Positions 1 to 64,000 of a DNA stretch of 64,000 bases are shown here, in pieces. Positions within the stretch are counted from its first letter, which is position 1. Each line of letters begins with the position of its first letter. The notes under the pieces are model-generated. The model was not told the DNA's origin. It did not search any database and saw only the letters and a program-made list of their open reading frames with translations. The DNA is from a virus, in IMG/VR virus record IMGVR_UViG_3300010160_000035, positions 1-64,000 of that record. One strand, given 5' to 3'. Both the position numbers and the translations under genes were made by a program.

Positions 1-1
1 C

Positions 2-2947
2 TCTAATAATACTACTAGTAAAACAGCTACTACATTTAAAGAAGCTAAAGAAAATCTTATAGAGCAAAGAAAAACTAATAAAGATAGAATTAATCAAATT
101 AACAATAGACTTGGTTCAGTTTATCAATTTTCTAAAAAAGAGGCTCTTGAAAAAGGAGTATACATTGAAAACTTTAAAGAGCTTGAAGCTGAAAGAAAAT
201 CTTTACAAGAAAAAAATGCTTTAATTAAAAAGCAAATTGAAGATTTTTACAATGCTACACAAGAAACTAAAGATTTAGAAGCTAAAAGAAAGTCTGCAAT
301 TAAAGCAATTAGAACTAGAAAAACTAATATTAAAGAAGCATATAGACAAGAATTTGAAGCTACACCAGTTGACAAAATTAATACTAAAGAAGCATTAGAT
401 AATCATTTCTTAGATGTTGAAATTCAAATGTTATTGCATCCATCACAGCTTAAGAATCTTTATTCTCCTGTAGCAGATACTCCTTTAGCATCAAGTAAAA
501 AAGACCACTTGACAATAGAAGATAAAGCTGGTGTACCAATGACTAAGTTATATAATTTAGGATACAATGTACTAGCATCTATTAGGTTTGTATCAGGTAA
601 AGCAGGTGTAGGTCAGTTAGCTACTTGGATTAATTTTACTGACTTGGCACAAAGACATGGATTAAAACTAAATTCTAATTATCCAAATATAGAAATTAAC
701 ATAGAAGGATTTGAAGGCAGTCTTGACTTAGGTAATAATTTAGATGCTACTGGAGAATCTATCTCTATTGTATTATCAGCATTACTAACATCACAAGTGG
801 ATATAGTAAGAGACCCTTATGCAGAAGCTTTAAACATTATTAATCAAACATTAGATACTATTGCCTATATGGTTGTTAGAGGTATTCCTGCAGCAACTAT
901 TATAGATATAATGAAATACCCATACATTTCTGAGTTCTTAAAGCAAGAAAGAATTAATCAATCTATGATTGTAAAATCTACTGGTAGAGCTACAGCAAGC
1001 AATCCAAAAGGTCTTCAATTAAGTAATGAAGCTTTAACAACACAATTCTTACCTGTTTCTTTTGAACCTAAGAAGGTAACAATGGAACAGATTAAAAGTA
1101 AAAACCCTGATATTAAATACAGTGTCCTTGCAATGTTTTTGAATTTAAGAACACAAGCTAGAGATGTTAATAAGGTTAAAAGATATTATTCTCCTGATAC
1201 AAAATACTTAAAAGATAGAAATGCAGTTAATGCACTTGGTGATTTATTTAATGACATTAATAATCCAGAAGTAAAGTCTATTGTAACATTAGAAGAGCAA
1301 GATAAATTAATTACAAATGATTCTTTATTACAAGGATTCCATGAAGGAAGACAGCTTTATGATAAATTATATAACAAGTATTTTTTCTTAGACAGTATTA
1401 AAGAATACCAATTATTTAAAAGAATTATATCTCAGCAGTTAAGATTAAATACTGATGATAAAATCAAATTCTATGAATCAATAGACCAAAACTTAATTAC
1501 CTATTTATTACAAAGACACTCAACATACATTAATGAATCAGGATTAACTTTTGACAAGGTTATGAAAGGTAAAGGTTCTACAGCTAATCTAATAGCTGAC
1601 CTTAGAGAGGATCCTGACTTTGCAGATAATTTATTTGTTAAAAACTTACTTGCTTTAGTAAACAACAGAGGTACAGGTATTGATAACTTTAGGTCTTTTA
1701 AAGGTAAGGGTACTACATCATTTATTAATGAACAAGCAGACTCTTTTGATGAACTAAGAAAAGCAGATCCTACAAAAGCAGCTATACTAGTTATAACAAA
1801 TGCTTTCCAATCAGGTACTTATAATTCAATATTCCAATTAAATAAGTTTTTACCTTATGACTTACAAAAGATATTTCTTTCAGATTTAAGTCAGATTGTA
1901 ACTAAGATGTTAGCAAGTGATTCTATAACAGCAACTCAGATTAATGAATTTATGCATAAGTATTTACTATCTCATACTGAGTATATACCTGAGACTTGGA
2001 AGTTTTCACCTAAATTTATTAAAGAAGCCACTAAGATATTTCCTTATGCTAAAAACAACAAGGGTATTATTTTCTTAGTAAATAAAGGTGTAATAACAGA
2101 TATTAAAGTAGATACTATAGGTAACTATCAAGGTATTGATTACAATAAAAAAGTACCTCTTACAGATAACTTTAATGATGTTACTGTAACAGAATCTGAA
2201 GATGTAACATCTACTGAAAAAATGACTATAGAATCATTAAATATTGATTATAGTCAAGAAGTTAATGTGTATGCAGGTACAAATGAAAATACTAGTTTAA
2301 GTAATTTTTCTTCTGACAAACCTGTTACTGTTAGTGGACAAAAGTTTGATACTGTAGAAGGATATTTCCAAGCAAGAAAAATGGATTATTCTAGTGAATA
2401 TTATCAAAGTAATATTCCAGGCAATGTAGAAATGTCTTTAGCTAAATTAGAAAGATTTAAAAGAGCTAAAGGTTCTAATGCTAGATTAATGGGTAAAGAA
2501 CTAAAAGGACTTAAAGTTAGTGACTGGGATGTTGCAGCTACTGATATTTTAAAAGAAGGTATGTTGCAATCATTTTTGCAAAATCCACAAGCAGCTGCTG
2601 AACTACTAGCTACTGGCAATGCACTACTTACACATAAAAATGAAAGAGGTGTTGAACAAGATAATGGTAGATTTTCAAAATTGCTAATGGAGATTAGAGA
2701 ACAGCTATATCAAATGACTTTGCAAAAGCAAGAAGAAATGCCTACCTTTGAAGAAAAAGAAGAAAAGAATCCACATGAAGTTAAACAAGGTGTAGATCCT
2801 GTTTACCAAGATTTAGCTGATAAAATTGATATTGAAAAATTTGATGCTTTCTTCCCAGACTATACAGAGCTAAGTATTGATGAAAAAATAAATATGCTTA
2901 AAGCAGCAAGTGAAGAAGAAATAAAAATAGTTTGTAGAATACTATGA
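2..2947 (+). CDS. Giant late (probably virion) protein with C-terminal NADAR domain, 5'-truncated
   Basis: The reading frame is open from base 2, so the gene starts before the window and the Met at 428 is internal. The first ~140 visible codons are Lys/Glu-rich and look like coiled coil. A helical region of no recognised family follows. At about 2261-2715 lies a NADAR (YbiA/DUF1768-like) domain: SLSNFSS, then TVEGYFQARK, a WD pair and LLATGNALL with a following DNGRF. NADAR domains bind or hydrolyse ADP-ribose conjugates, including ADP-ribosylated DNA bases. The last ~60 residues are acidic. Its stop overlaps the next start (ATGA at 2944). By analogy with crAss-like phages, giant proteins at the end of the late operon are often packaged and ejected with DNA; that role is inferred. 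Confidence 0.8.
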   Translation, partial: SNNTTSKTATTFKEAKENLIEQRKTNKDRINQINNRLGSVYQFSKKEALEKGVYIENFKELEAERKSLQEKNALIKKQIEDFYNATQETKDLEAKRKSAIKAIRTRKTNIKEAYRQEFEATPVDKINTKEALDNHFLDVEIQMLLHPSQLKNLYSPVADTPLASSKKDHLTIEDKAGVPMTKLYNLGYNVLASIRFVSGKAGVGQLATWINFTDLAQRHGLKLNSNYPNIEINIEGFEGSLDLGNNLDATGESISIVLSALLTSQVDIVRDPYAEALNIINQTLDTIAYMVVRGIPAATIIDIMKYPYISEFLKQERINQSMIVKSTGRATASNPKGLQLSNEALTTQFLPVSFEPKKVTMEQIKSKNPDIKYSVLAMFLNLRTQARDVNKVKRYYSPDTKYLKDRNAVNALGDLFNDINNPEVKSIVTLEEQDKLITNDSLLQGFHEGRQLYDKLYNKYFFLDSIKEYQLFKRIISQQLRLNTDDKIKFYESIDQNLITYLLQRHSTYINESGLTFDKVMKGKGSTANLIADLREDPDFADNLFVKNLLALVNNRGTGIDNFRSFKGKGTTSFINEQADSFDELRKADPTKAAILVITNAFQSGTYNSIFQLNKFLPYDLQKIFLSDLSQIVTKMLASDSITATQINEFMHKYLLSHTEYIPETWKFSPKFIKEATKIFPYAKNNKGIIFLVNKGVITDIKVDTIGNYQGIDYNKKVPLTDNFNDVTVTESEDVTSTEKMTIESLNIDYSQEVNVYAGTNENTSLSNFSSDKPVTVSGQKFDTVEGYFQARKMDYSSEYYQSNIPGNVEMSLAKLERFKRAKGSNARLMGKELKGLKVSDWDVAATDILKEGMLQSFLQNPQAAAELLATGNALLTHKNERGVEQDNGRFSKLLMEIREQLYQMTLQKQEEMPTFEEKEEKNPHEVKQGVDPVYQDLADKIDIEKFDAFFPDYTELSIDEKINMLKAASEEEIKIVCRIL

Positions 2948-5900
2948 AAAAGAATTGTGATACAAATACCCCAGGAACTGTAGTTGCTGACAAAATAAAA
3001 AACCACCAAGTTGCTGACTTATTTCCAGGAAAATGTGAAACTCAGCAAGAAGGTATTAATAGACTTGAATTTTCTAATAATATTCTTGAAGTAAAAACTT
3101 TTGAAGGTAACAGAGGTTATGGTGTTGTAGGAGTTTCTGCTAAAGAATTCATGACTAAAAAAACATTTACTTCTGAATCTAAAGAAGCATTTGAAGAAAA
3201 GATGGGTCCAGCTAAAGCAGTTGAATTAAATACAGCTGTTACATCTATATTACAAAGAGACCTTGGTACTTACATCCATCTTGAAATGGAGAACTTAATT
3301 AATATTTTATGTACTACTGAGTACAAAGACAAAGTATTAATAAGAGCAGGTAACTATAAATCATTAGCAGATTTAAGAGCAGCTAGTAAACTGTCTGAAG
3401 ATAATTTTAATGTATTATACAAGACAGCTAAAAAGCTAATTGAATCAGGTATTACTGAGCAAAAAAAGAAAGACCCTATGGGTAAAGTCTACATTACAGC
3501 AGAGCAAAGATTACTTGCATCTAGTTCATTAGGTGGAACTTCAGATTTAATATTTTTATACTCAGATGTTACAACAGATAACTTTGACTATAAAACAATG
3601 ACTACTAAATATGGTGATATTAGATTTGAAAGAAATAGAGCAAAAATTGTAAACCCAAGTTGGATTCCTTTTTATAAATATGAAGATTGGAACTTACAAC
3701 TACCTAAAACTACATTTGCATTAGAAAAGATTATTGGTGTAAAACAAAATAATAAATGTAGAATTATTCCAATAGCAATGATTTTGGAATATAAAGATGG
3801 AAATCCTACTGGTAAAATAAATCAAATAGAGACATTTGTATCAGCTAAAGATTATTTACAGCAAATACCTATTCAAGAAAAAACAGGTATTGGTAGTTTA
3901 GATGAAGGTATTGAAAAATTAAGCAGACTTAAAGAAAATTACATATATGAATTAGGTCAAGGTATTTCTCGTGAAAGAAAAGAGTTTTTAAAAACTAGAA
4001 TTGACAGACAGACTAGAGCTATTAATGCAATTATTGTAGATCAAGATATATCTAATCTTATAGATGACTACACAGCAGTAGTTAAAAAATATGCTGATGT
4101 AGAAAGTAAAGACTATGCTGTATTAAAGAATATAAAATCAGAAACTGTAGAAGATAAAGTAAACTCTAATTATTTATCATTAGAAGAGCATAGAGATTTA
4201 CTTAAAGAGTTAGGATTGATATCTTCTATTATAGCAGGTTCATATGAATTCTATGATAGAATGGGTATTGATGAAACTGAGTATATTAAATATAAAAGCA
4301 GGTTAAGAATTCTTCAAAATCAAATACTTGTATTAAATGAGCAATTGCAAAATGAATTATTTGCAAGAATTAGTTTAAGTAAAACAGATATAACTGAAAT
4401 AAAAAGTTCTTTTACAGTTAAGACAGTAGACCAAATGTTTAATACTTTTGGTGAAATACAACACCCTGTATTTAGAGAAGCATTTAGGAAAAAAAGTATG
4501 GCTGAATCAGAAGCTAAACTTAAAACACAAAAATTTAAAGAGAAATTAGAAGAGGTTGCTGTTGAATTAGAGAAATGGGGTAAAGCTAATGGACTAGGAT
4601 TATTTGGTGCATATGACAAGTTGATTAATAAATCAACAGGTAATATATATGCTAAGAATAATGCAGAATTTACAAAAAAGCTAAAAGAAGCACAAGAGAA
4701 AAAAGATGCTACTTTTGTAGATAAATATTTTAAACCCAAAGACAATGCTAAAGCAGAACTTACTAAGTTTATTTTAAGAGTTGTTGAAAAAAGTGGATTA
4801 GTACCAGGTAAAGATGATAATAGGATTAATCAGATTTTAGAAGATAATACAGTAGATAACTATAAGTTTAGTGATAAATTCTTTTTTAAATATTATGAAT
4901 TAAAACCACAATATGTAACTTCATTATCTTCTGAAATATATTCTAAAGAGTATATTGAAATTCAAAGAACACCAGCAATAAAAAATTATTATGATTTTTG
5001 GATTAAAACTATGCAGGAGTTTAGAGAGATTACAGATATGGCTAATGACTATACTGCATTGCCTGATAACTTTATCCCTAATTTTAGAGCTGGTCTTATT
5101 GAACAAATGTTTCAAGGTGGATTACCATCTGCAGCATGGGAATCATTCATAGGTATATTTAGACAACAATCTGATGATGTTGAGTTTGGTTATATGACTG
5201 AACTTGCTAAAAAGAAAGATATAGATACTGGTGAGATACTACATGAGATTCCTTTATTTGGTCTTTACCCTATTTACAATAAGCAAAATGTAATAGACAA
5301 CAGTCTTAAGTCTTATGATTTAAATAGAGTGTTATACACATTTGCAGATATAGCTTACAACTATGAGGGTCTAAAAAAAATAGAAGCTGAAATCACTGTT
5401 TTAGGTGATATGATAGCAACTTTTGATATCACTAAAAAAGATTCAAATGGTAAAATTATTAAATCTATTGGTGGAGCTTACAGTAAATTAACAGGTAAAC
5501 AGTTAACAGAGTATCAGACATATCTTAATACAATTAAATTTCATGTCTACGGTATTAAAGAGCAAGGAGACATATTAGATAAAAATGCTACTAAAGTAGT
5601 AAATAAACTTAATGACCTTCAAAGAGCATCTAAAATGATGTTTGAACCTGTAATACAAGTATCAGCATCGTTAGCATCTAAAGTAATGTCTTACTATGAA
5701 GGTGTAAAAGGATTTTACTATACAAGAGGTCAAATGTTTGAAAGTGAAAAAATGCTAGCTTCTGTATTTACAGAAAATGGTAAACTTGCTTCTGCTTTAT
5801 TACAATACTTTGAGTTTTCAGATAAAAATATTGGTGTTAGAGCTAATGAATTGCCTAGTAATTTTCTTGTCAGACTTGCTAATAAAGGAATAGGGTACCT

Positions 5901-6939
5901 TGGATTTAGAAAAGGTTCTGAGTGGATAGATAACAGTATTGGATTATCTATGTTACAAAATTATGGTATAGATGAAAATGGTAAATTTAAAAGATTAAAA
6001 ATGTTACCCAAAGGCTCTAAATCTTTATTACAAAGAGCATCATTAAAAGATGGTAAGCTTGAAATTGAAGGTATGACATTAGATGTGTATAATGATTTTT
6101 CACAAGCAGTAAAAAAAGTATCTAGAAGTATTAAAGGTGAACTTAGTGATAAAGATCAAAGAGCAATTAATTATACAATGCTAGGTAAACTAGCAATGAC
6201 TTACAAAAACTGGTTACCAGATTTGTGGAAAGAGCATATGGGTAGTGTGCAGTATAATAATTATACAGATGCTGTAGTTATTGGTAGGTTTAATGCTATC
6301 TATCAAAACCTTAAAACAGATGAAAGTAAGAAATTTTTATTGTTAAATCAAGCTGCTTGGATAGGATTAGGTAAAATACTATTAGATATACCATTAGCAT
6401 TAATACCAAAAGTAGGATTTAAATTCTCAAAAACTAATGAAGCAAGAGCTAGAGCATTGTTTGAGCAGTTTAAACAAAATAACCCTAATGATAAAAGAAT
6501 TCAAGAATATTCATTTGAAGAATTTTTAGATTACTATGATGGTCAGATAAGAGCAGGTATACAAGAATTGTCAATATACTTAGCATTAATTGGTCTTGTA
6601 CTTTTAGTAGGTGGAGATTGGGATGATGATGGTAAAGCTGATTATCAACAGTATTTAGCATTAAGTTTAACCTATAAAGTTATAAACAGAATGAGAAGAG
6701 AGTTAGGATTTTTCTTAGGTTCTGAAGGTATTGATATTGCTTTAAACACAACTATTCCAGTAACATCTATAGGTCTTGATTTAAAAAGAAGTTTATTAAA
6801 CTTTGTACAAGAAGCTTATGATGATATATATGATATAGATAATCCTTATGATCAATCTGGATATCTACATCATATGTCTAAAATTACACCTCTTGTTAAT
6901 CCTATTAGAAAAGCTTTAGATTTAAAGAGAGAATCATAA
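2944..6939 (+). CDS. Giant late (probably virion) protein with RecB-like PD-(D/E)XK nuclease motifs
   Basis: This 1331-aa protein is coupled to the upstream gene by an ATGA overlap. Near residues 108-117 it has GTYIHLEME, resembling the G-x-x-x-H-x-x-x-E motif of RecB/Cas4-type nucleases. About 90 residues later comes GGTSDLIF and then FDYKT, matching the D...D/E-x-K metal site (about residues 199-217). The middle is long, helical and unrecognised. Near residue 1205-1225 is a hydrophobic segment followed by DWDDDGKAD, a possible calcium-binding loop. The product may act on host or phage DNA during entry, or in packaging; this is inference. It ends the rightward late operon, just before the terminator that faces the leftward block. 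Confidence 0.8.
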   Translation: MKKNCDTNTPGTVVADKIKNHQVADLFPGKCETQQEGINRLEFSNNILEVKTFEGNRGYGVVGVSAKEFMTKKTFTSESKEAFEEKMGPAKAVELNTAVTSILQRDLGTYIHLEMENLINILCTTEYKDKVLIRAGNYKSLADLRAASKLSEDNFNVLYKTAKKLIESGITEQKKKDPMGKVYITAEQRLLASSSLGGTSDLIFLYSDVTTDNFDYKTMTTKYGDIRFERNRAKIVNPSWIPFYKYEDWNLQLPKTTFALEKIIGVKQNNKCRIIPIAMILEYKDGNPTGKINQIETFVSAKDYLQQIPIQEKTGIGSLDEGIEKLSRLKENYIYELGQGISRERKEFLKTRIDRQTRAINAIIVDQDISNLIDDYTAVVKKYADVESKDYAVLKNIKSETVEDKVNSNYLSLEEHRDLLKELGLISSIIAGSYEFYDRMGIDETEYIKYKSRLRILQNQILVLNEQLQNELFARISLSKTDITEIKSSFTVKTVDQMFNTFGEIQHPVFREAFRKKSMAESEAKLKTQKFKEKLEEVAVELEKWGKANGLGLFGAYDKLINKSTGNIYAKNNAEFTKKLKEAQEKKDATFVDKYFKPKDNAKAELTKFILRVVEKSGLVPGKDDNRINQILEDNTVDNYKFSDKFFFKYYELKPQYVTSLSSEIYSKEYIEIQRTPAIKNYYDFWIKTMQEFREITDMANDYTALPDNFIPNFRAGLIEQMFQGGLPSAAWESFIGIFRQQSDDVEFGYMTELAKKKDIDTGEILHEIPLFGLYPIYNKQNVIDNSLKSYDLNRVLYTFADIAYNYEGLKKIEAEITVLGDMIATFDITKKDSNGKIIKSIGGAYSKLTGKQLTEYQTYLNTIKFHVYGIKEQGDILDKNATKVVNKLNDLQRASKMMFEPVIQVSASLASKVMSYYEGVKGFYYTRGQMFESEKMLASVFTENGKLASALLQYFEFSDKNIGVRANELPSNFLVRLANKGIGYLGFRKGSEWIDNSIGLSMLQNYGIDENGKFKRLKMLPKGSKSLLQRASLKDGKLEIEGMTLDVYNDFSQAVKKVSRSIKGELSDKDQRAINYTMLGKLAMTYKNWLPDLWKEHMGSVQYNNYTDAVVIGRFNAIYQNLKTDESKKFLLLNQAAWIGLGKILLDIPLALIPKVGFKFSKTNEARARALFEQFKQNNPNDKRIQEYSFEEFLDYYDGQIRAGIQELSIYLALIGLVLLVGGDWDDDGKADYQQYLALSLTYKVINRMRRELGFFLGSEGIDIALNTTIPVTSIGLDLKRSLLNFVQEAYDDIYDIDNPYDQSGYLHHMSKITPLVNPIRKALDLKRES

Positions 6940-6948
6940 CGAGGGTCT

Positions 6949-6971
6949 AAAAAAAAGGGGGCAAAGCCCCC
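6949..6971 (-). terminator. Intrinsic terminator of the leftward operon, between convergent genes
   Basis: GGGGGC (6957-6962) pairs with GCCCCC (6966-6971) around an AAA loop. Read on the minus strand the stem is followed by a run of eight U (complement of 6949-6956), a textbook Rho-independent terminator ending the long leftward transcript. On the plus strand the tail is less U-rich, so rightward termination would be weaker. Confidence 0.9.
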
Positions 6972-6977
6972 TCTAAT

Positions 6978-7202
6978 TTAATCTAATGAAACTCCATAAT
7001 CATTTAGTAACTCATGGAGCATATCTCTAGCATCTTGATAAGCAGTAGCTGAACTGTCATCTAATGTAGTATCATACTTAAGTTTACCTCTTAGCTTTTG
7101 ATTTAAATCCCAAAGAACCGCTTTATAATCTCCTGCATGTACTGCATCATGAAATTCTACTTGTTCTTCAGGTAAAGTAAATGTTATAGTAGCCTTTGCC
7201 AT
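6978..7202 (-). CDS. Small conserved-type phage protein next to ribonucleotide reductase
   Basis: This 74-aa protein begins MAKATITFTLPEEQ. The frame is open to 7265, but a start there would overlap the upstream gene by 62 bases, while the ATG at 7202 sits just past that gene's stop at 7204. The LPEEQ-x-EF ... WDLxQxLR pattern resembles short conserved proteins encoded near nucleotide-metabolism genes in many phages (from memory). Its function is unknown. It is the last gene before the leftward terminator. Confidence 0.75.
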   Translation of the reverse strand: MAKATITFTLPEEQVEFHDAVHAGDYKAVLWDLNQKLRGKLKYDTTLDDSSATAYQDARDMLHELLNDYGVSLD

Positions 7203-7203
7203 G

Positions 7204-7542
7204 TTATTTAATTTTAAAAAACCATTTAACAATCTTAGGTAGTTTAGATAGTTGCTCATAAGCACTCTTTAGATTATAATCTAAATTATTATGTAAAGTT
7301 CTTATTCTAACATTATCAGCTTTTAGTTCCATTACTTGCTTAGAGTAATCTTTAATTTTAACATTAAGTTCTTCTAGCATTCTCTCATTAGCACTAAGAC
7401 CATTCTGTAATGAAATAATCTGAGATACTTTCTCATTAATCAATTCAGACTGTTTGTCAATTACTGGTGATGTTATACTAACATCTGCTACTAATGCATC
7501 TACTTGAGGCTTACGTGCTCTTCTTCTTGGTTTATTTTCCAT
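7204..7542 (-). CDS. Small coiled-coil protein, unknown function
   Basis: This 112-aa protein has a basic N-terminus (NKPRRRARKPQ) and then heptad-like Leu/Ile/Glu/Lys spacing over most of its length, so it is probably a coiled coil. It ends with a basic hydrophobic segment (KIVKWFFKIK) that could touch membrane or nucleic acid. It lies between the ribonucleotide reductase gene and the 74-aa gene in one leftward operon. I do not recognise a family. Confidence 0.7.
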   Translation of the reverse strand: MENKPRRRARKPQVDALVADVSITSPVIDKQSELINEKVSQIISLQNGLSANERMLEELNVKIKDYSKQVMELKADNVRIRTLHNNLDYNLKSAYEQLSKLPKIVKWFFKIK

Positions 7543-7564
7543 TGCTTATTTATTTGTTTGTTGT

Positions 7565-9457
7565 TTATAAAGTTGTTATTTCACAGGCACCACCTGCACA
7601 AGCAGCTTGGTCTACTAAGTTAGTAATATCATCTTCTTCTGTAACTAAAGATAGGTCAATAGATGTTAATTGACCTACAAGATTGTTGTATTGTTGTTCT
7701 GTAATATCTTCAAAAGGTGCTTGACTATAGCTACCACCATCAAATGGAAGACAGCTTAATCCATTGTAGTACTCTTTATTTTCCCACATCCATTCTCCAA
7801 CTACTTCCCACTCATCTTTTTCAACATCTGTATGATCAAAATACATTCTACTTTTATCAATAGAGATAGTAGCAGATACATTATGTGTGTTATCTCCGTG
7901 TATATGTCCAGGTTTTATCCATTTCATGGACACGTTCTTAACTCTCTCTAATGTATGAATAGCAGTCTCAGTTCTTATTACAGAACCAGCAGGTGCTTTA
8001 ATAGGAATCTCAACTACTGCAGAATTAGGAATTAATAAATGGTCTTTAACTAGACTAGGGTGGTTTTGATTAAGATACTTATAAAGGTCTTCTGACTTAG
8101 ACATTTGCATTCTTCTAATATAGAAGTCATTATGCCAAGCATGAATACCTGATGCAGTACCTAATACACAGCTTGTAGTACCTGATGGCTTAACACAAGT
8201 AATTCTAGCTGCTCTATTAATACCTAAAGTTTGAGATAACTCAATATTAGTAAGATAAGCTATGTTAGCTGCTTCTGTAAGGTTATACTTAAATACCTCC
8301 ATGCTAGCAATACCAGTCATACCAATACCAACTAGAGCATCTTTCTCAGTAGTCTTTTTCCAAATAGGTCTTAGATAATGAAAATCAGTAAATCCTGCTT
8401 GTAAAGTACCAAAGAATGCTGCTGCAGTTACTCTATGATTTAAATCTTGTTGTGATTCAACATCACTTACATTAACTTCACATAGATTACAAAACTGATA
8501 AGGTCTTAATGCAATCTCACAGCAAGGATTAGTACCCCAATCTGGATTATTAGTAAAGTAAATACCAGGTTCACCAGCATTACTTAATTCAATCTTTCTC
8601 CATAAGTCTAAGAAAAACTCTTTAGTTATTCTGTGTCTTACAAGTACAGCAGAGTTATTAGCTCTACCTCTTTGTGGATTAAGTTCCCACCAATTACCAA
8701 ACTTACAAGTTAGCATTGATTCATCATCAGCACTAAACAAGCTAATCAAAGCTGCTCTTCTAATACCACCTGCAAGAACTGCATCTGCAATATGACAAAC
8801 TATATCATGAACTTCAACAGAAGATAGCTTTTGACCATTCTCTTTTCTTTCAAGGATTTGTTCTAATTCAAATAAGCATTTCTTAAGCGGCTCAGGTCCT
8901 GGTGCTTTACCACCAGCAGTAATTAATCTTGCACCTTTGTGTCTAATATCACTAAAGTCAAATCTAGGTTTAGTATTTCTAAAACCAAGATAACTTCCAA
9001 TCATATGCTTAACAGCATCAGCCCAACCTTCAATACTATCACCTACTAAGAACTTTTGTTCTTTAACAGGCTTATTAATTTCAGGTAGTTTCTCAATGTG
9101 TTTAAACTGTACAGAGTAACCTACTCCTGTACCACCAAGTAGTAAGAACATAATCTCACCAAAGGCTCTGTAGTCATCAATAGGTAAATAGCAACAGTTG
9201 TAGATTCTAGCTTCATTCTTTTGAATAGCAGGACCTGCAAACTGCAATGCTCTCATAGATGGTAATACCTTTTTATCAAAAATAAGCTGACCATGATTCA
9301 TAATATCATTAGCAAGGGCAGGATATTTATCTACCATCATCTGTAAGTATCTTACAATGATTTCATTATATGTTTCTCGTCTTTTTTGTTGTGGTAAGTA
9401 TTTAGCATACTTATTAAAGACTACCACGTTAGATAGTGTTTCTAATCCAATTTCCAT
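7565..9457 (-). CDS. nrdJ: Class II (adenosylcobalamin-dependent) ribonucleotide reductase, monomeric type
   Basis: The enzyme reduces ribonucleotides to deoxyribonucleotides with a cobalamin-generated thiyl radical and so supplies dNTPs for phage replication. It has the N-x-C-x-E radical loop (NPCCEIAL, about residue 307) followed by FCNLCEVN, the partner cysteine in NCCYLP (about residue 87), and a C-terminal C-x4-C shuttle (CAGGAC) five residues from the end. These match the monomeric Lactobacillus-type class II family. Length is 630 aa. The frame is open to 9511, but that start lies inside a terminator-like hairpin, so the ATG at 9457 is preferred. No NrdB-like partner was seen, which fits class II. 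The phage then depends on host cobalamin. Confidence 0.95.
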   Translation of the reverse strand: MEIGLETLSNVVVFNKYAKYLPQQKRRETYNEIIVRYLQMMVDKYPALANDIMNHGQLIFDKKVLPSMRALQFAGPAIQKNEARIYNCCYLPIDDYRAFGEIMFLLLGGTGVGYSVQFKHIEKLPEINKPVKEQKFLVGDSIEGWADAVKHMIGSYLGFRNTKPRFDFSDIRHKGARLITAGGKAPGPEPLKKCLFELEQILERKENGQKLSSVEVHDIVCHIADAVLAGGIRRAALISLFSADDESMLTCKFGNWWELNPQRGRANNSAVLVRHRITKEFFLDLWRKIELSNAGEPGIYFTNNPDWGTNPCCEIALRPYQFCNLCEVNVSDVESQQDLNHRVTAAAFFGTLQAGFTDFHYLRPIWKKTTEKDALVGIGMTGIASMEVFKYNLTEAANIAYLTNIELSQTLGINRAARITCVKPSGTTSCVLGTASGIHAWHNDFYIRRMQMSKSEDLYKYLNQNHPSLVKDHLLIPNSAVVEIPIKAPAGSVIRTETAIHTLERVKNVSMKWIKPGHIHGDNTHNVSATISIDKSRMYFDHTDVEKDEWEVVGEWMWENKEYYNGLSCLPFDGGSYSQAPFEDITEQQYNNLVGQLTSIDLSLVTEEDDITNLVDQAACAGGACEITTL

Positions 9458-9494
9458 TTTTAAATTTTTAAGGGGTGGCAAATATAATAATAAA

Positions 9495-9532
9495 ACCCAC
9501 ACACCAAACATTTGATTGTCTGATATGTGGGT
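9495..9532 (-). terminator. Possible terminator between HNH gene and nrdJ
   Basis: ACCCACA (9495-9501) pairs with TGTGGGT (9526-9532) around a 24-base loop. On the minus strand the stem is followed by TTTATTATTATA. The loop is long, so partial termination or a processing signal is also possible. The hairpin overlaps the upstream alternative start of nrdJ and argues against it. Confidence 0.45.
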
Positions 9533-9543
9533 ATTTTTTATTA

Positions 9544-10005
9544 TTACAAGCTCATTGGTAAATCATGTTCTGTTGCTAAATAGCATATAGCATTTTTAAA
9601 AGAATTAATGTTTTCATTCATCATACCAATTGCAGTATTACAATTAGAACATAATAGCCCTCTTACTTTTCCAGTAGTATGACAATGGTCTATAACTAAT
9701 CTGTCTTTAAAGTATAAACTATCAGATTCAAATTGTTTTTCACAAATTAAACATTTACCTTCTTGAAGCCTAAAAAGCTCATTATATTGATTAATATCAA
9801 TTTTATAACATCTTTTAAAATGCCTGTTTCTGCTTTTTTCAGTGCTATAAGTTTTTTTAGAATCTTTCCTCAAACAAATAGAACACCTACTTCTAAATAA
9901 TCTTTTTCTACCTATTTGGTTTACTTTTCCATATTCAGAGTTAGGTTTTTCTATATTACATGAACTACATTTATGTAAATAATCTAAATCATTTACATCT
10001 TTCAT
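9544..10005 (-). CDS. HNH endonuclease, recombination endonuclease VII type
   Basis: This 153-aa protein has an N-terminal zinc-ribbon-like part (CSSC ... CSIC), then YNELFRLQEGKCLICEKQF and the HNH core VIDHCHTTGKVRGLLCSNCN, as in endonuclease VII-like HNH enzymes. These cut branched DNA or act as free-standing homing endonucleases. The ATG at 10005 overlaps the stop of the upstream phosphoesterase gene (ATGA at 10002-10005); an upstream in-frame Met at 10053 would overlap far more. Its last residues (LPMSL) resemble the end of the upstream protein (IPMAL), which may be a trace of insertion. Confidence 0.85.
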   Translation of the reverse strand: MKDVNDLDYLHKCSSCNIEKPNSEYGKVNQIGRKRLFRSRCSICLRKDSKKTYSTEKSRNRHFKRCYKIDINQYNELFRLQEGKCLICEKQFESDSLYFKDRLVIDHCHTTGKVRGLLCSNCNTAIGMMNENINSFKNAICYLATEHDLPMSL

Positions 10006-10868
10006 AGTGCCATAGGTATGTTTATAGGTAATTTTCCGTTTAATACTACACAACAGGCCACTACTGGCTTTCTGGTATTCTGTTTGCCATAGGCAAAAGC
10101 ATACTTTTCATGGTCAATTCCACAACCTACTGAAACACCAAATATTAGATCTTTAAAAGATGCTAGATATCTGACATTACATACAGTATGTAAGTGACCA
10201 ATAACTGTAGATTGTCTGTTTTCTCTAGCAGCATTAATAGCTGCTAATTCACCAGATAATCCAGTACCATGTTGATAAATTACTCCATTAATTTCATGAA
10301 TAAAATCCCATTGCCATGTAGGTGGACTTTGTAATAACTCTTGATAAGTTTTTAACCAAGTCTTAGGTAAGCCAGCTGTAAAAGCTTTTCTAAATGGTAA
10401 TGCATCATGATTTCCAATGCAAACTTTTACATTAGGAAATGTGTAATACCATTCTTTCATCTTTAGTAGAGCTAAGTTAAACTCATCTCCTGCTGACATA
10501 CCTTCAGGGTCTTTTTCATGATAACTAACAGCATGGTTATCAACTGCATCACCAATGTGAACTACAGTACCACAATCATACTCTTCTTGTACTGACCTAC
10601 AGAATGCCATATACCCTTGTAGAGTAAATGGTTCATGTGGGTCACCAATAACCAGAACATTATCTGGATTTCCATCCAAATAAGGTTCTAGTTTTGTGGC
10701 TGCACTTTTAAATGTATTACGATATAATTCTCTTGCTAATCTGATTATTTCAATGTTTTCTTCACCAGTTAATTCACTGACAATATCCAACGATTTCTTT
10801 AGGTAACCAGGCTTAGCACAGAAAAACTCATATACAAAATTAATCCTTGCATTATTGTTTTTAGCCAT
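10002..10868 (-). CDS. Calcineurin-like metallophosphoesterase
   Basis: This 288-aa protein contains the dinuclear-metal phosphoesterase motifs in order: GDPHE (75-79), GDAVDNH (106-112), GNHD (152-155), a histidine in QHGTG (about 200) and GHLH (224-227). The first ~65 residues are a helical extension, possibly DNA-binding. Substrates of such phage enzymes vary (DNA ends, phosphoproteins, cyclic nucleotides) and cannot be read from sequence. It lies just upstream of, and overlaps, the HNH gene. A CAAATATA (TATATTTG on the minus strand) sits 16 bases upstream of the start and could be a -7 box. Confidence 0.9.
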   Translation of the reverse strand: MAKNNNARINFVYEFFCAKPGYLKKSLDIVSELTGEENIEIIRLARELYRNTFKSAATKLEPYLDGNPDNVLVIGDPHEPFTLQGYMAFCRSVQEEYDCGTVVHIGDAVDNHAVSYHEKDPEGMSAGDEFNLALLKMKEWYYTFPNVKVCIGNHDALPFRKAFTAGLPKTWLKTYQELLQSPPTWQWDFIHEINGVIYQHGTGLSGELAAINAARENRQSTVIGHLHTVCNVRYLASFKDLIFGVSVGCGIDHEKYAFAYGKQNTRKPVVACCVVLNGKLPINIPMAL

Positions 10869-10899
10869 ATTTTTTTATTTATACAAATATAAGAATATC

Positions 10900-11484
10900 T
10901 TATATAACCTCTTGTTCATTATCTACTTTATACTTTATAAAATAGGTTTCTTCTTCTATAGAAGGTATAGATGATAACTCAGCATCTTGAGGTAAACTCA
11001 TACCAATCTGCTTCTCAATCTCAAATCTCCGCCAGTCTTTCTTATACAGAACACCAGAAGGACCAAAATTATCAGAAGATGTAGCAGAGTAAAAATCAAG
11101 AATCTTCTTTTTATCTTCTACCCTAAACTTAGAATAGGAACCACTATCAAATAAAGCTAATGTCTTTAAGCACTCAAAAGGTATTTCATAAATCAACATA
11201 ACAGAAACTTTATCAAAATCTACATATGAATGGAAACAAGGGTTTTTCTTCATTCTAGATATGTAAGCTTCAAAACCTGCAATTGGACTATATTTATATA
11301 AAACAAATACATGTTGAGTTAATTCAGGAAACTCTTCACAATACCTAAAAGCGTTAATAAAATTACATTTAGGAAAGAACTCATCTTCCTTAAAATCAGT
11401 AATCTTACCATTTTTAGGTGTCACCAGCGGCAATAGATATGCAACTGTTTTAGTCTTAATCTTTTTAATTTCATCTAACGTCAT
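10900..11484 (-). CDS. Hypothetical protein of the replication block
   Basis: This 194-aa soluble, Lys/Phe/Tyr-rich protein has no motif that I recognise. Its start overlaps the stop of the 5' nuclease gene (11481-11484), so the two are translationally coupled and it probably acts in DNA metabolism. No signal peptide or membrane segment is seen. Confidence 0.75.
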   Translation of the reverse strand: MTLDEIKKIKTKTVAYLLPLVTPKNGKITDFKEDEFFPKCNFINAFRYCEEFPELTQHVFVLYKYSPIAGFEAYISRMKKNPCFHSYVDFDKVSVMLIYEIPFECLKTLALFDSGSYSKFRVEDKKKILDFYSATSSDNFGPSGVLYKKDWRRFEIEKQIGMSLPQDAELSSIPSIEEETYFIKYKVDNEQEVI

Positions 11485-12224
11485 ATTACAAGATTATTTA
11501 CATCTAAGGTAATAGGTTCTTCTTCACCAAAATACTCCCCATCCATGATTTTTAGACATTTATAATTCTGATAGAATTTTTCAATGCCTTTATATTCACC
11601 ATATTGACTGATGTACTCTTCAAAAATTATATTTCTGAAAGATTCTACGTCATCAATATTAGCAAGAAGTTTAATGGCAAAAGCTTTGCCTTTACCTTCA
11701 AGGCCTTTTATATTATCTACTGAGTCTCCAATAATCATGGATTGCCAGAAGAATAAATCAGCCTCTTGTTCACTAGTTGTAACCCATTCATTAGTTTTGT
11801 AATTGTAGTGAGTTCCCTCTAGTTGTAGTAAATCTTTGTCTATTGCACATATAAATGAATTATCAAGCTTAATTCTCAACATATTAACTACATCATCAGC
11901 TTCTATACCATGTAGTGGTATAAATCCCCAATGATCTACCATATGTTGTTTTGCCTCCTTGTAAAAGGGAAGAGGCTCCCTATCTTTTCTATTAGCTTTG
12001 TATTCAGGATATGCATCATATCTAAATTGAGCTCTAGTATATCCTAAATACCCCAAATACTTGTTAGCTTTAGTGTTAATTAGTATAGAACTAATCAAAC
12101 TATCAATAGATTGTTTTATAACCTCTAAAGGCTTATCATAGGTTTTATTATCACTGTCCCAGTGGGCTATAAAAACTATAGAGTCAGCATCAATTAAGGC
12201 TATATTTTCTGAGTGTAATTCCAT
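11481..12224 (-). CDS. 5'-3' exonuclease / flap endonuclease (PIN domain with H3TH)
   Basis: This 247-aa protein has the acidic metal-binding motifs of the FEN/T5-exonuclease family: DADS near the N-terminus, YKANRKDR, EADD (about residue 107) and DKDLLQ (about residue 129). They are followed by GDSVDNIKGLEGKGK, the helix-three-turn-helix that holds DNA. Such enzymes remove RNA primers and flaps. The family A polymerase of this phage has no N-terminal 5' nuclease domain, so this gene very likely provides that activity separately. Confidence 0.92.
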   Translation of the reverse strand: MELHSENIALIDADSIVFIAHWDSDNKTYDKPLEVIKQSIDSLISSILINTKANKYLGYLGYTRAQFRYDAYPEYKANRKDREPLPFYKEAKQHMVDHWGFIPLHGIEADDVVNMLRIKLDNSFICAIDKDLLQLEGTHYNYKTNEWVTTSEQEADLFFWQSMIIGDSVDNIKGLEGKGKAFAIKLLANIDDVESFRNIIFEEYISQYGEYKGIEKFYQNYKCLKIMDGEYFGEEEPITLDVNNLVI

Positions 12225-12630
12225 GTTCTAGTAGTTTTTTAATAATGCGATAGAAGTCTTCCTTCCTAAGAACTACTACTTCCTCACCTTCTTTTTTATG
12301 AAAAACCACATTTACATAAACATCTCTTTCTGGAACCATCTTTGGAATAAAAGTTTCCATGTCATCTAAAACAGTAAATACATTCAAGCCAGTTTTTACA
12401 GCTTTACACTGTATATTATATGGAACACCATTGATATCTATCTTGGCATCATCCATAATTTTACTTGTAGCTCTAGTAGTTGCTGCTGTAGCAAAACCTA
12501 ATTCTTTTAATTCCTTAACAACTTTCCTCTCATAATTATGACCTATCCTCCTAACATTGGGTCTAGCCTTTGTTTTCTCAGCAGGTAGTTCATTCTTATT
12601 TTTAATCTTACGTCTGTTTGGTTCTCTCAT
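12190..12630 (-). CDS. Holliday-junction-resolvase-like PD-(D/E)XK nuclease
   Basis: This 146-aa protein starts with a basic tail and has GHNYERKVVKEL, then TTRATSK, DDAKIDI and NIQCKAVK, matching the E...D...(E/Q)xK core of archaeal Hjc-type resolvases and related phage nucleases. The residue before C-K is Gln rather than Glu, as in several family members. The frame is open to 12666, but the ATG at 12630 gives the smaller overlap with the gene upstream. It overlaps the 5' nuclease gene by 35 bases. A role in resolving branched replication intermediates is likely. Confidence 0.85.
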   Translation of the reverse strand: MREPNRRKIKNKNELPAEKTKARPNVRRIGHNYERKVVKELKELGFATAATTRATSKIMDDAKIDINGVPYNIQCKAVKTGLNVFTVLDDMETFIPKMVPERDVYVNVVFHKKEGEEVVVLRKEDFYRIIKKLLEHGITLRKYSLN

Positions 12631-12805
12631 TTGATTTGTTATTAGTAAGAACATTAATGATATCATTAAATGCTTCTACTTTACCTTCATAGAATCTAAT
12701 TGTTAAGGGATCCTGGTCAAGAGTATCCAACTCAGTGGCTACTCTATCACAGGCATCTCTTTTTTTATAAACGACTTGAAGGATTGTTTCTGTTAACTTA
12801 TCCAT
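12608..12805 (-). CDS. Small hypothetical protein
   Basis: This 65-aa protein is mostly helical and charged (MDKLTETILQVVYKKRD...), with no recognised motif. It lies between the helix-turn-helix-like gene and the resolvase-like gene and overlaps the latter by 23 bases, so it belongs to the replication operon. Confidence 0.65.
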   Translation of the reverse strand: MDKLTETILQVVYKKRDACDRVATELDTLDQDPLTIRFYEGKVEAFNDIINVLTNNKSNERTKQT

Positions 12806-12816
12806 AAGCCGTTAGC

Positions 12817-13113
12817 TTATACTGTTCCTACAACAGCATCAACATCAGCATTGTAAATTGCTGTTTCAGCTGATGGTGCTTCAACATCATTAAAGGTATC
12901 AACTCTATTGATGATAAAATCAAATACAGGATTGATAACATAATCAACACTAGTTTTTGTTGGTTTAGCAAAACCAAATTTAATTAGTACATCACGCATT
13001 TCTTTAATGCTAATACCAAAATGGTCAGCCATTGTTTTTGCATCTGTTCTGTATGCTCTCATTGCTGCTACTTCTTTTTGAGAGATATTTATAATTGTTG
13101 CTTCTGTGTTCAT
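12817..13113 (-). CDS. Small helix-turn-helix-like protein
   Basis: This 98-aa protein has a segment (AKTMADHFGISIKEMRDVL, about residues 25-43) with the spacing of a helix-turn-helix. The C-terminal part is acidic and contains TFNDVEAPSAETA. The seven residues FNDVEAP also occur in the peptide tag encoded by the phage tmRNA, with 17 identical bases (12878-12894 and 28264-28280). The start overlaps the stop of the primase gene. It may be a small regulator or primase accessory; this is inference. Confidence 0.7.
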   Translation of the reverse strand: MNTEATIINISQKEVAAMRAYRTDAKTMADHFGISIKEMRDVLIKFGFAKPTKTSVDYVINPVFDFIINRVDTFNDVEAPSAETAIYNADVDAVVGTV

Positions 13114-14138
13114 ATTAAATAATCTTTTAAATTTGTTGTTAATTTTTTTGTTTGATCATATCCTTTAATGGATATATAATCGGAAATATCTTTAATATTA
13201 TCAGGGATAACTAAAGATTTTATACCAAATTGTGTAGAGAACTTTTTCATTGCTTTTAAACCTACTTCATCGTTATCATAGTTTATAATGATATTTGGAA
13301 ACCTCATTGATAGTAGTTGAAATTGATTCTCATTTAAGAAAATGCTCTCACTTTGTGGTGATATGCTATTATAACCATAAATACGCCAAATCATGCAATC
13401 CTTTAAAGATTTTGTTACTATTAATTCTTTATTTTGTTTATCTAATTGATTGTAACCACTAAAGACATTCCTTGGTATATTACTTATCCATTTATTCTGC
13501 CTGTCAGCAGATGGTCTAAGTATCTTTCTCATTCCATTACCATGCTCATAACTATAAGCAGGGTCATTTGCACTCTCTGAGTAAACATTTAGCAATTCAT
13601 TATTATTAACGCTAATCCAGTAATCTGTTACAGGAACAACATTATAAAAATTGAGCAGGTCTTTGTCTATATAATACTTATTCCAGTAAGTATCATACTC
13701 TTTCCAATCTCTCTTTTTTATCCTAATCATTGTAGTTTGCCTATTATGTTTGTCAGGTAGTCCTAAATAATTTAAAGATGGTATTATTTCTTTGTTTTGA
13801 ACTTTCTTAATAAATCCAAAGTCATTTGCAATTACTTTTAATATTTCATGATAAGTTAGTTCTTCATTAAATTTTTGTCTCATGTAGAATTGTACATATG
13901 CAAAACAATTGTAACTTTCATTAGTACCAAAGTCCTTGTAATATAGACCATTTGGATAAGCTTTAATGCTGCAAGAAGGATATTTATCCATTCTTATATC
14001 TGAGCAGAATGGTTTATTAAGTTCTGTAAAGTTCTTACAATAGAATCTAAAAATCTGGTACTCAGAAACATTCCTGAGTACCATATCCTTAGTTAAATGA
14101 ATAACGTCTACACCTCCAAAATTAGAACTGTAAGCCAT
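13110..14138 (-). CDS. DnaG-type primase with TOPRIM domain
   Basis: The 342-aa product has a TOPRIM-like core near residues 235-320: ELIVTKSLKDCM followed by IIINYDNDEVGLKAM, the acidic pair that binds metal. The N-terminal part (PSCSIKAYPNGLYYKDFG) resembles the zinc-free or degenerate zinc-binding region of phage primases. The frame is open to 14165, but ATGs at 14138 and 14141 follow an AGGAGG, so 14138 is taken as the start. The product makes primers for the phage polymerase, with the DnaB-like helicase encoded further along the same strand. Confidence 0.88.
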   Translation of the reverse strand: MAYSSNFGGVDVIHLTKDMVLRNVSEYQIFRFYCKNFTELNKPFCSDIRMDKYPSCSIKAYPNGLYYKDFGTNESYNCFAYVQFYMRQKFNEELTYHEILKVIANDFGFIKKVQNKEIIPSLNYLGLPDKHNRQTTMIRIKKRDWKEYDTYWNKYYIDKDLLNFYNVVPVTDYWISVNNNELLNVYSESANDPAYSYEHGNGMRKILRPSADRQNKWISNIPRNVFSGYNQLDKQNKELIVTKSLKDCMIWRIYGYNSISPQSESIFLNENQFQLLSMRFPNIIINYDNDEVGLKAMKKFSTQFGIKSLVIPDNIKDISDYISIKGYDQTKKLTTNLKDYLI

Positions 14139-14682
14139 CATTACCTCCTGATGTAAAGAAATCATTATCAGGTAGTTTTACCAGTTTCTTGATATCAGTA
14201 TCAGGGTTGAATGTCATCTTAGTTACAGCTACCACAGGGTATTCTGCACCTTCTTGAATTGCTTCTGCAAATTCTGGATAACCAATAACAGATCTAACAC
14301 CTGTTGTGCCATCTTGTTTAAGATATTCTTCACCACGGAATTTAATTCTCAAAGAATTACCAGATAGTTTATCATTGTAAACTTGACCTAATTCTTCAAT
14401 GTTTTCTGCTTTAGCTGCAAGATAATCTACATCTTTTACAATTTTAGTAAAGATGTGTCTGATTTTCTTGTAAGTAGATTCTGCTGCTTTATCTGATAGA
14501 TAAAAGCGTAAATCTGTTGCTGAATCAGGTTCACCATCTATTAAGTGCATAGAAAATGTAAGAGTAGGATTACCATTAGCATTTAATTCGCCTTTAACAG
14601 ACTTGATTGTTACTTCGTGAATGCCTGGTCTAATGTACTTAGGCTTACTGATTTCTTGAACATCTTGTCCTCCAAATGTCAT
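14122..14682 (-). CDS. Probable single-stranded DNA-binding protein
   Basis: This 186-aa protein has a beta-rich N-terminus (RPGIHEVTIKSVKGE ... LTFSMHLIDGE) compatible with an OB fold and a C-terminal tip with Asp and Phe (PDNDFF, then GLQF), as in SSBs that recruit partners. It sits between the Sak4-like ATPase and the primase. Crassvirales encode an SSB at a comparable place (from memory). The call rests on position and shape, not on a diagnostic motif. Confidence 0.65.
   Translation of the reverse strand: MTFGGQDVQEISKPKYIRPGIHEVTIKSVKGELNANGNPTLTFSMHLIDGEPDSATDLRFYLSDKAAESTYKKIRHIFTKIVKDVDYLAAKAENIEELGQVYNDKLSGNSLRIKFRGEEYLKQDGTTGVRSVIGYPEFAEAIQEGAEYPVVAVTKMTFNPDTDIKKLVKLPDNDFFTSGGNDGLQF
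14144..14149 (-). promoter_or_regulatory. Shine-Dalgarno sequence of the primase gene
   Basis: AGGAGG on the minus strand lies five bases before the ATG at 14138. It is one of very few perfect Shine-Dalgarno matches in the window, where most starts are preceded only by A/T-rich sequence, as is usual in Bacteroidota. It lies inside codons for SGG at the end of the SSB gene, so chance cannot be excluded. Confidence 0.55.
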
Positions 14683-14703
14683 AATTTTAAAATTTAGTTA
14701 TTG

Positions 14704-15429
14704 TTATTTAAATACTTTATCCCAACTAGCTACAAGATTCCCATCTATAGACTCAGTTAAAATAATTTCTTGATTTTTTAGATGGTCTGGTCTAGCACCA
14801 CAAGTAATCTCATCAGATGTTTTGAAATTCAAAATAACTTGATTACCTTTTCTGCTTAATAAACCAATAGCATCTGCTTTAGCACAAACTAAAGACTTAA
14901 TTTTACCTGTAAGATCCAAATCTACAGCAGCAACTTCTTTGCCTGCTATATCAATATTCTTATCTTTCAAGTGACCTAGTAGAATAATACTACCATCTTC
15001 AGGCACCAATGTCTCAATGTAATCTAAAATCTTAAAGAAAGCTTCTCTAAGATATAAATAACCTGCACCATTAGGTAGTTTAAGTACATTATCACCTGCA
15101 AATGTTTTACCCATAGGAGTATCCATATACAAAGATTTAGCATAACCTAAACACAATTCCTCTAAAGCAGTTACAGTATCTACTGCAATATACCTATAAG
15201 GTTTTCCAGCTTTAACAATCTCAGCACCAACCTCTTTAAGAGTTTGAAGGCTATCAATTTTAAGCTTCATTGCATCAACATAATCAGAACCCTTTTCAAA
15301 GTCTAGCAAAAGGCAATCATCCAATAAAGCCAAAGCTGAGGTTTTCCCAGCTTTAGGCTTTGAATAGATAACCAACCTTTTAGGATTAGCTCTAGTAGCT
15401 AACACCTTTTTAGTTGGTAGTTCAATCAT
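14704..15429 (-). CDS. Sak4-like RecA-fold ATPase (phage recombinase family)
   Basis: This 241-aa protein has a Walker A motif SKPKAGKTS (about residues 23-31), a Walker B strand YIAVDTVTALEE (about 80-91) and IILLGHLKD further on, the pattern of the AAA_24/Sak4 phage family. Sak4 proteins act with SSB in single-strand annealing or exchange, and here the gene is directly upstream of the SSB-like gene. Its start overlaps the stop of the gene before it by four bases. Confidence 0.85.
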   Translation of the reverse strand: MIELPTKKVLATRANPKRLVIYSKPKAGKTSALALLDDCLLLDFEKGSDYVDAMKLKIDSLQTLKEVGAEIVKAGKPYRYIAVDTVTALEELCLGYAKSLYMDTPMGKTFAGDNVLKLPNGAGYLYLREAFFKILDYIETLVPEDGSIILLGHLKDKNIDIAGKEVAAVDLDLTGKIKSLVCAKADAIGLLSRKGNQVILNFKTSDEITCGARPDHLKNQEIILTESIDGNLVASWDKVFK

Positions 15430-15767
15430 AATTTAACTGCAAGTTCTAGTATACGTTCTACTAATACTGGATACAATCCAGGATACTGACTCTTAACTAA
15501 ATCAATGTTAGTACCACCAATAATAATTGGAGTTCTTTGACCATCTCTTGTTTGCAAATCTGTCTTTGGAACAACAGTAGTCAAATCCAATACTTTGCAA
15601 ATAGTATTAATAGCATCAATAGAATCTTGTCTTGTATCACAAGGGAATCTACCTGCTTTAATTTCGTTTACATAAGCAATGTATTCTGCTTTCATTTCCT
15701 CATTTGGGTCTGTAGCTGGTTTTGCTACATCTACCACTTCTTCAAAACTTACTGTTTCTTCTGTCAT
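15426..15767 (-). CDS. Hypothetical protein coupled to the Sak4-like ATPase
   Basis: This 113-aa protein has an acidic N-terminus (MTEETVSFEEVVDVAKP) that looks disordered, then a helical domain. No family is recognised. The four-base overlap with the ATPase gene suggests stoichiometric expression and a shared role in recombination or repair. Confidence 0.7.
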   Translation of the reverse strand: MTEETVSFEEVVDVAKPATDPNEEMKAEYIAYVNEIKAGRFPCDTRQDSIDAINTICKVLDLTTVVPKTDLQTRDGQRTPIIIGGTNIDLVKSQYPGLYPVLVERILELAVKL

Positions 15768-15787
15768 TTTTCTTGTTTTTGTTGTTG

Positions 15788-17026
15788 TTAATAGTAACCT
15801 CTCCCTTTTGAGAGGTGATTGTCATAATAAGCATCTTTTTCATCAAGATAGTTAAAGCATTCTAAGCAATAGCTTTGCTGCATTCCTGCATCCCACATAG
15901 TATCTTTGTGAGAACAAGGTGCACCTACTTTGTCAAAAAATAAATCTAACTGTTTAATGTTATCTGCTTTATTGTCAATAGGTTCAAAACTTTGATTATA
16001 CTGTTTTTCTATTTTAAATTCTTCTTCTTTTTGTTCTATATAATCTAAGATTAAATACTCAAGAGGAGCAAATTCATCTGCAAATTCTATCATTTCTACA
16101 TCACGCTGCTCAATTAAAGCTACAACATAGTCAAATGCTTTACCATAAGCATAAGTATGTTTAGGATTATTGACATAGAGCTTGCTCTTTTTAAAGCCTT
16201 CATATAACGCCTCATAAAGTTCTGACTTACTTTCCGTTGGTTTACTCCCGTAGGTAACTGTAGGTCTTGTAAATAAGAAGCGTTTATCAGAATTACTAAT
16301 AATATCACAAATTACATTGTAGCAATTTGTAACATCTTTAATAGACACATACTCAGTAGATGTATGAGGATTGTAATACCCACAAGAAATATTAAAGCAA
16401 GCAATGCCTACATTTCTTTTAGATAAACAACCAGCATCAGTTGCAATACCTACACACTCTTTGTAATTATAGTCTTTAAGAACAGGTGCCACAAATGTAC
16501 TAAATTCTTCTCCAAATAGTTGCACACCATTTGAATAATTTATGAAATCTGAGTTATTTTTTCTGTCAGCCTGACCTATAAACATACAATCATCAAAGTA
16601 TGATAAATCACAAGCACTAGAACCTATGCAACCTATTTCTTCTGCTACAAAAAATACAACTTTTAAAAAGTTATAGTCTTCCAAAAGTTGTAAACACATA
16701 AATACTCCTACAAGGTCATCACCACCAGTACCTATTTGTCTTGGTCCATCAAATGCTAACAAATAATCACCATTTTGAAATATGGTTTTATTCTGAGCAT
16801 ATTTATGAACTTGATCTAAATGACTTATTATACATGGGTAAAGACTAGTTTCACCTTTAGTAACATAAATATTACCATGTGTGTCATTCTCTATTTTCAG
16901 CTTACCTTTCATCCTAAGATTCAAAGCATCTAAATAGGCATTTAAAGTAGGAACTATTTGTTCCTGCTCTTTGTTAGACTCAGACTGCCATCCTAGAACC
17001 TCTATTAATAATTTTTCGTTAAACAT
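15788..17026 (-). CDS. M20/M28-like zinc metallopeptidase with C-terminal zinc-finger-like tail
   Basis: This 412-aa protein has the two-zinc site of the M20/M28/M42 clan: H69 and D71 (ISHLDQVH), D103/D104 (GTGGDDLVG), E129-E130 (FVAEEIG), D154 (GQADR) and H221 (YNPHTSTEY). The layout suits an aminopeptidase or peptidase T-like enzyme. After residue ~365 it has CSHKD and CLEC, a possible C-x-H...C-x-x-C zinc finger. No signal peptide is present, so it acts in the cytoplasm, perhaps on peptides, a protein end or an amide-linked metabolite. It lies within the replication operon between unknown genes. Confidence 0.85.
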   Translation of the reverse strand: MFNEKLLIEVLGWQSESNKEQEQIVPTLNAYLDALNLRMKGKLKIENDTHGNIYVTKGETSLYPCIISHLDQVHKYAQNKTIFQNGDYLLAFDGPRQIGTGGDDLVGVFMCLQLLEDYNFLKVVFFVAEEIGCIGSSACDLSYFDDCMFIGQADRKNNSDFINYSNGVQLFGEEFSTFVAPVLKDYNYKECVGIATDAGCLSKRNVGIACFNISCGYYNPHTSTEYVSIKDVTNCYNVICDIISNSDKRFLFTRPTVTYGSKPTESKSELYEALYEGFKKSKLYVNNPKHTYAYGKAFDYVVALIEQRDVEMIEFADEFAPLEYLILDYIEQKEEEFKIEKQYNQSFEPIDNKADNIKQLDLFFDKVGAPCSHKDTMWDAGMQQSYCLECFNYLDEKDAYYDNHLSKGRGYY

Positions 17027-17030
17027 TGTG

Positions 17031-18833
17031 TTAAAATATAATGTGTTGTTCTTGTTGACTATCTGTTGCTATGTCATTAATTTGACTTAGCATTGTCTGT
17101 AATTCAGGGTTAGAAGCTATAAGTCTAGCTATATTAGCATTTGGAGTATAACCAGTTATTTGTTCATGTATTCCTGCTCCTGTTGCTACAATATTAACTG
17201 GGCCAGGATTTAATGTACCAACTTCATTTAAAGCAGCTATAGTATAAGGATTTTCTTCTACTTCTTGCTCTGAATCTAAATCTTCCTCATCCCAATCTAA
17301 ATCTTCTTCATAATCTTCATCAGCTTCATCAATATCAGAATCAGAATCATTTAATGTTACTGTATCAATCCTAAGAATTGGATCTATACCATAGCTTGTA
17401 TTGACAAATCTTGTATCATATACTTTACCATTATCGTAATAAACATGATTGTTATCAACAAGTTCACCAGATAATTCACAAGCAGTAAAGAAATTTAATT
17501 CATTAACAGATGCTTGCATAGTAAATGCATTTATGTACTGAAAATTATCTATATAAGGAACATCATAACTACTACTAATGTTAGATTGTTGCATTATAGC
17601 TACTTGATATCTAACAGCATAAGTTTGCTTATCAATAGCAGAAGGTATCCAATCTAAAGCTACTTTGTAGTTATCATCATACTGTTTAGTCCAGTTACCT
17701 GGGCCTTGATTAAGTAAGTTTTTAGTACTACAAGATTTTCTATGCTCATAGATATTTTTAATATTATTTTCTTTAGCATATCTGTGAAACAAAGTAATAA
17801 GCTTAGTATCTACAGAATAAATTCTATCCATAAATACAGTACCATCAGTTGTAGTAACTAATAGTGCTCTAGCCATAATAGAATCTGTTTGACCTGCTTT
17901 CATAATAAGCAATCTAAAGTTAGAATTCTTAGCATAGAACTTTATAACATGACTTTTACTACTATCACGCATACAAGAATTACCTAGTTCACCAGTCATT
18001 CTAAAATAACTGTCTTTAAGATAATATTTTATAATATCATCACCAACAACTACTGAAAATAAATTAGAGTCAAAACATGTTAGCATTTTATTATACTCTA
18101 TATAAGCATTAACAGTAGCTTCAGATACTTCAGGAAGATGGTCTTTAAAGAATTTACCTATACCCATAGTTCTATGATAAGAAGCTGAATCTTCATTCCA
18201 TCCATTAGCAACAGCATAAGCATATTTTTCTTTAGTTACATAAACAATGTTATTTTCATCTATATGCTTAAAATAGTATATCTCACCTACTTCATTTACA
18301 GCACTATAAAAACGATAACTATTAATATTAGGCACCATTCTATGTAATTCTGAATATAAAGCACCTTTACTAACTCTAACTTTATGTTCATTACGATTTA
18401 AAGGTAAATTACCTACATACATAGCAGCTGAAATTACAATTTGACCATCAGGATTTTGATATATATAATAATCTAATTCCATCTTTTCACAGATTGTATA
18501 GCCTTTACTTTTCATAACACAAAAAGATATACTATTCATAGCATTTTCATGATATCTGTTAATACTGCTAATATAAGTATTTGTATACCCATCTACTACT
18601 ATAAGACTTTTTCTTCTATCAACAAAACGCACATTTGAATCTACATAACCTATACCAGTAAGGTGATGCCAATCTACGTCTGTTATTGTTAAATACAATA
18701 CTTTAGTATCATTATTATAACTTAATGCAGCTTTAAACCTTCTAGATTTAGATTGTTTAAACAGGAAAATCAGTTCATCTGGAAATTTTATTTTTGCATC
18801 GCCTTGTTGGTTTGTTATTATTATTTTTCCCAT
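17031..18833 (-). CDS. Large conserved-type phage protein with acidic segment, unknown function
   Basis: This 600-aa protein has a central block (GELGNSCMRDSS, then a beta-rich stretch ending MARALLVTTTDGTVFMDRIYS) that I associate with uncharacterised phage proteins. About residues 490-530 are a strongly acidic linker rich in Asp and Glu, and the C-terminus is Gln/Asn-rich. It directly precedes the peptidase gene (5 bases apart). It follows a terminator, so it probably depends on read-through or an unrecognised promoter. No enzymatic function can be assigned. Confidence 0.8.
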   Translation of the reverse strand: MGKIIITNQQGDAKIKFPDELIFLFKQSKSRRFKAALSYNNDTKVLYLTITDVDWHHLTGIGYVDSNVRFVDRRKSLIVVDGYTNTYISSINRYHENAMNSISFCVMKSKGYTICEKMELDYYIYQNPDGQIVISAAMYVGNLPLNRNEHKVRVSKGALYSELHRMVPNINSYRFYSAVNEVGEIYYFKHIDENNIVYVTKEKYAYAVANGWNEDSASYHRTMGIGKFFKDHLPEVSEATVNAYIEYNKMLTCFDSNLFSVVVGDDIIKYYLKDSYFRMTGELGNSCMRDSSKSHVIKFYAKNSNFRLLIMKAGQTDSIMARALLVTTTDGTVFMDRIYSVDTKLITLFHRYAKENNIKNIYEHRKSCSTKNLLNQGPGNWTKQYDDNYKVALDWIPSAIDKQTYAVRYQVAIMQQSNISSSYDVPYIDNFQYINAFTMQASVNELNFFTACELSGELVDNNHVYYDNGKVYDTRFVNTSYGIDPILRIDTVTLNDSDSDIDEADEDYEEDLDWDEEDLDSEQEVEENPYTIAALNEVGTLNPGPVNIVATGAGIHEQITGYTPNANIARLIASNPELQTMLSQINDIATDSQQEQHIIF

Positions 18834-18847
18834 ATTAAAAAATATAA

Positions 18848-18875
18848 AAGCCCCTACTTTTTACAGCAGGGGCTT
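18848..18875 (-). terminator. Intrinsic terminator after the 161-aa gene
   Basis: AAGCCCCT (18848-18855) pairs with AGGGGCTT (18868-18875). On the minus strand the stem is followed by TTATATTTTTT, a good Rho-independent terminator for the leftward transcript entering from 18886. It splits the replication block into two transcription units or attenuates the downstream part. Confidence 0.85.
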
Positions 18876-18885
18876 AAATTGTTTA

Positions 18886-19371
18886 TTAGCGTTGGCTAGT
18901 TACAAATAGTAATGCTAGATTACCATAAGATTCAGCATCAGTTGTTGTAGCAACCCAGTTACCATCCTTCAAAGTTACATGGTAACGTGTTGGTGATTTC
19001 TTTTGGCTTCTTACTTTGTTGTACAAAGCACAAATAGTATCAGCATCAGGTACTTGTGGCAATTCTGCTTCTGGCTCATGTAGATTAACTTCATCATGGT
19101 CAGTATCAGGAGTATAGCTATCTATTAGATTTCTAACAAAATCAAAGATACCACCATCTTCCAATAAATCAAATACCATACTTGATTCTTTAGCAGCAAA
19201 TTCTTCAGTTCTAATCCAATTTACATCGAATTTCTTGCTACCTGTTGTTAAATACATACCTTCCTCTATATCACAGATATTAGGAGATATTGAACAATTT
19301 AATTGTTGTGCAAATGCAATACATGCTCTTGCTACATTGATGTCGTCTACATAAAAGATTTCTCTTGTCAT
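18886..19371 (-). CDS. Hypothetical protein
   Basis: This 161-aa acidic protein (TPDTDHDEVNLHEPEAELPQ near residues 88-107) has no recognised motif. It is the last gene of the helicase transcription unit, followed at once by a terminator. It begins 13 bases past the helicase stop. Confidence 0.7.
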   Translation of the reverse strand: MTREIFYVDDINVARACIAFAQQLNCSISPNICDIEEGMYLTTGSKKFDVNWIRTEEFAAKESSMVFDLLEDGGIFDFVRNLIDSYTPDTDHDEVNLHEPEAELPQVPDADTICALYNKVRSQKKSPTRYHVTLKDGNWVATTTDAESYGNLALLFVTSQR

Positions 19372-19383
19372 TTTAATTTGTTT

Positions 19384-20427
19384 TTAAATTTGTTGATTGT
19401 AATAATTGTTTATTTCTAATGAGTCTGGAGCAGGTAATTCAAAGAATTTACCAGATTCAGGTTTAACATAAAGACCTTTTGCTATACCATCTCTTGATAA
19501 TCTGTTCTTGATTATCTTAAGCATAAGCATTTTGTCTTTAAGTTTACTAAGGTCATAGCCAAGGCTTGTATCCATATCTAATTTATATGGGCACATTAAA
19601 CCTAAAACTATGTCAGCATCTTGATAAGGATTAGTGGTATCTTTGAAATCCCCTTGTGAAGGAGACAGATCTACACCCTTAAATTTTTGACGGTCCACTG
19701 AAGATAAACCTTGGTTAAATTGTTGAAGTATTATGGGTGTAAATCCAAAAATATTCCGCAAAATCACAAAGTACTCACTCATCTTATCCATCACCTCCTT
19801 AGTTTGAAATCCTCTTTCTTTTTTAAGTAAGTATAAGTGGTCTAAAGCTACTATATTATAAGCATATGGATTATTTGGTTTATAACCACATATTCTTTGT
19901 TTAGTTTTACCTTCATGATCCTTATACTCTTCATACTGGATTTCACCATGAAGACTTGCAAATTTCCACAGCTCATTAAAGATACCAGTTGGGTTAGTAG
20001 ACTCAAATCTAAAATGAATTTTGTCTGCCATTTCCTCTACCATTGTTATGATAGGTTCTATAACTGCTACTTCTTGAGGTGTTAATCTAAAATCTCCAAG
20101 GCCTTTAATTTTCTCTGGTGGTATTACTACTCCATGTAATTGATAAGCAAAAGATGATACCCAATTGCACATCTTAGTTAGCTTGTCAATCTCAAAGGAA
20201 TAATAAAAGACATTGCATTCAATATCATTATCACTAGCAGACTTCATAGCATTCCTGACTATATAATCCAACAGAGTTGTCTTATAAGTACCTGAAGAAC
20301 CACCTATTAGATAGTAGGTTCCACGTTGAACACCAAAAGTGTACTTGTTTAAATCTTTGAATCCATTAGCTAATCCTTGAAATTTACCTTCCAGACCTTC
20401 ATTAATTCTTTTTGTTAAAATACTCAT
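19384..20427 (-). CDS. DnaB-like replicative helicase (RecA-fold)
   Basis: This 347-aa protein has a Walker A motif GGSSGTYKTT (about residues 42-51), a Walker B strand YNIVALDHLYLL (about 193-204) and a downstream IILQQFNQGLSS, the order found in DnaB/phage gp41-type helicase ATPase domains. It lacks the long N-terminal domain of bacterial DnaB, as short phage versions often do. It should unwind the fork for PolA and load the primase. Its start overlaps the stop of the preceding gene (ATGA). Confidence 0.88.
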   Translation of the reverse strand: MSILTKRINEGLEGKFQGLANGFKDLNKYTFGVQRGTYYLIGGSSGTYKTTLLDYIVRNAMKSASDNDIECNVFYYSFEIDKLTKMCNWVSSFAYQLHGVVIPPEKIKGLGDFRLTPQEVAVIEPIITMVEEMADKIHFRFESTNPTGIFNELWKFASLHGEIQYEEYKDHEGKTKQRICGYKPNNPYAYNIVALDHLYLLKKERGFQTKEVMDKMSEYFVILRNIFGFTPIILQQFNQGLSSVDRQKFKGVDLSPSQGDFKDTTNPYQDADIVLGLMCPYKLDMDTSLGYDLSKLKDKMLMLKIIKNRLSRDGIAKGLYVKPESGKFFELPAPDSLEINNYYNQQI

Positions 20428-20927
20428 ACTCTTTCCACCCTTTCTTGAGTGTCTTGAATATCCAAATCAGCATATTTATCCCAGGTTTGTTGATTAAACC
20501 AGGTTCTAATATCTTGAAAGAATGCTTCATTATTACCTTTCTTCCTAAGAAGAATCTCATTCTGAAGACCTTTCATCATTTTAGCACCTATGTTAACATC
20601 TTGCCTTTGATAAATTCTGTACTTAGTCAAGCAATGTTTCCCATCACCAGAATCAATGCTCTTAGCTTTCAGTACACGATTACCTATCTTATGAGGATAT
20701 AAATCATATACTCTTACAAAGAGCATGGTAGCATCATCTGCTTTGGGAAACATTACTTGTTCACAATGGCTTGTTAAATTACCATCTGTGTTCATCAAAC
20801 CTAGCTCAAATAGAGTTTCTATATCTAAATCATTAGCTAGATTATATTTCTTGCATTGCAAATAGGCATACTCTACAGGAGTAATACCTAAATTTGCAGA
20901 ATCATCAGTATCAATTGTCAGTATCAT
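20424..20927 (-). CDS. Hypothetical protein coupled to the helicase
   Basis: This 167-aa protein (MILTIDTDDSANLG...) ends with a helical segment containing two Trp residues (FFQDIRTWFNQQTWDKYADL). Its four-base overlap with the helicase gene suggests a helicase partner such as a loader; this is inference from position alone. No recognised motif. Confidence 0.7.
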   Translation of the reverse strand: MILTIDTDDSANLGITPVEYAYLQCKKYNLANDLDIETLFELGLMNTDGNLTSHCEQVMFPKADDATMLFVRVYDLYPHKIGNRVLKAKSIDSGDGKHCLTKYRIYQRQDVNIGAKMMKGLQNEILLRKKGNNEAFFQDIRTWFNQQTWDKYADLDIQDTQERVERV

Positions 20928-21330
20928 TTGATAGTTTTAATTTATCTAATAACGTATCCTCATCTAAATCTGCTAACTGCACTAAACATTTTGACAATAG
21001 AACTATAGAATTACATTCTTTTTCTCTCATCTCCATATCTGGTGAACCACCTAACATACATTCAATGTATTTATTGTGAAAGAATATAAGTAAATCAGCA
21101 GCACTTGGTGCTATGAATAATATAAACTCTTTTTCTAAATTACCTGAATCTTTACCTGATGAGAAAAATGCTATTGTATCATCTTTAGTATCAAAGATTG
21201 TCATTACATCTTTATTCTCTTTAACTTCATTAAGAACATCATAAAGGTCTTCTTTACCATCCTTAAAGTTTTCAGAATAATCTGTAATGGCATCTAATCC
21301 TACTAATACTTGTACATTATTTGAATCCAT
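20911..21330 (-). CDS. Hypothetical acidic protein
   Basis: This 139-aa acidic protein starts MDSNNVQVLVGLDA. The frame is open to 21381, but the ATG at 21330 limits the overlap with the upstream gene to 14 bases. Its 3' end overlaps the next gene by 17 bases. No known family. It belongs to the run of closely packed genes between the two helicases. Confidence 0.65.
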   Translation of the reverse strand: MDSNNVQVLVGLDAITDYSENFKDGKEDLYDVLNEVKENKDVMTIFDTKDDTIAFFSSGKDSGNLEKEFILFIAPSAADLLIFFHNKYIECMLGGSPDMEMREKECNSIVLLSKCLVQLADLDEDTLLDKLKLSNDTDN

Positions 21331-21538
21331 AATTGTTGTATAATATTGAATACTCATCTTGCTCAACAATTCTCTCATCAATTAGTTCTTCAATAGTTGC
21401 AAGTGGTATGTTTTCATCATATACATCTTGTATTAGCTCTCTAATCTTGAATGCAGAATCACTCCATATTCCTGGATAGATAGCTTGTACACAATTGATA
21501 CAGAAAACAATTTCATCTTTTTCTAAAGTACTTGTCAT
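21317..21538 (-). CDS. Small hypothetical protein
   Basis: This 73-aa protein has a Cys pair (FCINC) near residue 12-16 and an otherwise helical, acidic sequence. It overlaps the stop of the SF2 helicase gene by four bases and is probably co-translated with it. Function unknown. Confidence 0.65.
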   Translation of the reverse strand: MTSTLEKDEIVFCINCVQAIYPGIWSDSAFKIRELIQDVYDENIPLATIEELIDERIVEQDEYSILYNNYGFK

Positions 21539-22665
21539 AAGTTTTTTGAATTTAAATAAGTTATCTTTTGTTTATCTAGGTTCTCAGAACATTTAGTCCA
21601 CCATACCTCATCTTGAGTGCCTACAGCAACTAATACCCAAATAGTAGCTTCATGGTCAGGTCTCCACCTAACAATTCTACCTGTCTGTTGTATTAAGTTT
21701 CTTTCAACACTATTAATCTGAATGATAATAGCAGAATCCAAGTCTGGAATATTCTGACCCTCATTTAAAGCTTTGACGCAGCTAAGTTGCTGAATTTGCT
21801 TGCTGCGTAACTTTTCTAAAGCTTTATCTGAGGATTTTGAATGAAAAGTGTCTGAACACAACTCTTCAGCTTGAGCAATAGAATGGCAAAAGAACAAAGC
21901 TCTTTCACCAACCATATACTTATCTTTAATTAGTTTGGCAACATCCATTTTGGATTTAAGATTCCCAAGAAATCGTTGTCTTGCTAATTGTGCAAACATA
22001 GCAGCTTTAATTCTGCCACCATATTTATGTTGCAATATCAATTTAGATAGATATTGATAATGGCTATACTCAGTAGTCATAAAGGGTTTATCCTTTGAGC
22101 CTGCTGTTATATACTTATCAACACTATTTAATTGAATTTCCACTAGATTGATTTTATAAGGTGCAACAACACTATCTTCAACTGCTGAATCTAATCTGTA
22201 CTCATATATCACTGGACAGTGAATTTTGAGTAACATTTTTTTGGTTTCATCTGTTGGTGGTGTGGCTGATAACCCTAGTATCCTAGTGGATACATTTTGC
22301 ATAAAGAACTTACTATTACTTTCAGTAATGTTATGCAATTCATCAAGTATTACTAAATCATAATTTTCATCAAAGATTTTATTAATGGATACATAACAAT
22401 ATCTATCAAGATACTTGTAGTATTTTGTCATCTTCCATTTCTTAAATTCTTCTAGCCAATTATGGTCTCGTAAACTCTCTGTTGGTACAATTAAGCATAT
22501 CTTTGGTTTCTTGACTCCTAGCGTCTTAATTATGTAGTCTATAGCAAGTAATGCCACCTTACTCTTTCCAGAGCCTGTAGCCATAGCTAATGCACCTACA
22601 CATTTATTATCTACCCAAGTTTGTAATGCTTCATCTTGTATTTCACTTTTCTTATTTTGAACCAT
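21535..22665 (-). CDS. SF2 DNA helicase (SNF2 / type III restriction-like)
   Basis: This 376-aa protein has a Walker A motif MATGSGKSK (about residues 30-38), the DEAH-like box LVILDELHN (about 105-113), SAT (GLSATPP) and motif VI QQTGRIVRW (about 325). These define a superfamily 2 helicase/translocase of the UvsW or SNF2-like phage type. Such proteins remodel forks and branched DNA. The ATG at 22665 is used; the codon before it (22668) would be a TTG. Confidence 0.9.
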   Translation of the reverse strand: MVQNKKSEIQDEALQTWVDNKCVGALAMATGSGKSKVALLAIDYIIKTLGVKKPKICLIVPTESLRDHNWLEEFKKWKMTKYYKYLDRYCYVSINKIFDENYDLVILDELHNITESNSKFFMQNVSTRILGLSATPPTDETKKMLLKIHCPVIYEYRLDSAVEDSVVAPYKINLVEIQLNSVDKYITAGSKDKPFMTTEYSHYQYLSKLILQHKYGGRIKAAMFAQLARQRFLGNLKSKMDVAKLIKDKYMVGERALFFCHSIAQAEELCSDTFHSKSSDKALEKLRSKQIQQLSCVKALNEGQNIPDLDSAIIIQINSVERNLIQQTGRIVRWRPDHEATIWVLVAVGTQDEVWWTKCSENLDKQKITYLNSKNL

Positions 22666-22957
22666 CAATTTTATCTAAACATCTTTGTTCTAATATCTCA
22701 AAGATATTCACGAAAGTACTATTAGGTCTATTACTAGCATAGCCATTAGCAAAATATAATTCTTCTGAACAGAAGTATAGTAAGTCTAAAGCATTACCTT
22801 TAGATATCTTAACTTCTAAAATTTCAAAAGATGGATCTGAACCTGGATCTGCATCATCAACAGGATATAATATTTCTGGTTCTCCTTCATCATATATACC
22901 TGATATTTCAAGTTCTACATCATGGTCAATTTCAATAGTTATTGTGTCTGTTGTCAT
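22652..22957 (-). CDS. Small acidic protein
   Basis: This 101-aa protein is very acidic in its first 50 residues (EIDHDVELEISGIYDEGE and a D/P-rich stretch) and contains a hydrophobic helix with Cys and Tyr. It overlaps both neighbours. No recognised family; high acidity would fit a protein-binding or DNA-mimic role but nothing in the sequence proves that. Confidence 0.65.
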   Translation of the reverse strand: MTTDTITIEIDHDVELEISGIYDEGEPEILYPVDDADPGSDPSFEILEVKISKGNALDLLYFCSEELYFANGYASNRPNSTFVNIFEILEQRCLDKIDGSK

Positions 22958-23382
22958 AATCTCTTATTTCTTAAGTGTCGTTGTTTAGTTCTACAATGTT
23001 TGCTGTGATCTTTTTTAAACCCACATATAGGGCATTTAGAGTTTTCGTTGATTAGTTTACCATATCTGGATACACCAGTTAATTTTTGGTTTTCAACAAT
23101 TTCAAATTCTACTATAGGATTAGATGCTATTCTAGCTTCAATGTTATCAAATGTAAATTCAAGTTCACGAATATAGTCTACATCATCATAGTGTAATGAA
23201 ACACCTTTTGCTTCTCCATTTTCAGTATAAGAAATCATCCAACCATGTTCTGATTTGATTAGTTCTCCTTTCATATTAACATCATTATTCATAATATCAA
23301 TTAATTGATCTGAATGAGATTGTGTTTTATTTACTAAATCATCCCATTCTTCTTTTGTCTTGTTTGATTTAAGATTTCCCAT
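22954..23382 (-). CDS. Small protein with C-terminal zinc finger
   Basis: This 142-aa protein ends with CPICGFKKDHSKHC, a likely CCHC-type zinc site, followed by a basic tail (RTKQRHLRNKRL). The first part is acidic and beta-rich. The zinc finger with basic tail suggests nucleic-acid binding. It overlaps the next start by four bases. Confidence 0.7.
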   Translation of the reverse strand: MGNLKSNKTKEEWDDLVNKTQSHSDQLIDIMNNDVNMKGELIKSEHGWMISYTENGEAKGVSLHYDDVDYIRELEFTFDNIEARIASNPIVEFEIVENQKLTGVSRYGKLINENSKCPICGFKKDHSKHCRTKQRHLRNKRL

Positions 23383-23629
23383 CTTGTAGCTTTTTTAGTT
23401 TTTGCTCAATTTCTAATGTTTTTTCATGAGATACTCCACAGTTATAGAATCTAAAAGAGCTAAACTTACTCTTTATCTGAGAATAACTAAAATCAGGAAT
23501 TTTAATAAACTCTTGAAATTCATTATCTAGATATTCTATAGCTTCTGGATTATGCAAATCTAATCCATAATGACCATTTTCTAAATAGTCTGCGTATTTA
23601 ATATTAAATTCTTCTGCTGTTTTTACCAT
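23369..23629 (-). CDS. Small hypothetical protein
   Basis: This 86-aa protein (MVKTAEEFNIKYADYLENGHYG...) overlaps the genes on both sides (14 and 7 bases). It has no membrane segment or known motif. Confidence 0.6.
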   Translation of the reverse strand: MVKTAEEFNIKYADYLENGHYGLDLHNPEAIEYLDNEFQEFIKIPDFSYSQIKSKFSSFRFYNCGVSHEKTLEIEQKLKKLQDGKS

Positions 23630-23832
23630 TTGTCTAAGTCTATGTTTGTTGGTCTAATTAATTTGTGTTTAGCTTCTTTCTTGACAAGAGGATTCCTATA
23701 AGTACCTTGTCTAAAGACACTAACAGGTTTCCTATGCCACCCACTTAAAGATTTTCTCTTATAGTGTGGGTGGTCAAAGTCAGGGTTACAGCTAAGTAAA
23801 AATACTAATAGAATTAAGATTAAGAATTTCAT
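23623..23832 (-). CDS. Small lipoprotein
   Basis: This 69-aa protein begins MKFLILILLVFLLSC, a hydrophobic signal ending in a lipobox (LLSC), so Cys15 would be lipidated. The mature part is basic and Pro/His-rich. Phage lipoproteins of this size often act at the cell surface, for example in superinfection exclusion; that role is inferred. Confidence 0.75.
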   Translation of the reverse strand: MKFLILILLVFLLSCNPDFDHPHYKRKSLSGWHRKPVSVFRQGTYRNPLVKKEAKHKLIRPTNIDLDKW

Positions 23833-23876
23833 AAAGTAAAGTTTTAAACTTCTTTATTACAAATTCTTATTTTGTA

Positions 23877-24134
23877 CTAGATTTTTAGTACAGTTCCATT
23901 CTCAGGTTGATGTTCAATTGATTTAATAATCATTTCTTCTTTTGTATTAAAATAATTACCTAAATTCATACCTACTGTTATAAATGGTCCACCTGATGGG
24001 TCTATAAAATCAATTGTTGTATTATCATTATATCCAATTCTGTAATAATCAAAACCAGACATTTTAACTGTGTTATCATCAAGTTTTTCAAACACTATTA
24101 TATCTCCTTGTCTGTTGTAATAATCTACTTTCAT
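23877..24134 (-). CDS. Small hypothetical protein
   Basis: This 85-aa protein is beta-rich (DIIVFEKLDDNTVKMSGFDYY...), with no signal peptide and no recognised family. It lies between the lipoprotein gene and the exported T9SS-like gene. Confidence 0.65.
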   Translation of the reverse strand: MKVDYYNRQGDIIVFEKLDDNTVKMSGFDYYRIGYNDNTTIDFIDPSGGPFITVGMNLGNYFNTKEEMIIKSIEHQPENGTVLKI

Positions 24135-24148
24135 CTTTTTTGTTAGTT

Positions 24149-25039
24149 TTAGTTAATAAATTTACGAATTACATTACCATTCTCATACTTGATAATCTTA
24201 AATCCTGGTGTGTTTAAAGTTGTTGGTAATCCCATAATATCATACACTTTATATTGTAATGAGTATGGATAATAAACACTAATCATTGTGTATTCATGTC
24301 TCACACCATTAAAATCATACTCTACTAATCTATAGTAATTATTACCTTCATAAGGTTTATCATCTATAGTCTTGTAAGTCAGTGCTTTGATAGAGTTACC
24401 ACTAGCTTTAGTTCTATTAATCTCTTTAAAGTTAATAGCATCACTAGATTTCTCAATTACAAAGTAATCAGAACTTGTTTCAGTTGCTGTAGTCCAGCAT
24501 AAGTTTATTAAATTATCTTGTGTTTCACCTTGAAAACTTAATAATTCAATTACTAAAGGATTATCTACAAACCAATAAGGGCATATAGCATTAAATCCTT
24601 GACAAAATCTACCAACAGCAGTAGCTATTAGTGTCCATGTGTAAGTGTGTCCTTCTAATATTTGAAAGGAGTAACCTTCATCCACAAATTGACAAGTGGT
24701 GTTATCATATAATCCCGTATACAAAAAATTAACATTTGTACAAGACAATACACTATAGCCACTGTTAATATAAATGAAGTTATCAGCCACACTATTAAAT
24801 GTGAAAGAATAGGTAATAGAATTAGAAGCAGGAACAATATTATAACAATACTGGTTGTTTCTAAGGTACTCATAAGAGTCTGGTACATAGCTTATTTCTT
24901 TTAGCAATAATGTTGATGTGTCACAGGCAGAATCTAATCTGAGGTTACTATCAAACAGGCTATCTTCAATCTTTTTAAATCCTTGTCCTTGTAATGATAA
25001 TGAAGATATAATCAGCATTAAAATTAAAACAGGTTTCAT
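24149..25039 (-). CDS. Exported protein with FN3-like domain and T9SS type A-like C-terminus
   Basis: This 296-aa protein starts with a signal peptide (MKPVLILMLIISSLSLQGQG). Residues ~175-255 (TATETSSDYFVIEKSSD, NNYYRLVEYDFNG) are the beta-sandwich that commonly precedes sorting domains in secreted Bacteroidota proteins. The end (YDIMGLP ... TPGFKIIKYENG ... RKFIN) resembles the second half of a T9SS type A C-terminal domain. The product is predicted to cross the inner membrane by Sec and perhaps the outer membrane by the host T9SS. It has its own -7 box upstream. It was probably acquired from a host; the job on the cell surface is unknown. Confidence 0.8.
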   Translation of the reverse strand: MKPVLILMLIISSLSLQGQGFKKIEDSLFDSNLRLDSACDTSTLLLKEISYVPDSYEYLRNNQYCYNIVPASNSITYSFTFNSVADNFIYINSGYSVLSCTNVNFLYTGLYDNTTCQFVDEGYSFQILEGHTYTWTLIATAVGRFCQGFNAICPYWFVDNPLVIELLSFQGETQDNLINLCWTTATETSSDYFVIEKSSDAINFKEINRTKASGNSIKALTYKTIDDKPYEGNNYYRLVEYDFNGVRHEYTMISVYYPYSLQYKVYDIMGLPTTLNTPGFKIIKYENGNVIRKFIN

Positions 25040-25043
25040 AGAA

Positions 25044-25069
25044 CAAAGATACGGAATTATTTATCCCAA
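25044..25069 (-). promoter_or_regulatory. Predicted promoter of the exported T9SS-like gene
   Basis: On the minus strand TATCTTTG (complement of 25044-25051) matches the Bacteroidota -7 box TAnnTTTG, with TTG (25067-25069) 15 bases upstream. It overlaps the end of the polymerase gene and lies five bases before the start at 25039, so the message would be nearly leaderless. Confidence 0.5.
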
Positions 25070-26904
25070 TAATCTGCTATCTTACAGTCTACTACAATAG
25101 GTACAGACTTAATAACTTCTTGAGCAGATTCTACCATTAATTTATCTAGTTCTAATTTCCACCATTCAGATAAGTCTTCAGGACATTCTGTTTGTATCTC
25201 GTCATAAACTGATAGTAATATGTTGATAGGCAATGCTCTAGCATCAATAAACCTTTGTACTTTGACTAATGCTGATTTAATAATATCACCATTGGTGCCT
25301 TGAATAGGAGTATTTTTACCTGCTCTCTCAATCTCACCTTGTCTAATAAAGTTCTCTTTGTTATCATAACCAGCAAACCATCTAATTCTACCATAAGGTT
25401 GACCACTTTTGATATAACCTCTAGCTTTAGCTAGTTCACCTAATGCATTAAGAAACTGTTCTACATTGGGTACTACTTTAAAGAACTTTTTGATAATCTT
25501 ATCAGCTTCACCTACAGGAATTTGCATAGTATCTGCAAGTTTAAACTTTGACATACCATAAGCAAGACCAAAATTAATAGTCTTTTGAATATCTCTGTAG
25601 GATACACCTTTCTTAAATGGTGTTTCTTGTTTAACATCAGTAATAGGTATATCAAATGTTGCTGCACATAATACAGAATGCAAATCTTGACCATCATTAA
25701 AAGCATTAACCCATAATGGATCTTTGCTAAACTCTGCTATGATTCTTAATTCCATACCACTATAGTCACCACCAACTATCTTATAACCTTGTTGAGGTAT
25801 AAAACAATTTCTAATCTGTTTACCAAGTTCACCTTTAGATGGAATTTGATTTAGATTAGGTTCACTAACTGATATTCTGCCTGTAGATAGAATTTGCCAT
25901 ACATTGTAATGGATTCTACCTGTGTTTTTATTAACAAACTTTAGAAACTCTTTACCAAATGCTGATTCTAATTTACTATATCTATTATAGTTAATCAATT
26001 CTTTAACTAATGGATGTTTATCCTTGTTAGTTTGTAAGAATCTATCACCAGTACTATCAGTTTGGAATCCTAAGTCTTTTAATATGTTTAGTTTTTGCAA
26101 TGGGCTACCCCAGTTAATACCTAGCTCTCTTGTTTCATACTCAAATAAACTAGTCTGTACATACTTTGGTATATACTTACTAAGCTTTGGTTCTGCTTTA
26201 AGAATGCTATCTAATTTACCTTCAATCTCAAGAGTACCTTTTCCTGTAATTTCTGCTATCTCTAACCATTTAATCTTATTAATAGATATACCAGTATATT
26301 CCATTTTAGCAAATACTCTTGTTACTTGATTCTCAAGTCTAACTACATTTTCTAAGTTGTATTTCTTAACTTGCTCCATCTGTTTATCCATAATCTGTTT
26401 AAGATATGTAACATCATCAGCACAATATTTTACAACTCTTGTAGTTAATCCTTCTCTGTGTATTCCACCTCTAATAGATTTATCTAGTACTGCACCACAA
26501 TATTTCATTGCTAGTGCATCTAAACCTAGTTTTCTATCTTCTAATCCTGTAGTTAGTATACATTCTACTAAAAATGTATCATATACATTCTTAATATTAA
26601 TACCTAACTTTAAGAAGAACCTTAAGTCAAACTTAGCATTTTGCAATATAAATAGCTTATTACTCTCAAGTATTGGTTTAAAATACATAAGATCAATAGT
26701 CTTGTTATCAATAACAAACTGATCATTCTCTGTACCAAACTGCTGAGTTATTATTTGGCAAGTATGTGGATCAAGACCTGTAGTTTCAGTATCTAATTCA
26801 ATTACTCCACATTCTGCTATTTTATTGTATGCTTCTTCTTTACTAATGATAGTATAAGTATCACTCTTAAACAGCTCATTATTTGTAGTTATCAAGTAAA
26901 CCAT
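25057..26904 (-). CDS. DNA polymerase, family A (PolA-type)
   Basis: This 615-aa polymerase has a 3'-5' exonuclease domain (IELDTETTG, D38/E40) and the three polymerase motifs: A (GGDYSGMELRI, about residue 380), B (RDIQKTINFGLAYG, about 436) and C (SVYDEIQTE, about 563). There is no 5'-nuclease domain; that activity is encoded separately at 11481. It is the replicative polymerase of the phage. The upstream gene overlaps its start by 26 bases. Confidence 0.95.
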   Translation of the reverse strand: MVYLITTNNELFKSDTYTIISKEEAYNKIAECGVIELDTETTGLDPHTCQIITQQFGTENDQFVIDNKTIDLMYFKPILESNKLFILQNAKFDLRFFLKLGINIKNVYDTFLVECILTTGLEDRKLGLDALAMKYCGAVLDKSIRGGIHREGLTTRVVKYCADDVTYLKQIMDKQMEQVKKYNLENVVRLENQVTRVFAKMEYTGISINKIKWLEIAEITGKGTLEIEGKLDSILKAEPKLSKYIPKYVQTSLFEYETRELGINWGSPLQKLNILKDLGFQTDSTGDRFLQTNKDKHPLVKELINYNRYSKLESAFGKEFLKFVNKNTGRIHYNVWQILSTGRISVSEPNLNQIPSKGELGKQIRNCFIPQQGYKIVGGDYSGMELRIIAEFSKDPLWVNAFNDGQDLHSVLCAATFDIPITDVKQETPFKKGVSYRDIQKTINFGLAYGMSKFKLADTMQIPVGEADKIIKKFFKVVPNVEQFLNALGELAKARGYIKSGQPYGRIRWFAGYDNKENFIRQGEIERAGKNTPIQGTNGDIIKSALVKVQRFIDARALPINILLSVYDEIQTECPEDLSEWWKLELDKLMVESAQEVIKSVPIVVDCKIADYWDK

Positions 26905-27130
26905 CTATCTCATGTTGTATATACCATATTGCTTTTTGCAAATCTTCAACTTTATCTCCTTTAGCACCTGCTCTAGCAATATACTTTACAGCATTACCTA
27001 ATGAGAATCCAAGTTTCCAAGCATCAATTACTTTAATAGCTTCATAAGGATTATCTTTACCCTTATAGTGGTTTGGATGATTTACATTTTCTACACTTGC
27101 AGGTATACATTGTTTAAGGTTATTTTCCAT
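26879..27130 (-). CDS. DUF3310-like protein
   Basis: This 83-aa protein has NHPNHYKGKDNPYEAIKVID and then NAVKYIARAG and DLQKAIWYI, the conserved pattern of DUF3310, a small family common in phage nucleotide-metabolism or replication clusters. Its exact role is not established. It overlaps the start of the polymerase gene. Confidence 0.85.
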   Translation of the reverse strand: MENNLKQCIPASVENVNHPNHYKGKDNPYEAIKVIDAWKLGFSLGNAVKYIARAGAKGDKVEDLQKAIWYIQHEIDGLLDNYK

Positions 27131-27309
27131 TAGAATATCTCCTCTATTATACCTAATACTTCAGCTATACCAAAAGCAATTGCTGCTGATATTAACATAT
27201 TACATCCTAAAAATGTACATGCACCAAATCTAACAAATGATTTCATAAAACTAATAGTTTGATGAGTTCTTGGATTTGGTAATTCATTTAACTTATCTTT
27301 ATTTTTCAT
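27130..27309 (-). CDS. Small membrane protein
   Basis: This 59-aa protein has one or two hydrophobic segments (FVRFGACTFLGCNMLISAAI and IAEVLGIIEEIF). The ATG at 27309 makes an ATGA overlap with the gene before it and is preferred over an upstream GTG at 27315. Unknown function. Confidence 0.6.
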   Translation of the reverse strand: MKNKDKLNELPNPRTHQTISFMKSFVRFGACTFLGCNMLISAAIAFGIAEVLGIIEEIF

Positions 27310-27500
27310 ACCCACACTTTTTGAATTTTGTTTATCATTTCTACAATTTCAGATTTATGTTCTCTTACTCTATATGGAGTATTTGTTGTTCCTACTGATG
27401 TACAATTAGGTAATTCATATAAACTAACAATATGATTTATATTAATATATATAGAACTATCATTATCTTGCAAATTTAGTTTAATAAATATATTTCTCAT
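27306..27500 (-). CDS. Small hypothetical protein
   Basis: This 64-aa beta-rich protein (MRNIFIKLNLQDNDSSIYI...) is coupled by ATGA overlaps to both neighbours. No recognised motif. Confidence 0.6.
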   Translation of the reverse strand: MRNIFIKLNLQDNDSSIYININHIVSLYELPNCTSVGTTNTPYRVREHKSEIVEMINKIQKVWV

Positions 27501-27751
27501 AATTTTCTTAGTTGTTTTAGTATTTTTTCTTTGTTTTCAATAGCAAACCAGTACATGTGTACATTTTTTCTGTAGTTAGTACTCCATCCTGGAGAGTATT
27601 CTAGTAAATCTTCACGTTTATCTAATGTTTTTGCTACTAAAGTATCAGTAGTAATTACAATCATTACACAGTCTTGATATACTATATGCATGTTTCTTTG
27701 TGAATAACTATTAATAGTTATAAACAGTAATAATGTTAATATTGCTTTCAT
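27497..27751 (-). CDS. Small exported protein
   Basis: This 84-aa protein begins MKAILTLLLFITINSYSQ, a signal peptide ending in the YSQ seen at many Bacteroidota signal cleavage sites. The mature part of about 66 residues has one Cys and several Trp and Tyr. Probably periplasmic. Function unknown. Confidence 0.65.
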   Translation of the reverse strand: MKAILTLLLFITINSYSQRNMHIVYQDCVMIVITTDTLVAKTLDKREDLLEYSPGWSTNYRKNVHMYWFAIENKEKILKQLRKL

Positions 27752-27951
27752 AATTTCTCTATTTCTTGTTTAACTTCTTGCCAGTAATATCTATCAATTC
27801 TATACAATCCTTGTTCTGTTGAATGATGATTAAGTATCTCATCAACTGCAACTAAAGCACATTCTTTAGCATATAGATTCTTATAAATAAGACTATCTGC
27901 ATTTGTTGTCATTTTATTTAATAAATCTTTAGCTTTTTCTTGTGGTGTCAT
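27748..27951 (-). CDS. Small hypothetical protein
   Basis: This 67-aa helical protein (MTPQEKAKDLLNKMTTNADSL...) overlaps the next gene by four bases. It is the first gene after the tmRNA and its terminator. Short helical proteins of this type are common in phages of Bacteroidota; no function is known. Confidence 0.6.
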   Translation of the reverse strand: MTPQEKAKDLLNKMTTNADSLIYKNLYAKECALVAVDEILNHHSTEQGLYRIDRYYWQEVKQEIEKL

Positions 27952-27977
27952 TATTTAAGTTTTAATGTTGTTAATAA

Positions 27978-28006
27978 ATGGGTGATAGCTATTAACTACC
28001 ACCCAT
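27978..28006 (-). terminator. Terminator hairpin downstream of the tmRNA
   Basis: ATGGGTGATAG (27978-27988) and CTACCACCCAT (27996-28006) form an 11-bp stem with one wobble pair and a 7-base loop. On the minus strand it is followed by TTATTAACAAC. Between it and the tmRNA 3' end lie two smaller hairpins (one is CCATCA/TGATGG), consistent with a trailer removed during RNA maturation. Confidence 0.7.
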
Positions 28007-28055
28007 TAGGACCATCACAGTTATGATGGACTCCACCAACTAATCCCCATTAGTG

Positions 28056-28456
28056 TGGAGGTAATGGGAGTCGAACCCATGTCTCAAAATAAATTTCAAT
28101 TGTTTTCTACAAGTTTAGATAAGGTTTTTCAAACTTTAAACCTTTCAAAAAGTCTAACATGTACACTGTATGTTATACCAGCTTGAATTCTAATATTTTT
28201 TTCTTCCTCACAACTCAAGTAATTTAGGAATATGTACTTAATTAGACAAGCTCAAGTACAGGAGCTTCAACATCATTAAATGATGCTACAAGGTCAGCGA
28301 TGGCAGATTTACCAACTACGTCAGCAATCTTACCTGTTTCAATAGTGTTTCCAGCTATTATTATCTACTAATATTTAAAGTCCTCACATTATTAGACAAG
28401 GGACTACTTGCTTACATACTTACTCTTTGTATTCTGATCAATACCATGATACCCCC
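28056..28456 (-). ncRNA. ssrA: tmRNA (transfer-messenger RNA)
   Basis: The 5' end GGGGGUA pairs with UACCUCC at the 3' end (7 bp, one G-U), followed by discriminator A at 28056. The T arm is AUGGG-UUCGACU-CCCAU. The D-like region AUGGUAUUGAUCAG matches the tmRNA consensus near the 5' end. GCAAGT (5') and ACTTGT (3') can form part of the long P2 helix. An internal open frame ends in UAA within the loop of a GTACTT/AAGTAC stem, as in other tmRNAs. CCA is not encoded (CAC follows the A). The RNA would rescue stalled ribosomes and add a phage-specified tag. About 400 nt, a normal length. Confidence 0.88.
28242..28334 (-). other. tmRNA-encoded tag reading frame
   Basis: The frame in the tmRNA runs to a UAA at 28244-28242. 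If translation resumes at GGU (28334), which has A at the important -4 position, the tag is about 30 residues: GKIADVVGKSAIADLV, then ASFNDVEAPVLELV. If it resumes at GCU (28325) it has 27 residues. The end is ELV, not the usual ALAA protease signal, so tagged proteins may not be sent to the usual ClpXP route. The exact resume codon cannot be fixed from sequence. Confidence 0.65.
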
Positions 28457-28530
28457 ATATGTAAAAACATTCATAGTTGGTTCACACATCAAATGTTACC
28501 TATAAGACTATTACTGGTTTTTACAATATT

Positions 28531-28773
28531 TTAATAATCAAGTAATTTATTCCATTTTTTTTGAACTTCCCAAGCATTATTTACATACTCATTAAGCTCT
28601 TTCATAGCAGTTTCTATTGATTCAAAAGCTATAGATTTACAACCTACATTTACAACACAACCTCTACTAAGAAACTGTATTCTTATTTCATATTCTTTTA
28701 ATACTTCTGAATTTTTAGGTTGGTATTCTTTTATACCTAATTGTTCTTCACGTAGCATTGGTATTTCATTCAT
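28531..28773 (-). CDS. Small hypothetical protein
   Basis: This 80-aa protein (MNEIPMLREEQLGIKEYQPK...) has a predicted beta-then-helix pattern. It lies between the HNH gene and the tmRNA. No recognised family. Confidence 0.6.
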   Translation of the reverse strand: MNEIPMLREEQLGIKEYQPKNSEVLKEYEIRIQFLSRGCVVNVGCKSIAFESIETAMKELNEYVNNAWEVQKKWNKLLDY

Positions 28774-28788
28774 GATTATTTAGTTTAG

Positions 28789-29370
28789 TTATTGTTTTTG
28801 TTTTAAATATCTATATTTTCTAGCTGAATTTTTATTTTTAGATTTATATGTGTCCAATTGACTATCACAGTTAGGACAAACTAATCTTAAATTATTTCTA
28901 TTGTTATTAGCTGCATTACCATCAATATGATCTAATATAAATACTAAAATTTTATCATTCCATTTATTACTCATACTACAAATAGAACATTTACTATCTT
29001 GTTCTATTAAAAACCTAGGTTTAAATACAGATGGTGAATAATTTTCTCTACAATACTCATTATTGTTATCAATAAAATCTATATACCTTAAATTGCTTTG
29101 ATACTCTTGCTGACATTTAGCAGAACAATATTTTTTTGAATACACATCACATTCTTTACTACAATTTAAACAATAGACTTTTTCTCTAGTATTATAATTA
29201 GCAGGTTTCCAATTTTCAGGAAACTTACTTCTAATTTTTAATTTTATGCCTAATCTATTAGCTATCTTTTTTATATAAGTGTCTGATACTCCGTATTTTT
29301 CACCTATTTTAATATAAGACATCTTTTGATTAAAAATTAAGTCCTCTAATTCCTCTTTATTATATTTCAT
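28789..29370 (-). CDS. HNH endonuclease with N-terminal helix-turn-helix
   Basis: This 193-aa protein has a helix-turn-helix at residues ~15-38 (MSYIKIGEKYGVSDTYIKKI), a zinc site (CLNCSKEC ... CSAKC), a CSIC pair and the HNH core LDHIDGNAANNNRNNLRLVCPNC. This is the layout of free-standing homing endonucleases that recognise DNA through a separate HTH. It sits between the tRNA-like sequence and the tmRNA, a usual place for mobile HNH genes. A CAAATATA (TATATTTG on the minus strand, 29389-29396) upstream may be its own -7 box. Confidence 0.88.
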   Translation of the reverse strand: MKYNKEELEDLIFNQKMSYIKIGEKYGVSDTYIKKIANRLGIKLKIRSKFPENWKPANYNTREKVYCLNCSKECDVYSKKYCSAKCQQEYQSNLRYIDFIDNNNEYCRENYSPSVFKPRFLIEQDSKCSICSMSNKWNDKILVFILDHIDGNAANNNRNNLRLVCPNCDSQLDTYKSKNKNSARKYRYLKQKQ

Positions 29371-29435
29371 AGTAGTAATTTCTTACTACAAATATAATAA
29401 ATTCGAACCACATTTCCAAATCTTAATCAGTGATA

Positions 29436-29545
29436 GTTCCCAAGATTGGATTCGAACCAACATGTGTCCAATTACTGTTTCAACTGTTTAGAAGACAGAG
29501 CAGATACTCAGGAGTTTTTTATTCTATCCGTTGAACTATGGAAAC
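29436..29545 (-). tRNA. Irregular tRNA-like sequence, possibly derived from tRNA-Arg(UCU)
   Basis: The minus strand starts GTTTCCATAGTTCAACGG, a typical acceptor and D arm, and ends with T loop TTCGAAT in a GTTGG/CCAAT stem. The acceptor GTTTCCA can pair with TGGGAAC, but two extra bases separate it from the T stem. An arm CTGT-CTTCTAA-ACAG would give anticodon UCU. The total is 110 bases, about 35 too many, placed before the anticodon arm and in the variable region. It may be a degenerate or insertion-bearing tRNA, or a tRNA mimic; a functional tRNA is not certain. Confidence 0.4.
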
Positions 29546-29549
29546 AAGT

Positions 29550-29573
29550 AATAGGGGCTTTTACACCCCTATT
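29550..29573 (-). terminator. Hairpin before the tRNA-like sequence
   Basis: AATAGGGG (29550-29557) pairs perfectly with CCCCTATT (29566-29573) around an 8-base loop. On the minus strand it lies just past the 161-aa gene and is followed by TACTTGTTT, so it may end that message or mark a processing site. Confidence 0.6.
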
Positions 29574-29595
29574 AATAACAACAACTCCTTGTTGA

Positions 29596-30081
29596 TTAAG
29601 ATACTATCTCAGCTCTTAAAGCTTCTAAAGCAGAAGCAGTTTTGTTAACATTAGCATCAGCAGTCATTACTTCATGACCTTTAGATGCAAATGCAGACTT
29701 AACTGCGCTTTCATGTGCAGGAGAATCAGTATCACTGAACACAACAGTTGTGTAAGTATTTACTGTTCTAACTGAACCATCACCAGCTGTAATGTCATAT
29801 GGCATAACTTCACGTGTTTCAATAGAACCCATGAACCAACCACCATTGGTTGGATTAGCTGCGTTGAACATTGCATCAGTATAACCTGAATCTTGTTTAC
29901 CAAGATAGTTTAACTCATAGCAATTTGCTTTGGTTGTTCTTGCTTGAGTACTTGGCACTAACATTTTCCCAAATGGAGTGTCAATATACTTTACTTCGCC
30001 AAAAGATACAGTCTTGTATTTACGGCCATTCTTGTCTAATTTTACTTCAGACTCTGCTGTTTTGATTACTACGTTACTCAT
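29596..30081 (-). CDS. Hypothetical protein, probably well expressed
   Basis: This 161-aa protein (MSNVVIKTAESEVKLDKNGRK...) is mixed alpha/beta with an Ala-rich helical C-terminus (SALEALRAEIVS). It stands alone before a hairpin, and its start is preceded by a U/A-rich stretch. I cannot assign a family; an SSB-like or early regulatory protein is possible but unsupported. Confidence 0.7.
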   Translation of the reverse strand: MSNVVIKTAESEVKLDKNGRKYKTVSFGEVKYIDTPFGKMLVPSTQARTTKANCYELNYLGKQDSGYTDAMFNAANPTNGGWFMGSIETREVMPYDITAGDGSVRTVNTYTTVVFSDTDSPAHESAVKSAFASKGHEVMTADANVNKTASALEALRAEIVS

Positions 30082-30095
30082 AATTTTAAATTGTT

Positions 30096-30350
30096 TTAAT
30101 TGTTTTTGTTTTTGTTGTTAAATTGTTTGTTTTTGTTGTTATTATTACGGAGTTGTTGTTTTTCTTTAATAGTCTTTATTGCTAATCTGATATTATTAAT
30201 ATCTTGTTGGCATTGGTTAAACATAACCACATTACCATTAGTAATATAATAATCAGACCACATAAAGTTCATTTGTAAGTTTTTATGAAGGACATCAATT
30301 TCTGTCATATCATAGTTGTTCCATCTTACTGGCATTGTGAAATTACTCAT
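30096..30350 (-). CDS. Small protein with Asn/Lys-rich tail
   Basis: This 84-aa protein has a compact N-terminal part (MSNFTMPVRWNNYDM...) and a low-complexity tail (NNNNKNKQFNNKNKNN). Its start makes an ATGA overlap with the 57-aa gene upstream. A TATTCAC motif (complement of 30374-30380) lies 24 bases upstream. Function unknown. Confidence 0.65.
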   Translation of the reverse strand: MSNFTMPVRWNNYDMTEIDVLHKNLQMNFMWSDYYITNGNVVMFNQCQQDINNIRLAIKTIKEKQQLRNNNNKNKQFNNKNKNN

Positions 30351-30520
30351 AAGTTTTTAATTTGTTTGAAAATGTGAATAGCTTGAGAATTAAAGTCTAA
30401 TGAATCATCATAAGCTTTAACTTTCGTTAATAATGGTGGTTTAGAAATAAATGTGCTCTCTGACTTTTTATTAATCAGAGAGCTTATTTTTAATCTAACC
30501 ATTTCAAATGGTGTTTGCAT
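30347..30520 (-). CDS. Very small hypothetical protein (57 aa)
   Basis: The frame from ATG at 30520 to TGA at 30347 encodes MQTPFEMVRLKISSLINKKS and onwards, a basic helical protein. The stop overlaps the next start (ATGA), which supports real translation. No known family. Confidence 0.55.
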   Translation of the reverse strand: MQTPFEMVRLKISSLINKKSESTFISKPPLLTKVKAYDDSLDFNSQAIHIFKQIKNL

Positions 30521-30599
30521 AAATACAAAAAATTAAAGTAACTAACAAATACAATATGCTAATTGTAGCCATTGGGTGTTTTCTAATGATTCTTGTCAT
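30504..30599 (-). CDS. Very small membrane protein (31 aa)
   Basis: ATG at 30599 opens a 31-codon frame, MTRIIRKHPMATISILYLLV and onwards, with positive charges followed by one membrane segment. It overlaps the 57-aa gene by 17 bases. The context of tightly packed tiny genes makes it plausible, but it is short enough to be chance. Confidence 0.4.
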   Translation of the reverse strand: MTRIIRKHPMATISILYLLVTLIFCIYANTI

Positions 30600-30615
30600 G
30601 TTTTTAGTAAAAAAG

Positions 30616-30834
30616 CTATAAAGGGTTAGTAATAATATGAGCAGTATATTCTGGTTGCTCATCCAGTTCTTCATGTGTTGGTATCAGTTCTATTTCAACA
30701 ATACGGCTATCATATTTATCAATAATATTCATAGCTTGAATACTTGATATATTATAAACCTTTTGTTTAACAGGAACTGAAGGAACATAGACAAAATAAC
30801 TATTGCCTATGTTCACTATCTCTCCTATGTACAT
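30616..30834 (-). CDS. Small hypothetical protein
   Basis: This 72-aa beta-rich protein (MYIGEIVNIGNSYFVYVPSV...) has an SH3-like look, with no membrane segment. Its ATG overlaps the stop of the tiny lipoprotein gene by one base (TAATG). Confidence 0.6.
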   Translation of the reverse strand: MYIGEIVNIGNSYFVYVPSVPVKQKVYNISSIQAMNIIDKYDSRIVEIELIPTHEELDEQPEYTAHIITNPL

Positions 30835-30968
30835 TATTTATGCGTTTTAGGTAATCTAGCAAGTCCACCACAACCATGATTTACTAAACCATTGTTTTTA
30901 CCTGCTGAACAGCTAGTCATTACAGCTATTAAACACATTAATACGAAAATTGAAATTGCTTCTTTCAT
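30834..30968 (-). CDS. Tiny lipoprotein (44 aa)
   Basis: ATG at 30968 opens MKEAISIFVLMCLIAVMTSC, a signal with lipobox (MTSC at residues 17-20), followed by 24 residues with two further Cys and a basic end (RLPKTHK). The TAATG link to the next gene supports it. It is probably anchored in the envelope of the infected cell. Function unknown. Confidence 0.6.
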   Translation of the reverse strand: MKEAISIFVLMCLIAVMTSCSAGKNNGLVNHGCGGLARLPKTHK

Positions 30969-30973
30969 GTTAA

Positions 30974-31348
30974 TTAAAAGTCTAATGTTATTTGTCGTGG
31001 TGGTGGTGGCATTTGATTACCATTTTTTAGATGTGCAATATTCCACGTGCCTGGATGGTCAGAATTAGATAGTATATCTATTTCTTTCTGCAAATGCTGT
31101 TGTTTTTGCATTCTGTTAAACAACATAGCCTTCTTTTTGTGTTGGTAATATTTATCCATCACAATCATTGGCATGTTATTCTGATACTTTACAGTATATT
31201 CTAATGAAAAGTATTTTCTACCTTTCCAATTAGAGTAAACTAATACACCATCATGCATACCTTCTGGTAAAGAAGTTGCATATGTCATTCTTACTTGTAC
31301 ACTATCATTAAAATAGAATACTTTACAGTTTTTTGGTAATGTTACCAT
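30974..31348 (-). CDS. Hypothetical basic protein
   Basis: This 124-aa protein is beta-rich at first (VTLPKNCKVFYFNDSVQVRM...) then has a basic Gln/Lys helix and a Pro-rich end (MPPPPRQ). A TATTCAC motif (complement of 31363-31369) lies 15 bases before its start. No family recognised. Confidence 0.65.
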   Translation of the reverse strand: MVTLPKNCKVFYFNDSVQVRMTYATSLPEGMHDGVLVYSNWKGRKYFSLEYTVKYQNNMPMIVMDKYYQHKKKAMLFNRMQKQQHLQKEIDILSNSDHPGTWNIAHLKNGNQMPPPPRQITLDF

Positions 31349-31443
31349 TTTTAGTTGTTTTAAGTGAATAAAAAAATAAAGCCTTTTGTCTTCATGCTTA
31401 GGAATACGTCGGATATCACGACCTTTCTATTGTATTTTTAGTA
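31349..31443. other. Short intergenic leader with hairpins
   Basis: On the minus strand this gap holds GTCG-TGATATC-CGAC and a weaker AAGC...GCTT hairpin followed by TATTTTTTTA, then the TATTCAC motif and the start of the 124-aa gene. It looks like a small structured leader or a weak terminator. Confidence 0.35.
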
Positions 31444-31674
31444 CTAACAGTACTCATTTTCATCATACACATCCTCATCATATACATCTTCAATTTCTGC
31501 TTCAGCAAAACTTGCTTCAATATTTGATTGATACTTAACTTCAACAGGATTACTATCAATTAAATACTCGTAGTAATTAATTATAGTTATTACTGATGCA
31601 TTAGGCAAGACACTACCATCCATTAGGTTGGTAAATGCCTTGCTTGTTTTAGCCATTGCTTCTAACTTAGTCAT
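31444..31674 (-). CDS. Small protein with acidic tail
   Basis: This 76-aa protein has a basic/helical start (MTKLEAMAKTSKAF) and a strongly acidic tail (EIEDVYDEDVYDENEYC). No recognised family. It lies two bases from the upstream gene. Confidence 0.6.
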   Translation of the reverse strand: MTKLEAMAKTSKAFTNLMDGSVLPNASVITIINYYEYLIDSNPVEVKYQSNIEASFAEAEIEDVYDEDVYDENEYC

Positions 31675-31676
31675 AG

Positions 31677-32186
31677 TTAATGTGCTAATTGATAAGGAAT
31701 TTCATCAGTAACTGCTGGTTGTTCCCATTTATCACACTTATTCCAAGAATTCAAATCCATTGTACCATGATTTCTTTCCATTTCTGGAAGAACTACATGC
31801 ATAGAGGTAAGTTCTTTATTATTAGCATACTCTTGCTTATAGCTTAAGTAGTTTTCATAATTAATATCCTCTTTGTTAGCATTTCTTTCAATGTAAATGT
31901 GTAATTTCTTGTTTTCTTCAAAACTATATGACACAATTTTTGCAAACATATCATAATGTGTTAAAGTAAACCTATTACCAGTATTAGAACTTTTAACATC
32001 TGTTTCTAACTCAGGGTGTTCGTAAATACCTAACATCAACTCCATTGCTATCTCAGCATTCGGTGTTGCATAAATAACTGTTAGTAAATCATCTACGGAT
32101 ACTCCGTGATATTTACTTTCTAAAGCTGCTTTGTACACTTTAGAGAACATTACTCCATCATTGTTGTTTTTTGATTTTGAGTTCAT
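31677..32186 (-). CDS. Hypothetical protein
   Basis: This 169-aa, mostly helical soluble protein (MNSKSKNNNDGVMFSKVYKA...) is preceded by a TATTCAC motif (complement of 32202-32208) 16 bases upstream of its start. No recognised domain. Confidence 0.65.
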   Translation of the reverse strand: MNSKSKNNNDGVMFSKVYKAALESKYHGVSVDDLLTVIYATPNAEIAMELMLGIYEHPELETDVKSSNTGNRFTLTHYDMFAKIVSYSFEENKKLHIYIERNANKEDINYENYLSYKQEYANNKELTSMHVVLPEMERNHGTMDLNSWNKCDKWEQPAVTDEIPYQLAH

Positions 32187-32187
32187 T

Positions 32188-32415
32188 TTAAATTGATTTA
32201 TGTGAATAATAATTAGTTGGTTTCATTGGTTTTGCTCTCATTTCTAATAGATAACTATACTTATCCAAATATGGTTGTAGTGTAGTTATTCTATTTTCAT
32301 GATATGTTCTTGACCCTTTACCTGAAGGATTAAATATTCCTTTAGATAGTACATCTTTAGAATGTGCTAATGATTTAGCTAATATTCTAACTTGAGAAGG
32401 TAATGGTGTTCTCAC
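32188..32415 (-). CDS. Small basic protein
   Basis: This 75-aa basic protein (MRTPLPSQVRILAKSLAHSK...) is rich in Tyr, Lys and Pro at its end. It follows the 600-base region of structured RNA elements. Function unknown. Confidence 0.6.
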   Translation of the reverse strand: MRTPLPSQVRILAKSLAHSKDVLSKGIFNPSGKGSRTYHENRITTLQPYLDKYSYLLEMRAKPMKPTNYYSHKSI

Positions 32416-32454
32416 TATATATTAAATTAATTGGTTACAAAAGAATATTTAAAA

Positions 32455-32661
32455 CTTTGATATAGTACAGCAAGAGTTCTCTATTGTACTTTCATTCTTA
32501 CTACCTTAACAGCTTCCTTTGTGCATTTCTACATCAACATCAGAGTTTCAGCTAATTAAGCTAAGGAGTATAAGACCGACCTTACACTAACTTGTAATTA
32601 AATCTCAAAATATACCTTATAGGTGCTGAATGAGTATTACAATATTGTTAGTATATCAAAG
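32455..32661 (-). ncRNA. Structured RNA element 1 (multi-branched)
   Basis: CTTTGATATA (32455-32464) pairs perfectly with TATATCAAAG (32652-32661). Inside are AGTACA/TGTACT (32464-32469 with 32485-32490) and CTAAC+TTGTAAT (32587-32598) with ATTACAA (32636-32642) and GTTAG (32647-32651). No gene fits here. On the minus strand it is followed by TTTTAAATATTCTTTT. Strand is inferred from the neighbours. The element may be a stand-alone RNA or a leader. Confidence 0.5.
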
Positions 32662-32674
32662 AATTAAATTAAAT

Positions 32675-32781
32675 CTTTGCACTCAGTTGTAATAGTAAAC
32701 TTTCAGTAGAAGACAACTACAGTTTCCTGTTTTCACATCTATTGTTTACCTAACACTTATAAATTACAACTAAATGCAAAG
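32675..32781 (-). ncRNA. Structured RNA element 2
   Basis: CTTTGCA (32675-32681) pairs with TGCAAAG (32775-32781), and AGTTGTAAT (32685-32693) with ATTACAACT (32763-32771), separated by a 3x3 internal loop. GTAAAC/GTTTAC (32695-32700 with 32744-32749) and a small GTAG/CTAC hairpin lie inside. It shares 17 bases (TGCACTCAGTTGTAATA on the plus strand) with the element at 33828. Long, nested pairing with no open frame supports a structured RNA. Confidence 0.55.
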
Positions 32782-32808
32782 AGTATTTTGGTTAGTAAGG
32801 CGAATGCC

Positions 32809-32899
32809 TGCATTGTTTCATCACCACTTATGCTATAGTCAAAAAATGCGTGGTAGTTATATTACCACTAGGTTAATGTCTTGTAACCTATACAATGCA
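32809..32899 (-). ncRNA. Structured RNA element 3
   Basis: TGCATTGT (32809-32816) pairs with ACAATGCA (32892-32899). Inside are two clear hairpins, GTGGTA/TACCAC and TAGGTTA/TAACCTA. The following bases to 33012 contain further possible pairings but no clear single fold, and no gene. Elements 1-3 together fill the 600-base gap and may be one large RNA. Confidence 0.5.
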
Positions 32900-33012
32900 A
32901 ACTACGATGAGTTTGTCTAATCAGCGGCCAATATAACTGTTTATGGTTAGTGTTCCACGTGCCTTTTGTGCTAAACTGTCACTACTCAGTATTATTATAA
33001 CCTGTGCACAAG

Positions 33013-33786
33013 TTATAACTGCGTTGCTTTAGAAGAATGTTCTCTATGAAATTCAAGATAACTACCTAAATAGCTTCTATATTCAATGATTCTATCCTCT
33101 TTATCGTAAAACTTTACTTTATCTAGATAATCTTGATAAACCTTTTCAAGTTCTATTTCACTATATACAGTTTCTTCATTTTTATCTCCTATTACTACAC
33201 ATTGACCCATACTTTTATACTCTGAGTAATATTTTACAGGCTTAAATTCTAAATGAGCCTCTAATACTATCTCTTGCAGTAGAAAATTAAAGCAATTACC
33301 TAAACTTTCAAGGTTTTTACGAATATTGAGTTTTAACTCTTTTTCTTGATGCATAAACAATAAAGCTTTAACATCATCTTGAACTAATAATTCATCCATA
33401 GATGTAACTATATCTCCAGCCCAATACACATTTTTGGAAAGAAACTTTGCAATTACTTCTACTTCATAAGGCTCATCCATATCATAATCATATCTTGATC
33501 GTGTATATGTATAAGTTAATATGCTAAATTCTACTTTATTACCATAGTCTAATGTAATAGTAAGTCCGTGAAAATTCTCTACAATGTTATGAGTAGGTAA
33601 TAAATCAATTTCTTCATCTTTAGCTATTTCAGCTAAGTATTTTGCACTGCCTTCTTTATAGTCTTTTGCATTAGAACGATAATTCTTTTTAGCAAAATAC
33701 TCATCAATTACTTTTTGAGGTACTTTATTATCAAAGAAGTTATTCAATAAGAACAGTTCAGATACATTAATTTCAATACTTTTCAT
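33013..33786 (-). CDS. Hypothetical protein
   Basis: This 257-aa acidic, soluble protein (MKSIEINVSELFLLNNFFDN...) has no motif that I recognise. A TATCCAC variant of the shared leader motif (33805-33811) lies 19 bases upstream, followed by RNA element B. It is the largest of the early-type small genes in this block. Confidence 0.7.
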   Translation of the reverse strand: MKSIEINVSELFLLNNFFDNKVPQKVIDEYFAKKNYRSNAKDYKEGSAKYLAEIAKDEEIDLLPTHNIVENFHGLTITLDYGNKVEFSILTYTYTRSRYDYDMDEPYEVEVIAKFLSKNVYWAGDIVTSMDELLVQDDVKALLFMHQEKELKLNIRKNLESLGNCFNFLLQEIVLEAHLEFKPVKYYSEYKSMGQCVVIGDKNEETVYSEIELEKVYQDYLDKVKFYDKEDRIIEYRSYLGSYLEFHREHSSKATQL

Positions 33787-33827
33787 TGTTTTTAGTTTTT
33801 AAATGTGGATAAAAAGATTTGTCCATC

Positions 33828-33923
33828 TGCACTCAGTTGTAATAATGTCCGTAGATTTTATAGATACATTCTATATTTACCATTATTACAACTGCTCACC
33901 CTTTGGAAGTGAGTTATGGTGCA
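33828..33923 (-). ncRNA. Structured RNA element B (leader of the 257-aa gene)
   Basis: CAGTTGTAATAATG (33834-33847) pairs perfectly over 14 bp with CATTATTACAACTG (33881-33894). CTCAC/GTGAG (33895-33899 with 33909-33913) forms a second hairpin, and TGCAC/GTGCA (33828-33832 with 33919-33923) closes both into a three-way junction. It shares sequence with element 2 (17 bases) and element C (ATCTACGG on the minus strand, GTGCA and the AATCTTTTTA leader). Confidence 0.6.
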
Positions 33924-33963
33924 TTAACAAATTTGGAAGCTTATGGTTTACCAACCTGTATTA

Positions 33964-34257
33964 TTAACTAACTGTTTCTTTTGGTAGAAAATGTTCTTTT
34001 AATTCTTCAAAAGAATACTCATTATCATGAATATCTATAAATGAATCAACTGGTTCTATCCAAGTAAAATCAGGATCAAATACTCTAATTTCACAATAAG
34101 CATTGAAATTATAGTTACTAATAACTAGTATTTCAATTTCAGTTTTACTTGTTTTAACTGCTTTGTAAAATCTACGAGCTGATCCACAGCTTTCTACAAA
34201 CTTTTGACCTATTGGACAATTGTTAAATTCTTCTTGAGTTAAATCTTTAATTTGCAT
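33964..34257 (-). CDS. Small hypothetical protein
   Basis: This 97-aa protein (MQIKDLTQEEFNNCPIGQKF...) is acidic with mixed alpha/beta character. A TACTCAC motif (complement of 34275-34281) lies 18 bases upstream of its start, next to RNA element C. No known family. Confidence 0.65.
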   Translation of the reverse strand: MQIKDLTQEEFNNCPIGQKFVESCGSARRFYKAVKTSKTEIEILVISNYNFNAYCEIRVFDPDFTWIEPVDSFIDIHDNEYSFEELKEHFLPKETVS

Positions 34258-34290
34258 TGTTTTTAAATTAGAATGTGAGTAAAAAGATTC

Positions 34291-34391
34291 ATTGCACCAG
34301 TATCGTCATATCTCAAGGTTGGCTCCACTATTACACCCGTAGATGTGTTTCATAGCCTCTGACGTATCCTGATATACTGTATATGTGCAAT
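34291..34391 (-). ncRNA. Structured RNA element C (leader of the 97-aa gene)
   Basis: ATTGCAC+CAGTAT (34291-34303) pairs with ATACTG (34374-34379) and GTGCAAT (34385-34391). CGTCA/TGACG, GGCT/AGCC and ACAC/GTGT stack further inside. An AGGTTGG inside could also pair with CCAACCT near 34420 outside the element, giving a pseudoknot or an alternative fold. It shares ATCTACGG (minus strand) and the 3' leader with element B. The bases from 34392 to 34498 hold this CCAACCT and an ACCC/GGGT hairpin but no gene. Confidence 0.55.
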
Positions 34392-34498
34392 ATAGATGAT
34401 TTTTGTCACGGTATCACCAACCTCTATACCCTTTTTAGGGGGTTTGCGCAGTCTAACTATTTCAGAGAATAATACATCTCACCTGCCGTTGTTTTAAA

Positions 34499-34545
34499 AC
34501 AGGAGAAAGCAGAGCCACTTAAAAGTGGATGCTTTCCGTACCTGT
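34499..34545 (-). terminator. Terminator-like hairpin after the 91-aa gene
   Basis: Three stacked stems, ACAGG/CCTGT, GAAAGC/GCTTTC and CCACTT/AAGTGG, lie directly after the stop at 34552, and on the minus strand are followed by TTTAAAAC. It is a long, imperfect but convincing intrinsic terminator. Confidence 0.65.
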
Positions 34546-34551
34546 CATATT

Positions 34552-34827
34552 TTAATCAAACTTGGACACTTTATCTATCCAATCAGCAATTTCATTGGTG
34601 TCACAATACCCTTGAACAACATCACCACCAAAGTCATACCAATCACCATTTTTATCCCAAATAGCAATCTCTGCATTTGATGATTCTACAGTATCTTGTT
34701 TTTCAAGATCCATACCTGCAGGATGGTTTTTGTTATCACAATAATTACCATAACCAAATTGAACTGATATAGTCCAATTGTTAGCAAATGTCATTGCAAA
34801 TCCTTTTTTTGTTCTTGATCTAAGCAT
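34552..34827 (-). CDS. Small conserved-type phage protein
   Basis: This 91-aa protein contains TFANNWTISVQFGYGNYCDN and, near its end, a Gly-rich acidic part with AIWD and a GDVVQGY-like turn. I associate this with a small family of unknown function in T7-like and other phages (from memory). A second possible start is the Met at 34794. Confidence 0.65.
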   Translation of the reverse strand: MLRSRTKKGFAMTFANNWTISVQFGYGNYCDNKNHPAGMDLEKQDTVESSNAEIAIWDKNGDWYDFGGDVVQGYCDTNEIADWIDKVSKFD

Positions 34828-34845
34828 TTTGTTTGTTTTAGATGA

Positions 34846-35037
34846 TTAATTATATACTACGTCAATTGCAATTGCAACTAACAACAATGGTAATGCTGTA
34901 TAACAAGTAATACTTGCAAACATAAGAAATATTTCAGATTCATTGACAGCTAATGATACAGTTGTCAAAGTAAATCCCACTAATACAATGGTGAGAATTA
35001 CTTTCAGGAGTATTTCAAGAACTTTAAGCATTTTCAT
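34846..35037 (-). CDS. Small membrane protein (two segments)
   Basis: This 63-aa protein has two membrane segments (LLKVILTIVLVGFTLTTVSL and ASITCYTALPLLLVAIAIDV). A TATTCAC motif (complement of 35053-35059) lies 16 bases before its start, next to RNA element E. Possibly a superinfection or envelope protein; this is inference. Confidence 0.65.
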   Translation of the reverse strand: MKMLKVLEILLKVILTIVLVGFTLTTVSLAVNESEIFLMFASITCYTALPLLLVAIAIDVVYN

Positions 35038-35069
35038 TTTATTTAAAGATTTAGTGAATACAAGAGTAA

Positions 35070-35173
35070 AACTTTGATAACATTATCACCTTCAAGAAAT
35101 TAATCTGGCAGGTTGGTGTTACATTGGTCTCCGAAGGGTTTTATCCCAAGTCCAACATAATGTTATCAAAGTT
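35070..35173 (-). ncRNA. Structured RNA element E (17-bp closing stem)
   Basis: AACTTTGATAACATTAT (35070-35086) pairs perfectly with ATAATGTTATCAAAGTT (35157-35173). The 70-base interior can form CACC/GGTG and GGG/CCC pairs. The minus-strand start contains TAACTTTG, which matches the -7 box, so the element may sit at a transcript start. On the 3' side it runs into TTTTACTC and the TATTCAC leader of the 63-aa gene. Confidence 0.55.
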
Positions 35174-35203
35174 ATTGTGTCCATTCATCATCCTATTACA
35201 GGT

Positions 35204-35398
35204 ATGTATCACATAGTGACTAAGGCTTGGACTAAGCTGTTTGAGGTTGAGAACATAATATGTGCTATATATTTAATAATGAACCATGAGAAGCACAGAA
35301 TAACAAATGGTCTGATGAAAGAGGGTAGATATATATCAACAATAAAAGAAACAGAGAACCCAAAGGGTTCTACTGTTTCCATTGATGACAATGATTAA
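35204..35398 (+). CDS. Possible small plus-strand gene
   Basis: ATG at 35204 opens a 64-aa frame (MYHIVTKAWTKLFEVENIIC...), charged with a normal amino-acid mix; the antisense frame is hydrophobic and less gene-like. A GTG at 35177 would add nine residues. It is the only plus-strand gene in this region, and its last four bases overlap the end of the convergent 90-aa gene. It remains uncertain. Confidence 0.4.
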   Translation: MYHIVTKAWTKLFEVENIICAIYLIMNHEKHRITNGLMKEGRYISTIKETENPKGSTVSIDDND

Positions 35399-35667
35399 GG
35401 TACAATGTTGAAAGGTGACGCAGGAACCTGAACAACTTGTGGCTGAAGCATTGGCTTCAATGCATTACCTACAGCTAACACAGTATCACGCGAAGTGATG
35501 ATACCTTTACCACTTGCTAACATTATAAACTTAGGCTCAATCTTCAACAAGTAGGCAATGCCTGCCATTACTATTGTTGAGTCATAGAGTAAATCTACAT
35601 TCTCATTAGTGATTTCAACTGATTTTTCTGAGGCTTTGCCTAATCTAGAGACAATTAATTCATTCAT
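35395..35667 (-). CDS. Small hypothetical protein, first gene of the leftward block
   Basis: This 90-aa protein (MNELIVSRLGKASEKSVEIT...) has one moderately hydrophobic stretch (DSTIVMAGIAYLLKI) and a Pro/Gln-rich end. It is the first leftward gene next to the divergent control region and so is likely expressed early. Function unknown. Confidence 0.6.
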   Translation of the reverse strand: MNELIVSRLGKASEKSVEITNENVDLLYDSTIVMAGIAYLLKIEPKFIMLASGKGIITSRDTVLAVGNALKPMLQPQVVQVPASPFNIVP

Positions 35668-35724
35668 GATTTTAAGTATTAATTAAAGTTGGGGGCCATT
35701 GGCGGCTAATGATTAGGGAGGGTG

Positions 35725-35779
35725 GTTTTGTAGAGTAGGTACCCACTTCCATATCCACAAAACATTTTTGTTTTTTATA
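35725..35779 (+). terminator. Terminator-like hairpin with U-run
   Basis: GTTTTGT (35725-35731) pairs with ACAAAAC (35757-35763), with an imperfect inner stem AGTAGG/CCCACT. ATTTTTGTTTTTT follows. On the plus strand this would stop any rightward transcript arriving from the 35.2-kb gene. Confidence 0.45.
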
Positions 35780-35800
35780 AAAAAATTTTATTTACCTTTG
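35768..35800 (+). promoter_or_regulatory. Predicted rightward promoter P1
   Basis: TACCTTTG (35793-35800) matches the Bacteroidota -7 box TAnnTTTG, and TTG (35768-35770) lies 22 bases upstream. Transcription would start near 35807 and give a leader of about 330 bases before the first late gene. Confidence 0.6.
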
Positions 35801-36092
35801 TACTGTAACCTAATTTTAACACACCTCTTAAAGTTAGACCACCCATAAGTAAAAGTGGGTTAGAAGTTGGATTAGCAGAACTAAATAAGTTCAAAGGTTT
35901 TCTCCGATAGTTACAAAAATGGAATTTATATAAAGCAGGACTACCACCAACGTGTAAGGGAAAGAGTAGGCTAGGGGCTAAAAACCAACTGTGGAAATTA
36001 AATTTTAAATGCTAATGACCTCAAGGGGAAAATTATACCTACTCAGTAACAGGTGATTATATTAAAAGTAAACAGATTTGTTTATTTTTATC

Positions 36093-36122
36093 TTGGATAT
36101 CCAATCTATGGTTTTACATTTG
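36093..36122 (+). promoter_or_regulatory. Predicted rightward promoter P2 of the late operon
   Basis: TTG (36093-36095), a 19-base spacer and TACATTTG (36115-36122) are an excellent match to the Bacteroidota -33/-7 promoter. The start codon of the GroES-like gene is 16 bases past the -7 box. Confidence 0.75.
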
Positions 36123-36138
36123 TAAAAAAATATAAGAT

Positions 36139-36459
36139 ATGATTATGTATGAACCACACCCTAAGGGTATTTTAATTGAGTACAAGGAAGCAACTAAAAC
36201 TTCAACTGGAGTTTACCTTCCTGATGGAATGCAAAATTTTGAATTAGATGATTACAACGGAGATTTAATTATTGCTGTTGGTAAAGATGTTGAACTTTAT
36301 AAGGTAGGAGATACTATTATGTTTTTCCCTCATTCTATTCCTACATCTTTTCAAGGTAAAGATTCTGATGGAGAGAAACACAAGTACCAAATGTTTAGAG
36401 AAGCTGATATCTGCTGTAAATGTATTGTTAATACTATTGAGCCTTCAACAATTTTATAA
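36139..36459 (+). CDS. GroES-like co-chaperonin
   Basis: This 106-aa protein has the GroES fold pattern: EPHPKGILIEYKEATKTSTG, VYLPDG, a variable mobile-loop region, then LIIAVGKDVELYKVGDTIMF and a last strand IVNTIEP. GroES caps the GroEL chamber; phage versions such as T4 gp31 (a functional analogue) help fold capsid proteins in the host GroEL. Being first in the late operon fits that role. CC near residues 91-92 (ICCKC) could bind metal or be chance. Confidence 0.75.
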   Translation: MIMYEPHPKGILIEYKEATKTSTGVYLPDGMQNFELDDYNGDLIIAVGKDVELYKVGDTIMFFPHSIPTSFQGKDSDGEKHKYQMFREADICCKCIVNTIEPSTIL

Positions 36460-36683
36460 TGCTACAGTTAAATCCACCATTATGGTTATACATTCCAGAA
36501 CTCAATGCCTATGGGTTAGCTCACTTTGTTGAGAACCATGGGTTAGAGCATCATTTATATTGGACTGTATTTATGGATAATGGTGAGATTTGGACTTTAC
36601 CTAATGATAGAGTAAGGGCTGGGTATAATAATACTTTAGATAGACATGAAAAGAATAGAGATAATGGCAAGTCAACTCAATGA
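36459..36683 (+). CDS. Small hypothetical protein
   Basis: This 74-aa protein (MLQLNPPLWLYIPELNAYG...) is rich in aromatic residues and looks like a small beta barrel (WTVFMDNGEIWTLPNDRVR). It overlaps the GroES-like stop by one base. No known function. Confidence 0.6.
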   Translation: MLQLNPPLWLYIPELNAYGLAHFVENHGLEHHLYWTVFMDNGEIWTLPNDRVRAGYNNTLDRHEKNRDNGKSTQ

Positions 36684-36855
36684 GTTGTATACTACAGTAA
36701 ATCACTTGCATAGGAATAAGCAACTAACTGAACATATGGATGCAGATATAGAACATGGTGGCAATGTTATCAGGTTTATATATGATAGGAATATGGGAAG
36801 AAAAGGATCTTGGGTAGTCATCACACCTATTAGTGTGGTGTATGATGAAGATTAA
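36664..36855 (+). CDS. Small hypothetical protein
   Basis: The frame is open from 36646; the ATG at 36664 (MASQLNELYTTVNHL) gives the smaller overlap (20 bases) with the gene before. The 63-aa product is mixed alpha/beta. No recognised family. Confidence 0.55.
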   Translation: MASQLNELYTTVNHLHRNKQLTEHMDADIEHGGNVIRFIYDRNMGRKGSWVVITPISVVYDED

Positions 36856-36860
36856 TTTTG
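36853..36860 (+). promoter_or_regulatory. Possible internal -7 box
   Basis: TAATTTTG overlaps the stop of the 63-aa gene and lies 25 bases upstream of the next start. No clear -33 TTG at the right distance was seen. Confidence 0.35.
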
Positions 36861-36885
36861 TATTTTTGTTTTAAGATTATAAACA

Positions 36886-37176
36886 ATGATTATAGATCCT
36901 AAGTGTGGATCAAATACTGTGGTGTTTGTTCACAAAGAATTTGATGCAGTAATAGAAAAACTAGGTGTATATACAGAACTTGCTAAGAAATTTATTAAGA
37001 GAAATAAAAGGTATCAGTATATCAAACATGTGGAGAAACTTCCTGATGGTAAATGGGTCCTGGTTTTTAAAGTACTGCCATCTAATCATGAATCTATTAA
37101 GGAATATAATAGGATTGTAGAGGGGAGCAAGAGAGAACTTTGGATTAACTACTTAAACCACTTTATAATAGGATGA
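36886..37176 (+). CDS. Small basic hypothetical protein
   Basis: This 96-aa Lys-rich protein (MIIDPKCGSNTVVFVHKEFD...) is coupled by an ATGA overlap to the following gene. No recognised motif. Confidence 0.6.
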   Translation: MIIDPKCGSNTVVFVHKEFDAVIEKLGVYTELAKKFIKRNKRYQYIKHVEKLPDGKWVLVFKVLPSNHESIKEYNRIVEGSKRELWINYLNHFIIG

Positions 37177-37496
37177 TAATCAAGGCTCTTGAACAACTAT
37201 TTACTTTTAAAGATTCTACCAATGAGAATGGAGAACCCATTACTCTTGAGATTCCTGGAAAGTTTATAGTCAAGAGAGTTGAGATTCAAGAAGTGTTAGA
37301 GTTTTCAGAGATTATTAATGAGAGAACTAACAAGCCATACAAAACTAGATGCCTACTTAGGACTATAGAAGGTTGGTTACCTGTTAAGCATTCTTTTGAG
37401 CAATTAATGGAAATGAAAAATACACCACAAAGAATAACAATAAGAGGATTTTATGCTGCAGCAAGAAGTAGTAAAGGTATTAACAGAAATAAGTAA
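37173..37496 (+). CDS. Small hypothetical protein
   Basis: This 107-aa protein (MIIKALEQLFTFKDSTNENG...) is beta-rich with a basic C-terminus. It overlaps the IHF-like gene by 44 bases. Function unknown. Confidence 0.6.
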   Translation: MIIKALEQLFTFKDSTNENGEPITLEIPGKFIVKRVEIQEVLEFSEIINERTNKPYKTRCLLRTIEGWLPVKHSFEQLMEMKNTPQRITIRGFYAAARSSKGINRNK

Positions 37497-37716
37497 AAGG
37501 CATAATATATCATACAAAGATGCTAAGAGTATCTACTGTGATGTGTTTGTTTTTCTAACAGAAAGATTTAGTAAAATTACTGATAGCAATCCAGAAACTT
37601 GGAATAATAACTGTATTGTCAAAAATTTTGGTAAATTTGTAGTAAATAAAAGCAAATTAAAAAGATATGGAATTAATAAAAAGATTGAGAGACAATCCAA
37701 TGAACTCTCCACTTAA
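37453..37716 (+). CDS. IHF/HU-like DNA-binding protein
   Basis: This 87-aa protein has the IHF/HU pattern: an N-terminal helical part (EVVKVLTEISKRHNISYKDA), then a beta region with NNCIVKNFGKFVVNKSKL, close to the conserved FGxF of the family. It is somewhat divergent. IHF-like genes occur near the structural block in Crassvirales (from memory). It may bend DNA during packaging or at the origin. The start overlaps the previous gene strongly but is needed for the first helix. Confidence 0.6.
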   Translation: MLQQEVVKVLTEISKRHNISYKDAKSIYCDVFVFLTERFSKITDSNPETWNNNCIVKNFGKFVVNKSKLKRYGINKKIERQSNELST

Positions 37717-38050
37717 GTTTATAGGAAGATTATTTGAACTTAGGGATGCTGCTCATGTAGAGCATTTAAAAACTAGAAGCTTTGCTGCACACAGTGCTTT
37801 AAACACATTCTATGATGAATTACTTGAACTAGCTGATGGCTTTGTGGAAAGCTACCAAGGTAAGTATGGCATTGTTACTATTGATATTAAACACACAAAG
37901 CCAGATAATTTTCTAAGCTACCTTACAGAGTTTGCTAATTATGTAGAAAGCTCAAGAGATGTGTTTAAAGATGAGTGGTTAAGAAACCAAGTTGATGAGA
38001 TTTCTTCATTAACATACTCTACAATTTATAAATTAACTTACCTTAAGTAA
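37700..38050 (+). CDS. DUF5856-like, ferritin/Dps-like helical protein
   Basis: The product (116 aa from the ATG at 37700; the frame is open from 37667) has LFELRDAAHVEHLKTRSFAA, then HSALNTFYDELLELADGFVE. This spacing of His, Asp and Glu resembles the metal-binding helices of Dps/ferritin-like proteins and a family I recall as DUF5856 in phages of Bacteroidota. The stop overlaps the next start by one base. A role in DNA protection or iron binding is only inferred. Confidence 0.6.
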   Translation: MNSPLKFIGRLFELRDAAHVEHLKTRSFAAHSALNTFYDELLELADGFVESYQGKYGIVTIDIKHTKPDNFLSYLTEFANYVESSRDVFKDEWLRNQVDEISSLTYSTIYKLTYLK

Positions 38051-38571
38051 TGAAGATTTTTGATCTAAAAGATAATGAGATTACTATCTCACCAGAGATC
38101 TTAACTATTGAGTGTTTTGAGACTCTTTGGAAGAGTGACAAAAGTAAAAATAAGATTAATGCTTACAACGACTTTAAGTATATTTACCATTTATGTGATT
38201 TCAACTCTCCATATAATAACTACTCGCAGGAAAAAAGAATTGAAGCAATCAAGGAGGAAGTTGTTGGTAACAAAGAATATGAAGCTTCAGAGCAAGTCCA
38301 GCAGGCTTGTAAGATATACAAAAACTTAAAGGAGACACCTATTGAAAGGTTGTTTAATAGTGTTAAGGATAAGATAGAAGAAATGTCAGACTATTTAAAA
38401 GAGAATACCCTTGATAGTGAATCAGTTACACCAGTATTAAAGATAATGGATTCTATTAGTAAGGTAATCTCACAATACAAGACATTAGAATCAGCAGTTA
38501 AATCTGAAAAGGAAACTACTGCTATTAAGAATAGAGGAGATAAAATTGTAAACACATCTTTTAATGTATGA
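38050..38571 (+). CDS. terS: Probable small terminase subunit
   Basis: This 173-aa, acidic and mostly helical protein is directly upstream of TerL and overlaps it by four bases (ATGA). A long C-terminal helix (residues ~100-165) would suit the oligomerisation part of a small terminase. No sequence motif proves this; the call is from position. Confidence 0.55.
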   Translation: MKIFDLKDNEITISPEILTIECFETLWKSDKSKNKINAYNDFKYIYHLCDFNSPYNNYSQEKRIEAIKEEVVGNKEYEASEQVQQACKIYKNLKETPIERLFNSVKDKIEEMSDYLKENTLDSESVTPVLKIMDSISKVISQYKTLESAVKSEKETTAIKNRGDKIVNTSFNV

Positions 38572-40610
38572 TATTAAGTAATACAAAAGCATTCCTAGAG
38601 GCTAGAACAGAGTTTGAAACTACGGGATTTTATACTAAAGCTCTTATTGGTACATACCAGTATAATGAGTTTTGGAAAGAGGAAGTAAGAAAGTGTATGG
38701 AAGGTGTAACTATAGGAAATACTACAATACCTGGGACATATTATTTTTACCTGAACTACACTAGGATGCTTTTAAAAGATGAAAAGACTGGAAGAAAGAC
38801 TGAAGGATTTCCTAGGTTCACAGATGTGGATTTAGAATTCTTTACTCTTATTGAACAGGCTAGAAAAGAGAAGAAAGGTTTTATCATGGTTAAGCCAAGA
38901 AGAACTGGATTTTCTTACAAGAATGCTGCACTAGTTGTGCATGAATACAATTTCTTTAGAAATGCCAAATGTATTATCTCTGCTTATGAAAATAAGTACT
39001 CAGATAATACAATGGCTATGACATTAAATAATATTAACTTTCTAGATCAGAATACTGTATGGTATAAACCTAGAAACCCTAATACTCAGGACTATGTGAA
39101 GTCTAGACATCAACAAAAGATGGAAGATGGTAGAGATGTATGGGTAGGTTATCAATCTGATATTAGAAAGATTACATTTAAAGATAACTCATTTGCATCT
39201 GCAGGTATGAGTAGCTCTATTTTTCTATTTGAGGAAGCAGGTATCTTTAGTAATATCATAGAATCATACAATATTTCTGAGCCTTGCTGGAAAGATGGGG
39301 ATGATGTTATTGGTATTCCTATTATTTATGGTACAGGTGGAGATATGGGTGGGGGAACTGCTGCATTTTCTGAAATGTATTATGATCCAGAGAGGTTTAA
39401 TCTGTTAGCATTCCCTAATGAGTGGGAACCTGAGAAAGGAAACCAACAATGTGGGTGGTTTTTACCATCTACTAAGCAAAGGTTTGGGGTTTACACTGAT
39501 AAAGAAAGTAAAAAGACTTTTCCATTAGTAGATTTTGAAGGTAATTCCAATGAAGAGTATGCTCTTAAGTCAATTATGGCTTATAGAGAGACTAAAAAGG
39601 GTAACCCATCAGCTTATAGAGATGCAGTAACTCAATATCCACTTACACCATCAGAAGCATTCTTAGTAACATCAGGAAATATGTTTCCTACTATGTTACT
39701 TAATGAAAGGTTAGCTGATATTAAGGTAAATTCTCAAAAATATGTTGAAAGTAACTGGATTGGTGTAATTGCACCATCAGAAGATGGGGAATTAAGGTTT
39801 AATTCTCTAGATAATGTACATCCACTTAGAGATTATCCAATAAAACGTAGACCTGATGATAGTATAGTAGGATGTATTGAGGTTTATGAACAGCCACAGA
39901 AAGATAGTGATGGTAAAGTGTTTGTTAGAAGGTATGTTGTAGGTATTGACCCCTATGATGATGACTATTCTACTACAGATTCTGTAGGTTGTGCCTTTGT
40001 ATTTGATAGATTTACTAGAAGAATAGTAGCTGAGTACACAGGCAGACCACAATTAGCCAAAGAATTCTATGAAAACTGTAGAAAGTTAATAGTGTACTAC
40101 AATGCTGCAGGATTTCCCGAGATTAATAAGTTAGGTTTTGTTACTTATATGGAACACAGAAAGTGTTTACACATGCTAGCAGAGACTCCAATGCAACTTA
40201 GAGATAAGATTGAATGGAAACCTAATTTAAATACGTCTTATGGCTTTAAAGCAACAGAAAGAACAAATACATGGGGTAGAGAGTTGATTAGAGAGTGGTT
40301 ATTAGAACCAATTGAACCTAACTCAGAAATACTTAATGTAAATAGACTTCGTTCTACAGGTTTAATACAAGAATTGATTAAGTGGAATAAAGATGGTAAT
40401 TTTGATAGAGTATCTTCTTTAATTGCTGTATTGATATTAGATGTAACTTTAAACAAACAAGCAATACAAGCTGAGACAAGAAGTACTAAGAACTTTTTAG
40501 AATCTGACTTTTTTAAAGAAAGAGGGTTTTTAAAACATAATGATGACCCATTTGCTGATAATAGCTATAATGAAAATGGTGCTTTTTTTAACAACATGTT
40601 TGTTAAATAA
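38568..40610 (+). CDS. terL: Terminase large subunit
   Basis: The 680-aa protein has the packaging ATPase with Walker A-like KPRRTGFSYK (about residues 107-116) and Walker B FLFEEAG (about 217-223), and the RNase H-like nuclease with VVGIDPYDDDYSTTDS (about residue 457) and a second acidic strand. It drives DNA into the prohead and cuts the concatemer. The position upstream of the portal gene and the size fit Crassvirales. Confidence 0.95.
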   Translation: MILSNTKAFLEARTEFETTGFYTKALIGTYQYNEFWKEEVRKCMEGVTIGNTTIPGTYYFYLNYTRMLLKDEKTGRKTEGFPRFTDVDLEFFTLIEQARKEKKGFIMVKPRRTGFSYKNAALVVHEYNFFRNAKCIISAYENKYSDNTMAMTLNNINFLDQNTVWYKPRNPNTQDYVKSRHQQKMEDGRDVWVGYQSDIRKITFKDNSFASAGMSSSIFLFEEAGIFSNIIESYNISEPCWKDGDDVIGIPIIYGTGGDMGGGTAAFSEMYYDPERFNLLAFPNEWEPEKGNQQCGWFLPSTKQRFGVYTDKESKKTFPLVDFEGNSNEEYALKSIMAYRETKKGNPSAYRDAVTQYPLTPSEAFLVTSGNMFPTMLLNERLADIKVNSQKYVESNWIGVIAPSEDGELRFNSLDNVHPLRDYPIKRRPDDSIVGCIEVYEQPQKDSDGKVFVRRYVVGIDPYDDDYSTTDSVGCAFVFDRFTRRIVAEYTGRPQLAKEFYENCRKLIVYYNAAGFPEINKLGFVTYMEHRKCLHMLAETPMQLRDKIEWKPNLNTSYGFKATERTNTWGRELIREWLLEPIEPNSEILNVNRLRSTGLIQELIKWNKDGNFDRVSSLIAVLILDVTLNKQAIQAETRSTKNFLESDFFKERGFLKHNDDPFADNSYNENGAFFNNMFVK

Positions 40611-40614
40611 CAAT

Positions 40615-40640
40615 TTGTAACTTAAATAAACGTAAATTTG
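40615..40640 (+). promoter_or_regulatory. Predicted promoter of the portal gene
   Basis: TAAATTTG (40633-40640) matches the -7 box; TTG (40615-40617) lies 15 bases upstream, closer than the usual ~19. The portal start is 11 bases past the -7 box. Confidence 0.45.
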
Positions 40641-40650
40641 TAACCTTAAT

Positions 40651-43185
40651 ATGAACAATTTAGTAATACAAGTACCAGAACAAGCTTTACCAGATTCCAA
40701 AAAGGATTTAGAATGGGGAATGAGATGTGTAGATGCTGGGGAGAATGTATTGATGTTTGATTCCTCTGTAGTAAGACAGACTTTTTATAATAAAAAAGTT
40801 AACTACAGACTTAGGAACAACATGCTTACAGACAAAGATATACAACAGATTTGTGAGCCTTATGGAGTAGAGTTTTCTGCTGCTCCTAAAAGTATGCAAC
40901 ATATTGGATTAGGTAACTCTAAGATTAACACTTTAGTAGGTGAAGAAGCTAAGAGATTAACTAGATATCCATTTAAAGCTTATATATCATCTGATGACCA
41001 AATGGGTATTTCTTCTAAAGAGGAGGCTGTCAGAGATATGTGGCATCAAAAATTAGTAGATATAGCAAAACAAAAATTAGAATCTTCTGTAGAAGGACAG
41101 CAAGTAGATTCAAAAGCTTTAGAAGAAGAAATGCAGAAAGAGCTTGGTAAATTTGATAAATACCTTAAGTATAGTTATCAAGATTTAAAAGAAATGACTG
41201 CTAATAAGATACTTAAGTATGAGTATAAAAGACTTGATGTATCAGATACTTTCCTAAGATGTTGGGAAGACTTTTTAGTTTGTGGTGAAGAGATAGTATG
41301 TATTGAAGAATTAGGTAATGATTTAGTATTTAGAAAGGTTAATCCTTTGTATTTGTTTACTATACAATCTCCTGAGACTTATAAGATTGAAGATGCAGAT
41401 TGGATTGTAGAATATACAATGATGTCAATAGGTCAAGTAGTAGATTATTATCACACAGAACTTACTAAAGATGAGATAGATACACTAGAGCAAAGCAAAG
41501 AATATAACAGTATGAAAACTGGGGGTATTCAAATGGCTTATAATAGGGATATTACAGTAGAAGAGAGATTTGGATATACAGCAGGGGAATTGTTTGTTCC
41601 CAACCAAATTGCTACACATTATTTTGGGGGTGCCTACGACCAGAGAGGGAACGTCAGAATTATGAGGGTGTGCTGGAAATCAAGAAGAAAGATTGGAAAG
41701 GTAAAGTACTACGATGAAGATGGAAGCCAACAAGAAAAGATAGTAGACGAGTACTACAAGATAGATAAAGAAGCTGGAGAGATAGTAGACTACTTATGGA
41801 TTAATGAGTGGTGGGAAGGAACGAAGATAGCAAACGATATTTATGTAAAGATTAGACCAATCCCTTATCAATCAAGGAGTATGGCTAACTTATCAGAAAG
41901 TAAACCACCTTATGTAGGTATTTACTGTAATACTAATAATTCAAGGGTAATGTCTTTCATGGACAATATTAAACCAATGGATTATTTATACGATATTTAT
42001 TTCCACAGATTAAACCTAGCCTTATCAAAATACAAAGGCCCAATGTTAGGAATCAACGTAAGTATGATTCCATCAGAATGGGATCCTTTGAAGTGGTTGC
42101 AGTATGCAGAAGCAACTAACATTTTATTCTTAGACCCAACTAACGAAGTACTTAAAGGACCAATGCAGGGTAAATCTGCAGGTACTTTTAATCAAATGTC
42201 AGCACAAGGTATTAACCTTGAAATGGGTAACTATATTACACAGCACGTTAACCTTATTGGATTTATTAAATCACAGATGGATTTGATATCTGGAGTTAAT
42301 GAATACAGACAAGGTGATATTAAAGGTGATGCCAATGTAGGTACATCTAACATGGGATGGTCAGCATCTAACTCAATGACTGAAAAGTATTTTGCACTAC
42401 ATAACTCATTTAAAAGAGATTGTATGCAAAGATTATTAGAAGTTGCTAAGTATGTTTGGAAAAACAATCCAAAGAAAGTACAGTATGTAGGTGATGATAT
42501 GATGGTTGAGGTAGTTGATAGTTATGATGAATTCTGTGAATCTGAATACGATATCCATATAGATGATGGTCCAAATACTCAAGAACTTATGCAAGCACTT
42601 AATCAGTTGGCTCATGCAGGTATGCAGACAGGTCAGATTAAGTTTAGAGATCTTATTGAAATCTATAAAAAAGATAGTATATCAAGCTTGGCTAGATATC
42701 TAGAAGAAGCTCAAGATAAAACAGCACAAGAAATGCAAGAAAAAGAACAAGCTGATAGACAGCATGAAAAAGAACTTGCACAACAACAAGCTGAACTTCA
42801 AGCACAAGCATTGCAGCTTGAGTACGCTAAACTTGATAGAGAAGATGTTAATAGACAATTAGATAGAGATAATAAAATCCAAATTGAAACTCTTAAAGCT
42901 ATGGGCTTTGCACAAGACACAGATGTTAATGATAATATGATACCTGATGTATTAGAACAAAGTAAGATTGCTTTACAACAACAAAAGCAAACTTATGAAC
43001 AAATACAAAAAGATAAAGAGCATCAATTAAAATATTCTGTAGAAAGACAAAGGAATGAAATTGAAAAGAAAAAAATAATTGTTAAAGAAAAAGAAATTAC
43101 TTCTAAAAAAGAAACTGAAGAACTTAAAGCAGAGACTGCTTTAAAGATTGCTAAAGAAAATAAGAATAAATATGACAAAAAATAA
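40651..43185 (+). CDS. Portal protein
   Basis: This 844-aa protein directly follows TerL. It has a long mixed N-terminal core, a region with Asn-rich conserved turns (DPTNEVLKGPMQGKSAGTF) and a helical stem, then from about residue 680 a long Gln/Lys/Glu-rich coiled coil. Size and order match the portal of Crassvirales. The coiled-coil tail would be the barrel or a scaffold-binding extension. The base use of 41,600-42,100 is slightly richer in G and C than its surroundings. Confidence 0.88.
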   Translation: MNNLVIQVPEQALPDSKKDLEWGMRCVDAGENVLMFDSSVVRQTFYNKKVNYRLRNNMLTDKDIQQICEPYGVEFSAAPKSMQHIGLGNSKINTLVGEEAKRLTRYPFKAYISSDDQMGISSKEEAVRDMWHQKLVDIAKQKLESSVEGQQVDSKALEEEMQKELGKFDKYLKYSYQDLKEMTANKILKYEYKRLDVSDTFLRCWEDFLVCGEEIVCIEELGNDLVFRKVNPLYLFTIQSPETYKIEDADWIVEYTMMSIGQVVDYYHTELTKDEIDTLEQSKEYNSMKTGGIQMAYNRDITVEERFGYTAGELFVPNQIATHYFGGAYDQRGNVRIMRVCWKSRRKIGKVKYYDEDGSQQEKIVDEYYKIDKEAGEIVDYLWINEWWEGTKIANDIYVKIRPIPYQSRSMANLSESKPPYVGIYCNTNNSRVMSFMDNIKPMDYLYDIYFHRLNLALSKYKGPMLGINVSMIPSEWDPLKWLQYAEATNILFLDPTNEVLKGPMQGKSAGTFNQMSAQGINLEMGNYITQHVNLIGFIKSQMDLISGVNEYRQGDIKGDANVGTSNMGWSASNSMTEKYFALHNSFKRDCMQRLLEVAKYVWKNNPKKVQYVGDDMMVEVVDSYDEFCESEYDIHIDDGPNTQELMQALNQLAHAGMQTGQIKFRDLIEIYKKDSISSLARYLEEAQDKTAQEMQEKEQADRQHEKELAQQQAELQAQALQLEYAKLDREDVNRQLDRDNKIQIETLKAMGFAQDTDVNDNMIPDVLEQSKIALQQQKQTYEQIQKDKEHQLKYSVERQRNEIEKKKIIVKEKEITSKKETEELKAETALKIAKENKNKYDKK

Positions 43186-43233
43186 GCTATATAGGAATAT
43201 CTTGTATAGATGTAAGGTAAGAATTAATAAACA

Positions 43234-43241
43234 TAATTTTG
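43234..43241 (+). promoter_or_regulatory. Possible -7 box of the scaffold gene
   Basis: TAATTTTG lies 17 bases before the start at 43258, in the 72-base gap after the portal gene. The matching -33 TTG is not at an ideal distance. Confidence 0.4.
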
Positions 43242-43257
43242 TAAACAAATAAGAAAA

Positions 43258-44451
43258 ATGAAAGTAAATAAGTATTATTCACCTGAATTTGGTGAACCAG
43301 ATGGAGATGGTATCCCTACAATTGATAACTCTTCTGATAAGAATCTTGTAAAAGATGTTTTAGAAGGTGGAGAATTTGATTTTGATACAGAATTGTCTAA
43401 TCTAATTAGTGATTCAGATGATGATGATATTGACCAAGAAAAGAGTATTGAAAAGAAAGCAAAAGATTTTGCTCCTAATGATAGTTCTTTAAAAGATGAT
43501 GATAAAGAAGATGAGCCTTTATATAAAGTTTTAGCTGAACAGTTAAAATCTGAAGGTTTATTTGATGATGAAGATTTTGCATCTGATGATGATTTTGAAT
43601 TTGATGGTTCTCCTGAGAGTTTTAAATATCTAATGGAAAGACGTGACTTTAAAAGAGGTTTAAAAATCTTTGAAGAAGTTGTATCTGAAATGCCAGCTAA
43701 AATGAGAACTCAGTTCCAGCTATTTATGGATGGCTTAGATGAAGATTCAGCATCTGATATTGGTAGTAAATTAGTAGATTATTCTAATGTAACTAAAGAA
43801 GATTTAGAAAATAATCCTGCAAAAGCAGAACAATTGTATAGAGAGCTTCTTAGAACTAAAGGATTTTCTAATGAAAAAATTACTAAGTATGTAGAAAGAG
43901 CAAGAGATTTAGATGAATTAGCTGATGAAGGATTAGAAGCAGCACAATCATTAAATCAAGATGCTCAAAAACAGATTGAATTTAAAAAACAAGAAGAGCA
44001 ATATAATTCTCAAAAAAGACAACATGAAGCTAGTCAAAGACTTCAAGCTCTTAAAGCAGCAATTATAAATACACCTGAGATTTTCAAAGGTGTAGGACTT
44101 ACTGAACAAATGAAAGAAAAGCTATACAAGTCTATGACTGAAACAGTAGCTTATGACGAAAATAAACAACCATTAAATAAAGTAGCAGCCTTGTCAAGAA
44201 AAAATCCTGAAGCATTTAGAATGCAGTTGCATTATCTGACTGAACTTGGTTTATTTAATACAGATGAAAGAGGTAATCTTAAACCTGACTTAACTAAACT
44301 CATGAGATTAGCGGAAACTAAAGTATCAAGATCAATAGATGACAGATTAAAAAAAGCTGCATTTAGATCAGGTTCAAATCTGAGTAATAATATTTCAGAA
44401 AAAGAATCTGATGTATTATCATCACTTGAACATTTCCTTAAAAACAAATAA
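43258..44451 (+). CDS. Probable scaffolding / head assembly protein
   Basis: This 397-aa protein lies between portal and MCP, where tailed phages usually encode the scaffold. Its first ~110 residues are very acidic (DSDDDDIDQEKS and similar), and the rest is Lys/Glu/Gln-rich helix with a coiled coil near residues 220-260. No protease motif is seen. The call rests on position and composition. Confidence 0.7.
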   Translation: MKVNKYYSPEFGEPDGDGIPTIDNSSDKNLVKDVLEGGEFDFDTELSNLISDSDDDDIDQEKSIEKKAKDFAPNDSSLKDDDKEDEPLYKVLAEQLKSEGLFDDEDFASDDDFEFDGSPESFKYLMERRDFKRGLKIFEEVVSEMPAKMRTQFQLFMDGLDEDSASDIGSKLVDYSNVTKEDLENNPAKAEQLYRELLRTKGFSNEKITKYVERARDLDELADEGLEAAQSLNQDAQKQIEFKKQEEQYNSQKRQHEASQRLQALKAAIINTPEIFKGVGLTEQMKEKLYKSMTETVAYDENKQPLNKVAALSRKNPEAFRMQLHYLTELGLFNTDERGNLKPDLTKLMRLAETKVSRSIDDRLKKAAFRSGSNLSNNISEKESDVLSSLEHFLKNK

Positions 44452-44458
44452 ATAAATC

Positions 44459-45970
44459 ATGCAATTATTTCAACTCCAAAAATACGCAGCCAAAGACTAT
44501 AATGGTCTAGTAACTGCAAATAACTTGGGAGCTTTATACATGAAGCGACCACAGCTTGTAACTAACACCATTCACCAGATTTTCAGAACTAATTTGAAGA
44601 ATGCGATGTTTGACTTCCTTAATCAATTTCCAGTTGTGGAAGTTGAAGAAAATAACTACTATGAGTGGATGCTCCAAGGTCAACATGATAAAAATATTCC
44701 TTTGTTAGAAGCATATGATGCTACTGGAACTTCTGCTGCTTCAGTAGGTGAACTAGGTGCAGGAGTTGCTGCTTTCTATGTAGTATTTGGTGAAGAGTAT
44801 TTTGAGCCAGATAACATCTTAAAAGGTAACAAAGCAGAATACTTACTTCGTGTAATCTCTGTTAAACCTAAAGGTACTAACTATGAGTATGAAGTAGAAC
44901 TTTTGACATCAGATCCAACACTTTCTGTTCCTGCAGAAGAACTTGAAGCTGGTCAGCGTTGGGCTAAGTTTTTCAACGTAGCACCATCTACACTTTCTAG
45001 TAGAGGTCAGAAGCCTAATTTTACTTCACCATTCAGAATGCGTAACAGAATTACTATGCAGCGTTTTGAGTATGAAGTTCCTGGTAACATGATTAATGAA
45101 GGTAAAAACTACCCATTAGAGTTCTCTTTTCCTGGACTTGATGGTAAGCAAGAAAAAGTTTGGATTAACTACCTTGATATGGTAGCTATGTACCAAGCTG
45201 AAGTTGCTAATGTAGTTATGCACTTTTATGGTCTACACAACTTTACAGAAAAAGATTTGTTCTTGAACAAAGACGCTTCTGGTAAATATCCATTGGAATC
45301 AGGTGCTGGTTTATTTGAGCAAATTGCACCATCTAACATTCACTATTACTCAACTCTTGACTTGGACTTCTTAACTGAAGTATTCTTGGATCTATCTATT
45401 GGTAGAATTGAAATGGGTAACAGAGTTGTTACTTTGTGTACAGGTGAATATGGTATTCGTGATTTTCACAGAGCTGTACTTGCTAAAGGTGGTACTGAAT
45501 TATTGATGTCTACTACTAACAGTGGTCCAGGACGTAGTAATGATACTTCTATCCACAAAGAAAATGGTGGAAAACTTACAGGTATTCCTAAGCCACTTTC
45601 TGCTGGTTTCCAGTTCACTAAGTATTACTCAATCAATGGTATTACATTTGAATTAATGTACTGTCCAATGTTTGATGATAAAGTTCTTTTCCCTGAAACT
45701 CACCCAGAAGGTGGAACTACTGAATCTCGTAGAATGATTGCTATGGATTTTGGTGGTGAATCAGGAATTAAGAGAGTATCTGTAAAAGGTCAACCATCTG
45801 TATTCCGTTATATCCCAGGTATGCGTGATCCATTCACACCTGCAGGAAAAGGTTCTCCTTCAATGGCAGTATCTAGATCTGATGGTTATGAAATTCACAG
45901 AATGATGTGGGGTGGAATGATGATTACTGATCCAACAAAAGTTGTTGACTTCCGTTACAACTTAGTTTAA
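44459..45970 (+). CDS. Major capsid protein
   Basis: This 503-aa protein follows portal and scaffold, as expected for the HK97-fold MCP of Crassvirales. Features include an N-terminal helical arm, then VEEENNYYEWMLQGQHDKN-like beta strands and a C-terminal domain with MIAMDFGGESGIK and SRSDGYEIHRMMWGGMM. It uses CGT for arginine far more than other genes here, which fits very high expression. It starts 7 bases after the scaffold stop and ends at a strong terminator. Confidence 0.9.
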   Translation: MQLFQLQKYAAKDYNGLVTANNLGALYMKRPQLVTNTIHQIFRTNLKNAMFDFLNQFPVVEVEENNYYEWMLQGQHDKNIPLLEAYDATGTSAASVGELGAGVAAFYVVFGEEYFEPDNILKGNKAEYLLRVISVKPKGTNYEYEVELLTSDPTLSVPAEELEAGQRWAKFFNVAPSTLSSRGQKPNFTSPFRMRNRITMQRFEYEVPGNMINEGKNYPLEFSFPGLDGKQEKVWINYLDMVAMYQAEVANVVMHFYGLHNFTEKDLFLNKDASGKYPLESGAGLFEQIAPSNIHYYSTLDLDFLTEVFLDLSIGRIEMGNRVVTLCTGEYGIRDFHRAVLAKGGTELLMSTTNSGPGRSNDTSIHKENGGKLTGIPKPLSAGFQFTKYYSINGITFELMYCPMFDDKVLFPETHPEGGTTESRRMIAMDFGGESGIKRVSVKGQPSVFRYIPGMRDPFTPAGKGSPSMAVSRSDGYEIHRMMWGGMMITDPTKVVDFRYNLV

Positions 45971-45980
45971 TAAATAACTA

Positions 45981-46010
45981 TAAAGGAGGGTTGAAATACA
46001 TCCTCCTTTA
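45981..46010 (+). terminator. Terminator after the MCP gene
   Basis: TAAAGGAGG (45981-45989) pairs perfectly with CCTCCTTTA (46002-46010) around a 12-base loop, followed by TTTATA. The loop contains the TTG of the next promoter, so the two signals overlap. Confidence 0.8.
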
Positions 46011-46022
46011 TTTATACCTTTG
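45991..46022 (+). promoter_or_regulatory. Predicted promoter after the MCP gene
   Basis: TACCTTTG (46015-46022) matches the -7 box and TTG (45991-45993) lies 21 bases upstream, inside the loop of the MCP terminator. It would drive the connector genes from a start near 46029. Confidence 0.6.
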
Positions 46023-46036
46023 TAAAAAATAAGAAA

Positions 46037-46996
46037 ATGGACAAGAAAATTAATAAGACAGAAACAACAGCTGCACCACTAGAAAGCTTCTTTATAGATA
46101 AGGTGGTTAAAGTTGTACCAATTGTAAGACCCAATAGTTGGGGACACAAATATCAAATCAGTGAAGATGGTAAAGATAAAACCAATGGTTCTTATCAATT
46201 TAATACTGCACTCACTTATTTGTCAGTACCTGTAAGTAAAAAGACAGGTCTATATATTAGACCACTTGACAACATTAAGAAAGTTAGAACTCCTGAGTTT
46301 CCTGATGATGAAATTACTGAACAAGATTTCTTTGAAAGAATGTTAGGAATGAGTAAAGGTGACCTTGATATTTCTAAGTATAAAACTGATGAAAAAGGTA
46401 ATCGTTTTCCTGATACATTTTGGCAAAGAAGTGGTACAGTTAAATTGAGAAATGAAGCAAACACTTTGGATTTATCTCTTCCAATGGATATGTTAAAATA
46501 TAAAGTATTAATGTTAAACAAGAATGTGGTGGCTCCATCACCTTCTGAAAAAAACAAAAAGCGTACTTACAGATTTATGATAGTAGATCAAGAAGTTGCT
46601 GAGATACAAGAGAAAGAAGAATTAAATGTAAAACTAGAAGCGTATTCTTGGTTTGCAAGAGTTAAAGCAGATATTGAACAACTAAAAGAAATTATGTGGT
46701 TATATGATTCAAGAATTAGTAATACTACAAACTATGATTATGTGTTTGCCTATGTTGGAAAACTCGTTAATGATTCACCTACTCAATTCTTAAAAGTAGT
46801 TAATGATATTAATAAAGATGCAAAACTATTACTAATGAAAGCATTAAAAAATGGTGCATTAGTTTTAACTAAAGAAAAAACTTATCAATTCCTAGATGGT
46901 AAAGATATTGGTCCACAAGTGAATGCAATTAAATTCATTAATGATTCTGAAAACTTTGCTATTGTAGAAAGACTTAAAGAACAATCTGGTGTATGA
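46037..46996 (+). CDS. Hypothetical structural or DNA-binding protein
   Basis: This 319-aa protein has a beta-rich middle (FWQRSGTVKLRNEANTLDLS...) and a helical C-terminus. It follows the MCP and overlaps the next gene by ATGA, so it is part of the head-completion set. I do not recognise a family. Confidence 0.7.
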   Translation: MDKKINKTETTAAPLESFFIDKVVKVVPIVRPNSWGHKYQISEDGKDKTNGSYQFNTALTYLSVPVSKKTGLYIRPLDNIKKVRTPEFPDDEITEQDFFERMLGMSKGDLDISKYKTDEKGNRFPDTFWQRSGTVKLRNEANTLDLSLPMDMLKYKVLMLNKNVVAPSPSEKNKKRTYRFMIVDQEVAEIQEKEELNVKLEAYSWFARVKADIEQLKEIMWLYDSRISNTTNYDYVFAYVGKLVNDSPTQFLKVVNDINKDAKLLLMKALKNGALVLTKEKTYQFLDGKDIGPQVNAIKFINDSENFAIVERLKEQSGV

Positions 46997-47742
46997 CAGC
47001 TAATGAAATGTGGGATAATGTCCTTGTAACTTATGATGCACTTTATTCACAAAGTGCTCCTGGGTTTGTTGACCCTGAAGCAAGCATTATTTTAACAAAA
47101 GCTCAGTGGTATTATATACTTCAGAGAATCAACCCTAAGAGTAATAGAAACATGGAGGGTTTTGAAGAAACTGAAGTTAGAATCCAAGAGTTATCTTCTT
47201 TAATAAAAGATAGTGGAGATGCAAATCCTCCAATATTACAATTAACTAATCCTACTGGAACATTGCCTGGAGAAACTCTCTGGGCAATCCCAGTTGATTG
47301 CATGCTACCTATTTATGAAGGTTGTACTACAAATACAAAACAATGTAATACTACATCTACATATAATAGGATTATGACAATACCAATATCTCATGATGAG
47401 TATAACTTAAATTACTCTAATCCTTATAAAAAACCTTGGACTGATGGTGTTGAAGGTATTATATGGAGATTAGAACATGGTACTCAACCTGTAAATACTG
47501 TAGAAAGGAAAATACATGGTATTATTACTGATGGTAGTTTTAGTATTACTAATTATTATATGAGATATATTAAATATCCTGAAGATATTCAAATTAATTT
47601 ATCTAACCCTAATTCACAAGTAAGTTGTAAACTAGACCCCATATCACATCAAAGTATCTGTGACATCGCTGTAAAATTACTCTCTGCAGCAGTGAGAGAA
47701 CAGATACCAGCTAACCAACTAAGTGCAGAGAATTTAGAATAA
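46993..47742 (+). CDS. Probable head-tail connector protein
   Basis: This 249-aa protein follows the MCP set. It has an N-terminal helical part (MTANEMWDNVLVTYDALYSQ) and beta strands with RYIKYPEDIQINL and a final helix, similar in plan to the protein at 63128 and to P22 gp4-like adaptors reported in Crassvirales (from memory). The assignment is by layout, not motif. Confidence 0.6.
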   Translation: MTANEMWDNVLVTYDALYSQSAPGFVDPEASIILTKAQWYYILQRINPKSNRNMEGFEETEVRIQELSSLIKDSGDANPPILQLTNPTGTLPGETLWAIPVDCMLPIYEGCTTNTKQCNTTSTYNRIMTIPISHDEYNLNYSNPYKKPWTDGVEGIIWRLEHGTQPVNTVERKIHGIITDGSFSITNYYMRYIKYPEDIQINLSNPNSQVSCKLDPISHQSICDIAVKLLSAAVREQIPANQLSAENLE

Positions 47743-47750
47743 ATATTTCA

Positions 47751-47758
47751 TATATTTG
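47751..47758 (+). promoter_or_regulatory. Possible -7 box of the 430-aa structural gene
   Basis: TATATTTG lies 37 bases before the start at 47795. No clear TTG at -33. The gene behind it appears highly expressed, which makes a promoter plausible. Confidence 0.45.
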
Positions 47759-47794
47759 TAAAACAAAACAACAACAAATTAACATTTTAAAAAA

Positions 47795-49087
47795 ATGGCT
47801 TTAGATTCAAAAAATAACATTAAGAGTGTATTTCTTGTTCCCGCAAATGCAACTGTAGTTACAGCTGGGACAAAAGTAACTCCAGGCTCATTAGCATTAA
47901 ATTCAGTAGTACTTACTAATATGTCTAATGAAGTACTTAATACATCTGCTGCAGGTAATTTTAACCCAGTTCTTTTTGATAAAATTAAAATTATCAAAGA
48001 TCGTGGTGCTGATTTACCTTTACAACAAGTAGTACTTACACGTGATCAAATTATAGCTGCTTCTTCTATTGCAGGTAGACTAGCTGTAGAACAAGTATCT
48101 TATGTTGGATACAATGGTAGTACTGGTTCTATGGATTCAACATCTAATAATTTCTTTATTATTAAATTAGAACACACACCAAATGCTTTCTTATATGGTA
48201 AACGTCCTGCAAGTTACAAGTATGGTACTTACCAATCAAGTGGGTCAGCTTCTCAAGCAGAGATTGCTAATGGACTTACAGCTTCTTTAGTACAAAATTT
48301 TCGTGCTAATAGAACTATTGATTGGAGAGTATTTTCAGAAGTAACTAATGGAGGTGCTAGAACAGCTGCAACTGCAACTGCTGCAGTAACTTTAACATTT
48401 ACTAAATACTCTAAATTTGTAACTGCATCTGCTGCAACTGCATCTACTAATATTGTAGCTGGAGATTATGTAGCAATTGATGCTGCTACTACTTCAGGTG
48501 TTTATAAAGTAGCTTCTAAAGATGCTTCAGGTAATTTAATTCTTGATATTGCATTCCAAGGAGAAACTACAACTATTGTAGCTGCTACTAATAATATTCG
48601 TATAGTTGCTGCTACTGCTAACGCTGCTTCTTTTGGTATCAAAATTACAGGTATCAAACAAAAGTATGATGTTAACAGATGGAGACAATATGACAAAGTT
48701 AGATTTAACACATTCCTTGAAGGATTTGTTACTGCTGTAGCTACTACAACTGCTGCCTTTGATGGTGTTGCTGTTTATGAGCAAGTAGCTAATGATGAGT
48801 ATATCTCTTGGGGTGATGAAGGTCAAGTATTTGTTGATCAAGTTCCACCATTGTTCCGTGAACAAGATGCTGTAGTTGGACAACAATATCAGCCTGCTGT
48901 AATTGGATGGTTAGATAGACTTCCATCTTTAATTGGTGCAGGTCAAAACAAAGGACAAGCTATTATGTATTTTGCTGGTGGTACTGGTACTTCAACTTAT
49001 ACTCCTGCTGCAGGTAATCAAGCTAGTATTATTACTTCTTTTAACTTGTGGTCAAATGTAGATTTACCTGCTACTTTTGTTTACTAA
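47795..49087 (+). CDS. Abundant virion structural protein (auxiliary capsid or tail)
   Basis: This 430-aa, Ala/Thr-rich beta protein has a central region (about residues 190-290) of Thr/Ala/Val strands that looks like an inserted Ig-like or decoration domain. It has its own -7 box and a strong terminator, which suggests a monocistronic, abundant product. Candidates are an auxiliary capsid or tail protein; sequence alone does not decide. Confidence 0.7.
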   Translation: MALDSKNNIKSVFLVPANATVVTAGTKVTPGSLALNSVVLTNMSNEVLNTSAAGNFNPVLFDKIKIIKDRGADLPLQQVVLTRDQIIAASSIAGRLAVEQVSYVGYNGSTGSMDSTSNNFFIIKLEHTPNAFLYGKRPASYKYGTYQSSGSASQAEIANGLTASLVQNFRANRTIDWRVFSEVTNGGARTAATATAAVTLTFTKYSKFVTASAATASTNIVAGDYVAIDAATTSGVYKVASKDASGNLILDIAFQGETTTIVAATNNIRIVAATANAASFGIKITGIKQKYDVNRWRQYDKVRFNTFLEGFVTAVATTTAAFDGVAVYEQVANDEYISWGDEGQVFVDQVPPLFREQDAVVGQQYQPAVIGWLDRLPSLIGAGQNKGQAIMYFAGGTGTSTYTPAAGNQASIITSFNLWSNVDLPATFVY

Positions 49088-49110
49088 TAACAATTAATCT
49101 CTAGATAAGG

Positions 49111-49150
49111 ATAGTGAAGGACCTAGTTTTTGAATTAGGTTTTTCACTAT
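49111..49150 (+). terminator. Strong terminator after the 430-aa structural gene
   Basis: ATAGTGAAGGACCTA (49111-49125) pairs over 15 bp, with two G-U pairs, with TAGGTTTTTCACTAT (49136-49150), followed by TTTTGTTT. This is a typical intrinsic terminator. Confidence 0.9.
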
Positions 49151-49180
49151 TTTTGTTTAGAATAAAACCTATAATATATT

Positions 49181-49789
49181 ATGGCATTTATACCAACAAT
49201 ATCTGCTTGTCTTAATGGATGCACAGGTATAACATTTAACGACACTACTGGGTTTTATAATAGTGTTACTAACCCTTATGGGTGGAATAATACTTTATGG
49301 AAAAACCAAATAGATGGTTCTCCATATGTTAATGCAGCTACTATTAGTATATCATTAAATGGTGGTGAGGCAACTACAGTTAGTGTATTAAATAAAATAC
49401 AAGATTCTATATTCCCAGATTTTGAATTATATCAATATACTCCTGTAGATAGTACAGGAAGTAATTTTAATTTAGCTGATGGTTATTATACTATTGTATA
49501 TACTATAACAGACAGTAATGATGCTACATATGTTGTAGATACTATTTTTGTAGTATATTGTAATGTAGCTTGCTGTGTTACTAATAAAGCAGCAGCTGTT
49601 GCAGCTGAATTGTGTCTTGATTGTGATTCACAAGCTTATGAAGATTTCTTACTTGCAGATGGTATTTTGCAAGCATTAAAAGCTACTGCAGAATCTTTAG
49701 GTACTGCAGAATTTACTAAACTATTAAACAAACTACAAAGATTATGTGGTACATCTACAACTGGCGGTTGTGGTTGTGGCTGCAGTTAA
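49181..49789 (+). CDS. Cys-rich structural (fibre-associated) protein
   Basis: This 202-aa protein has a beta-rich core, a Cys-rich middle (VVYCNVACCV ... CLDCDS), a C-terminal helix and a last segment GGCGCGCS. Similar Cys-ended proteins are common among tail genes of Bacteroidota phages (from memory). The next gene starts with MCSCSGSCNC, so the two may be linked through metal or disulfides. Confidence 0.65.
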   Translation: MAFIPTISACLNGCTGITFNDTTGFYNSVTNPYGWNNTLWKNQIDGSPYVNAATISISLNGGEATTVSVLNKIQDSIFPDFELYQYTPVDSTGSNFNLADGYYTIVYTITDSNDATYVVDTIFVVYCNVACCVTNKAAAVAAELCLDCDSQAYEDFLLADGILQALKATAESLGTAEFTKLLNKLQRLCGTSTTGGCGCGCS

Positions 49790-49803
49790 AAACTTATAAA
49801 AAT

Positions 49804-50625
49804 ATGTGTTCATGTTCAGGCAGTTGTAACTGCAATTCAACAATAATACCAAGAGGTCCACAAGGTGTTCCAGGACCACAAGGTGATACAGGAGCTCCAG
49901 GCAGTAATGGAACTCCAGGAACTCCTGCTACAATAACATTAGGTACTGTAACTACAGGTGATGCAGGTACAGATGTAATTATTACAAATGTAGGCCCTGA
50001 TGCTAACAATGCTGAATTTGATTTTACTATTCCAAGAGGAGATGAAGGAATACAAGGTCCTGAAGGTATACAAGGTGCACCAGGCCCTAGTATTATAGAT
50101 GCTATTTGGCCAAGTAATGGAATTGGATTAGGTGGATTAAATGATAAAAAAGGATCTATATATGTACCATATAATTATATGACTACAGCTGATGATACTT
50201 TAGAAGTACAAGCAATATTTAAAGTTGCAGATGGTGTTGAGATAGATCCATTAACTTTTTATATTAGAATATTAAATACTAATGTTGCTGCAGGTTCAAC
50301 AATATTAACTCAATATGGATCAATACCTTATATAGGTGTAGAAGGTGAAAATTTTGTAGTAGAAGTAGATTGTAAAATACAAAGAACTGGTCCTAATGCA
50401 TTTAGAATTAGAGCAAAATGGGAATTATCACAAGGACCTGTTGGTTCTACATACAAAAATACAATAACTACTTTTATAACAGATATTACTTTAAATAGTC
50501 TTATGTCATTAAGTAACCCTAACACTTGGGCAAATAGTCAATTTATTATTGCTTCTGCTGATGATAATACTCCTCCAGATATAAACTTAGTCCATTTAGA
50601 AGTTAGATCATTAAAACGTGTTTAA
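49804..50625 (+). CDS. Collagen-like fibre protein
   Basis: The 273-aa product starts at the ATG at 49804, 15 bases past the previous stop; the frame is open further upstream but overlaps that gene. It has a Cys-rich start (MCSCSGSCNCNS), two collagen-like G-x-y stretches (GPQGVPGPQGDTGAPG and GIQGPEGIQGAPGP) and a beta-rich C-terminal domain (about residues 95-273) that probably forms a trimeric knob. Likely a virion fibre. Confidence 0.8.
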   Translation: MCSCSGSCNCNSTIIPRGPQGVPGPQGDTGAPGSNGTPGTPATITLGTVTTGDAGTDVIITNVGPDANNAEFDFTIPRGDEGIQGPEGIQGAPGPSIIDAIWPSNGIGLGGLNDKKGSIYVPYNYMTTADDTLEVQAIFKVADGVEIDPLTFYIRILNTNVAAGSTILTQYGSIPYIGVEGENFVVEVDCKIQRTGPNAFRIRAKWELSQGPVGSTYKNTITTFITDITLNSLMSLSNPNTWANSQFIIASADDNTPPDINLVHLEVRSLKRV

Positions 50626-50640
50626 AATAAAATATAAACT

Positions 50641-51072
50641 ATGACTTGCTATAACTCAGAATTACCAATAGGTCCTCCAGGACCAACTGGTCCAATAGGT
50701 CCTCAAGGGCCTGCGGGCACACCTATATATAAAGTTTATACTGCTTTATTAACAGAAACACCGGGAAATCCTCCTACTGTTAATACATTAGAAAACACAA
50801 CTGATTTTGATTTAAGTTTTAGTAGATTTGATGGTGGTAAATACAGATCTAATACATTTGCAGCAGATTTAAATAAAATTACAATAACTTGTAATATTGG
50901 TTATTATAACCTTGCAAATCCTATTTTAATTGATGGTATTACAATATCTTCATTAGTTGTAGATGCAGGTTCTGGTAATATATATTTTGAATTAAGAACA
51001 GTAATTAATGGTCTTGGAGCAAGCGATGAATTATTAACTAATGCAGTATTAGAATTAAGAATATACCCATGA
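50641..51072 (+). CDS. Short collagen-like fibre protein
   Basis: This 143-aa protein has a short collagen-like segment (GPPGPTGPIGPQGPAG, residues 11-26) followed by a beta-rich head of about 110 residues. It overlaps the next gene by ATGA. Likely a fibre or fibre tip. Confidence 0.78.
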   Translation: MTCYNSELPIGPPGPTGPIGPQGPAGTPIYKVYTALLTETPGNPPTVNTLENTTDFDLSFSRFDGGKYRSNTFAADLNKITITCNIGYYNLANPILIDGITISSLVVDAGSGNIYFELRTVINGLGASDELLTNAVLELRIYP

Positions 51073-54000
51073 TACTAACACCTTTAAATATACAAGTAGC
51101 AATAATTAAAGCATTCTATGCTTTAGCTAAGAAATCAGTTAAGTACTATACAGGACTTGCTTTAGGTAAGAATAATACTTGTCTATTTAAAGAAATAAGA
51201 TTACTTAGAGCTTATGTAGAAATACTTAGAAACTTTGAGATAGTAGGTAGTACTATTACCTGTAACTGTTGTGTTGAAGGTGACTTTAATGTATTACTAA
51301 ATTCTGATTTACCAGTAACTGATACACCTATACAATTTGGTTGTGATAACCAAGGATATATGGTATATAATGGTATTGGATATGAGTTTACATACTTTTA
51401 TGATGATGCTAATAAAAAAATAGTAATAGATTTTTCAGGAGTATTAAATGATGTAGTTATTACTATTACTGATGTACAATTTACAGATACTTGTGATATA
51501 ACAGGGAATGCTGTTTCACCAATAGAAGTAGCTACTATAGATGAGATTACAGAACCTCCAGTTACAGTAGACAATGATTTTGGTACTTGGGATGGTAATA
51601 TAACTATATATGAATCTGATGGAAGTACAGAACTTGTACCACCTATAAGTTTAACTATTCCTGCAGCTGACATGGATAATGTAGAAGCTATTTTAGAACT
51701 TTGGAATACTACATATCCTGAATGGATTTTACAGTATTTTGAAGGACAGTTTGTTTTATATTCTCCATTTGATAATGTAAATTATACTGATTATATTGTA
51801 AAATTTAAACAATATGAAGGTGGTACTGATGCTACTTTAGATTTTGATTTATCAGAACTACCTCCTTTTATAACTGAGAATACACCATCTTACGCTGATA
51901 TATTATTTGAACAACCTACTTTTGCAGCTAGTCATGTAGCAGAAACTACAATAGCACTATCTTCTGGAAGATTGCCTTATAATGTTACTGCAGATCCTGC
52001 ATCTGTTACTATATTAATACCAATTGATCAATTTGCTGTTGGTGAACCAGCAACAATGAGTATTCCATTATACGAATTATTTAATTCTACAAATCAAGAT
52101 TTTTATTATTTAGGTATGCCTATGTTTAGTCATTCTGGTACTTATACTGGCATGCCTCAATTAATAGATGATTTTAATGTAAATAATGGTCAAGGATTTA
52201 CAGCAAGTTATGGTGGTATACAGCCAATAAGTGAAACATTAGCAACAGCTTCAAATATATCTACACTGTTTAATATTGCTGTACCTACAGATGTGTATAC
52301 AGCTAGATTATTTAATCAAAGTTTAAGTATTAATCTTACTATAGGTACATACACAGTAGGTGGAGATGATGTTCCTGAAGATATAGCAAATTTTATAGCT
52401 GCTGATATTATTGCTCAAGATATATTTGAAGGTACTGTTAGTGTAAGTGGAACAGTTATTACATTAACTGCACCAACAGGTACAGGAGCTTCTTGGAATG
52501 CTGTGTATTCATTTACTATACAAAGAAATGCTACTAGAATTAATACTTATGTTTTTAGTGGTGGTGTAGGGGTTCCAACTACACCAATATATTTATTAAA
52601 TATTACAGCACTTAATATTTATCCACAAACAGATTACGATGGAGGAATAATTGAAATTAGATATCCAACAGAAATGTATGACCCTGATGGAGGTCAATTT
52701 GCAGGTGCAGTAGATAATACTGATGGTATAGTAAAATTTACTAATTCTTATCTTGGTCCTAATATTATTTATAATACTGGACCATCTATTCCACCATCAG
52801 AAATTTTTACTAGCATATATGATATGTTAGATTCTTTTAATTTTAGTAATACTTTATTAGCGCAAGCTACTGTAACAGGAACTAGTGGTCCAAACTATGT
52901 AGTAAATATAGTAGTACCTACACCACCAGCATGGGCTTATAATGGTACTACTTTAAAATACGAGTATATATCAAATAGAACTTATATCAATATTGGCACT
53001 TATTCTGGAGGTTCAGATACTACAGCAGCTACTTATACTTTAGTAATACTTGATGATTCTAATGATCCATTTTTAACAGTAATTGGTACAGGTAATTTTT
53101 CAAATTATCAAGGTATTGTAAATAGTTTAAATAGTCAATCTACTTTTAATTCAGATTTTATAGCATCATTAAGTGTTAATAATATTATTATTACAACATT
53201 ATATGATCCACAAGGAGCTTTTTATAATGATTACAGTTTTCAATTAGCTTTAGATTATACATCTATGCAGTATACAGCAAATGATTTTGTAAGTACAGTT
53301 GGTATAATGTCTGGTGGTTTAGATGCTGTAGCTCCAAATATTACCCTTGTTAATGAATTTATTCCTCTTACTATTTTAGATTTACCTCAAAATAGTTATG
53401 ATGTAGATGGTATTAGTGGATTTGTAGATTATTTTAATGGTCTTAGTCCATACAATTATTCAGCAGAATATCTTGGTACTTCTCAAGATTTACCTGAAAT
53501 ACTATCTCAAAGTTTGCTTAACATGCCTAGCTTAACTGGAGACATACCAAATACTGTATTAAAAGCTTTTTATGCACCTTCTGTTATTTCTGCACCTACT
53601 TTAATAGGTACATTTACACCTACTACAGGTGGAGATTATACACCTAGTGGATTAGCATTAGGATTAGCAAATGCTGTAAATTTAAATGTTTGGGATGGTA
53701 CAGCAACAACTAATCTTTCTACTTTAATATTGTCATCACCTTCAGGTACTTTTGGTTCTTATAATAACTATATATCTGCAGTAACTTTAAAAGTACCTAA
53801 TGCTAAAGCAATAGTTAATGTTACATTTTTAACACCTTCTACAGGAGCAGGCACAGTAGAATTAACTGTATCTTTTGGTTCAGTTAGTCTTGGAATACAG
53901 TCTATTCCAGTAGCACAAACTGCAGTTCAATGGGCAACTGCTTATAAAAATAGAATTAATTCTGGTACAGGAACACATGGTTATACAGCTTTTACTTCAA

Positions 54001-54806
54001 CTAGCAGTCCAACTATATCAATATATGCTCCTGCAAATACAGGTACTATTTTAAATACTGCTACTATTTCAGCAGTAACTACTGGTGGTGTTACAATAAA
54101 AACAACTCCAACACCTACGTTTAATGGTGGTACAGATACTACTACTACTGTAGCATTAAATGTTTTTTCAGGAGGTGGTTATACTATTTATGATAAAGTT
54201 AGATTTACAGCAGACCCTGATATATATACTTGGGAATATACTGATGATCTTATAAACGGTAATTTAACTTATACTAATCTTACAGCTTCTCCTAATTATA
54301 TTAATACAGGTGCATTTTTTGGTGGTATTGATAATACTGCAGGACAATTTAGTTTAGTATTAACTAATACACCGCCTGCTTTTCCAGCTTTATTTTATGT
54401 TTTATATAATGACTCTACGCCTGTTATTTATGATTCATTTCAAGAATGGGTAGATGCTGTAAATAATTCTGCTAGTAACTTAGATTTTAGTACTTCTGTT
54501 TTAACTACAGATTTTACAGTACATTCACCTGAAGACAGTTTTGCTTATTTTAATAATTCTGAATTAGCAATAGACTATACATATGCATCACCACAATGGA
54601 GTGGTTTTAATTATAGTAATACAGAGACAATTATTAATGGGTTAGACCCTGTATTAACATCTTATGAAGGTATATTTGAAGCAGGTGTATTAGGTAATTT
54701 TATAAAGAGTAATAACCCTTGTACACCTACAATAGCAACACAGACTTGTTTAACTAATAACCAAGCAAGTAAAATTATACAACATATAAACAAACTAACA
54801 AAATAA
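51069..54806 (+). CDS. Giant repeat-containing tail fibre/spike protein
   Basis: This 1245-aa protein starts with a short helical domain and Cys cluster (TCNCCVEGDF, about residue 63), then a long series of beta domains. A motif of the type (Y/F)-x-GG-x-D-x-T recurs: EGGTDATL, GGDDVPED, SGGSDTTA, SGGLDAVA, NGGTDTTT, FGGIDNTA. Each is followed by a hydrophobic strand, which suggests tandem homologous domains of 90-150 residues. The C-terminus is again helical with two Cys (NPCTP, TQTCL). It is probably a long fibre or adhesin on the virion. Confidence 0.75.
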   Translation: MILTPLNIQVAIIKAFYALAKKSVKYYTGLALGKNNTCLFKEIRLLRAYVEILRNFEIVGSTITCNCCVEGDFNVLLNSDLPVTDTPIQFGCDNQGYMVYNGIGYEFTYFYDDANKKIVIDFSGVLNDVVITITDVQFTDTCDITGNAVSPIEVATIDEITEPPVTVDNDFGTWDGNITIYESDGSTELVPPISLTIPAADMDNVEAILELWNTTYPEWILQYFEGQFVLYSPFDNVNYTDYIVKFKQYEGGTDATLDFDLSELPPFITENTPSYADILFEQPTFAASHVAETTIALSSGRLPYNVTADPASVTILIPIDQFAVGEPATMSIPLYELFNSTNQDFYYLGMPMFSHSGTYTGMPQLIDDFNVNNGQGFTASYGGIQPISETLATASNISTLFNIAVPTDVYTARLFNQSLSINLTIGTYTVGGDDVPEDIANFIAADIIAQDIFEGTVSVSGTVITLTAPTGTGASWNAVYSFTIQRNATRINTYVFSGGVGVPTTPIYLLNITALNIYPQTDYDGGIIEIRYPTEMYDPDGGQFAGAVDNTDGIVKFTNSYLGPNIIYNTGPSIPPSEIFTSIYDMLDSFNFSNTLLAQATVTGTSGPNYVVNIVVPTPPAWAYNGTTLKYEYISNRTYINIGTYSGGSDTTAATYTLVILDDSNDPFLTVIGTGNFSNYQGIVNSLNSQSTFNSDFIASLSVNNIIITTLYDPQGAFYNDYSFQLALDYTSMQYTANDFVSTVGIMSGGLDAVAPNITLVNEFIPLTILDLPQNSYDVDGISGFVDYFNGLSPYNYSAEYLGTSQDLPEILSQSLLNMPSLTGDIPNTVLKAFYAPSVISAPTLIGTFTPTTGGDYTPSGLALGLANAVNLNVWDGTATTNLSTLILSSPSGTFGSYNNYISAVTLKVPNAKAIVNVTFLTPSTGAGTVELTVSFGSVSLGIQSIPVAQTAVQWATAYKNRINSGTGTHGYTAFTSTSSPTISIYAPANTGTILNTATISAVTTGGVTIKTTPTPTFNGGTDTTTTVALNVFSGGGYTIYDKVRFTADPDIYTWEYTDDLINGNLTYTNLTASPNYINTGAFFGGIDNTAGQFSLVLTNTPPAFPALFYVLYNDSTPVIYDSFQEWVDAVNNSASNLDFSTSVLTTDFTVHSPEDSFAYFNNSELAIDYTYASPQWSGFNYSNTETIINGLDPVLTSYEGIFEAGVLGNFIKSNNPCTPTIATQTCLTNNQASKIIQHINKLTK

Positions 54807-54811
54807 AAAAT

Positions 54812-55207
54812 ATGAGTAATTATTATCCAGCTGGAAGGCTGTACCAAAAACTAATGATTGCATTAGATCCTAGTGCAAAATGTGTAGTAATTGCAGCAGC
54901 ACTTACTGGTGGTGGTAGTGCTAAAGCAATATTAAAAACAGACTTTGCTGCTACACCTGCTAAATACCCAAACTATACAACAGAATCATTTGCTGAAATG
55001 TTAGATCAAGTAAATATGTTTCAAATTATAGGAGCAACTGGCCAAGCTGCATATAAATTTAACGACAGTGCAACATCTGGAGCTATAGTAGCTCCTACTG
55101 AAGTTCAAGGTGGAGTATATTTATACGGGCAAGAAAACTTTAATAACTTGTATTTTACTGCAGGTACTATTACACACTTAGCTTTATTTATTAAACCTAC
55201 ACCTTAA
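54812..55207 (+). CDS. Small structural protein of the fibre cluster
   Basis: This 131-aa beta-rich protein ([20 protein letters not shown]...) lies between the two large fibre genes. Its stop overlaps the next start by one base. No recognised family. It may be a fibre adaptor or knob. Confidence 0.65.
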
Positions 55208-58200
55208 TGGCATTTTTTGGTAACAAGAGAAAGGACTTTAGTATTCAACCACCTAGGCAACAGGTAGATGGTACTCCTTTTTTTGTTACTGATAGTGCTA
55301 ATATAGATTTTACATTAGCTAATTTAAATTTAACTGCTAACTTAACTACAACAGGAATAACAGCAGGTACTTATGGTGATGCTACACATATACCTATATT
55401 AACATTAGATAGTTATGGTAGAGTAACAGGAGTAAGTACAACTACATTCTCAGCAGCAGGTATATTATTACAAACTAATACTGTAACTAATGCTACACAA
55501 ACTATATTAAACTTAGTAAATGGTACTGATATATCCATTGTTGATGATACTTTAGGCAATATTACTATTTCATATACAGGTACTGGAGGTAGTGCAGTTT
55601 GGGGTTCTATTACAGGTACATTAACTAGTCAAACAGATTTAATTACTTATCTATCAACTAATTACCAACCTATAGGTAGTTATCAACCTCAACTTAATGG
55701 TACAGGATTTGTTAAAGCTGCTGGTACTACAATATCTTATGATAATAATACTTATTATTTAGCAAGTAATCCTAGTAATTTCATAACAGCATCTGCTTTA
55801 ACTCCATATTTAACTATTACTAGTGCAGCTGCTACATATGAACCTATAATAACAGCAGGAACAATCTCTCAATATTGGAGAGGTGATAAAACTTGGCAAA
55901 CATTTCCCACTATACCAACTGTTGGTACTTGGGGTGCTCTTAATTACCCTGCATGGACTACAGGTACTCCATTTGTTAAAATGACTGCTGCTGGTACATT
56001 TGCTTTAGATACTAATACATATCTAACTACAATATCAGGATTAAATATATCTTTATTAACTAATGATTCTGGGTATATAACTTCATCTGCTTTAACAGGG
56101 TATGTACCAAATACTAGAACATTAACTATCAATGGTACTACATATGATTTATCAGCAGATAGGTCTTGGACTATACCTACATTTACTTCACCTCTTACAA
56201 CTAAAGGTGATATATATGTAAGAAATGGAAGTGCAGATACAAGGCTTGGTGTAGGAAGTGATACATATGTTCTTATAGCAGATAGTACGACATCTACAGG
56301 GCTTAAATGGGGGTCTAACACAACACCTCCTGCAAGTGGATACTATTTTGCAATATCAGATAGTACAACACAAGATAATCCAACTGCCAATATACCAAGA
56401 GCAGTTAAATTCAATACTACCGATTTAGCTAATGGATTCTCTTTACAAACAGAAACTGCTGTTTTTACAGGAACAATCAACAATGGTGGCGCAGGAGCAG
56501 GAACAATATTAAATGTTACAGGTGTTACATCAGGAACATTAAAAGTGGGTATGGTGTTAACAGGTGGCAGTATAACTGCTGGTACATTCATATCTGCATT
56601 TACAAGTGGTACAGGAGGAATAGGTACTTATGTAGTTTCTATTTCACAAAATAGAACATCTGCTACCTATACAGGAACAATGACTTCGCAGATTGTTGTT
56701 GCCCATACTGGCATCTATAATATTCAGTTTTCATCACAAATGGATAAAACTGATGCAGGTGTTGATTATGTTAATTTTTGGCTTAGAAGAAATGGAGCTG
56801 ATGTAACTGCAAGTTCTGGTGTTGTTTCATTACAGGGAAATTCTCCTGCATACATGATGGCTGCTTGGAATTATCTTATAGAATTAATAGAAAATGATGT
56901 AATAGAGTTATATTGGGGTAGTGCTGATGTTGGTATGTCAATATTAGCAGAAACAGCTCAGACAAGCCCATTTGCACATCCTTCTATACAATCTACAATA
57001 CTTACAATTACTCAGCAGAGTGGTATATTGGCAGGGACGGGTATCACCGCCATCAACAGTCTTACGGCATCAGCACAGACATTATCAAGTACTGACCTTA
57101 ACATATCATCTTCTGTAGCAACGCATACATTTTCAATAGCCAACAACGCTGTTACGTATGCTAAAATGCAAGCTATATCAGCAGTATCGAAGCTGCTTGG
57201 TTCTAGCTCTACTACCACACCTGTACAAGAGATAACACCAACGAAGTCAATAAATATATTAACTACTAATCTAGAACTAGTAAACGATCAAACTTCGCCA
57301 GCTTATCCTGGCGTTTATGGTATTGATTCCGCAGGGGCGAAAAATTGGCGTTCAGATGCAAGCGTAAGGGGAAACATTCCCCTATTAAATATGCAAGAAT
57401 CTTATCCCGTAGGAACAAATCAAACGGGTATTTTATACGTCGCAAGTGTTAGCAAACTTTACGTTTGTAATTTATCAGGAAGTACAGTCAATATTTTCGA
57501 TACTACAACAGGCGTTTTGCTTTCTACAATAGCCGTTACAAATGCTTATAAACCATTTTACATTGCATCAATTAATGAAGTTTGGGTAACTTCAACAACA
57601 TTATTAACAATTAATAGAATAAGTGCAACATTGAATAGTTCACTTGGAACTATAATTGGTGCAACTATATTCGGAACAGAGGCGATTGAATATTCATCGA
57701 CAAAAGTTTTTATTTGCTGCGGAAATGCAACGGGAACGATAATGTTAATTAATCCGTCTACATTATTAGTTACATCTACAATTGCATTAAATGTTCCAGC
57801 ATCTCCACAAGGAATGGTATTAAATACAAATGTAGCTTCTTCGCAATACGATAAAATAATTGTTTCAGCATCTGCTGGAGTTGCAATATTAAACCCATCA
57901 ACAAACGCAATAACTACAACCGTTGTTAATCCTTCAAGTTCAATAAGCACAGGAACGAAAATTAGATATATAACATCGACAAATCAATATGTTTTATCAA
58001 GTTTCGGAAATAATTCAATTGTCGTTTTAGATATTGCAAGCGCAACAACATTTACTTTAAATTCAACTATTAGAAATTTGCCTGGTATTTTAGATGTTGG
58101 ATTAGATGAAACAAGCGGTTATATTTTTACTGCATTTACAGGACTTACAAGTGCTTCACAATTATTTATTTCGCTAATTGATTTAACAAGTAAAAAGGTT

Positions 58201-58341
58201 AAAATAACAATTGGAACAAATGTTCTTTGTGGTTCTGCTTCTACCTCAGGATACTTAGCAATGGATACGCCAAATACACGTTTCTTTATTTGTGGGCGTT
58301 CATCCAATACAAATGTTGCAACTACAATTAAATATTTATAA
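55207..58341 (+). CDS. Tail fibre with receptor-binding beta-propeller tip
   Basis: This 1044-aa protein begins with strand-rich fibre repeats ([18 protein letters not shown] and GDKTWQTFP types are usual in phage fibres), has a C1q-like or jelly-roll middle (about residues 380-600) and ends with a beta-propeller of about 340 residues ([36 protein letters not shown]). From about 57,035 the DNA becomes much richer in CpG and in codons such as GCG, ACG and CGT. The tip seems to have been exchanged with another phage. Confidence 0.85.
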
Positions 58342-58343
58342 TT

Positions 58344-58514
58344 ATGCGAGTTCAAATAAGAAATGGGGAAATTATCGGGTACGGGTTTGAATTATACGGG
58401 GATGAAAGTTTTGAAGGCGCGCCTGAAGATTATACTTTTGAAAAATATTCTTATACGCCAAACGTGGACGGTTCTTTTAATCCCAATGGATTTGTTTTAA
58501 TTGAAAATAATTAG
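58344..58514 (+). CDS. Very small protein linked to the fibre tip (56 aa)
   Basis: ATG at 58344 opens MRVQIRNGEIIGYGFELYGD and onwards, ending at TAG 58514. It has the same foreign base composition as the propeller (gcgcgcc, acggg, gtggacgg) and lies three bases after it, so the two probably moved together. It may be a fibre chaperone or a tip subunit; this is inference. Confidence 0.6.
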   Translation: MRVQIRNGEIIGYGFELYGDESFEGAPEDYTFEKYSYTPNVDGSFNPNGFVLIENN

Positions 58515-58516
58515 CT

Positions 58517-58972
58517 ATGAGCAAGATAACATCAACCAGCAAGAATGGAATAAACCTTATCAAGTCATTTGAAGGTTGTAAACTACAAGCATATAATGAT
58601 CCTGGAACTGGAGGATTACCAATTACTATTGGATGGGGTAATACAACTAAAGAAGATGGTAGTAAGTTTAAACTAGGTGATAAAATAACACAAGAAAGAG
58701 CAGATGCTTTATTCTTAAATTTACTTCCTAGATATGAAAAGAAAGTTATTGATAATATTACAGTACTTCTAACACAAAACCAATTTGATGCTTTAGTTTC
58801 TTTCTGTTGGAATTGTGGATACTCATCTACTCTATTCTCATTAATCAATACTAAAACTAGTAATGAAACAGTATATGATTGGTGGATTTCTCACTACATT
58901 AAAGGTGGGGGTAAGATACTAAAAGGTCTAGTTAGACGTAGAAAAGCTGAAGCTGATTTATACTTTGCTTAA
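58517..58972 (+). CDS. Endolysin: T4-type lysozyme (GH24)
   Basis: This 151-aa protein has the GH24 catalytic pattern: E19 (KSFEG), D28 (AYNDPG) and T37 (PITIGWGN), followed by FDALVSFCWNCG and a WWISHYIKGGGK ... GLVRRRKAEADLY ending, as in phage lambdoid/T4-like lysozymes. It cuts the peptidoglycan glycan chain. No signal peptide is present, so it needs a holin (predicted at 61794). Confidence 0.95.
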   Translation: MSKITSTSKNGINLIKSFEGCKLQAYNDPGTGGLPITIGWGNTTKEDGSKFKLGDKITQERADALFLNLLPRYEKKVIDNITVLLTQNQFDALVSFCWNCGYSSTLFSLINTKTSNETVYDWWISHYIKGGGKILKGLVRRRKAEADLYFA

Positions 58973-58977
58973 TTAAG

Positions 58978-58985
58978 TATCTTTG
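58978..58985 (+). promoter_or_regulatory. Possible -7 box
   Basis: TATCTTTG lies four bases before the start of the 156-aa exported protein, so a transcript from here would be leaderless. A good -33 TTG was not found. Confidence 0.4.
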
Positions 58986-58989
58986 TAGT

Positions 58990-59460
58990 ATGAAGAAATT
59001 CCTACTTTGCCTGCCATTATTGTTAGTATTTACTTTTGTAGGAGGAGATCAACCTTCTGCCTATATACAAGGAGATGTAACTATACAGCCTATTGTAGAG
59101 AATGAAGATTTAGATATTAAATCACAATACATAAGAAGCATCAAAGTATACTACAAAGACCCATTAGAAAAGCCTATCATATTACAGAACAACCAAGCTT
59201 TATACAACTATTGCTCAGATTCAACATTAGTTATTTTTAAATCTGTTGCAGATTCTATAAAAGTACCTAGTGTTAAAAGAATGTCTTGTGAGATAATGGC
59301 TATTATTAACCTAACTAAAAGAGATTCTGAGTGGTTAAAGTCACATATTGTCAATGAAGTTGCAGTAGTAAACACTATTACAGATAACAGATTCTCTGTT
59401 TATATGGATGATACTGAGTACTTTAGAAGACTAATGCTTAAATACAATGCAAAGTATTAA
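58990..59460 (+). CDS. Exported protein of the lysis cassette
   Basis: This 156-aa protein begins MKKFLLCLPLLLVFTFVGGD, a signal peptide. The mature part has two Cys (NYCSD, MSCEI) and no known motif. It is between the lysozyme and the adhesin-like genes. A periplasmic or outer-membrane role in lysis is possible. Confidence 0.7.
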   Translation: MKKFLLCLPLLLVFTFVGGDQPSAYIQGDVTIQPIVENEDLDIKSQYIRSIKVYYKDPLEKPIILQNNQALYNYCSDSTLVIFKSVADSIKVPSVKRMSCEIMAIINLTKRDSEWLKSHIVNEVAVVNTITDNRFSVYMDDTEYFRRLMLKYNAKY

Positions 59461-60331
59461 ATGGATACTGCTATTAGTAACAAGCATAAGTTTTGCTCAA
59501 TGTCCAAATATAGGATTTGAAAGTAATAACTTTAGTGGATGGGTAGGTAGCAGAGGAGCTTGTTGTCCTATAGTTATGACAAATGCAGGTATAGTTGCTA
59601 ATAGACATACTATAACTTCAGGAACAGCAACAGACCCTAGTACTTGTAATGTAGTTCCAATAGTTGCTCCAGGAAGTATTCATTCTGCTAGATTAGGTAA
59701 TAATGATGTTAATGCAGAAGCTGAAGGTTTAAGTTATAATTTTACAGTAACACCAACATCTAATTTAATTACATATCAGTATGCTGTAGTGTTTGAAGAT
59801 CCAGGACATACACCATCACAACAACCTAGATTTGAAGCATCAATAGTTAGAGCTAATGGAACTGTTGTATCATGTACACAATTTACAGCAACTGCAGCTA
59901 GTGGTTTAACAGGATTTCAATTTTGTAATAGCATTGATGTTTTAGGATTACCAGTAATTGTTAGATACAAGAATTGGAGTACAATAGCTGCAGATGTTTC
60001 TGCATACATGGGTCAAACTTTAACTTTAAAATTTAAAACAGGAGACTGCTCACAAGGAGGACACTTTGGTTATGCTTATGTAGATGCTAGTTGTGGACCA
60101 TTACAATTAGCTATAGATTACTGTGTTAATGATATGTATGCAGTAGTTACTGCACCATCAGGATTCTTTACTTACTTATGGTCTACAGGAGAAACTACAC
60201 AAACTATTTATGTAAATCCACTGCAAGCTATTAATGTTACTTGCACTATAACAACTGTCTCAGGCTGCACATCTACAGTATCAGTACCAATAACACCAAT
60301 TGCTAATTTCCCTGCAATCTATACCAATTAA
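59447..60331 (+). CDS. Exported adhesin-like protein with PKD-like C-terminal domain
   Basis: This 294-aa protein starts with MQSIKWILLLVTSISFAQ, a signal peptide. The first domain (CPNIGFESNNFSGWVGSRG...) resembles the domain that starts many large secreted Bacteroidota adhesins. The last ~80 residues (FTYLWSTGETTQTIYVNP ... VSGCTSTVSVPITP) are a PKD/Ig-like repeat found in gliding-motility adhesins. It ends IYTN. It resembles the N-terminal part of a host T9SS adhesin as a separate gene. Confidence 0.75.
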   Translation: MQSIKWILLLVTSISFAQCPNIGFESNNFSGWVGSRGACCPIVMTNAGIVANRHTITSGTATDPSTCNVVPIVAPGSIHSARLGNNDVNAEAEGLSYNFTVTPTSNLITYQYAVVFEDPGHTPSQQPRFEASIVRANGTVVSCTQFTATAASGLTGFQFCNSIDVLGLPVIVRYKNWSTIAADVSAYMGQTLTLKFKTGDCSQGGHFGYAYVDASCGPLQLAIDYCVNDMYAVVTAPSGFFTYLWSTGETTQTIYVNPLQAINVTCTITTVSGCTSTVSVPITPIANFPAIYTN

Positions 60332-60357
60332 TTGTATTTATTTTATAGTTATCTTTG
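60332..60357 (+). promoter_or_regulatory. Predicted promoter of the second adhesin-like gene
   Basis: TATCTTTG (60350-60357) matches the -7 box and TTG (60332-60334) lies 15 bases upstream. It sits in the only gap of this gene group, 12 bases before the start at 60369. Confidence 0.55.
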
Positions 60358-60368
60358 TAAAATACTAT

Positions 60369-60929
60369 ATGAAAAATTTGGTAGTGTCAATTATTTTTAT
60401 ATTACTTTGTGCAACATGTTATGCACAAGTACCTACACCCCTTGTTGCCAATGGACAAACTGTCTGTGTAGGTGCTAATCACTACTATGGGGATCAAGTA
60501 ATTACACCATCATCTACTTATGCATTTAGTATAACACCAGTTCAAGCATTTAGTGTTGTAGGAAAACAAATAAATGTTACTTGGAATATACAAGGAGTAT
60601 ATACTATTACTATGACAGAAACAACATCTTCAGGATGCTTGTATACAACTACTTGTATTATTACTGTATTGCCTCCTATAACAATAGCATTAGATCCTAT
60701 TGTTGTATGTCAAGATGGATTACCACAAACTATAACAGGAACTAACATTGGCTCTAACCCATCTTTTAGTGGAGTAGGAGTATCTAATAATACATTTAAT
60801 CCTTCAGGTATATTACCTGGGATATATACTATAAACCTAACTTCAACAACAGCTAATGGTTGTGCTACAGTAGGCACCACAACAGCAACAATAAATCCAC
60901 TACCAACAGGCATTATATATACAGATTAA
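60369..60929 (+). CDS. Exported adhesin-like protein with PKD/Ig-like repeats
   Basis: The 186-aa product starts with MKNLVVSIIFILLCATCYAQ, a signal peptide; this Met (60369) is chosen because it follows a promoter, while the open frame starts earlier. It has two Ig/PKD-like repeats (VTWNIQGVYTITMTETTSSG and GILPGIYTINLTSTTANG) like those of secreted Bacteroidota adhesins, and ends IIYTD, close to the IYTN end of the gene before. Its stop overlaps the next start by one base. Confidence 0.75.
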   Translation: MKNLVVSIIFILLCATCYAQVPTPLVANGQTVCVGANHYYGDQVITPSSTYAFSITPVQAFSVVGKQINVTWNIQGVYTITMTETTSSGCLYTTTCIITVLPPITIALDPIVVCQDGLPQTITGTNIGSNPSFSGVGVSNNTFNPSGILPGIYTINLTSTTANGCATVGTTTATINPLPTGIIYTD

Positions 60930-61486
60930 TGAAACTATATGCATTGTTTTGTTTAATTAGTTTAAATATAAATGCACAGACACTTAAAGAATATGAACTA
61001 TGCAATGACTATTTAACTAAAGAAATTAGAGCTGTAACTACAAATGCTGTTGTAAGTTGGGAGGTTTCACCTTATGTACCATACCAAGTAAGTAATAATG
61101 TTATGACTATTACTTTTAGCAGTACAGGCTATTATGTTATAAGTGCTGATTTTAGAAGTGGTGATTGTTATAAAGAAGATAAAATAATAATAATAATAAA
61201 AGAATGTACAGAGACTTTTATTTATTTTCCCAATAGCTTTACACCTAATGGTGATAATGACAATGAAAGCTTTGGACCAAAAGGAATAAATGTTTATGAT
61301 TTTAAAATGTATGTATATAACAGATGGGGAGAGTTAATCTTCACTGCAAAGGATATAAGTGATAAATGGAATGGCTATTATAAAGATAGAATATGTCAAA
61401 GTGATATATATGTTTATAAAGCATTCTATAAAGATAAAAGAGGTAAGGAGTATAATAAAATTGGTAAAATAGCACTAATCAAATAA
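60929..61486 (+). CDS. Exported protein with T9SS type B (CHU_C) sorting domain
   Basis: This 185-aa protein has a signal peptide (MKLYALFCLISLNINAQ) and one Ig-like domain (residues ~18-95). Residues 97-185 form a gliding-motility-associated C-terminal domain (CHU_C): YFPNSFTPNGDNDN, then YVYNRWGELIF, KWNGYYKD and DIYVYKAFYKDKRG with a final KIGKIALIK. In hosts this domain sends proteins through the T9SS. With the two genes before it, it looks like an adhesin split over three genes. A TAATG overlap couples it to the preceding gene. Confidence 0.88.
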   Translation: MKLYALFCLISLNINAQTLKEYELCNDYLTKEIRAVTTNAVVSWEVSPYVPYQVSNNVMTITFSSTGYYVISADFRSGDCYKEDKIIIIIKECTETFIYFPNSFTPNGDNDNESFGPKGINVYDFKMYVYNRWGELIFTAKDISDKWNGYYKDRICQSDIYVYKAFYKDKRGKEYNKIGKIALIK

Positions 61487-61495
61487 ACCTAACTT

Positions 61496-61810
61496 ATGGA
61501 TCAGAACTTACTATTAGCAATCATTGCAGGAGCATCATCAACATTGACAATCCTTATACCTAAAATGTTACCTCACAGTAAAAAGAAAGATGCTATTGAG
61601 ATGTATGCAGAATTACAAGAAAAACTATTTAGTGAAATAGATAGATTAGAGAAAAAGATAATACTATTAGAAAACAAAGAAAAGGAAGCTGTTAGTGTAG
61701 AAGAAAAACTCACTAAGAGAATCATGGAACTAGAACAAGAAAATAAAAGACAAGCTTATGAAATTGAACAACTTAAAGCAGAACTTGCTAAACATGTCAA
61801 AAACTACTAA
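61496..61810 (+). CDS. Membrane-anchored coiled-coil protein (possible spanin)
   Basis: This 104-aa protein has one N-terminal membrane segment (LLLAIIAGASSTLTILIPKM) and a long coiled coil (residues ~30-100). That is the layout of an inner-membrane spanin (Rz-like), and the position in the lysis cassette fits. No Rz1-like lipoprotein overlaps it, so the assignment is tentative. Confidence 0.65.
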   Translation: MDQNLLLAIIAGASSTLTILIPKMLPHSKKKDAIEMYAELQEKLFSEIDRLEKKIILLENKEKEAVSVEEKLTKRIMELEQENKRQAYEIEQLKAELAKHVKNY

Positions 61811-62051
61811 AGACTCATTCATTGAATCCCTTAAAGGTAGCAGTGGTAAAATAGACCATAAAAGATTAACAGTATTAGCTTTTGTATTGATGTTTGTTGG
61901 TATAACTATAGTAGGCTTGTATAAAAAAACACCTATTGTAAACCAAGCATTAATGGAAACTATACTGTATATAATTGGATCTGTTATATTAGGAGGGATG
62001 GGATTAACAAAAATAAAAACAAAAACAGAAACAACTACAAATGAAACTTAG
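61794..62051 (+). CDS. Probable holin
   Basis: The 85-aa product begins MSKTTKDSFIESLKGSSG at 61794, overlapping the previous gene by 17 bases; the frame is open from 61758. It has two membrane segments (LTVLAFVLMFVGITIVGLY and ETILYIIGSVILGGMGL) and a polar C-terminus (KIKTKTETTTNET), a common holin layout. It would release the lysozyme and the M15 peptidase. Confidence 0.7.
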   Translation: MSKTTKDSFIESLKGSSGKIDHKRLTVLAFVLMFVGITIVGLYKKTPIVNQALMETILYIIGSVILGGMGLTKIKTKTETTTNET

Positions 62052-62553
62052 TAAAAACTTCACATTAGATGAGTTACTCAAGTCACCATCTGCAACCAGG
62101 TGGGGCTTTGAAGAACAGTTTACACCTACACAAGACATAGTAAATAACCTTACTTTGTTGTGTAATAAAGTGTTACAACCTATTAGAGATATTCTAAAAG
62201 ATACATTAACAGTATCATCTGGATATAGATGTCCTAGATTAAATGCTAAAATTGGTGGTGCCTACACTATTATTAATGGTAAACCTGTACAAAGTTCACA
62301 GCATTGTTTTGGACAAGCTGCAGATATTGGTTATACTAAACTAGGTGCAGAGCATAACAACTTAATTTTAGCAGCTATCAAAGAATTAATGTCTGATCCA
62401 ACTTTTGTATTTGACCAATGTATAGTAGAATTTGGTACAGATACTAATCCTGCTTGGGTACATATTTCTTATTCAGAGAGAAAAAACAGAATGCAAGTGC
62501 TTAGAGCATACAAGTCAGGTAAAAAAACATTATATAAAGAATGGAAACTATGA
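62041..62553 (+). CDS. Peptidoglycan peptidase M15 (D-Ala-D-Ala carboxypeptidase-like endolysin)
   Basis: This 170-aa protein has the M15 zinc site: SGYRCPRLNAKIGG, H88 and D95 (SSQHCFGQAADIG) and H141 (AWVHISY). Such phage enzymes cut peptidoglycan cross-bridges or stem peptides. It is the second lytic enzyme of the cassette, next to the GH24 lysozyme. Confidence 0.92.
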   Translation: MKLSKNFTLDELLKSPSATRWGFEEQFTPTQDIVNNLTLLCNKVLQPIRDILKDTLTVSSGYRCPRLNAKIGGAYTIINGKPVQSSQHCFGQAADIGYTKLGAEHNNLILAAIKELMSDPTFVFDQCIVEFGTDTNPAWVHISYSERKNRMQVLRAYKSGKKTLYKEWKL

Positions 62554-63125
62554 AGAAACATAACACTTGGATAGGTATTGAAGCAGTTATAATTGGATTA
62601 CTCATTTTAGTACTATTATTTTTAAAGCAATGTGAGAGTAATGTTGAGGTTACTAATCCTATTAGCAGAGTAGTGTATACAAAAACAGATACAGTTACTA
62701 TAATTAAAACAGATACAGTTACAAGATATGTTACTCTTAAAGTTCCAAAACCAATTCCCCATGTAACACCTGATGGTGATACAGCACAAACTTATGTTCA
62801 AGAATATAGTGATAGTATTTTAGATGCTACTGTAACAGCTAACCTAAAAGGCAAACTAGATTCTTGGGCATTAAAGTATAAACTTAAAATCCCTACTACT
62901 ATAACTAACACAATAACAGTTACTAATACTGTTACTGAAACTAAAGAAGTCAATGTTCCTAAGAACATGTTATTTGTTAATGGTGTAGTTGTAGGTAATA
63001 CTACTAGCCTTGATGGTGGTATAGGTATATCTTTTTATCATAAAAAAGGTTATATTTACCAACTGAATTACCTACCTATGACCAATAAAGTTGTAGTTGG
63101 TGTATCATTCCAATTAAATAGATAA
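62550..63125 (+). CDS. Membrane-anchored envelope protein of the lysis cassette
   Basis: The ATG at 62550 overlaps the preceding stop (ATGA); an ATG at 62541 would add three residues. The 191-aa product has an N-terminal membrane segment (IEAVIIGLLILVLLFLK), a Thr/Val-rich repeat (KTDTVT twice) and a beta-rich C-terminal part (YIYQLNYLPM and VVVGVSFQLNR) that could contact the outer membrane. It may be a single-protein spanin spanning the envelope; this is inference. Confidence 0.65.
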   Translation: MKKHNTWIGIEAVIIGLLILVLLFLKQCESNVEVTNPISRVVYTKTDTVTIIKTDTVTRYVTLKVPKPIPHVTPDGDTAQTYVQEYSDSILDATVTANLKGKLDSWALKYKLKIPTTITNTITVTNTVTETKEVNVPKNMLFVNGVVVGNTTSLDGGIGISFYHKKGYIYQLNYLPMTNKVVVGVSFQLNR

Positions 63126-63127
63126 CT

Positions 63128-63889
63128 ATGATAACATTAAACCAAATGATTTATCAAGTCTATGAAGGACTTCAGATTACATCTGATGATACTTCATTAG
63201 ATAAAAGATTAATTAGAGATTTAATTAATCAATCAAGAGCTAATTGGATTAGAAAAGAACACAACAAGAACAGAAGTATTGATGATAATATCATCCAAGA
63301 TTTAGGTTGTATAGACATTGAACTTACAGATAGAGTATCAGCTAATTGCTGTGATATATCTACAGAATGTAGGATTCTCAGATCTAAAGAAAGAATACCT
63401 AATGCTATTGAGTTAAACCATGAAAAGATAATCACTAGAATATCAGCAGTAGACTTTATGTCTATTCCTATTATATTTATGGATTATGATGCTGCTATTT
63501 ACTTTGGTAATGGTAGATACAATAAGAAAGCTTTAGCTGCTTTCATTAAGAACAACTACTTATATATTATATATAACAAAGGTGCATTCAATATGCTAAT
63601 TGAGAAACTAAATGCTCAAGGTGTATTTGAAGACCCTACAGAAGCTGCATCATTTACTAATGATTGTGGTACACCATGCTTTACTTGGGATTCTCGTTAT
63701 CCTATTAATGCTTGGATGTGGCAGACTTTAGTTAAACCAGAAGTACTTAATGAATTAAGAAGCAAGAGAACTCTATACAGAGATGATAACAACAATGCTA
63801 AGGATGATGCTATTCCATCAGTAGCAGCTAATTTTACACAAGCTGGTACAGATCCTGGACAAGGTAGACAGAAACAACAAGAAGAATGA
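63128..63889 (+). CDS. Probable head-tail connector/adaptor protein
   Basis: This 253-aa protein starts with a helical pair (TLNQMIYQVYEGLQITSDDT...), has a beta-rich middle and a conserved-looking CFTWDSRYPINAWMWQTLV near residue 187, and a polar tail. It resembles the P22 gp4-like tail accessory protein reported in Crassvirales (from memory). It follows the lysis cassette and overlaps the next gene by ATGA, so tail genes probably continue beyond the window. Confidence 0.6.
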   Translation: MITLNQMIYQVYEGLQITSDDTSLDKRLIRDLINQSRANWIRKEHNKNRSIDDNIIQDLGCIDIELTDRVSANCCDISTECRILRSKERIPNAIELNHEKIITRISAVDFMSIPIIFMDYDAAIYFGNGRYNKKALAAFIKNNYLYIIYNKGAFNMLIEKLNAQGVFEDPTEAASFTNDCGTPCFTWDSRYPINAWMWQTLVKPEVLNELRSKRTLYRDDNNNAKDDAIPSVAANFTQAGTDPGQGRQKQQEE

Positions 63890-64000
63890 CAAGAAAAGAT
63901 TCTAAGAACAAGTTTGATGTGCATAATACTTATGAAGATATTTATAAGCATTATAAAGTAAATACAGATAAGCCAGTAGACAAAGCTAACCATGCTGCAG
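63886..64000 (+). CDS. Partial gene at window end
   Basis: ATG at 63886 overlaps the preceding stop (ATGA) and the frame is open to the window edge (MTRKDSKNKFDVHNTYEDIY...). Too short to identify; by position it is a late structural gene. Confidence 0.65.
   Translation, partial: MTRKDSKNKFDVHNTYEDIYKHYKVNTDKPVDKANHAA

What the first reader, a model, noticed from the sequence alone, without database searches (positions are those of the whole stretch)
60929..61486. Phage protein with a T9SS type B (CHU_C) sorting domain inside the lysis cassette
Residues 97-185 match the gliding-motility-associated C-terminal domain used by Bacteroidota to export adhesins by the T9SS. The protein also has a signal peptide. 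This suggests that the phage uses the host T9SS to place a protein on or outside the cell surface late in infection.
Basis: partly seen in the sequence, partly recalled or inferred. Interest (0 to 1): 0.8.

Follow-up and report, generated by a model that had tools for sequence, protein, structure and literature searches.

The report
Phage three-piece surface adhesin, T9SS-anchored
A crAss-like phage carries a protein with the real export tag of its host's type IX secretion system, and that protein is the anchor piece of a bacterial-type surface adhesin that many Bacteroidota phages appear to make as three separate exported proteins, apparently joined by matching tail peptides.

Summary
Observation confirmed. 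Gene 60929-61486 (185 aa) ends in a T9SS type B sorting domain: TIGR04131 50.7 bits (cut-off 35), CHU_C 47.7 (cut-off 27). Directly upstream lie two more signal-peptide proteins: a head (59447-60331) and a PKD stalk (60369-60929). In bacteria the same head, stalk and CHU_C anchor form one long chain (head profile up to 234 bits). In phages they are often separate genes: 46 of 78 complete phage CHU_C genes examined were short, against 3 of >150 bacterial ones. Compared with phages that keep one chain, both cuts fall just after the inferred first strand of the next Ig/PKD domain, so head and stalk each end in a free tail ([ILVF]x[HT][ND]-COOH: 30/33 stalk positions, 2/647 other ORFs). Head and stalk tails match within a phage (shuffle p=5e-5, relatedness not removed). 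No phage contig checked has the PorP/SprF shuttle that type B signals need. Best reading: a split, strand-linked adhesin anchored on the infected cell through the host's T9SS. Not shown: export, tail docking, function. Phage T9SS cargo is already published; the split form was not found in the literature searched.

The parts
60929..61486 (+). Anchor: 185-aa secreted protein, Ig-like domain plus T9SS type B (CHU_C) sorting domain
   Evidence: TIGR04131 50.7 bits, CHU_C 47.7 bits; seven relatives aligned
60929..60976 (+). Anchor signal peptide (MKLYALFCLISLNINA), cleavage before Gln inferred
   Evidence: By inspection; conserved pattern in relatives
61205..61483 (+). Type B sorting domain with flank, residues 93-185 (HMM match 99-174)
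60369..60929 (+). Stalk: 186-aa secreted protein, two PKD/Ig-like domains, stop overlapping the anchor start (TAATG)
   Evidence: Weak PKD_4 here, PKD_6 above cut-off in the L190 counterpart; alignment A2
60903..60926 (+). Stalk C-terminal tail PTGIIYTD, inferred strand A of the anchor's Ig domain
   Evidence: Nearly invariant in seven stalks; junction compared with single-chain phage homologues
59447..60331 (+). Head: 294-aa secreted protein, homologous to the N-terminal head of bacterial CHU_C adhesins
   Evidence: Profile A4 against bacterial CHU_C proteins: 234, 216, 160, 151 bits
60305..60328 (+). Head C-terminal tail FPAIYTN with preceding residue, inferred strand A of the stalk's first domain
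58990..59460 (+). P156: companion secreted protein of unknown function, phage-only in this sample, accessory
   Evidence: Family in further phages, no match in 296 Bacteroidota genomes, absent near most trios
58517..58972 (+). Endolysin (phage lysozyme), neighbour only
   Evidence: PF00959, 106.7 bits
62041..62553 (+). M15 peptidase endolysin, neighbour only
   Evidence: PF08291, 42.3 bits; phrog_894

Best explanation
The gene is the export and anchor subunit of a three-polypeptide ('split') adhesin related to the host phylum's single-chain T9SS type B adhesins. Head, stalk and anchor each carry a signal peptide and are inferred to enter the periplasm by Sec. Each cut leaves the inferred first strand (A) of the next Ig/PKD domain on the C-terminus of the upstream chain, so the head's tail is inferred to complete the stalk's first domain and the stalk's tail the anchor's Ig domain, as in donor-strand pairing. 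The anchor's CHU_C domain is inferred to use a host PorP/SprF shuttle and to carry the complex to the surface of the infected cell, head outermost. Shown by sequence: the sorting domain, the conserved trio, the single-chain counterparts in bacteria and phages, the cut sites, the tail motif and its matching within a phage, no PorP/SprF match in the phage contigs tested. Inferred: Sec export, tail docking, piggyback export of the CTD-less head and stalk, surface display, and the purpose (most likely adhesion of the infected cell, or blocking of receptors against further phages).
For: Sorting domain above both curated cut-offs. Trio conserved in crAss-like relatives and in unrelated phages. Head profile matches N-termini of bacterial single-chain CHU_C proteins at 151-234 bits, the second head type at 141 bits. 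Cut sites align with contiguous sequence in single-chain phage homologues; split anchors keep only 6-10 residues before the conserved Cys in nearly all cases. Tail motif in 30/33 ORFs directly upstream of short CHU_C genes against 2/647 others. Head and stalk tails match within a phage. Short CHU_C genes: 46/78 in phages, 3 of >150 in bacteria. Purifying selection, and the three genes share a low dS unlike neighbours. Type B signals need a PorP/SprF shuttle (PMC12618676); none in phage contigs, 7/7 bacterial genomes have one.
Against: No structure supports tail docking: AlphaFold2 models were poor (mean pLDDT 55 and 57) and complexes could not be run. The anchor's short N-terminus could itself serve as strand A. 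Export of CTD-less partners by the T9SS on one signal is not established. No host is known and no expression data exist. The tail matching is confounded by shared ancestry.
Confidence: 0.6

Rival explanations
1. Only the anchor is a T9SS cargo displayed on the infected cell; head and stalk are separate periplasmic proteins and their tails are a short binding motif for some other host or phage protein.
For: Only the anchor has a sorting domain. Standalone type B proteins exist in bacteria: L053, 142 aa. The same tail on head and stalk could mean one common partner.
Against: Head, stalk and anchor are one chain in bacteria and in other phages, and the tails are the segment that continues into the next domain there. 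The three genes appear to have been exchanged together.
Confidence: 0.22
2. The proteins are virion components (fibre or decoration), and the sorting domain is a leftover of a captured host gene.
For: Genes lie near structural genes: Ring2 here, tail tube in T4-like phages. A single-chain phage homologue has a weak Hoc-like PHROG match (31 bits).
Against: All three begin with signal-peptide-like sequences, not expected of proteins assembled in the cytoplasm; the sorting domain is conserved in hundreds of stretches and the anchor has dN/dS 0.154.
Confidence: 0.08
3. The proteins take part in lysis, for example in breaking the outer membrane.
For: In this phage they lie between a lysozyme and an M15 peptidase.
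Against: No significant match to a lysis family; in T4-like phages the same trio lies near neck, tail or replication genes.
Confidence: 0.06
4. The three genes are a decayed host adhesin gene broken by stop codons.
For: A bacterial single-chain gene cut by stops would look superficially similar.
Against: Each piece has its own start and signal peptide; dN/dS 0.15-0.28; the same cuts recur in divergent phages (25 anchor clusters at 60% identity).
Confidence: 0.02

Closest known systems
Bacteroidota T9SS type B adhesins (TIGR04131/CHU_C; SprB of Flavobacterium johnsoniae, PG1035 of Porphyromonas gingivalis)
   Same: Same sorting domain; homologous heads and PKD-type repeats
   Different: Bacterial ones are single chains, commonly linked to a porP/sprF gene (PMC12618676); here three chains and no shuttle gene
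Phage-encoded T9SS cargo of Cryophage (PMC7468147)
   Same: Phage genes with T9SS sorting domains; superinfection exclusion was proposed there too
   Different: Those are type A domains on an endoglucanase, a glycoside hydrolase and a PA14 protein; here type B, split adhesin
T9SS sorting-domain proteins reported in crAss-like phages of cluster 2 (PMC6949934)
   Same: crAss-like phages with T9SS sorting domains upstream of the head genes
   Different: Reported in the context of BACON domains; type and any split form not described in the passage read
Single-chain phage CHU_C proteins found here (e.g. L202, 819 aa)
   Same: Head, SprB repeat, PKD_6 and CHU_C in one phage gene; homologous stalk and anchor parts
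   Different: One chain, one signal peptide, no free tails
Donor-strand complementation of chaperone-usher and type V pili (own knowledge)
   Same: A free terminal strand would complete an Ig-type fold of the next subunit
   Different: No homology tested; here a chain of three different subunits, C-terminal tails, no pilus usher; docking unproven
Grappling hook protein A of Aureispira (PDB 9flp)
   Same: Only solved-structure sequence hit; its C-terminus matches the anchor profile, 34 bits
   Different: A 5898-aa single chain

Membership tests
T9SS type B (CHU_C) substrate | C-terminal domain over the curated HMM cut-offs | tested here: met
   TIGR04131 50.7/35 bits; PF13585 47.7/27 bits
T9SS type B (CHU_C) substrate | N-terminal Sec signal peptide | tested here: inconclusive
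   Clear by inspection in the window and seven relatives; no predictor was available
T9SS type B (CHU_C) substrate | Cognate PorP/SprF shuttle gene, usually next to it | tested here: not met
   No PF11751 match in this phage, eight relatives or 16 further phage contigs searched; orphan type B substrates without a linked shuttle gene are known (PMC12618676), so this does not exclude membership
T9SS type B (CHU_C) substrate | Secretion dependent on the T9SS | not testable with these tools
   Needs an experiment in a T9SS-proficient host and mutants
Bacterial single-chain type B adhesin | Head, repeats and sorting domain in one polypeptide | tested here: not met
   Three genes here; one chain in bacteria
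Phage T9SS cargo of the Cryophage kind | Type A sorting domain (TIGR04183) | tested here: not met
   No match in this phage; only sub-threshold 14-15 bits in the stalks of two relatives
Donor-strand-linked subunits | Incomplete Ig fold plus a free strand on the neighbour | tested here: inconclusive
   Sequence junctions fit; models too poor to test
Phage lysis proteins | Endolysin, holin or spanin homology | tested here: not met
   No significant match of head, stalk or anchor to lysis families

The most novel reading that the evidence does not exclude
Many uncultivated Bacteroidota phages of unrelated types share a modular surface-display kit: interchangeable heads join a constant stalk, and the stalk a CHU_C anchor, through a C-terminal strand tag ([ILVF]x[HT][ND]-COOH) that completes the next Ig domain. 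The assembled trio is exported by the host T9SS on the anchor's signal with a borrowed host shuttle, so that two subunits cross the outer membrane by piggyback.
Probability: 0.45. Interest if true: 0.88.

Novelty: new variant of a known kind. Interest (0 to 1): 0.76.

Why it matters
If right, phages remodel the surface of infected Bacteroidota through the host's own T9SS, the adhesin is built by strand pairing between three secreted chains, and the T9SS can export multi-chain cargo on one signal. That makes an open question testable: can one sorting domain carry folded partners that lack it across the outer membrane? It also points to a short tag that may join unrelated heads to a surface anchor, and to a candidate means of superinfection exclusion or cell clumping in crAss-like and T4-like phages.

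Tried and rejected
AlphaFold2 on anchor and stalk with 8 and 7 sequences gave poor models, so no fold search was run. PHROGs gave no usable match for head, stalk or anchor. tblastn against 50,697 phage records found only two huge uncultured phages and a 4-kb fragment, so there is no cultured phage to borrow facts from. P156 as a core part was rejected: it is absent near most trios. Bacterial origin of P156: no match in 296 Bacteroidota genomes, though that search had no positive control. My first test of the split, on the anchor alone, was ambiguous because its short N-terminus could be strand A; comparison with single-chain phage homologues settled where the cuts lie, not how the tails bind. 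A weak type A (TIGR04183) signal in two stalks was below cut-off and taken as chance similarity of Ig folds. Lysis role, virion role and gene decay: see rivals.

Full report
Check of the observation. The ORF 60929-61486 encodes 185 aa. It matches TIGR04131 at 50.7 bits against a cut-off of 35 and PF13585 CHU_C at 47.7 against 27. The phage is crAss-like: CrAss_Ring_2, portal and major head protein, in a 79,638-base virus record that holds one CHU_C match. A lysozyme lies upstream and an M15 peptidase downstream.

The surroundings. Immediately upstream are two more genes whose products begin with signal-peptide-like sequences ending in A-Q: a 294-aa protein (59447) and a 186-aa protein (60369) with weak PKD similarity. 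The stop of the 186-aa gene overlaps the start of the CHU_C gene (TAATG, sequence). A fourth secreted protein, P156 (58990), precedes them. The set is conserved in crAss-like IMG/VR contigs (one, L012, holds only the end of it). Every full-length stalk ends in PTG[IV]IYTD; the large upstream proteins end in IYTN or IIHSD.

What the pieces are. I fetched 80 bacterial contigs with the closest CHU_C domains. There the domain mostly ends long proteins, of the order of 1000 aa; one exception, L053, is a 142-aa standalone protein. A profile of the phage 294-aa family matches the N-terminal head of such proteins at 234, 216, 160 and 151 bits; the PKD protein matches their middle weakly. The second head type of the same phage clade (L002, L008) matches the head of another bacterial CHU_C protein, L048, at 141 bits. 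So head, stalk and anchor, one chain in bacteria, are three genes here, in the same order. Within one clade the head type has been exchanged while stalk and anchor stayed.

How general it is. A profile of phage CHU_C domains found 416 confirmed stretches in IMG/VR; the best 80 were kept. Of 78 complete ORFs, 46 are short (at most 260 aa); most of the rest are single chains of about 650-830 aa. Split trios occur in crAss-like phages and in T4-like ones (head-tail adaptor, UvsX). A common single-chain type follows a tail tube gene and contains a SprB repeat, PKD_6 and CHU_C. The sample is biased towards split forms, because it is ranked by similarity to this phage's domain, and some contigs are near copies (25 anchor clusters at 60% identity). 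The bacterial control used a profile of split anchors and so has the same bias: of more than 150 matches listed, from 30 genomes, three open frames are this short, two of them at contig ends.

Where the cuts lie. In single-chain phage proteins the chain runs '..TVYPQPTLDSISP-YNPFYELCEGDS' into the anchor-like Ig domain; in split phages the stalk ends for example '..VYPVPTISPISHD*' and the mature anchor begins for example 'QQTIELCEDYKN'. At the head-stalk border the single chain runs 'LVNPPMVVVGNITS-LDTICYLSS'; split phages have heads ending 'INPSPIVVGNIIHN*' or 'QPTQFNVGNITHN*' and stalks beginning 'QSTVNPDTVCYQT'. Nearly all mature split anchors keep only 6-10 residues before the conserved Cys (cleavage sites set by a simple rule). 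Both cuts therefore leave the same kind of segment on the upstream chain; from comparison with PKD repeats I take it to be strand A of the next domain (inference).

The tails. The ORF directly upstream of a short CHU_C gene ends [ILVF]x[HT][ND] in 30 of 33 distinct cases. Among other ORFs of the same loci 11 of 656 do, and 9 of those are heads or stalks missed by my lists, which leaves 2 of 647. Heads of five groups without BLAST similarity to each other carry such tails; that list was partly collected with the tail pattern, so the stalk figure is the unbiased one. Head and stalk tails of the same phage resemble each other more than shuffled pairs do (377 against 227.5, s.d. 30.2, p=5e-5). Shared ancestry is not removed. 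Yet tails seem to follow the phage rather than the head family: L171 and L173 share a head type but end INHN and VFTN, like their own stalks IEHN and IFTN. L196, whose stalk breaks the motif (NSDN), has a head that breaks it in a similar way (SDQN).

Selection and exchange. Against the near relative L003, dN/dS is 0.279 (head), 0.183 (stalk) and 0.154 (anchor). Their dS is 0.16-0.20, against 0.40-0.79 for three neighbouring genes including P156, which suggests that the trio was exchanged as a block.

Shuttle. Type B signals need a cognate PorP/SprF protein (PMC12618676; compare PMC9143113). None was found in this phage, its eight relatives or 16 further phage contigs searched, while the same search rings in 7 of 7 bacterial genomes. 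Contigs may be incomplete. The phage would have to borrow a host shuttle; F. johnsoniae itself has orphan type B substrates served by a shuttle encoded elsewhere (PMC12618676).

Mechanism. Sec export of three chains, pairing of tails with the next Ig domain, then T9SS export on the anchor's signal, with the head outermost on the infected cell. The sequence facts are firm; docking, piggyback export and purpose are inference. Adhesion or receptor blocking is the likely purpose because the heads are those of host adhesins and are exchanged between phages. Structure prediction did not help: models were poor.

Prior knowledge. Phage-encoded T9SS cargo has been reported: type A proteins of Cryophage (PMC7468147) and T9SS sorting domains in crAss-like phages (PMC6949934). 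I found no report of a split type B adhesin or of the tail in the searches made, which cover only open-licence papers.

Noticed in passing
window 58990-59460; L118, L119, L120, L121, L122: P156: a family of small secreted proteins (156-174 aa) seen only in phages here, next to the trio in crAss-like phages but beside phoH in T4-like ones; no function.
   Followed up: partly
L198, L202, L203, L213, L235 and others: T4-like phages carry single-chain 654-830 aa CHU_C adhesins, many directly after the tail tube gene; L202 contains a SprB repeat like the host gliding adhesin.
   Followed up: partly
L124, L125 (LR756502.1, LR745206.1): Two huge uncultured phages (about 640 kb) carry full-length CHU_C adhesins (732 aa and over 1422 aa), three to four CHU_C places each.
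   Followed up: partly
L183:8050-11172 approx.: A phage with the split trio also carries a second, 1040-aa single-chain CHU_C-like protein downstream.
   Followed up: no
L165:6326-8937: UvsX-like recombinase interrupted by what looks like an intein (weak Hint match, remainder resumes downstream).
   Followed up: no
L004:3-6753: A viral contig fragment has a CHU_C C-terminus followed by radical-SAM-like and iron/2-oxoglutarate-oxygenase-like genes (by eye).
   Followed up: no
window 2944-6939: 1331-aa ORF without any PHROG match.
   Followed up: no
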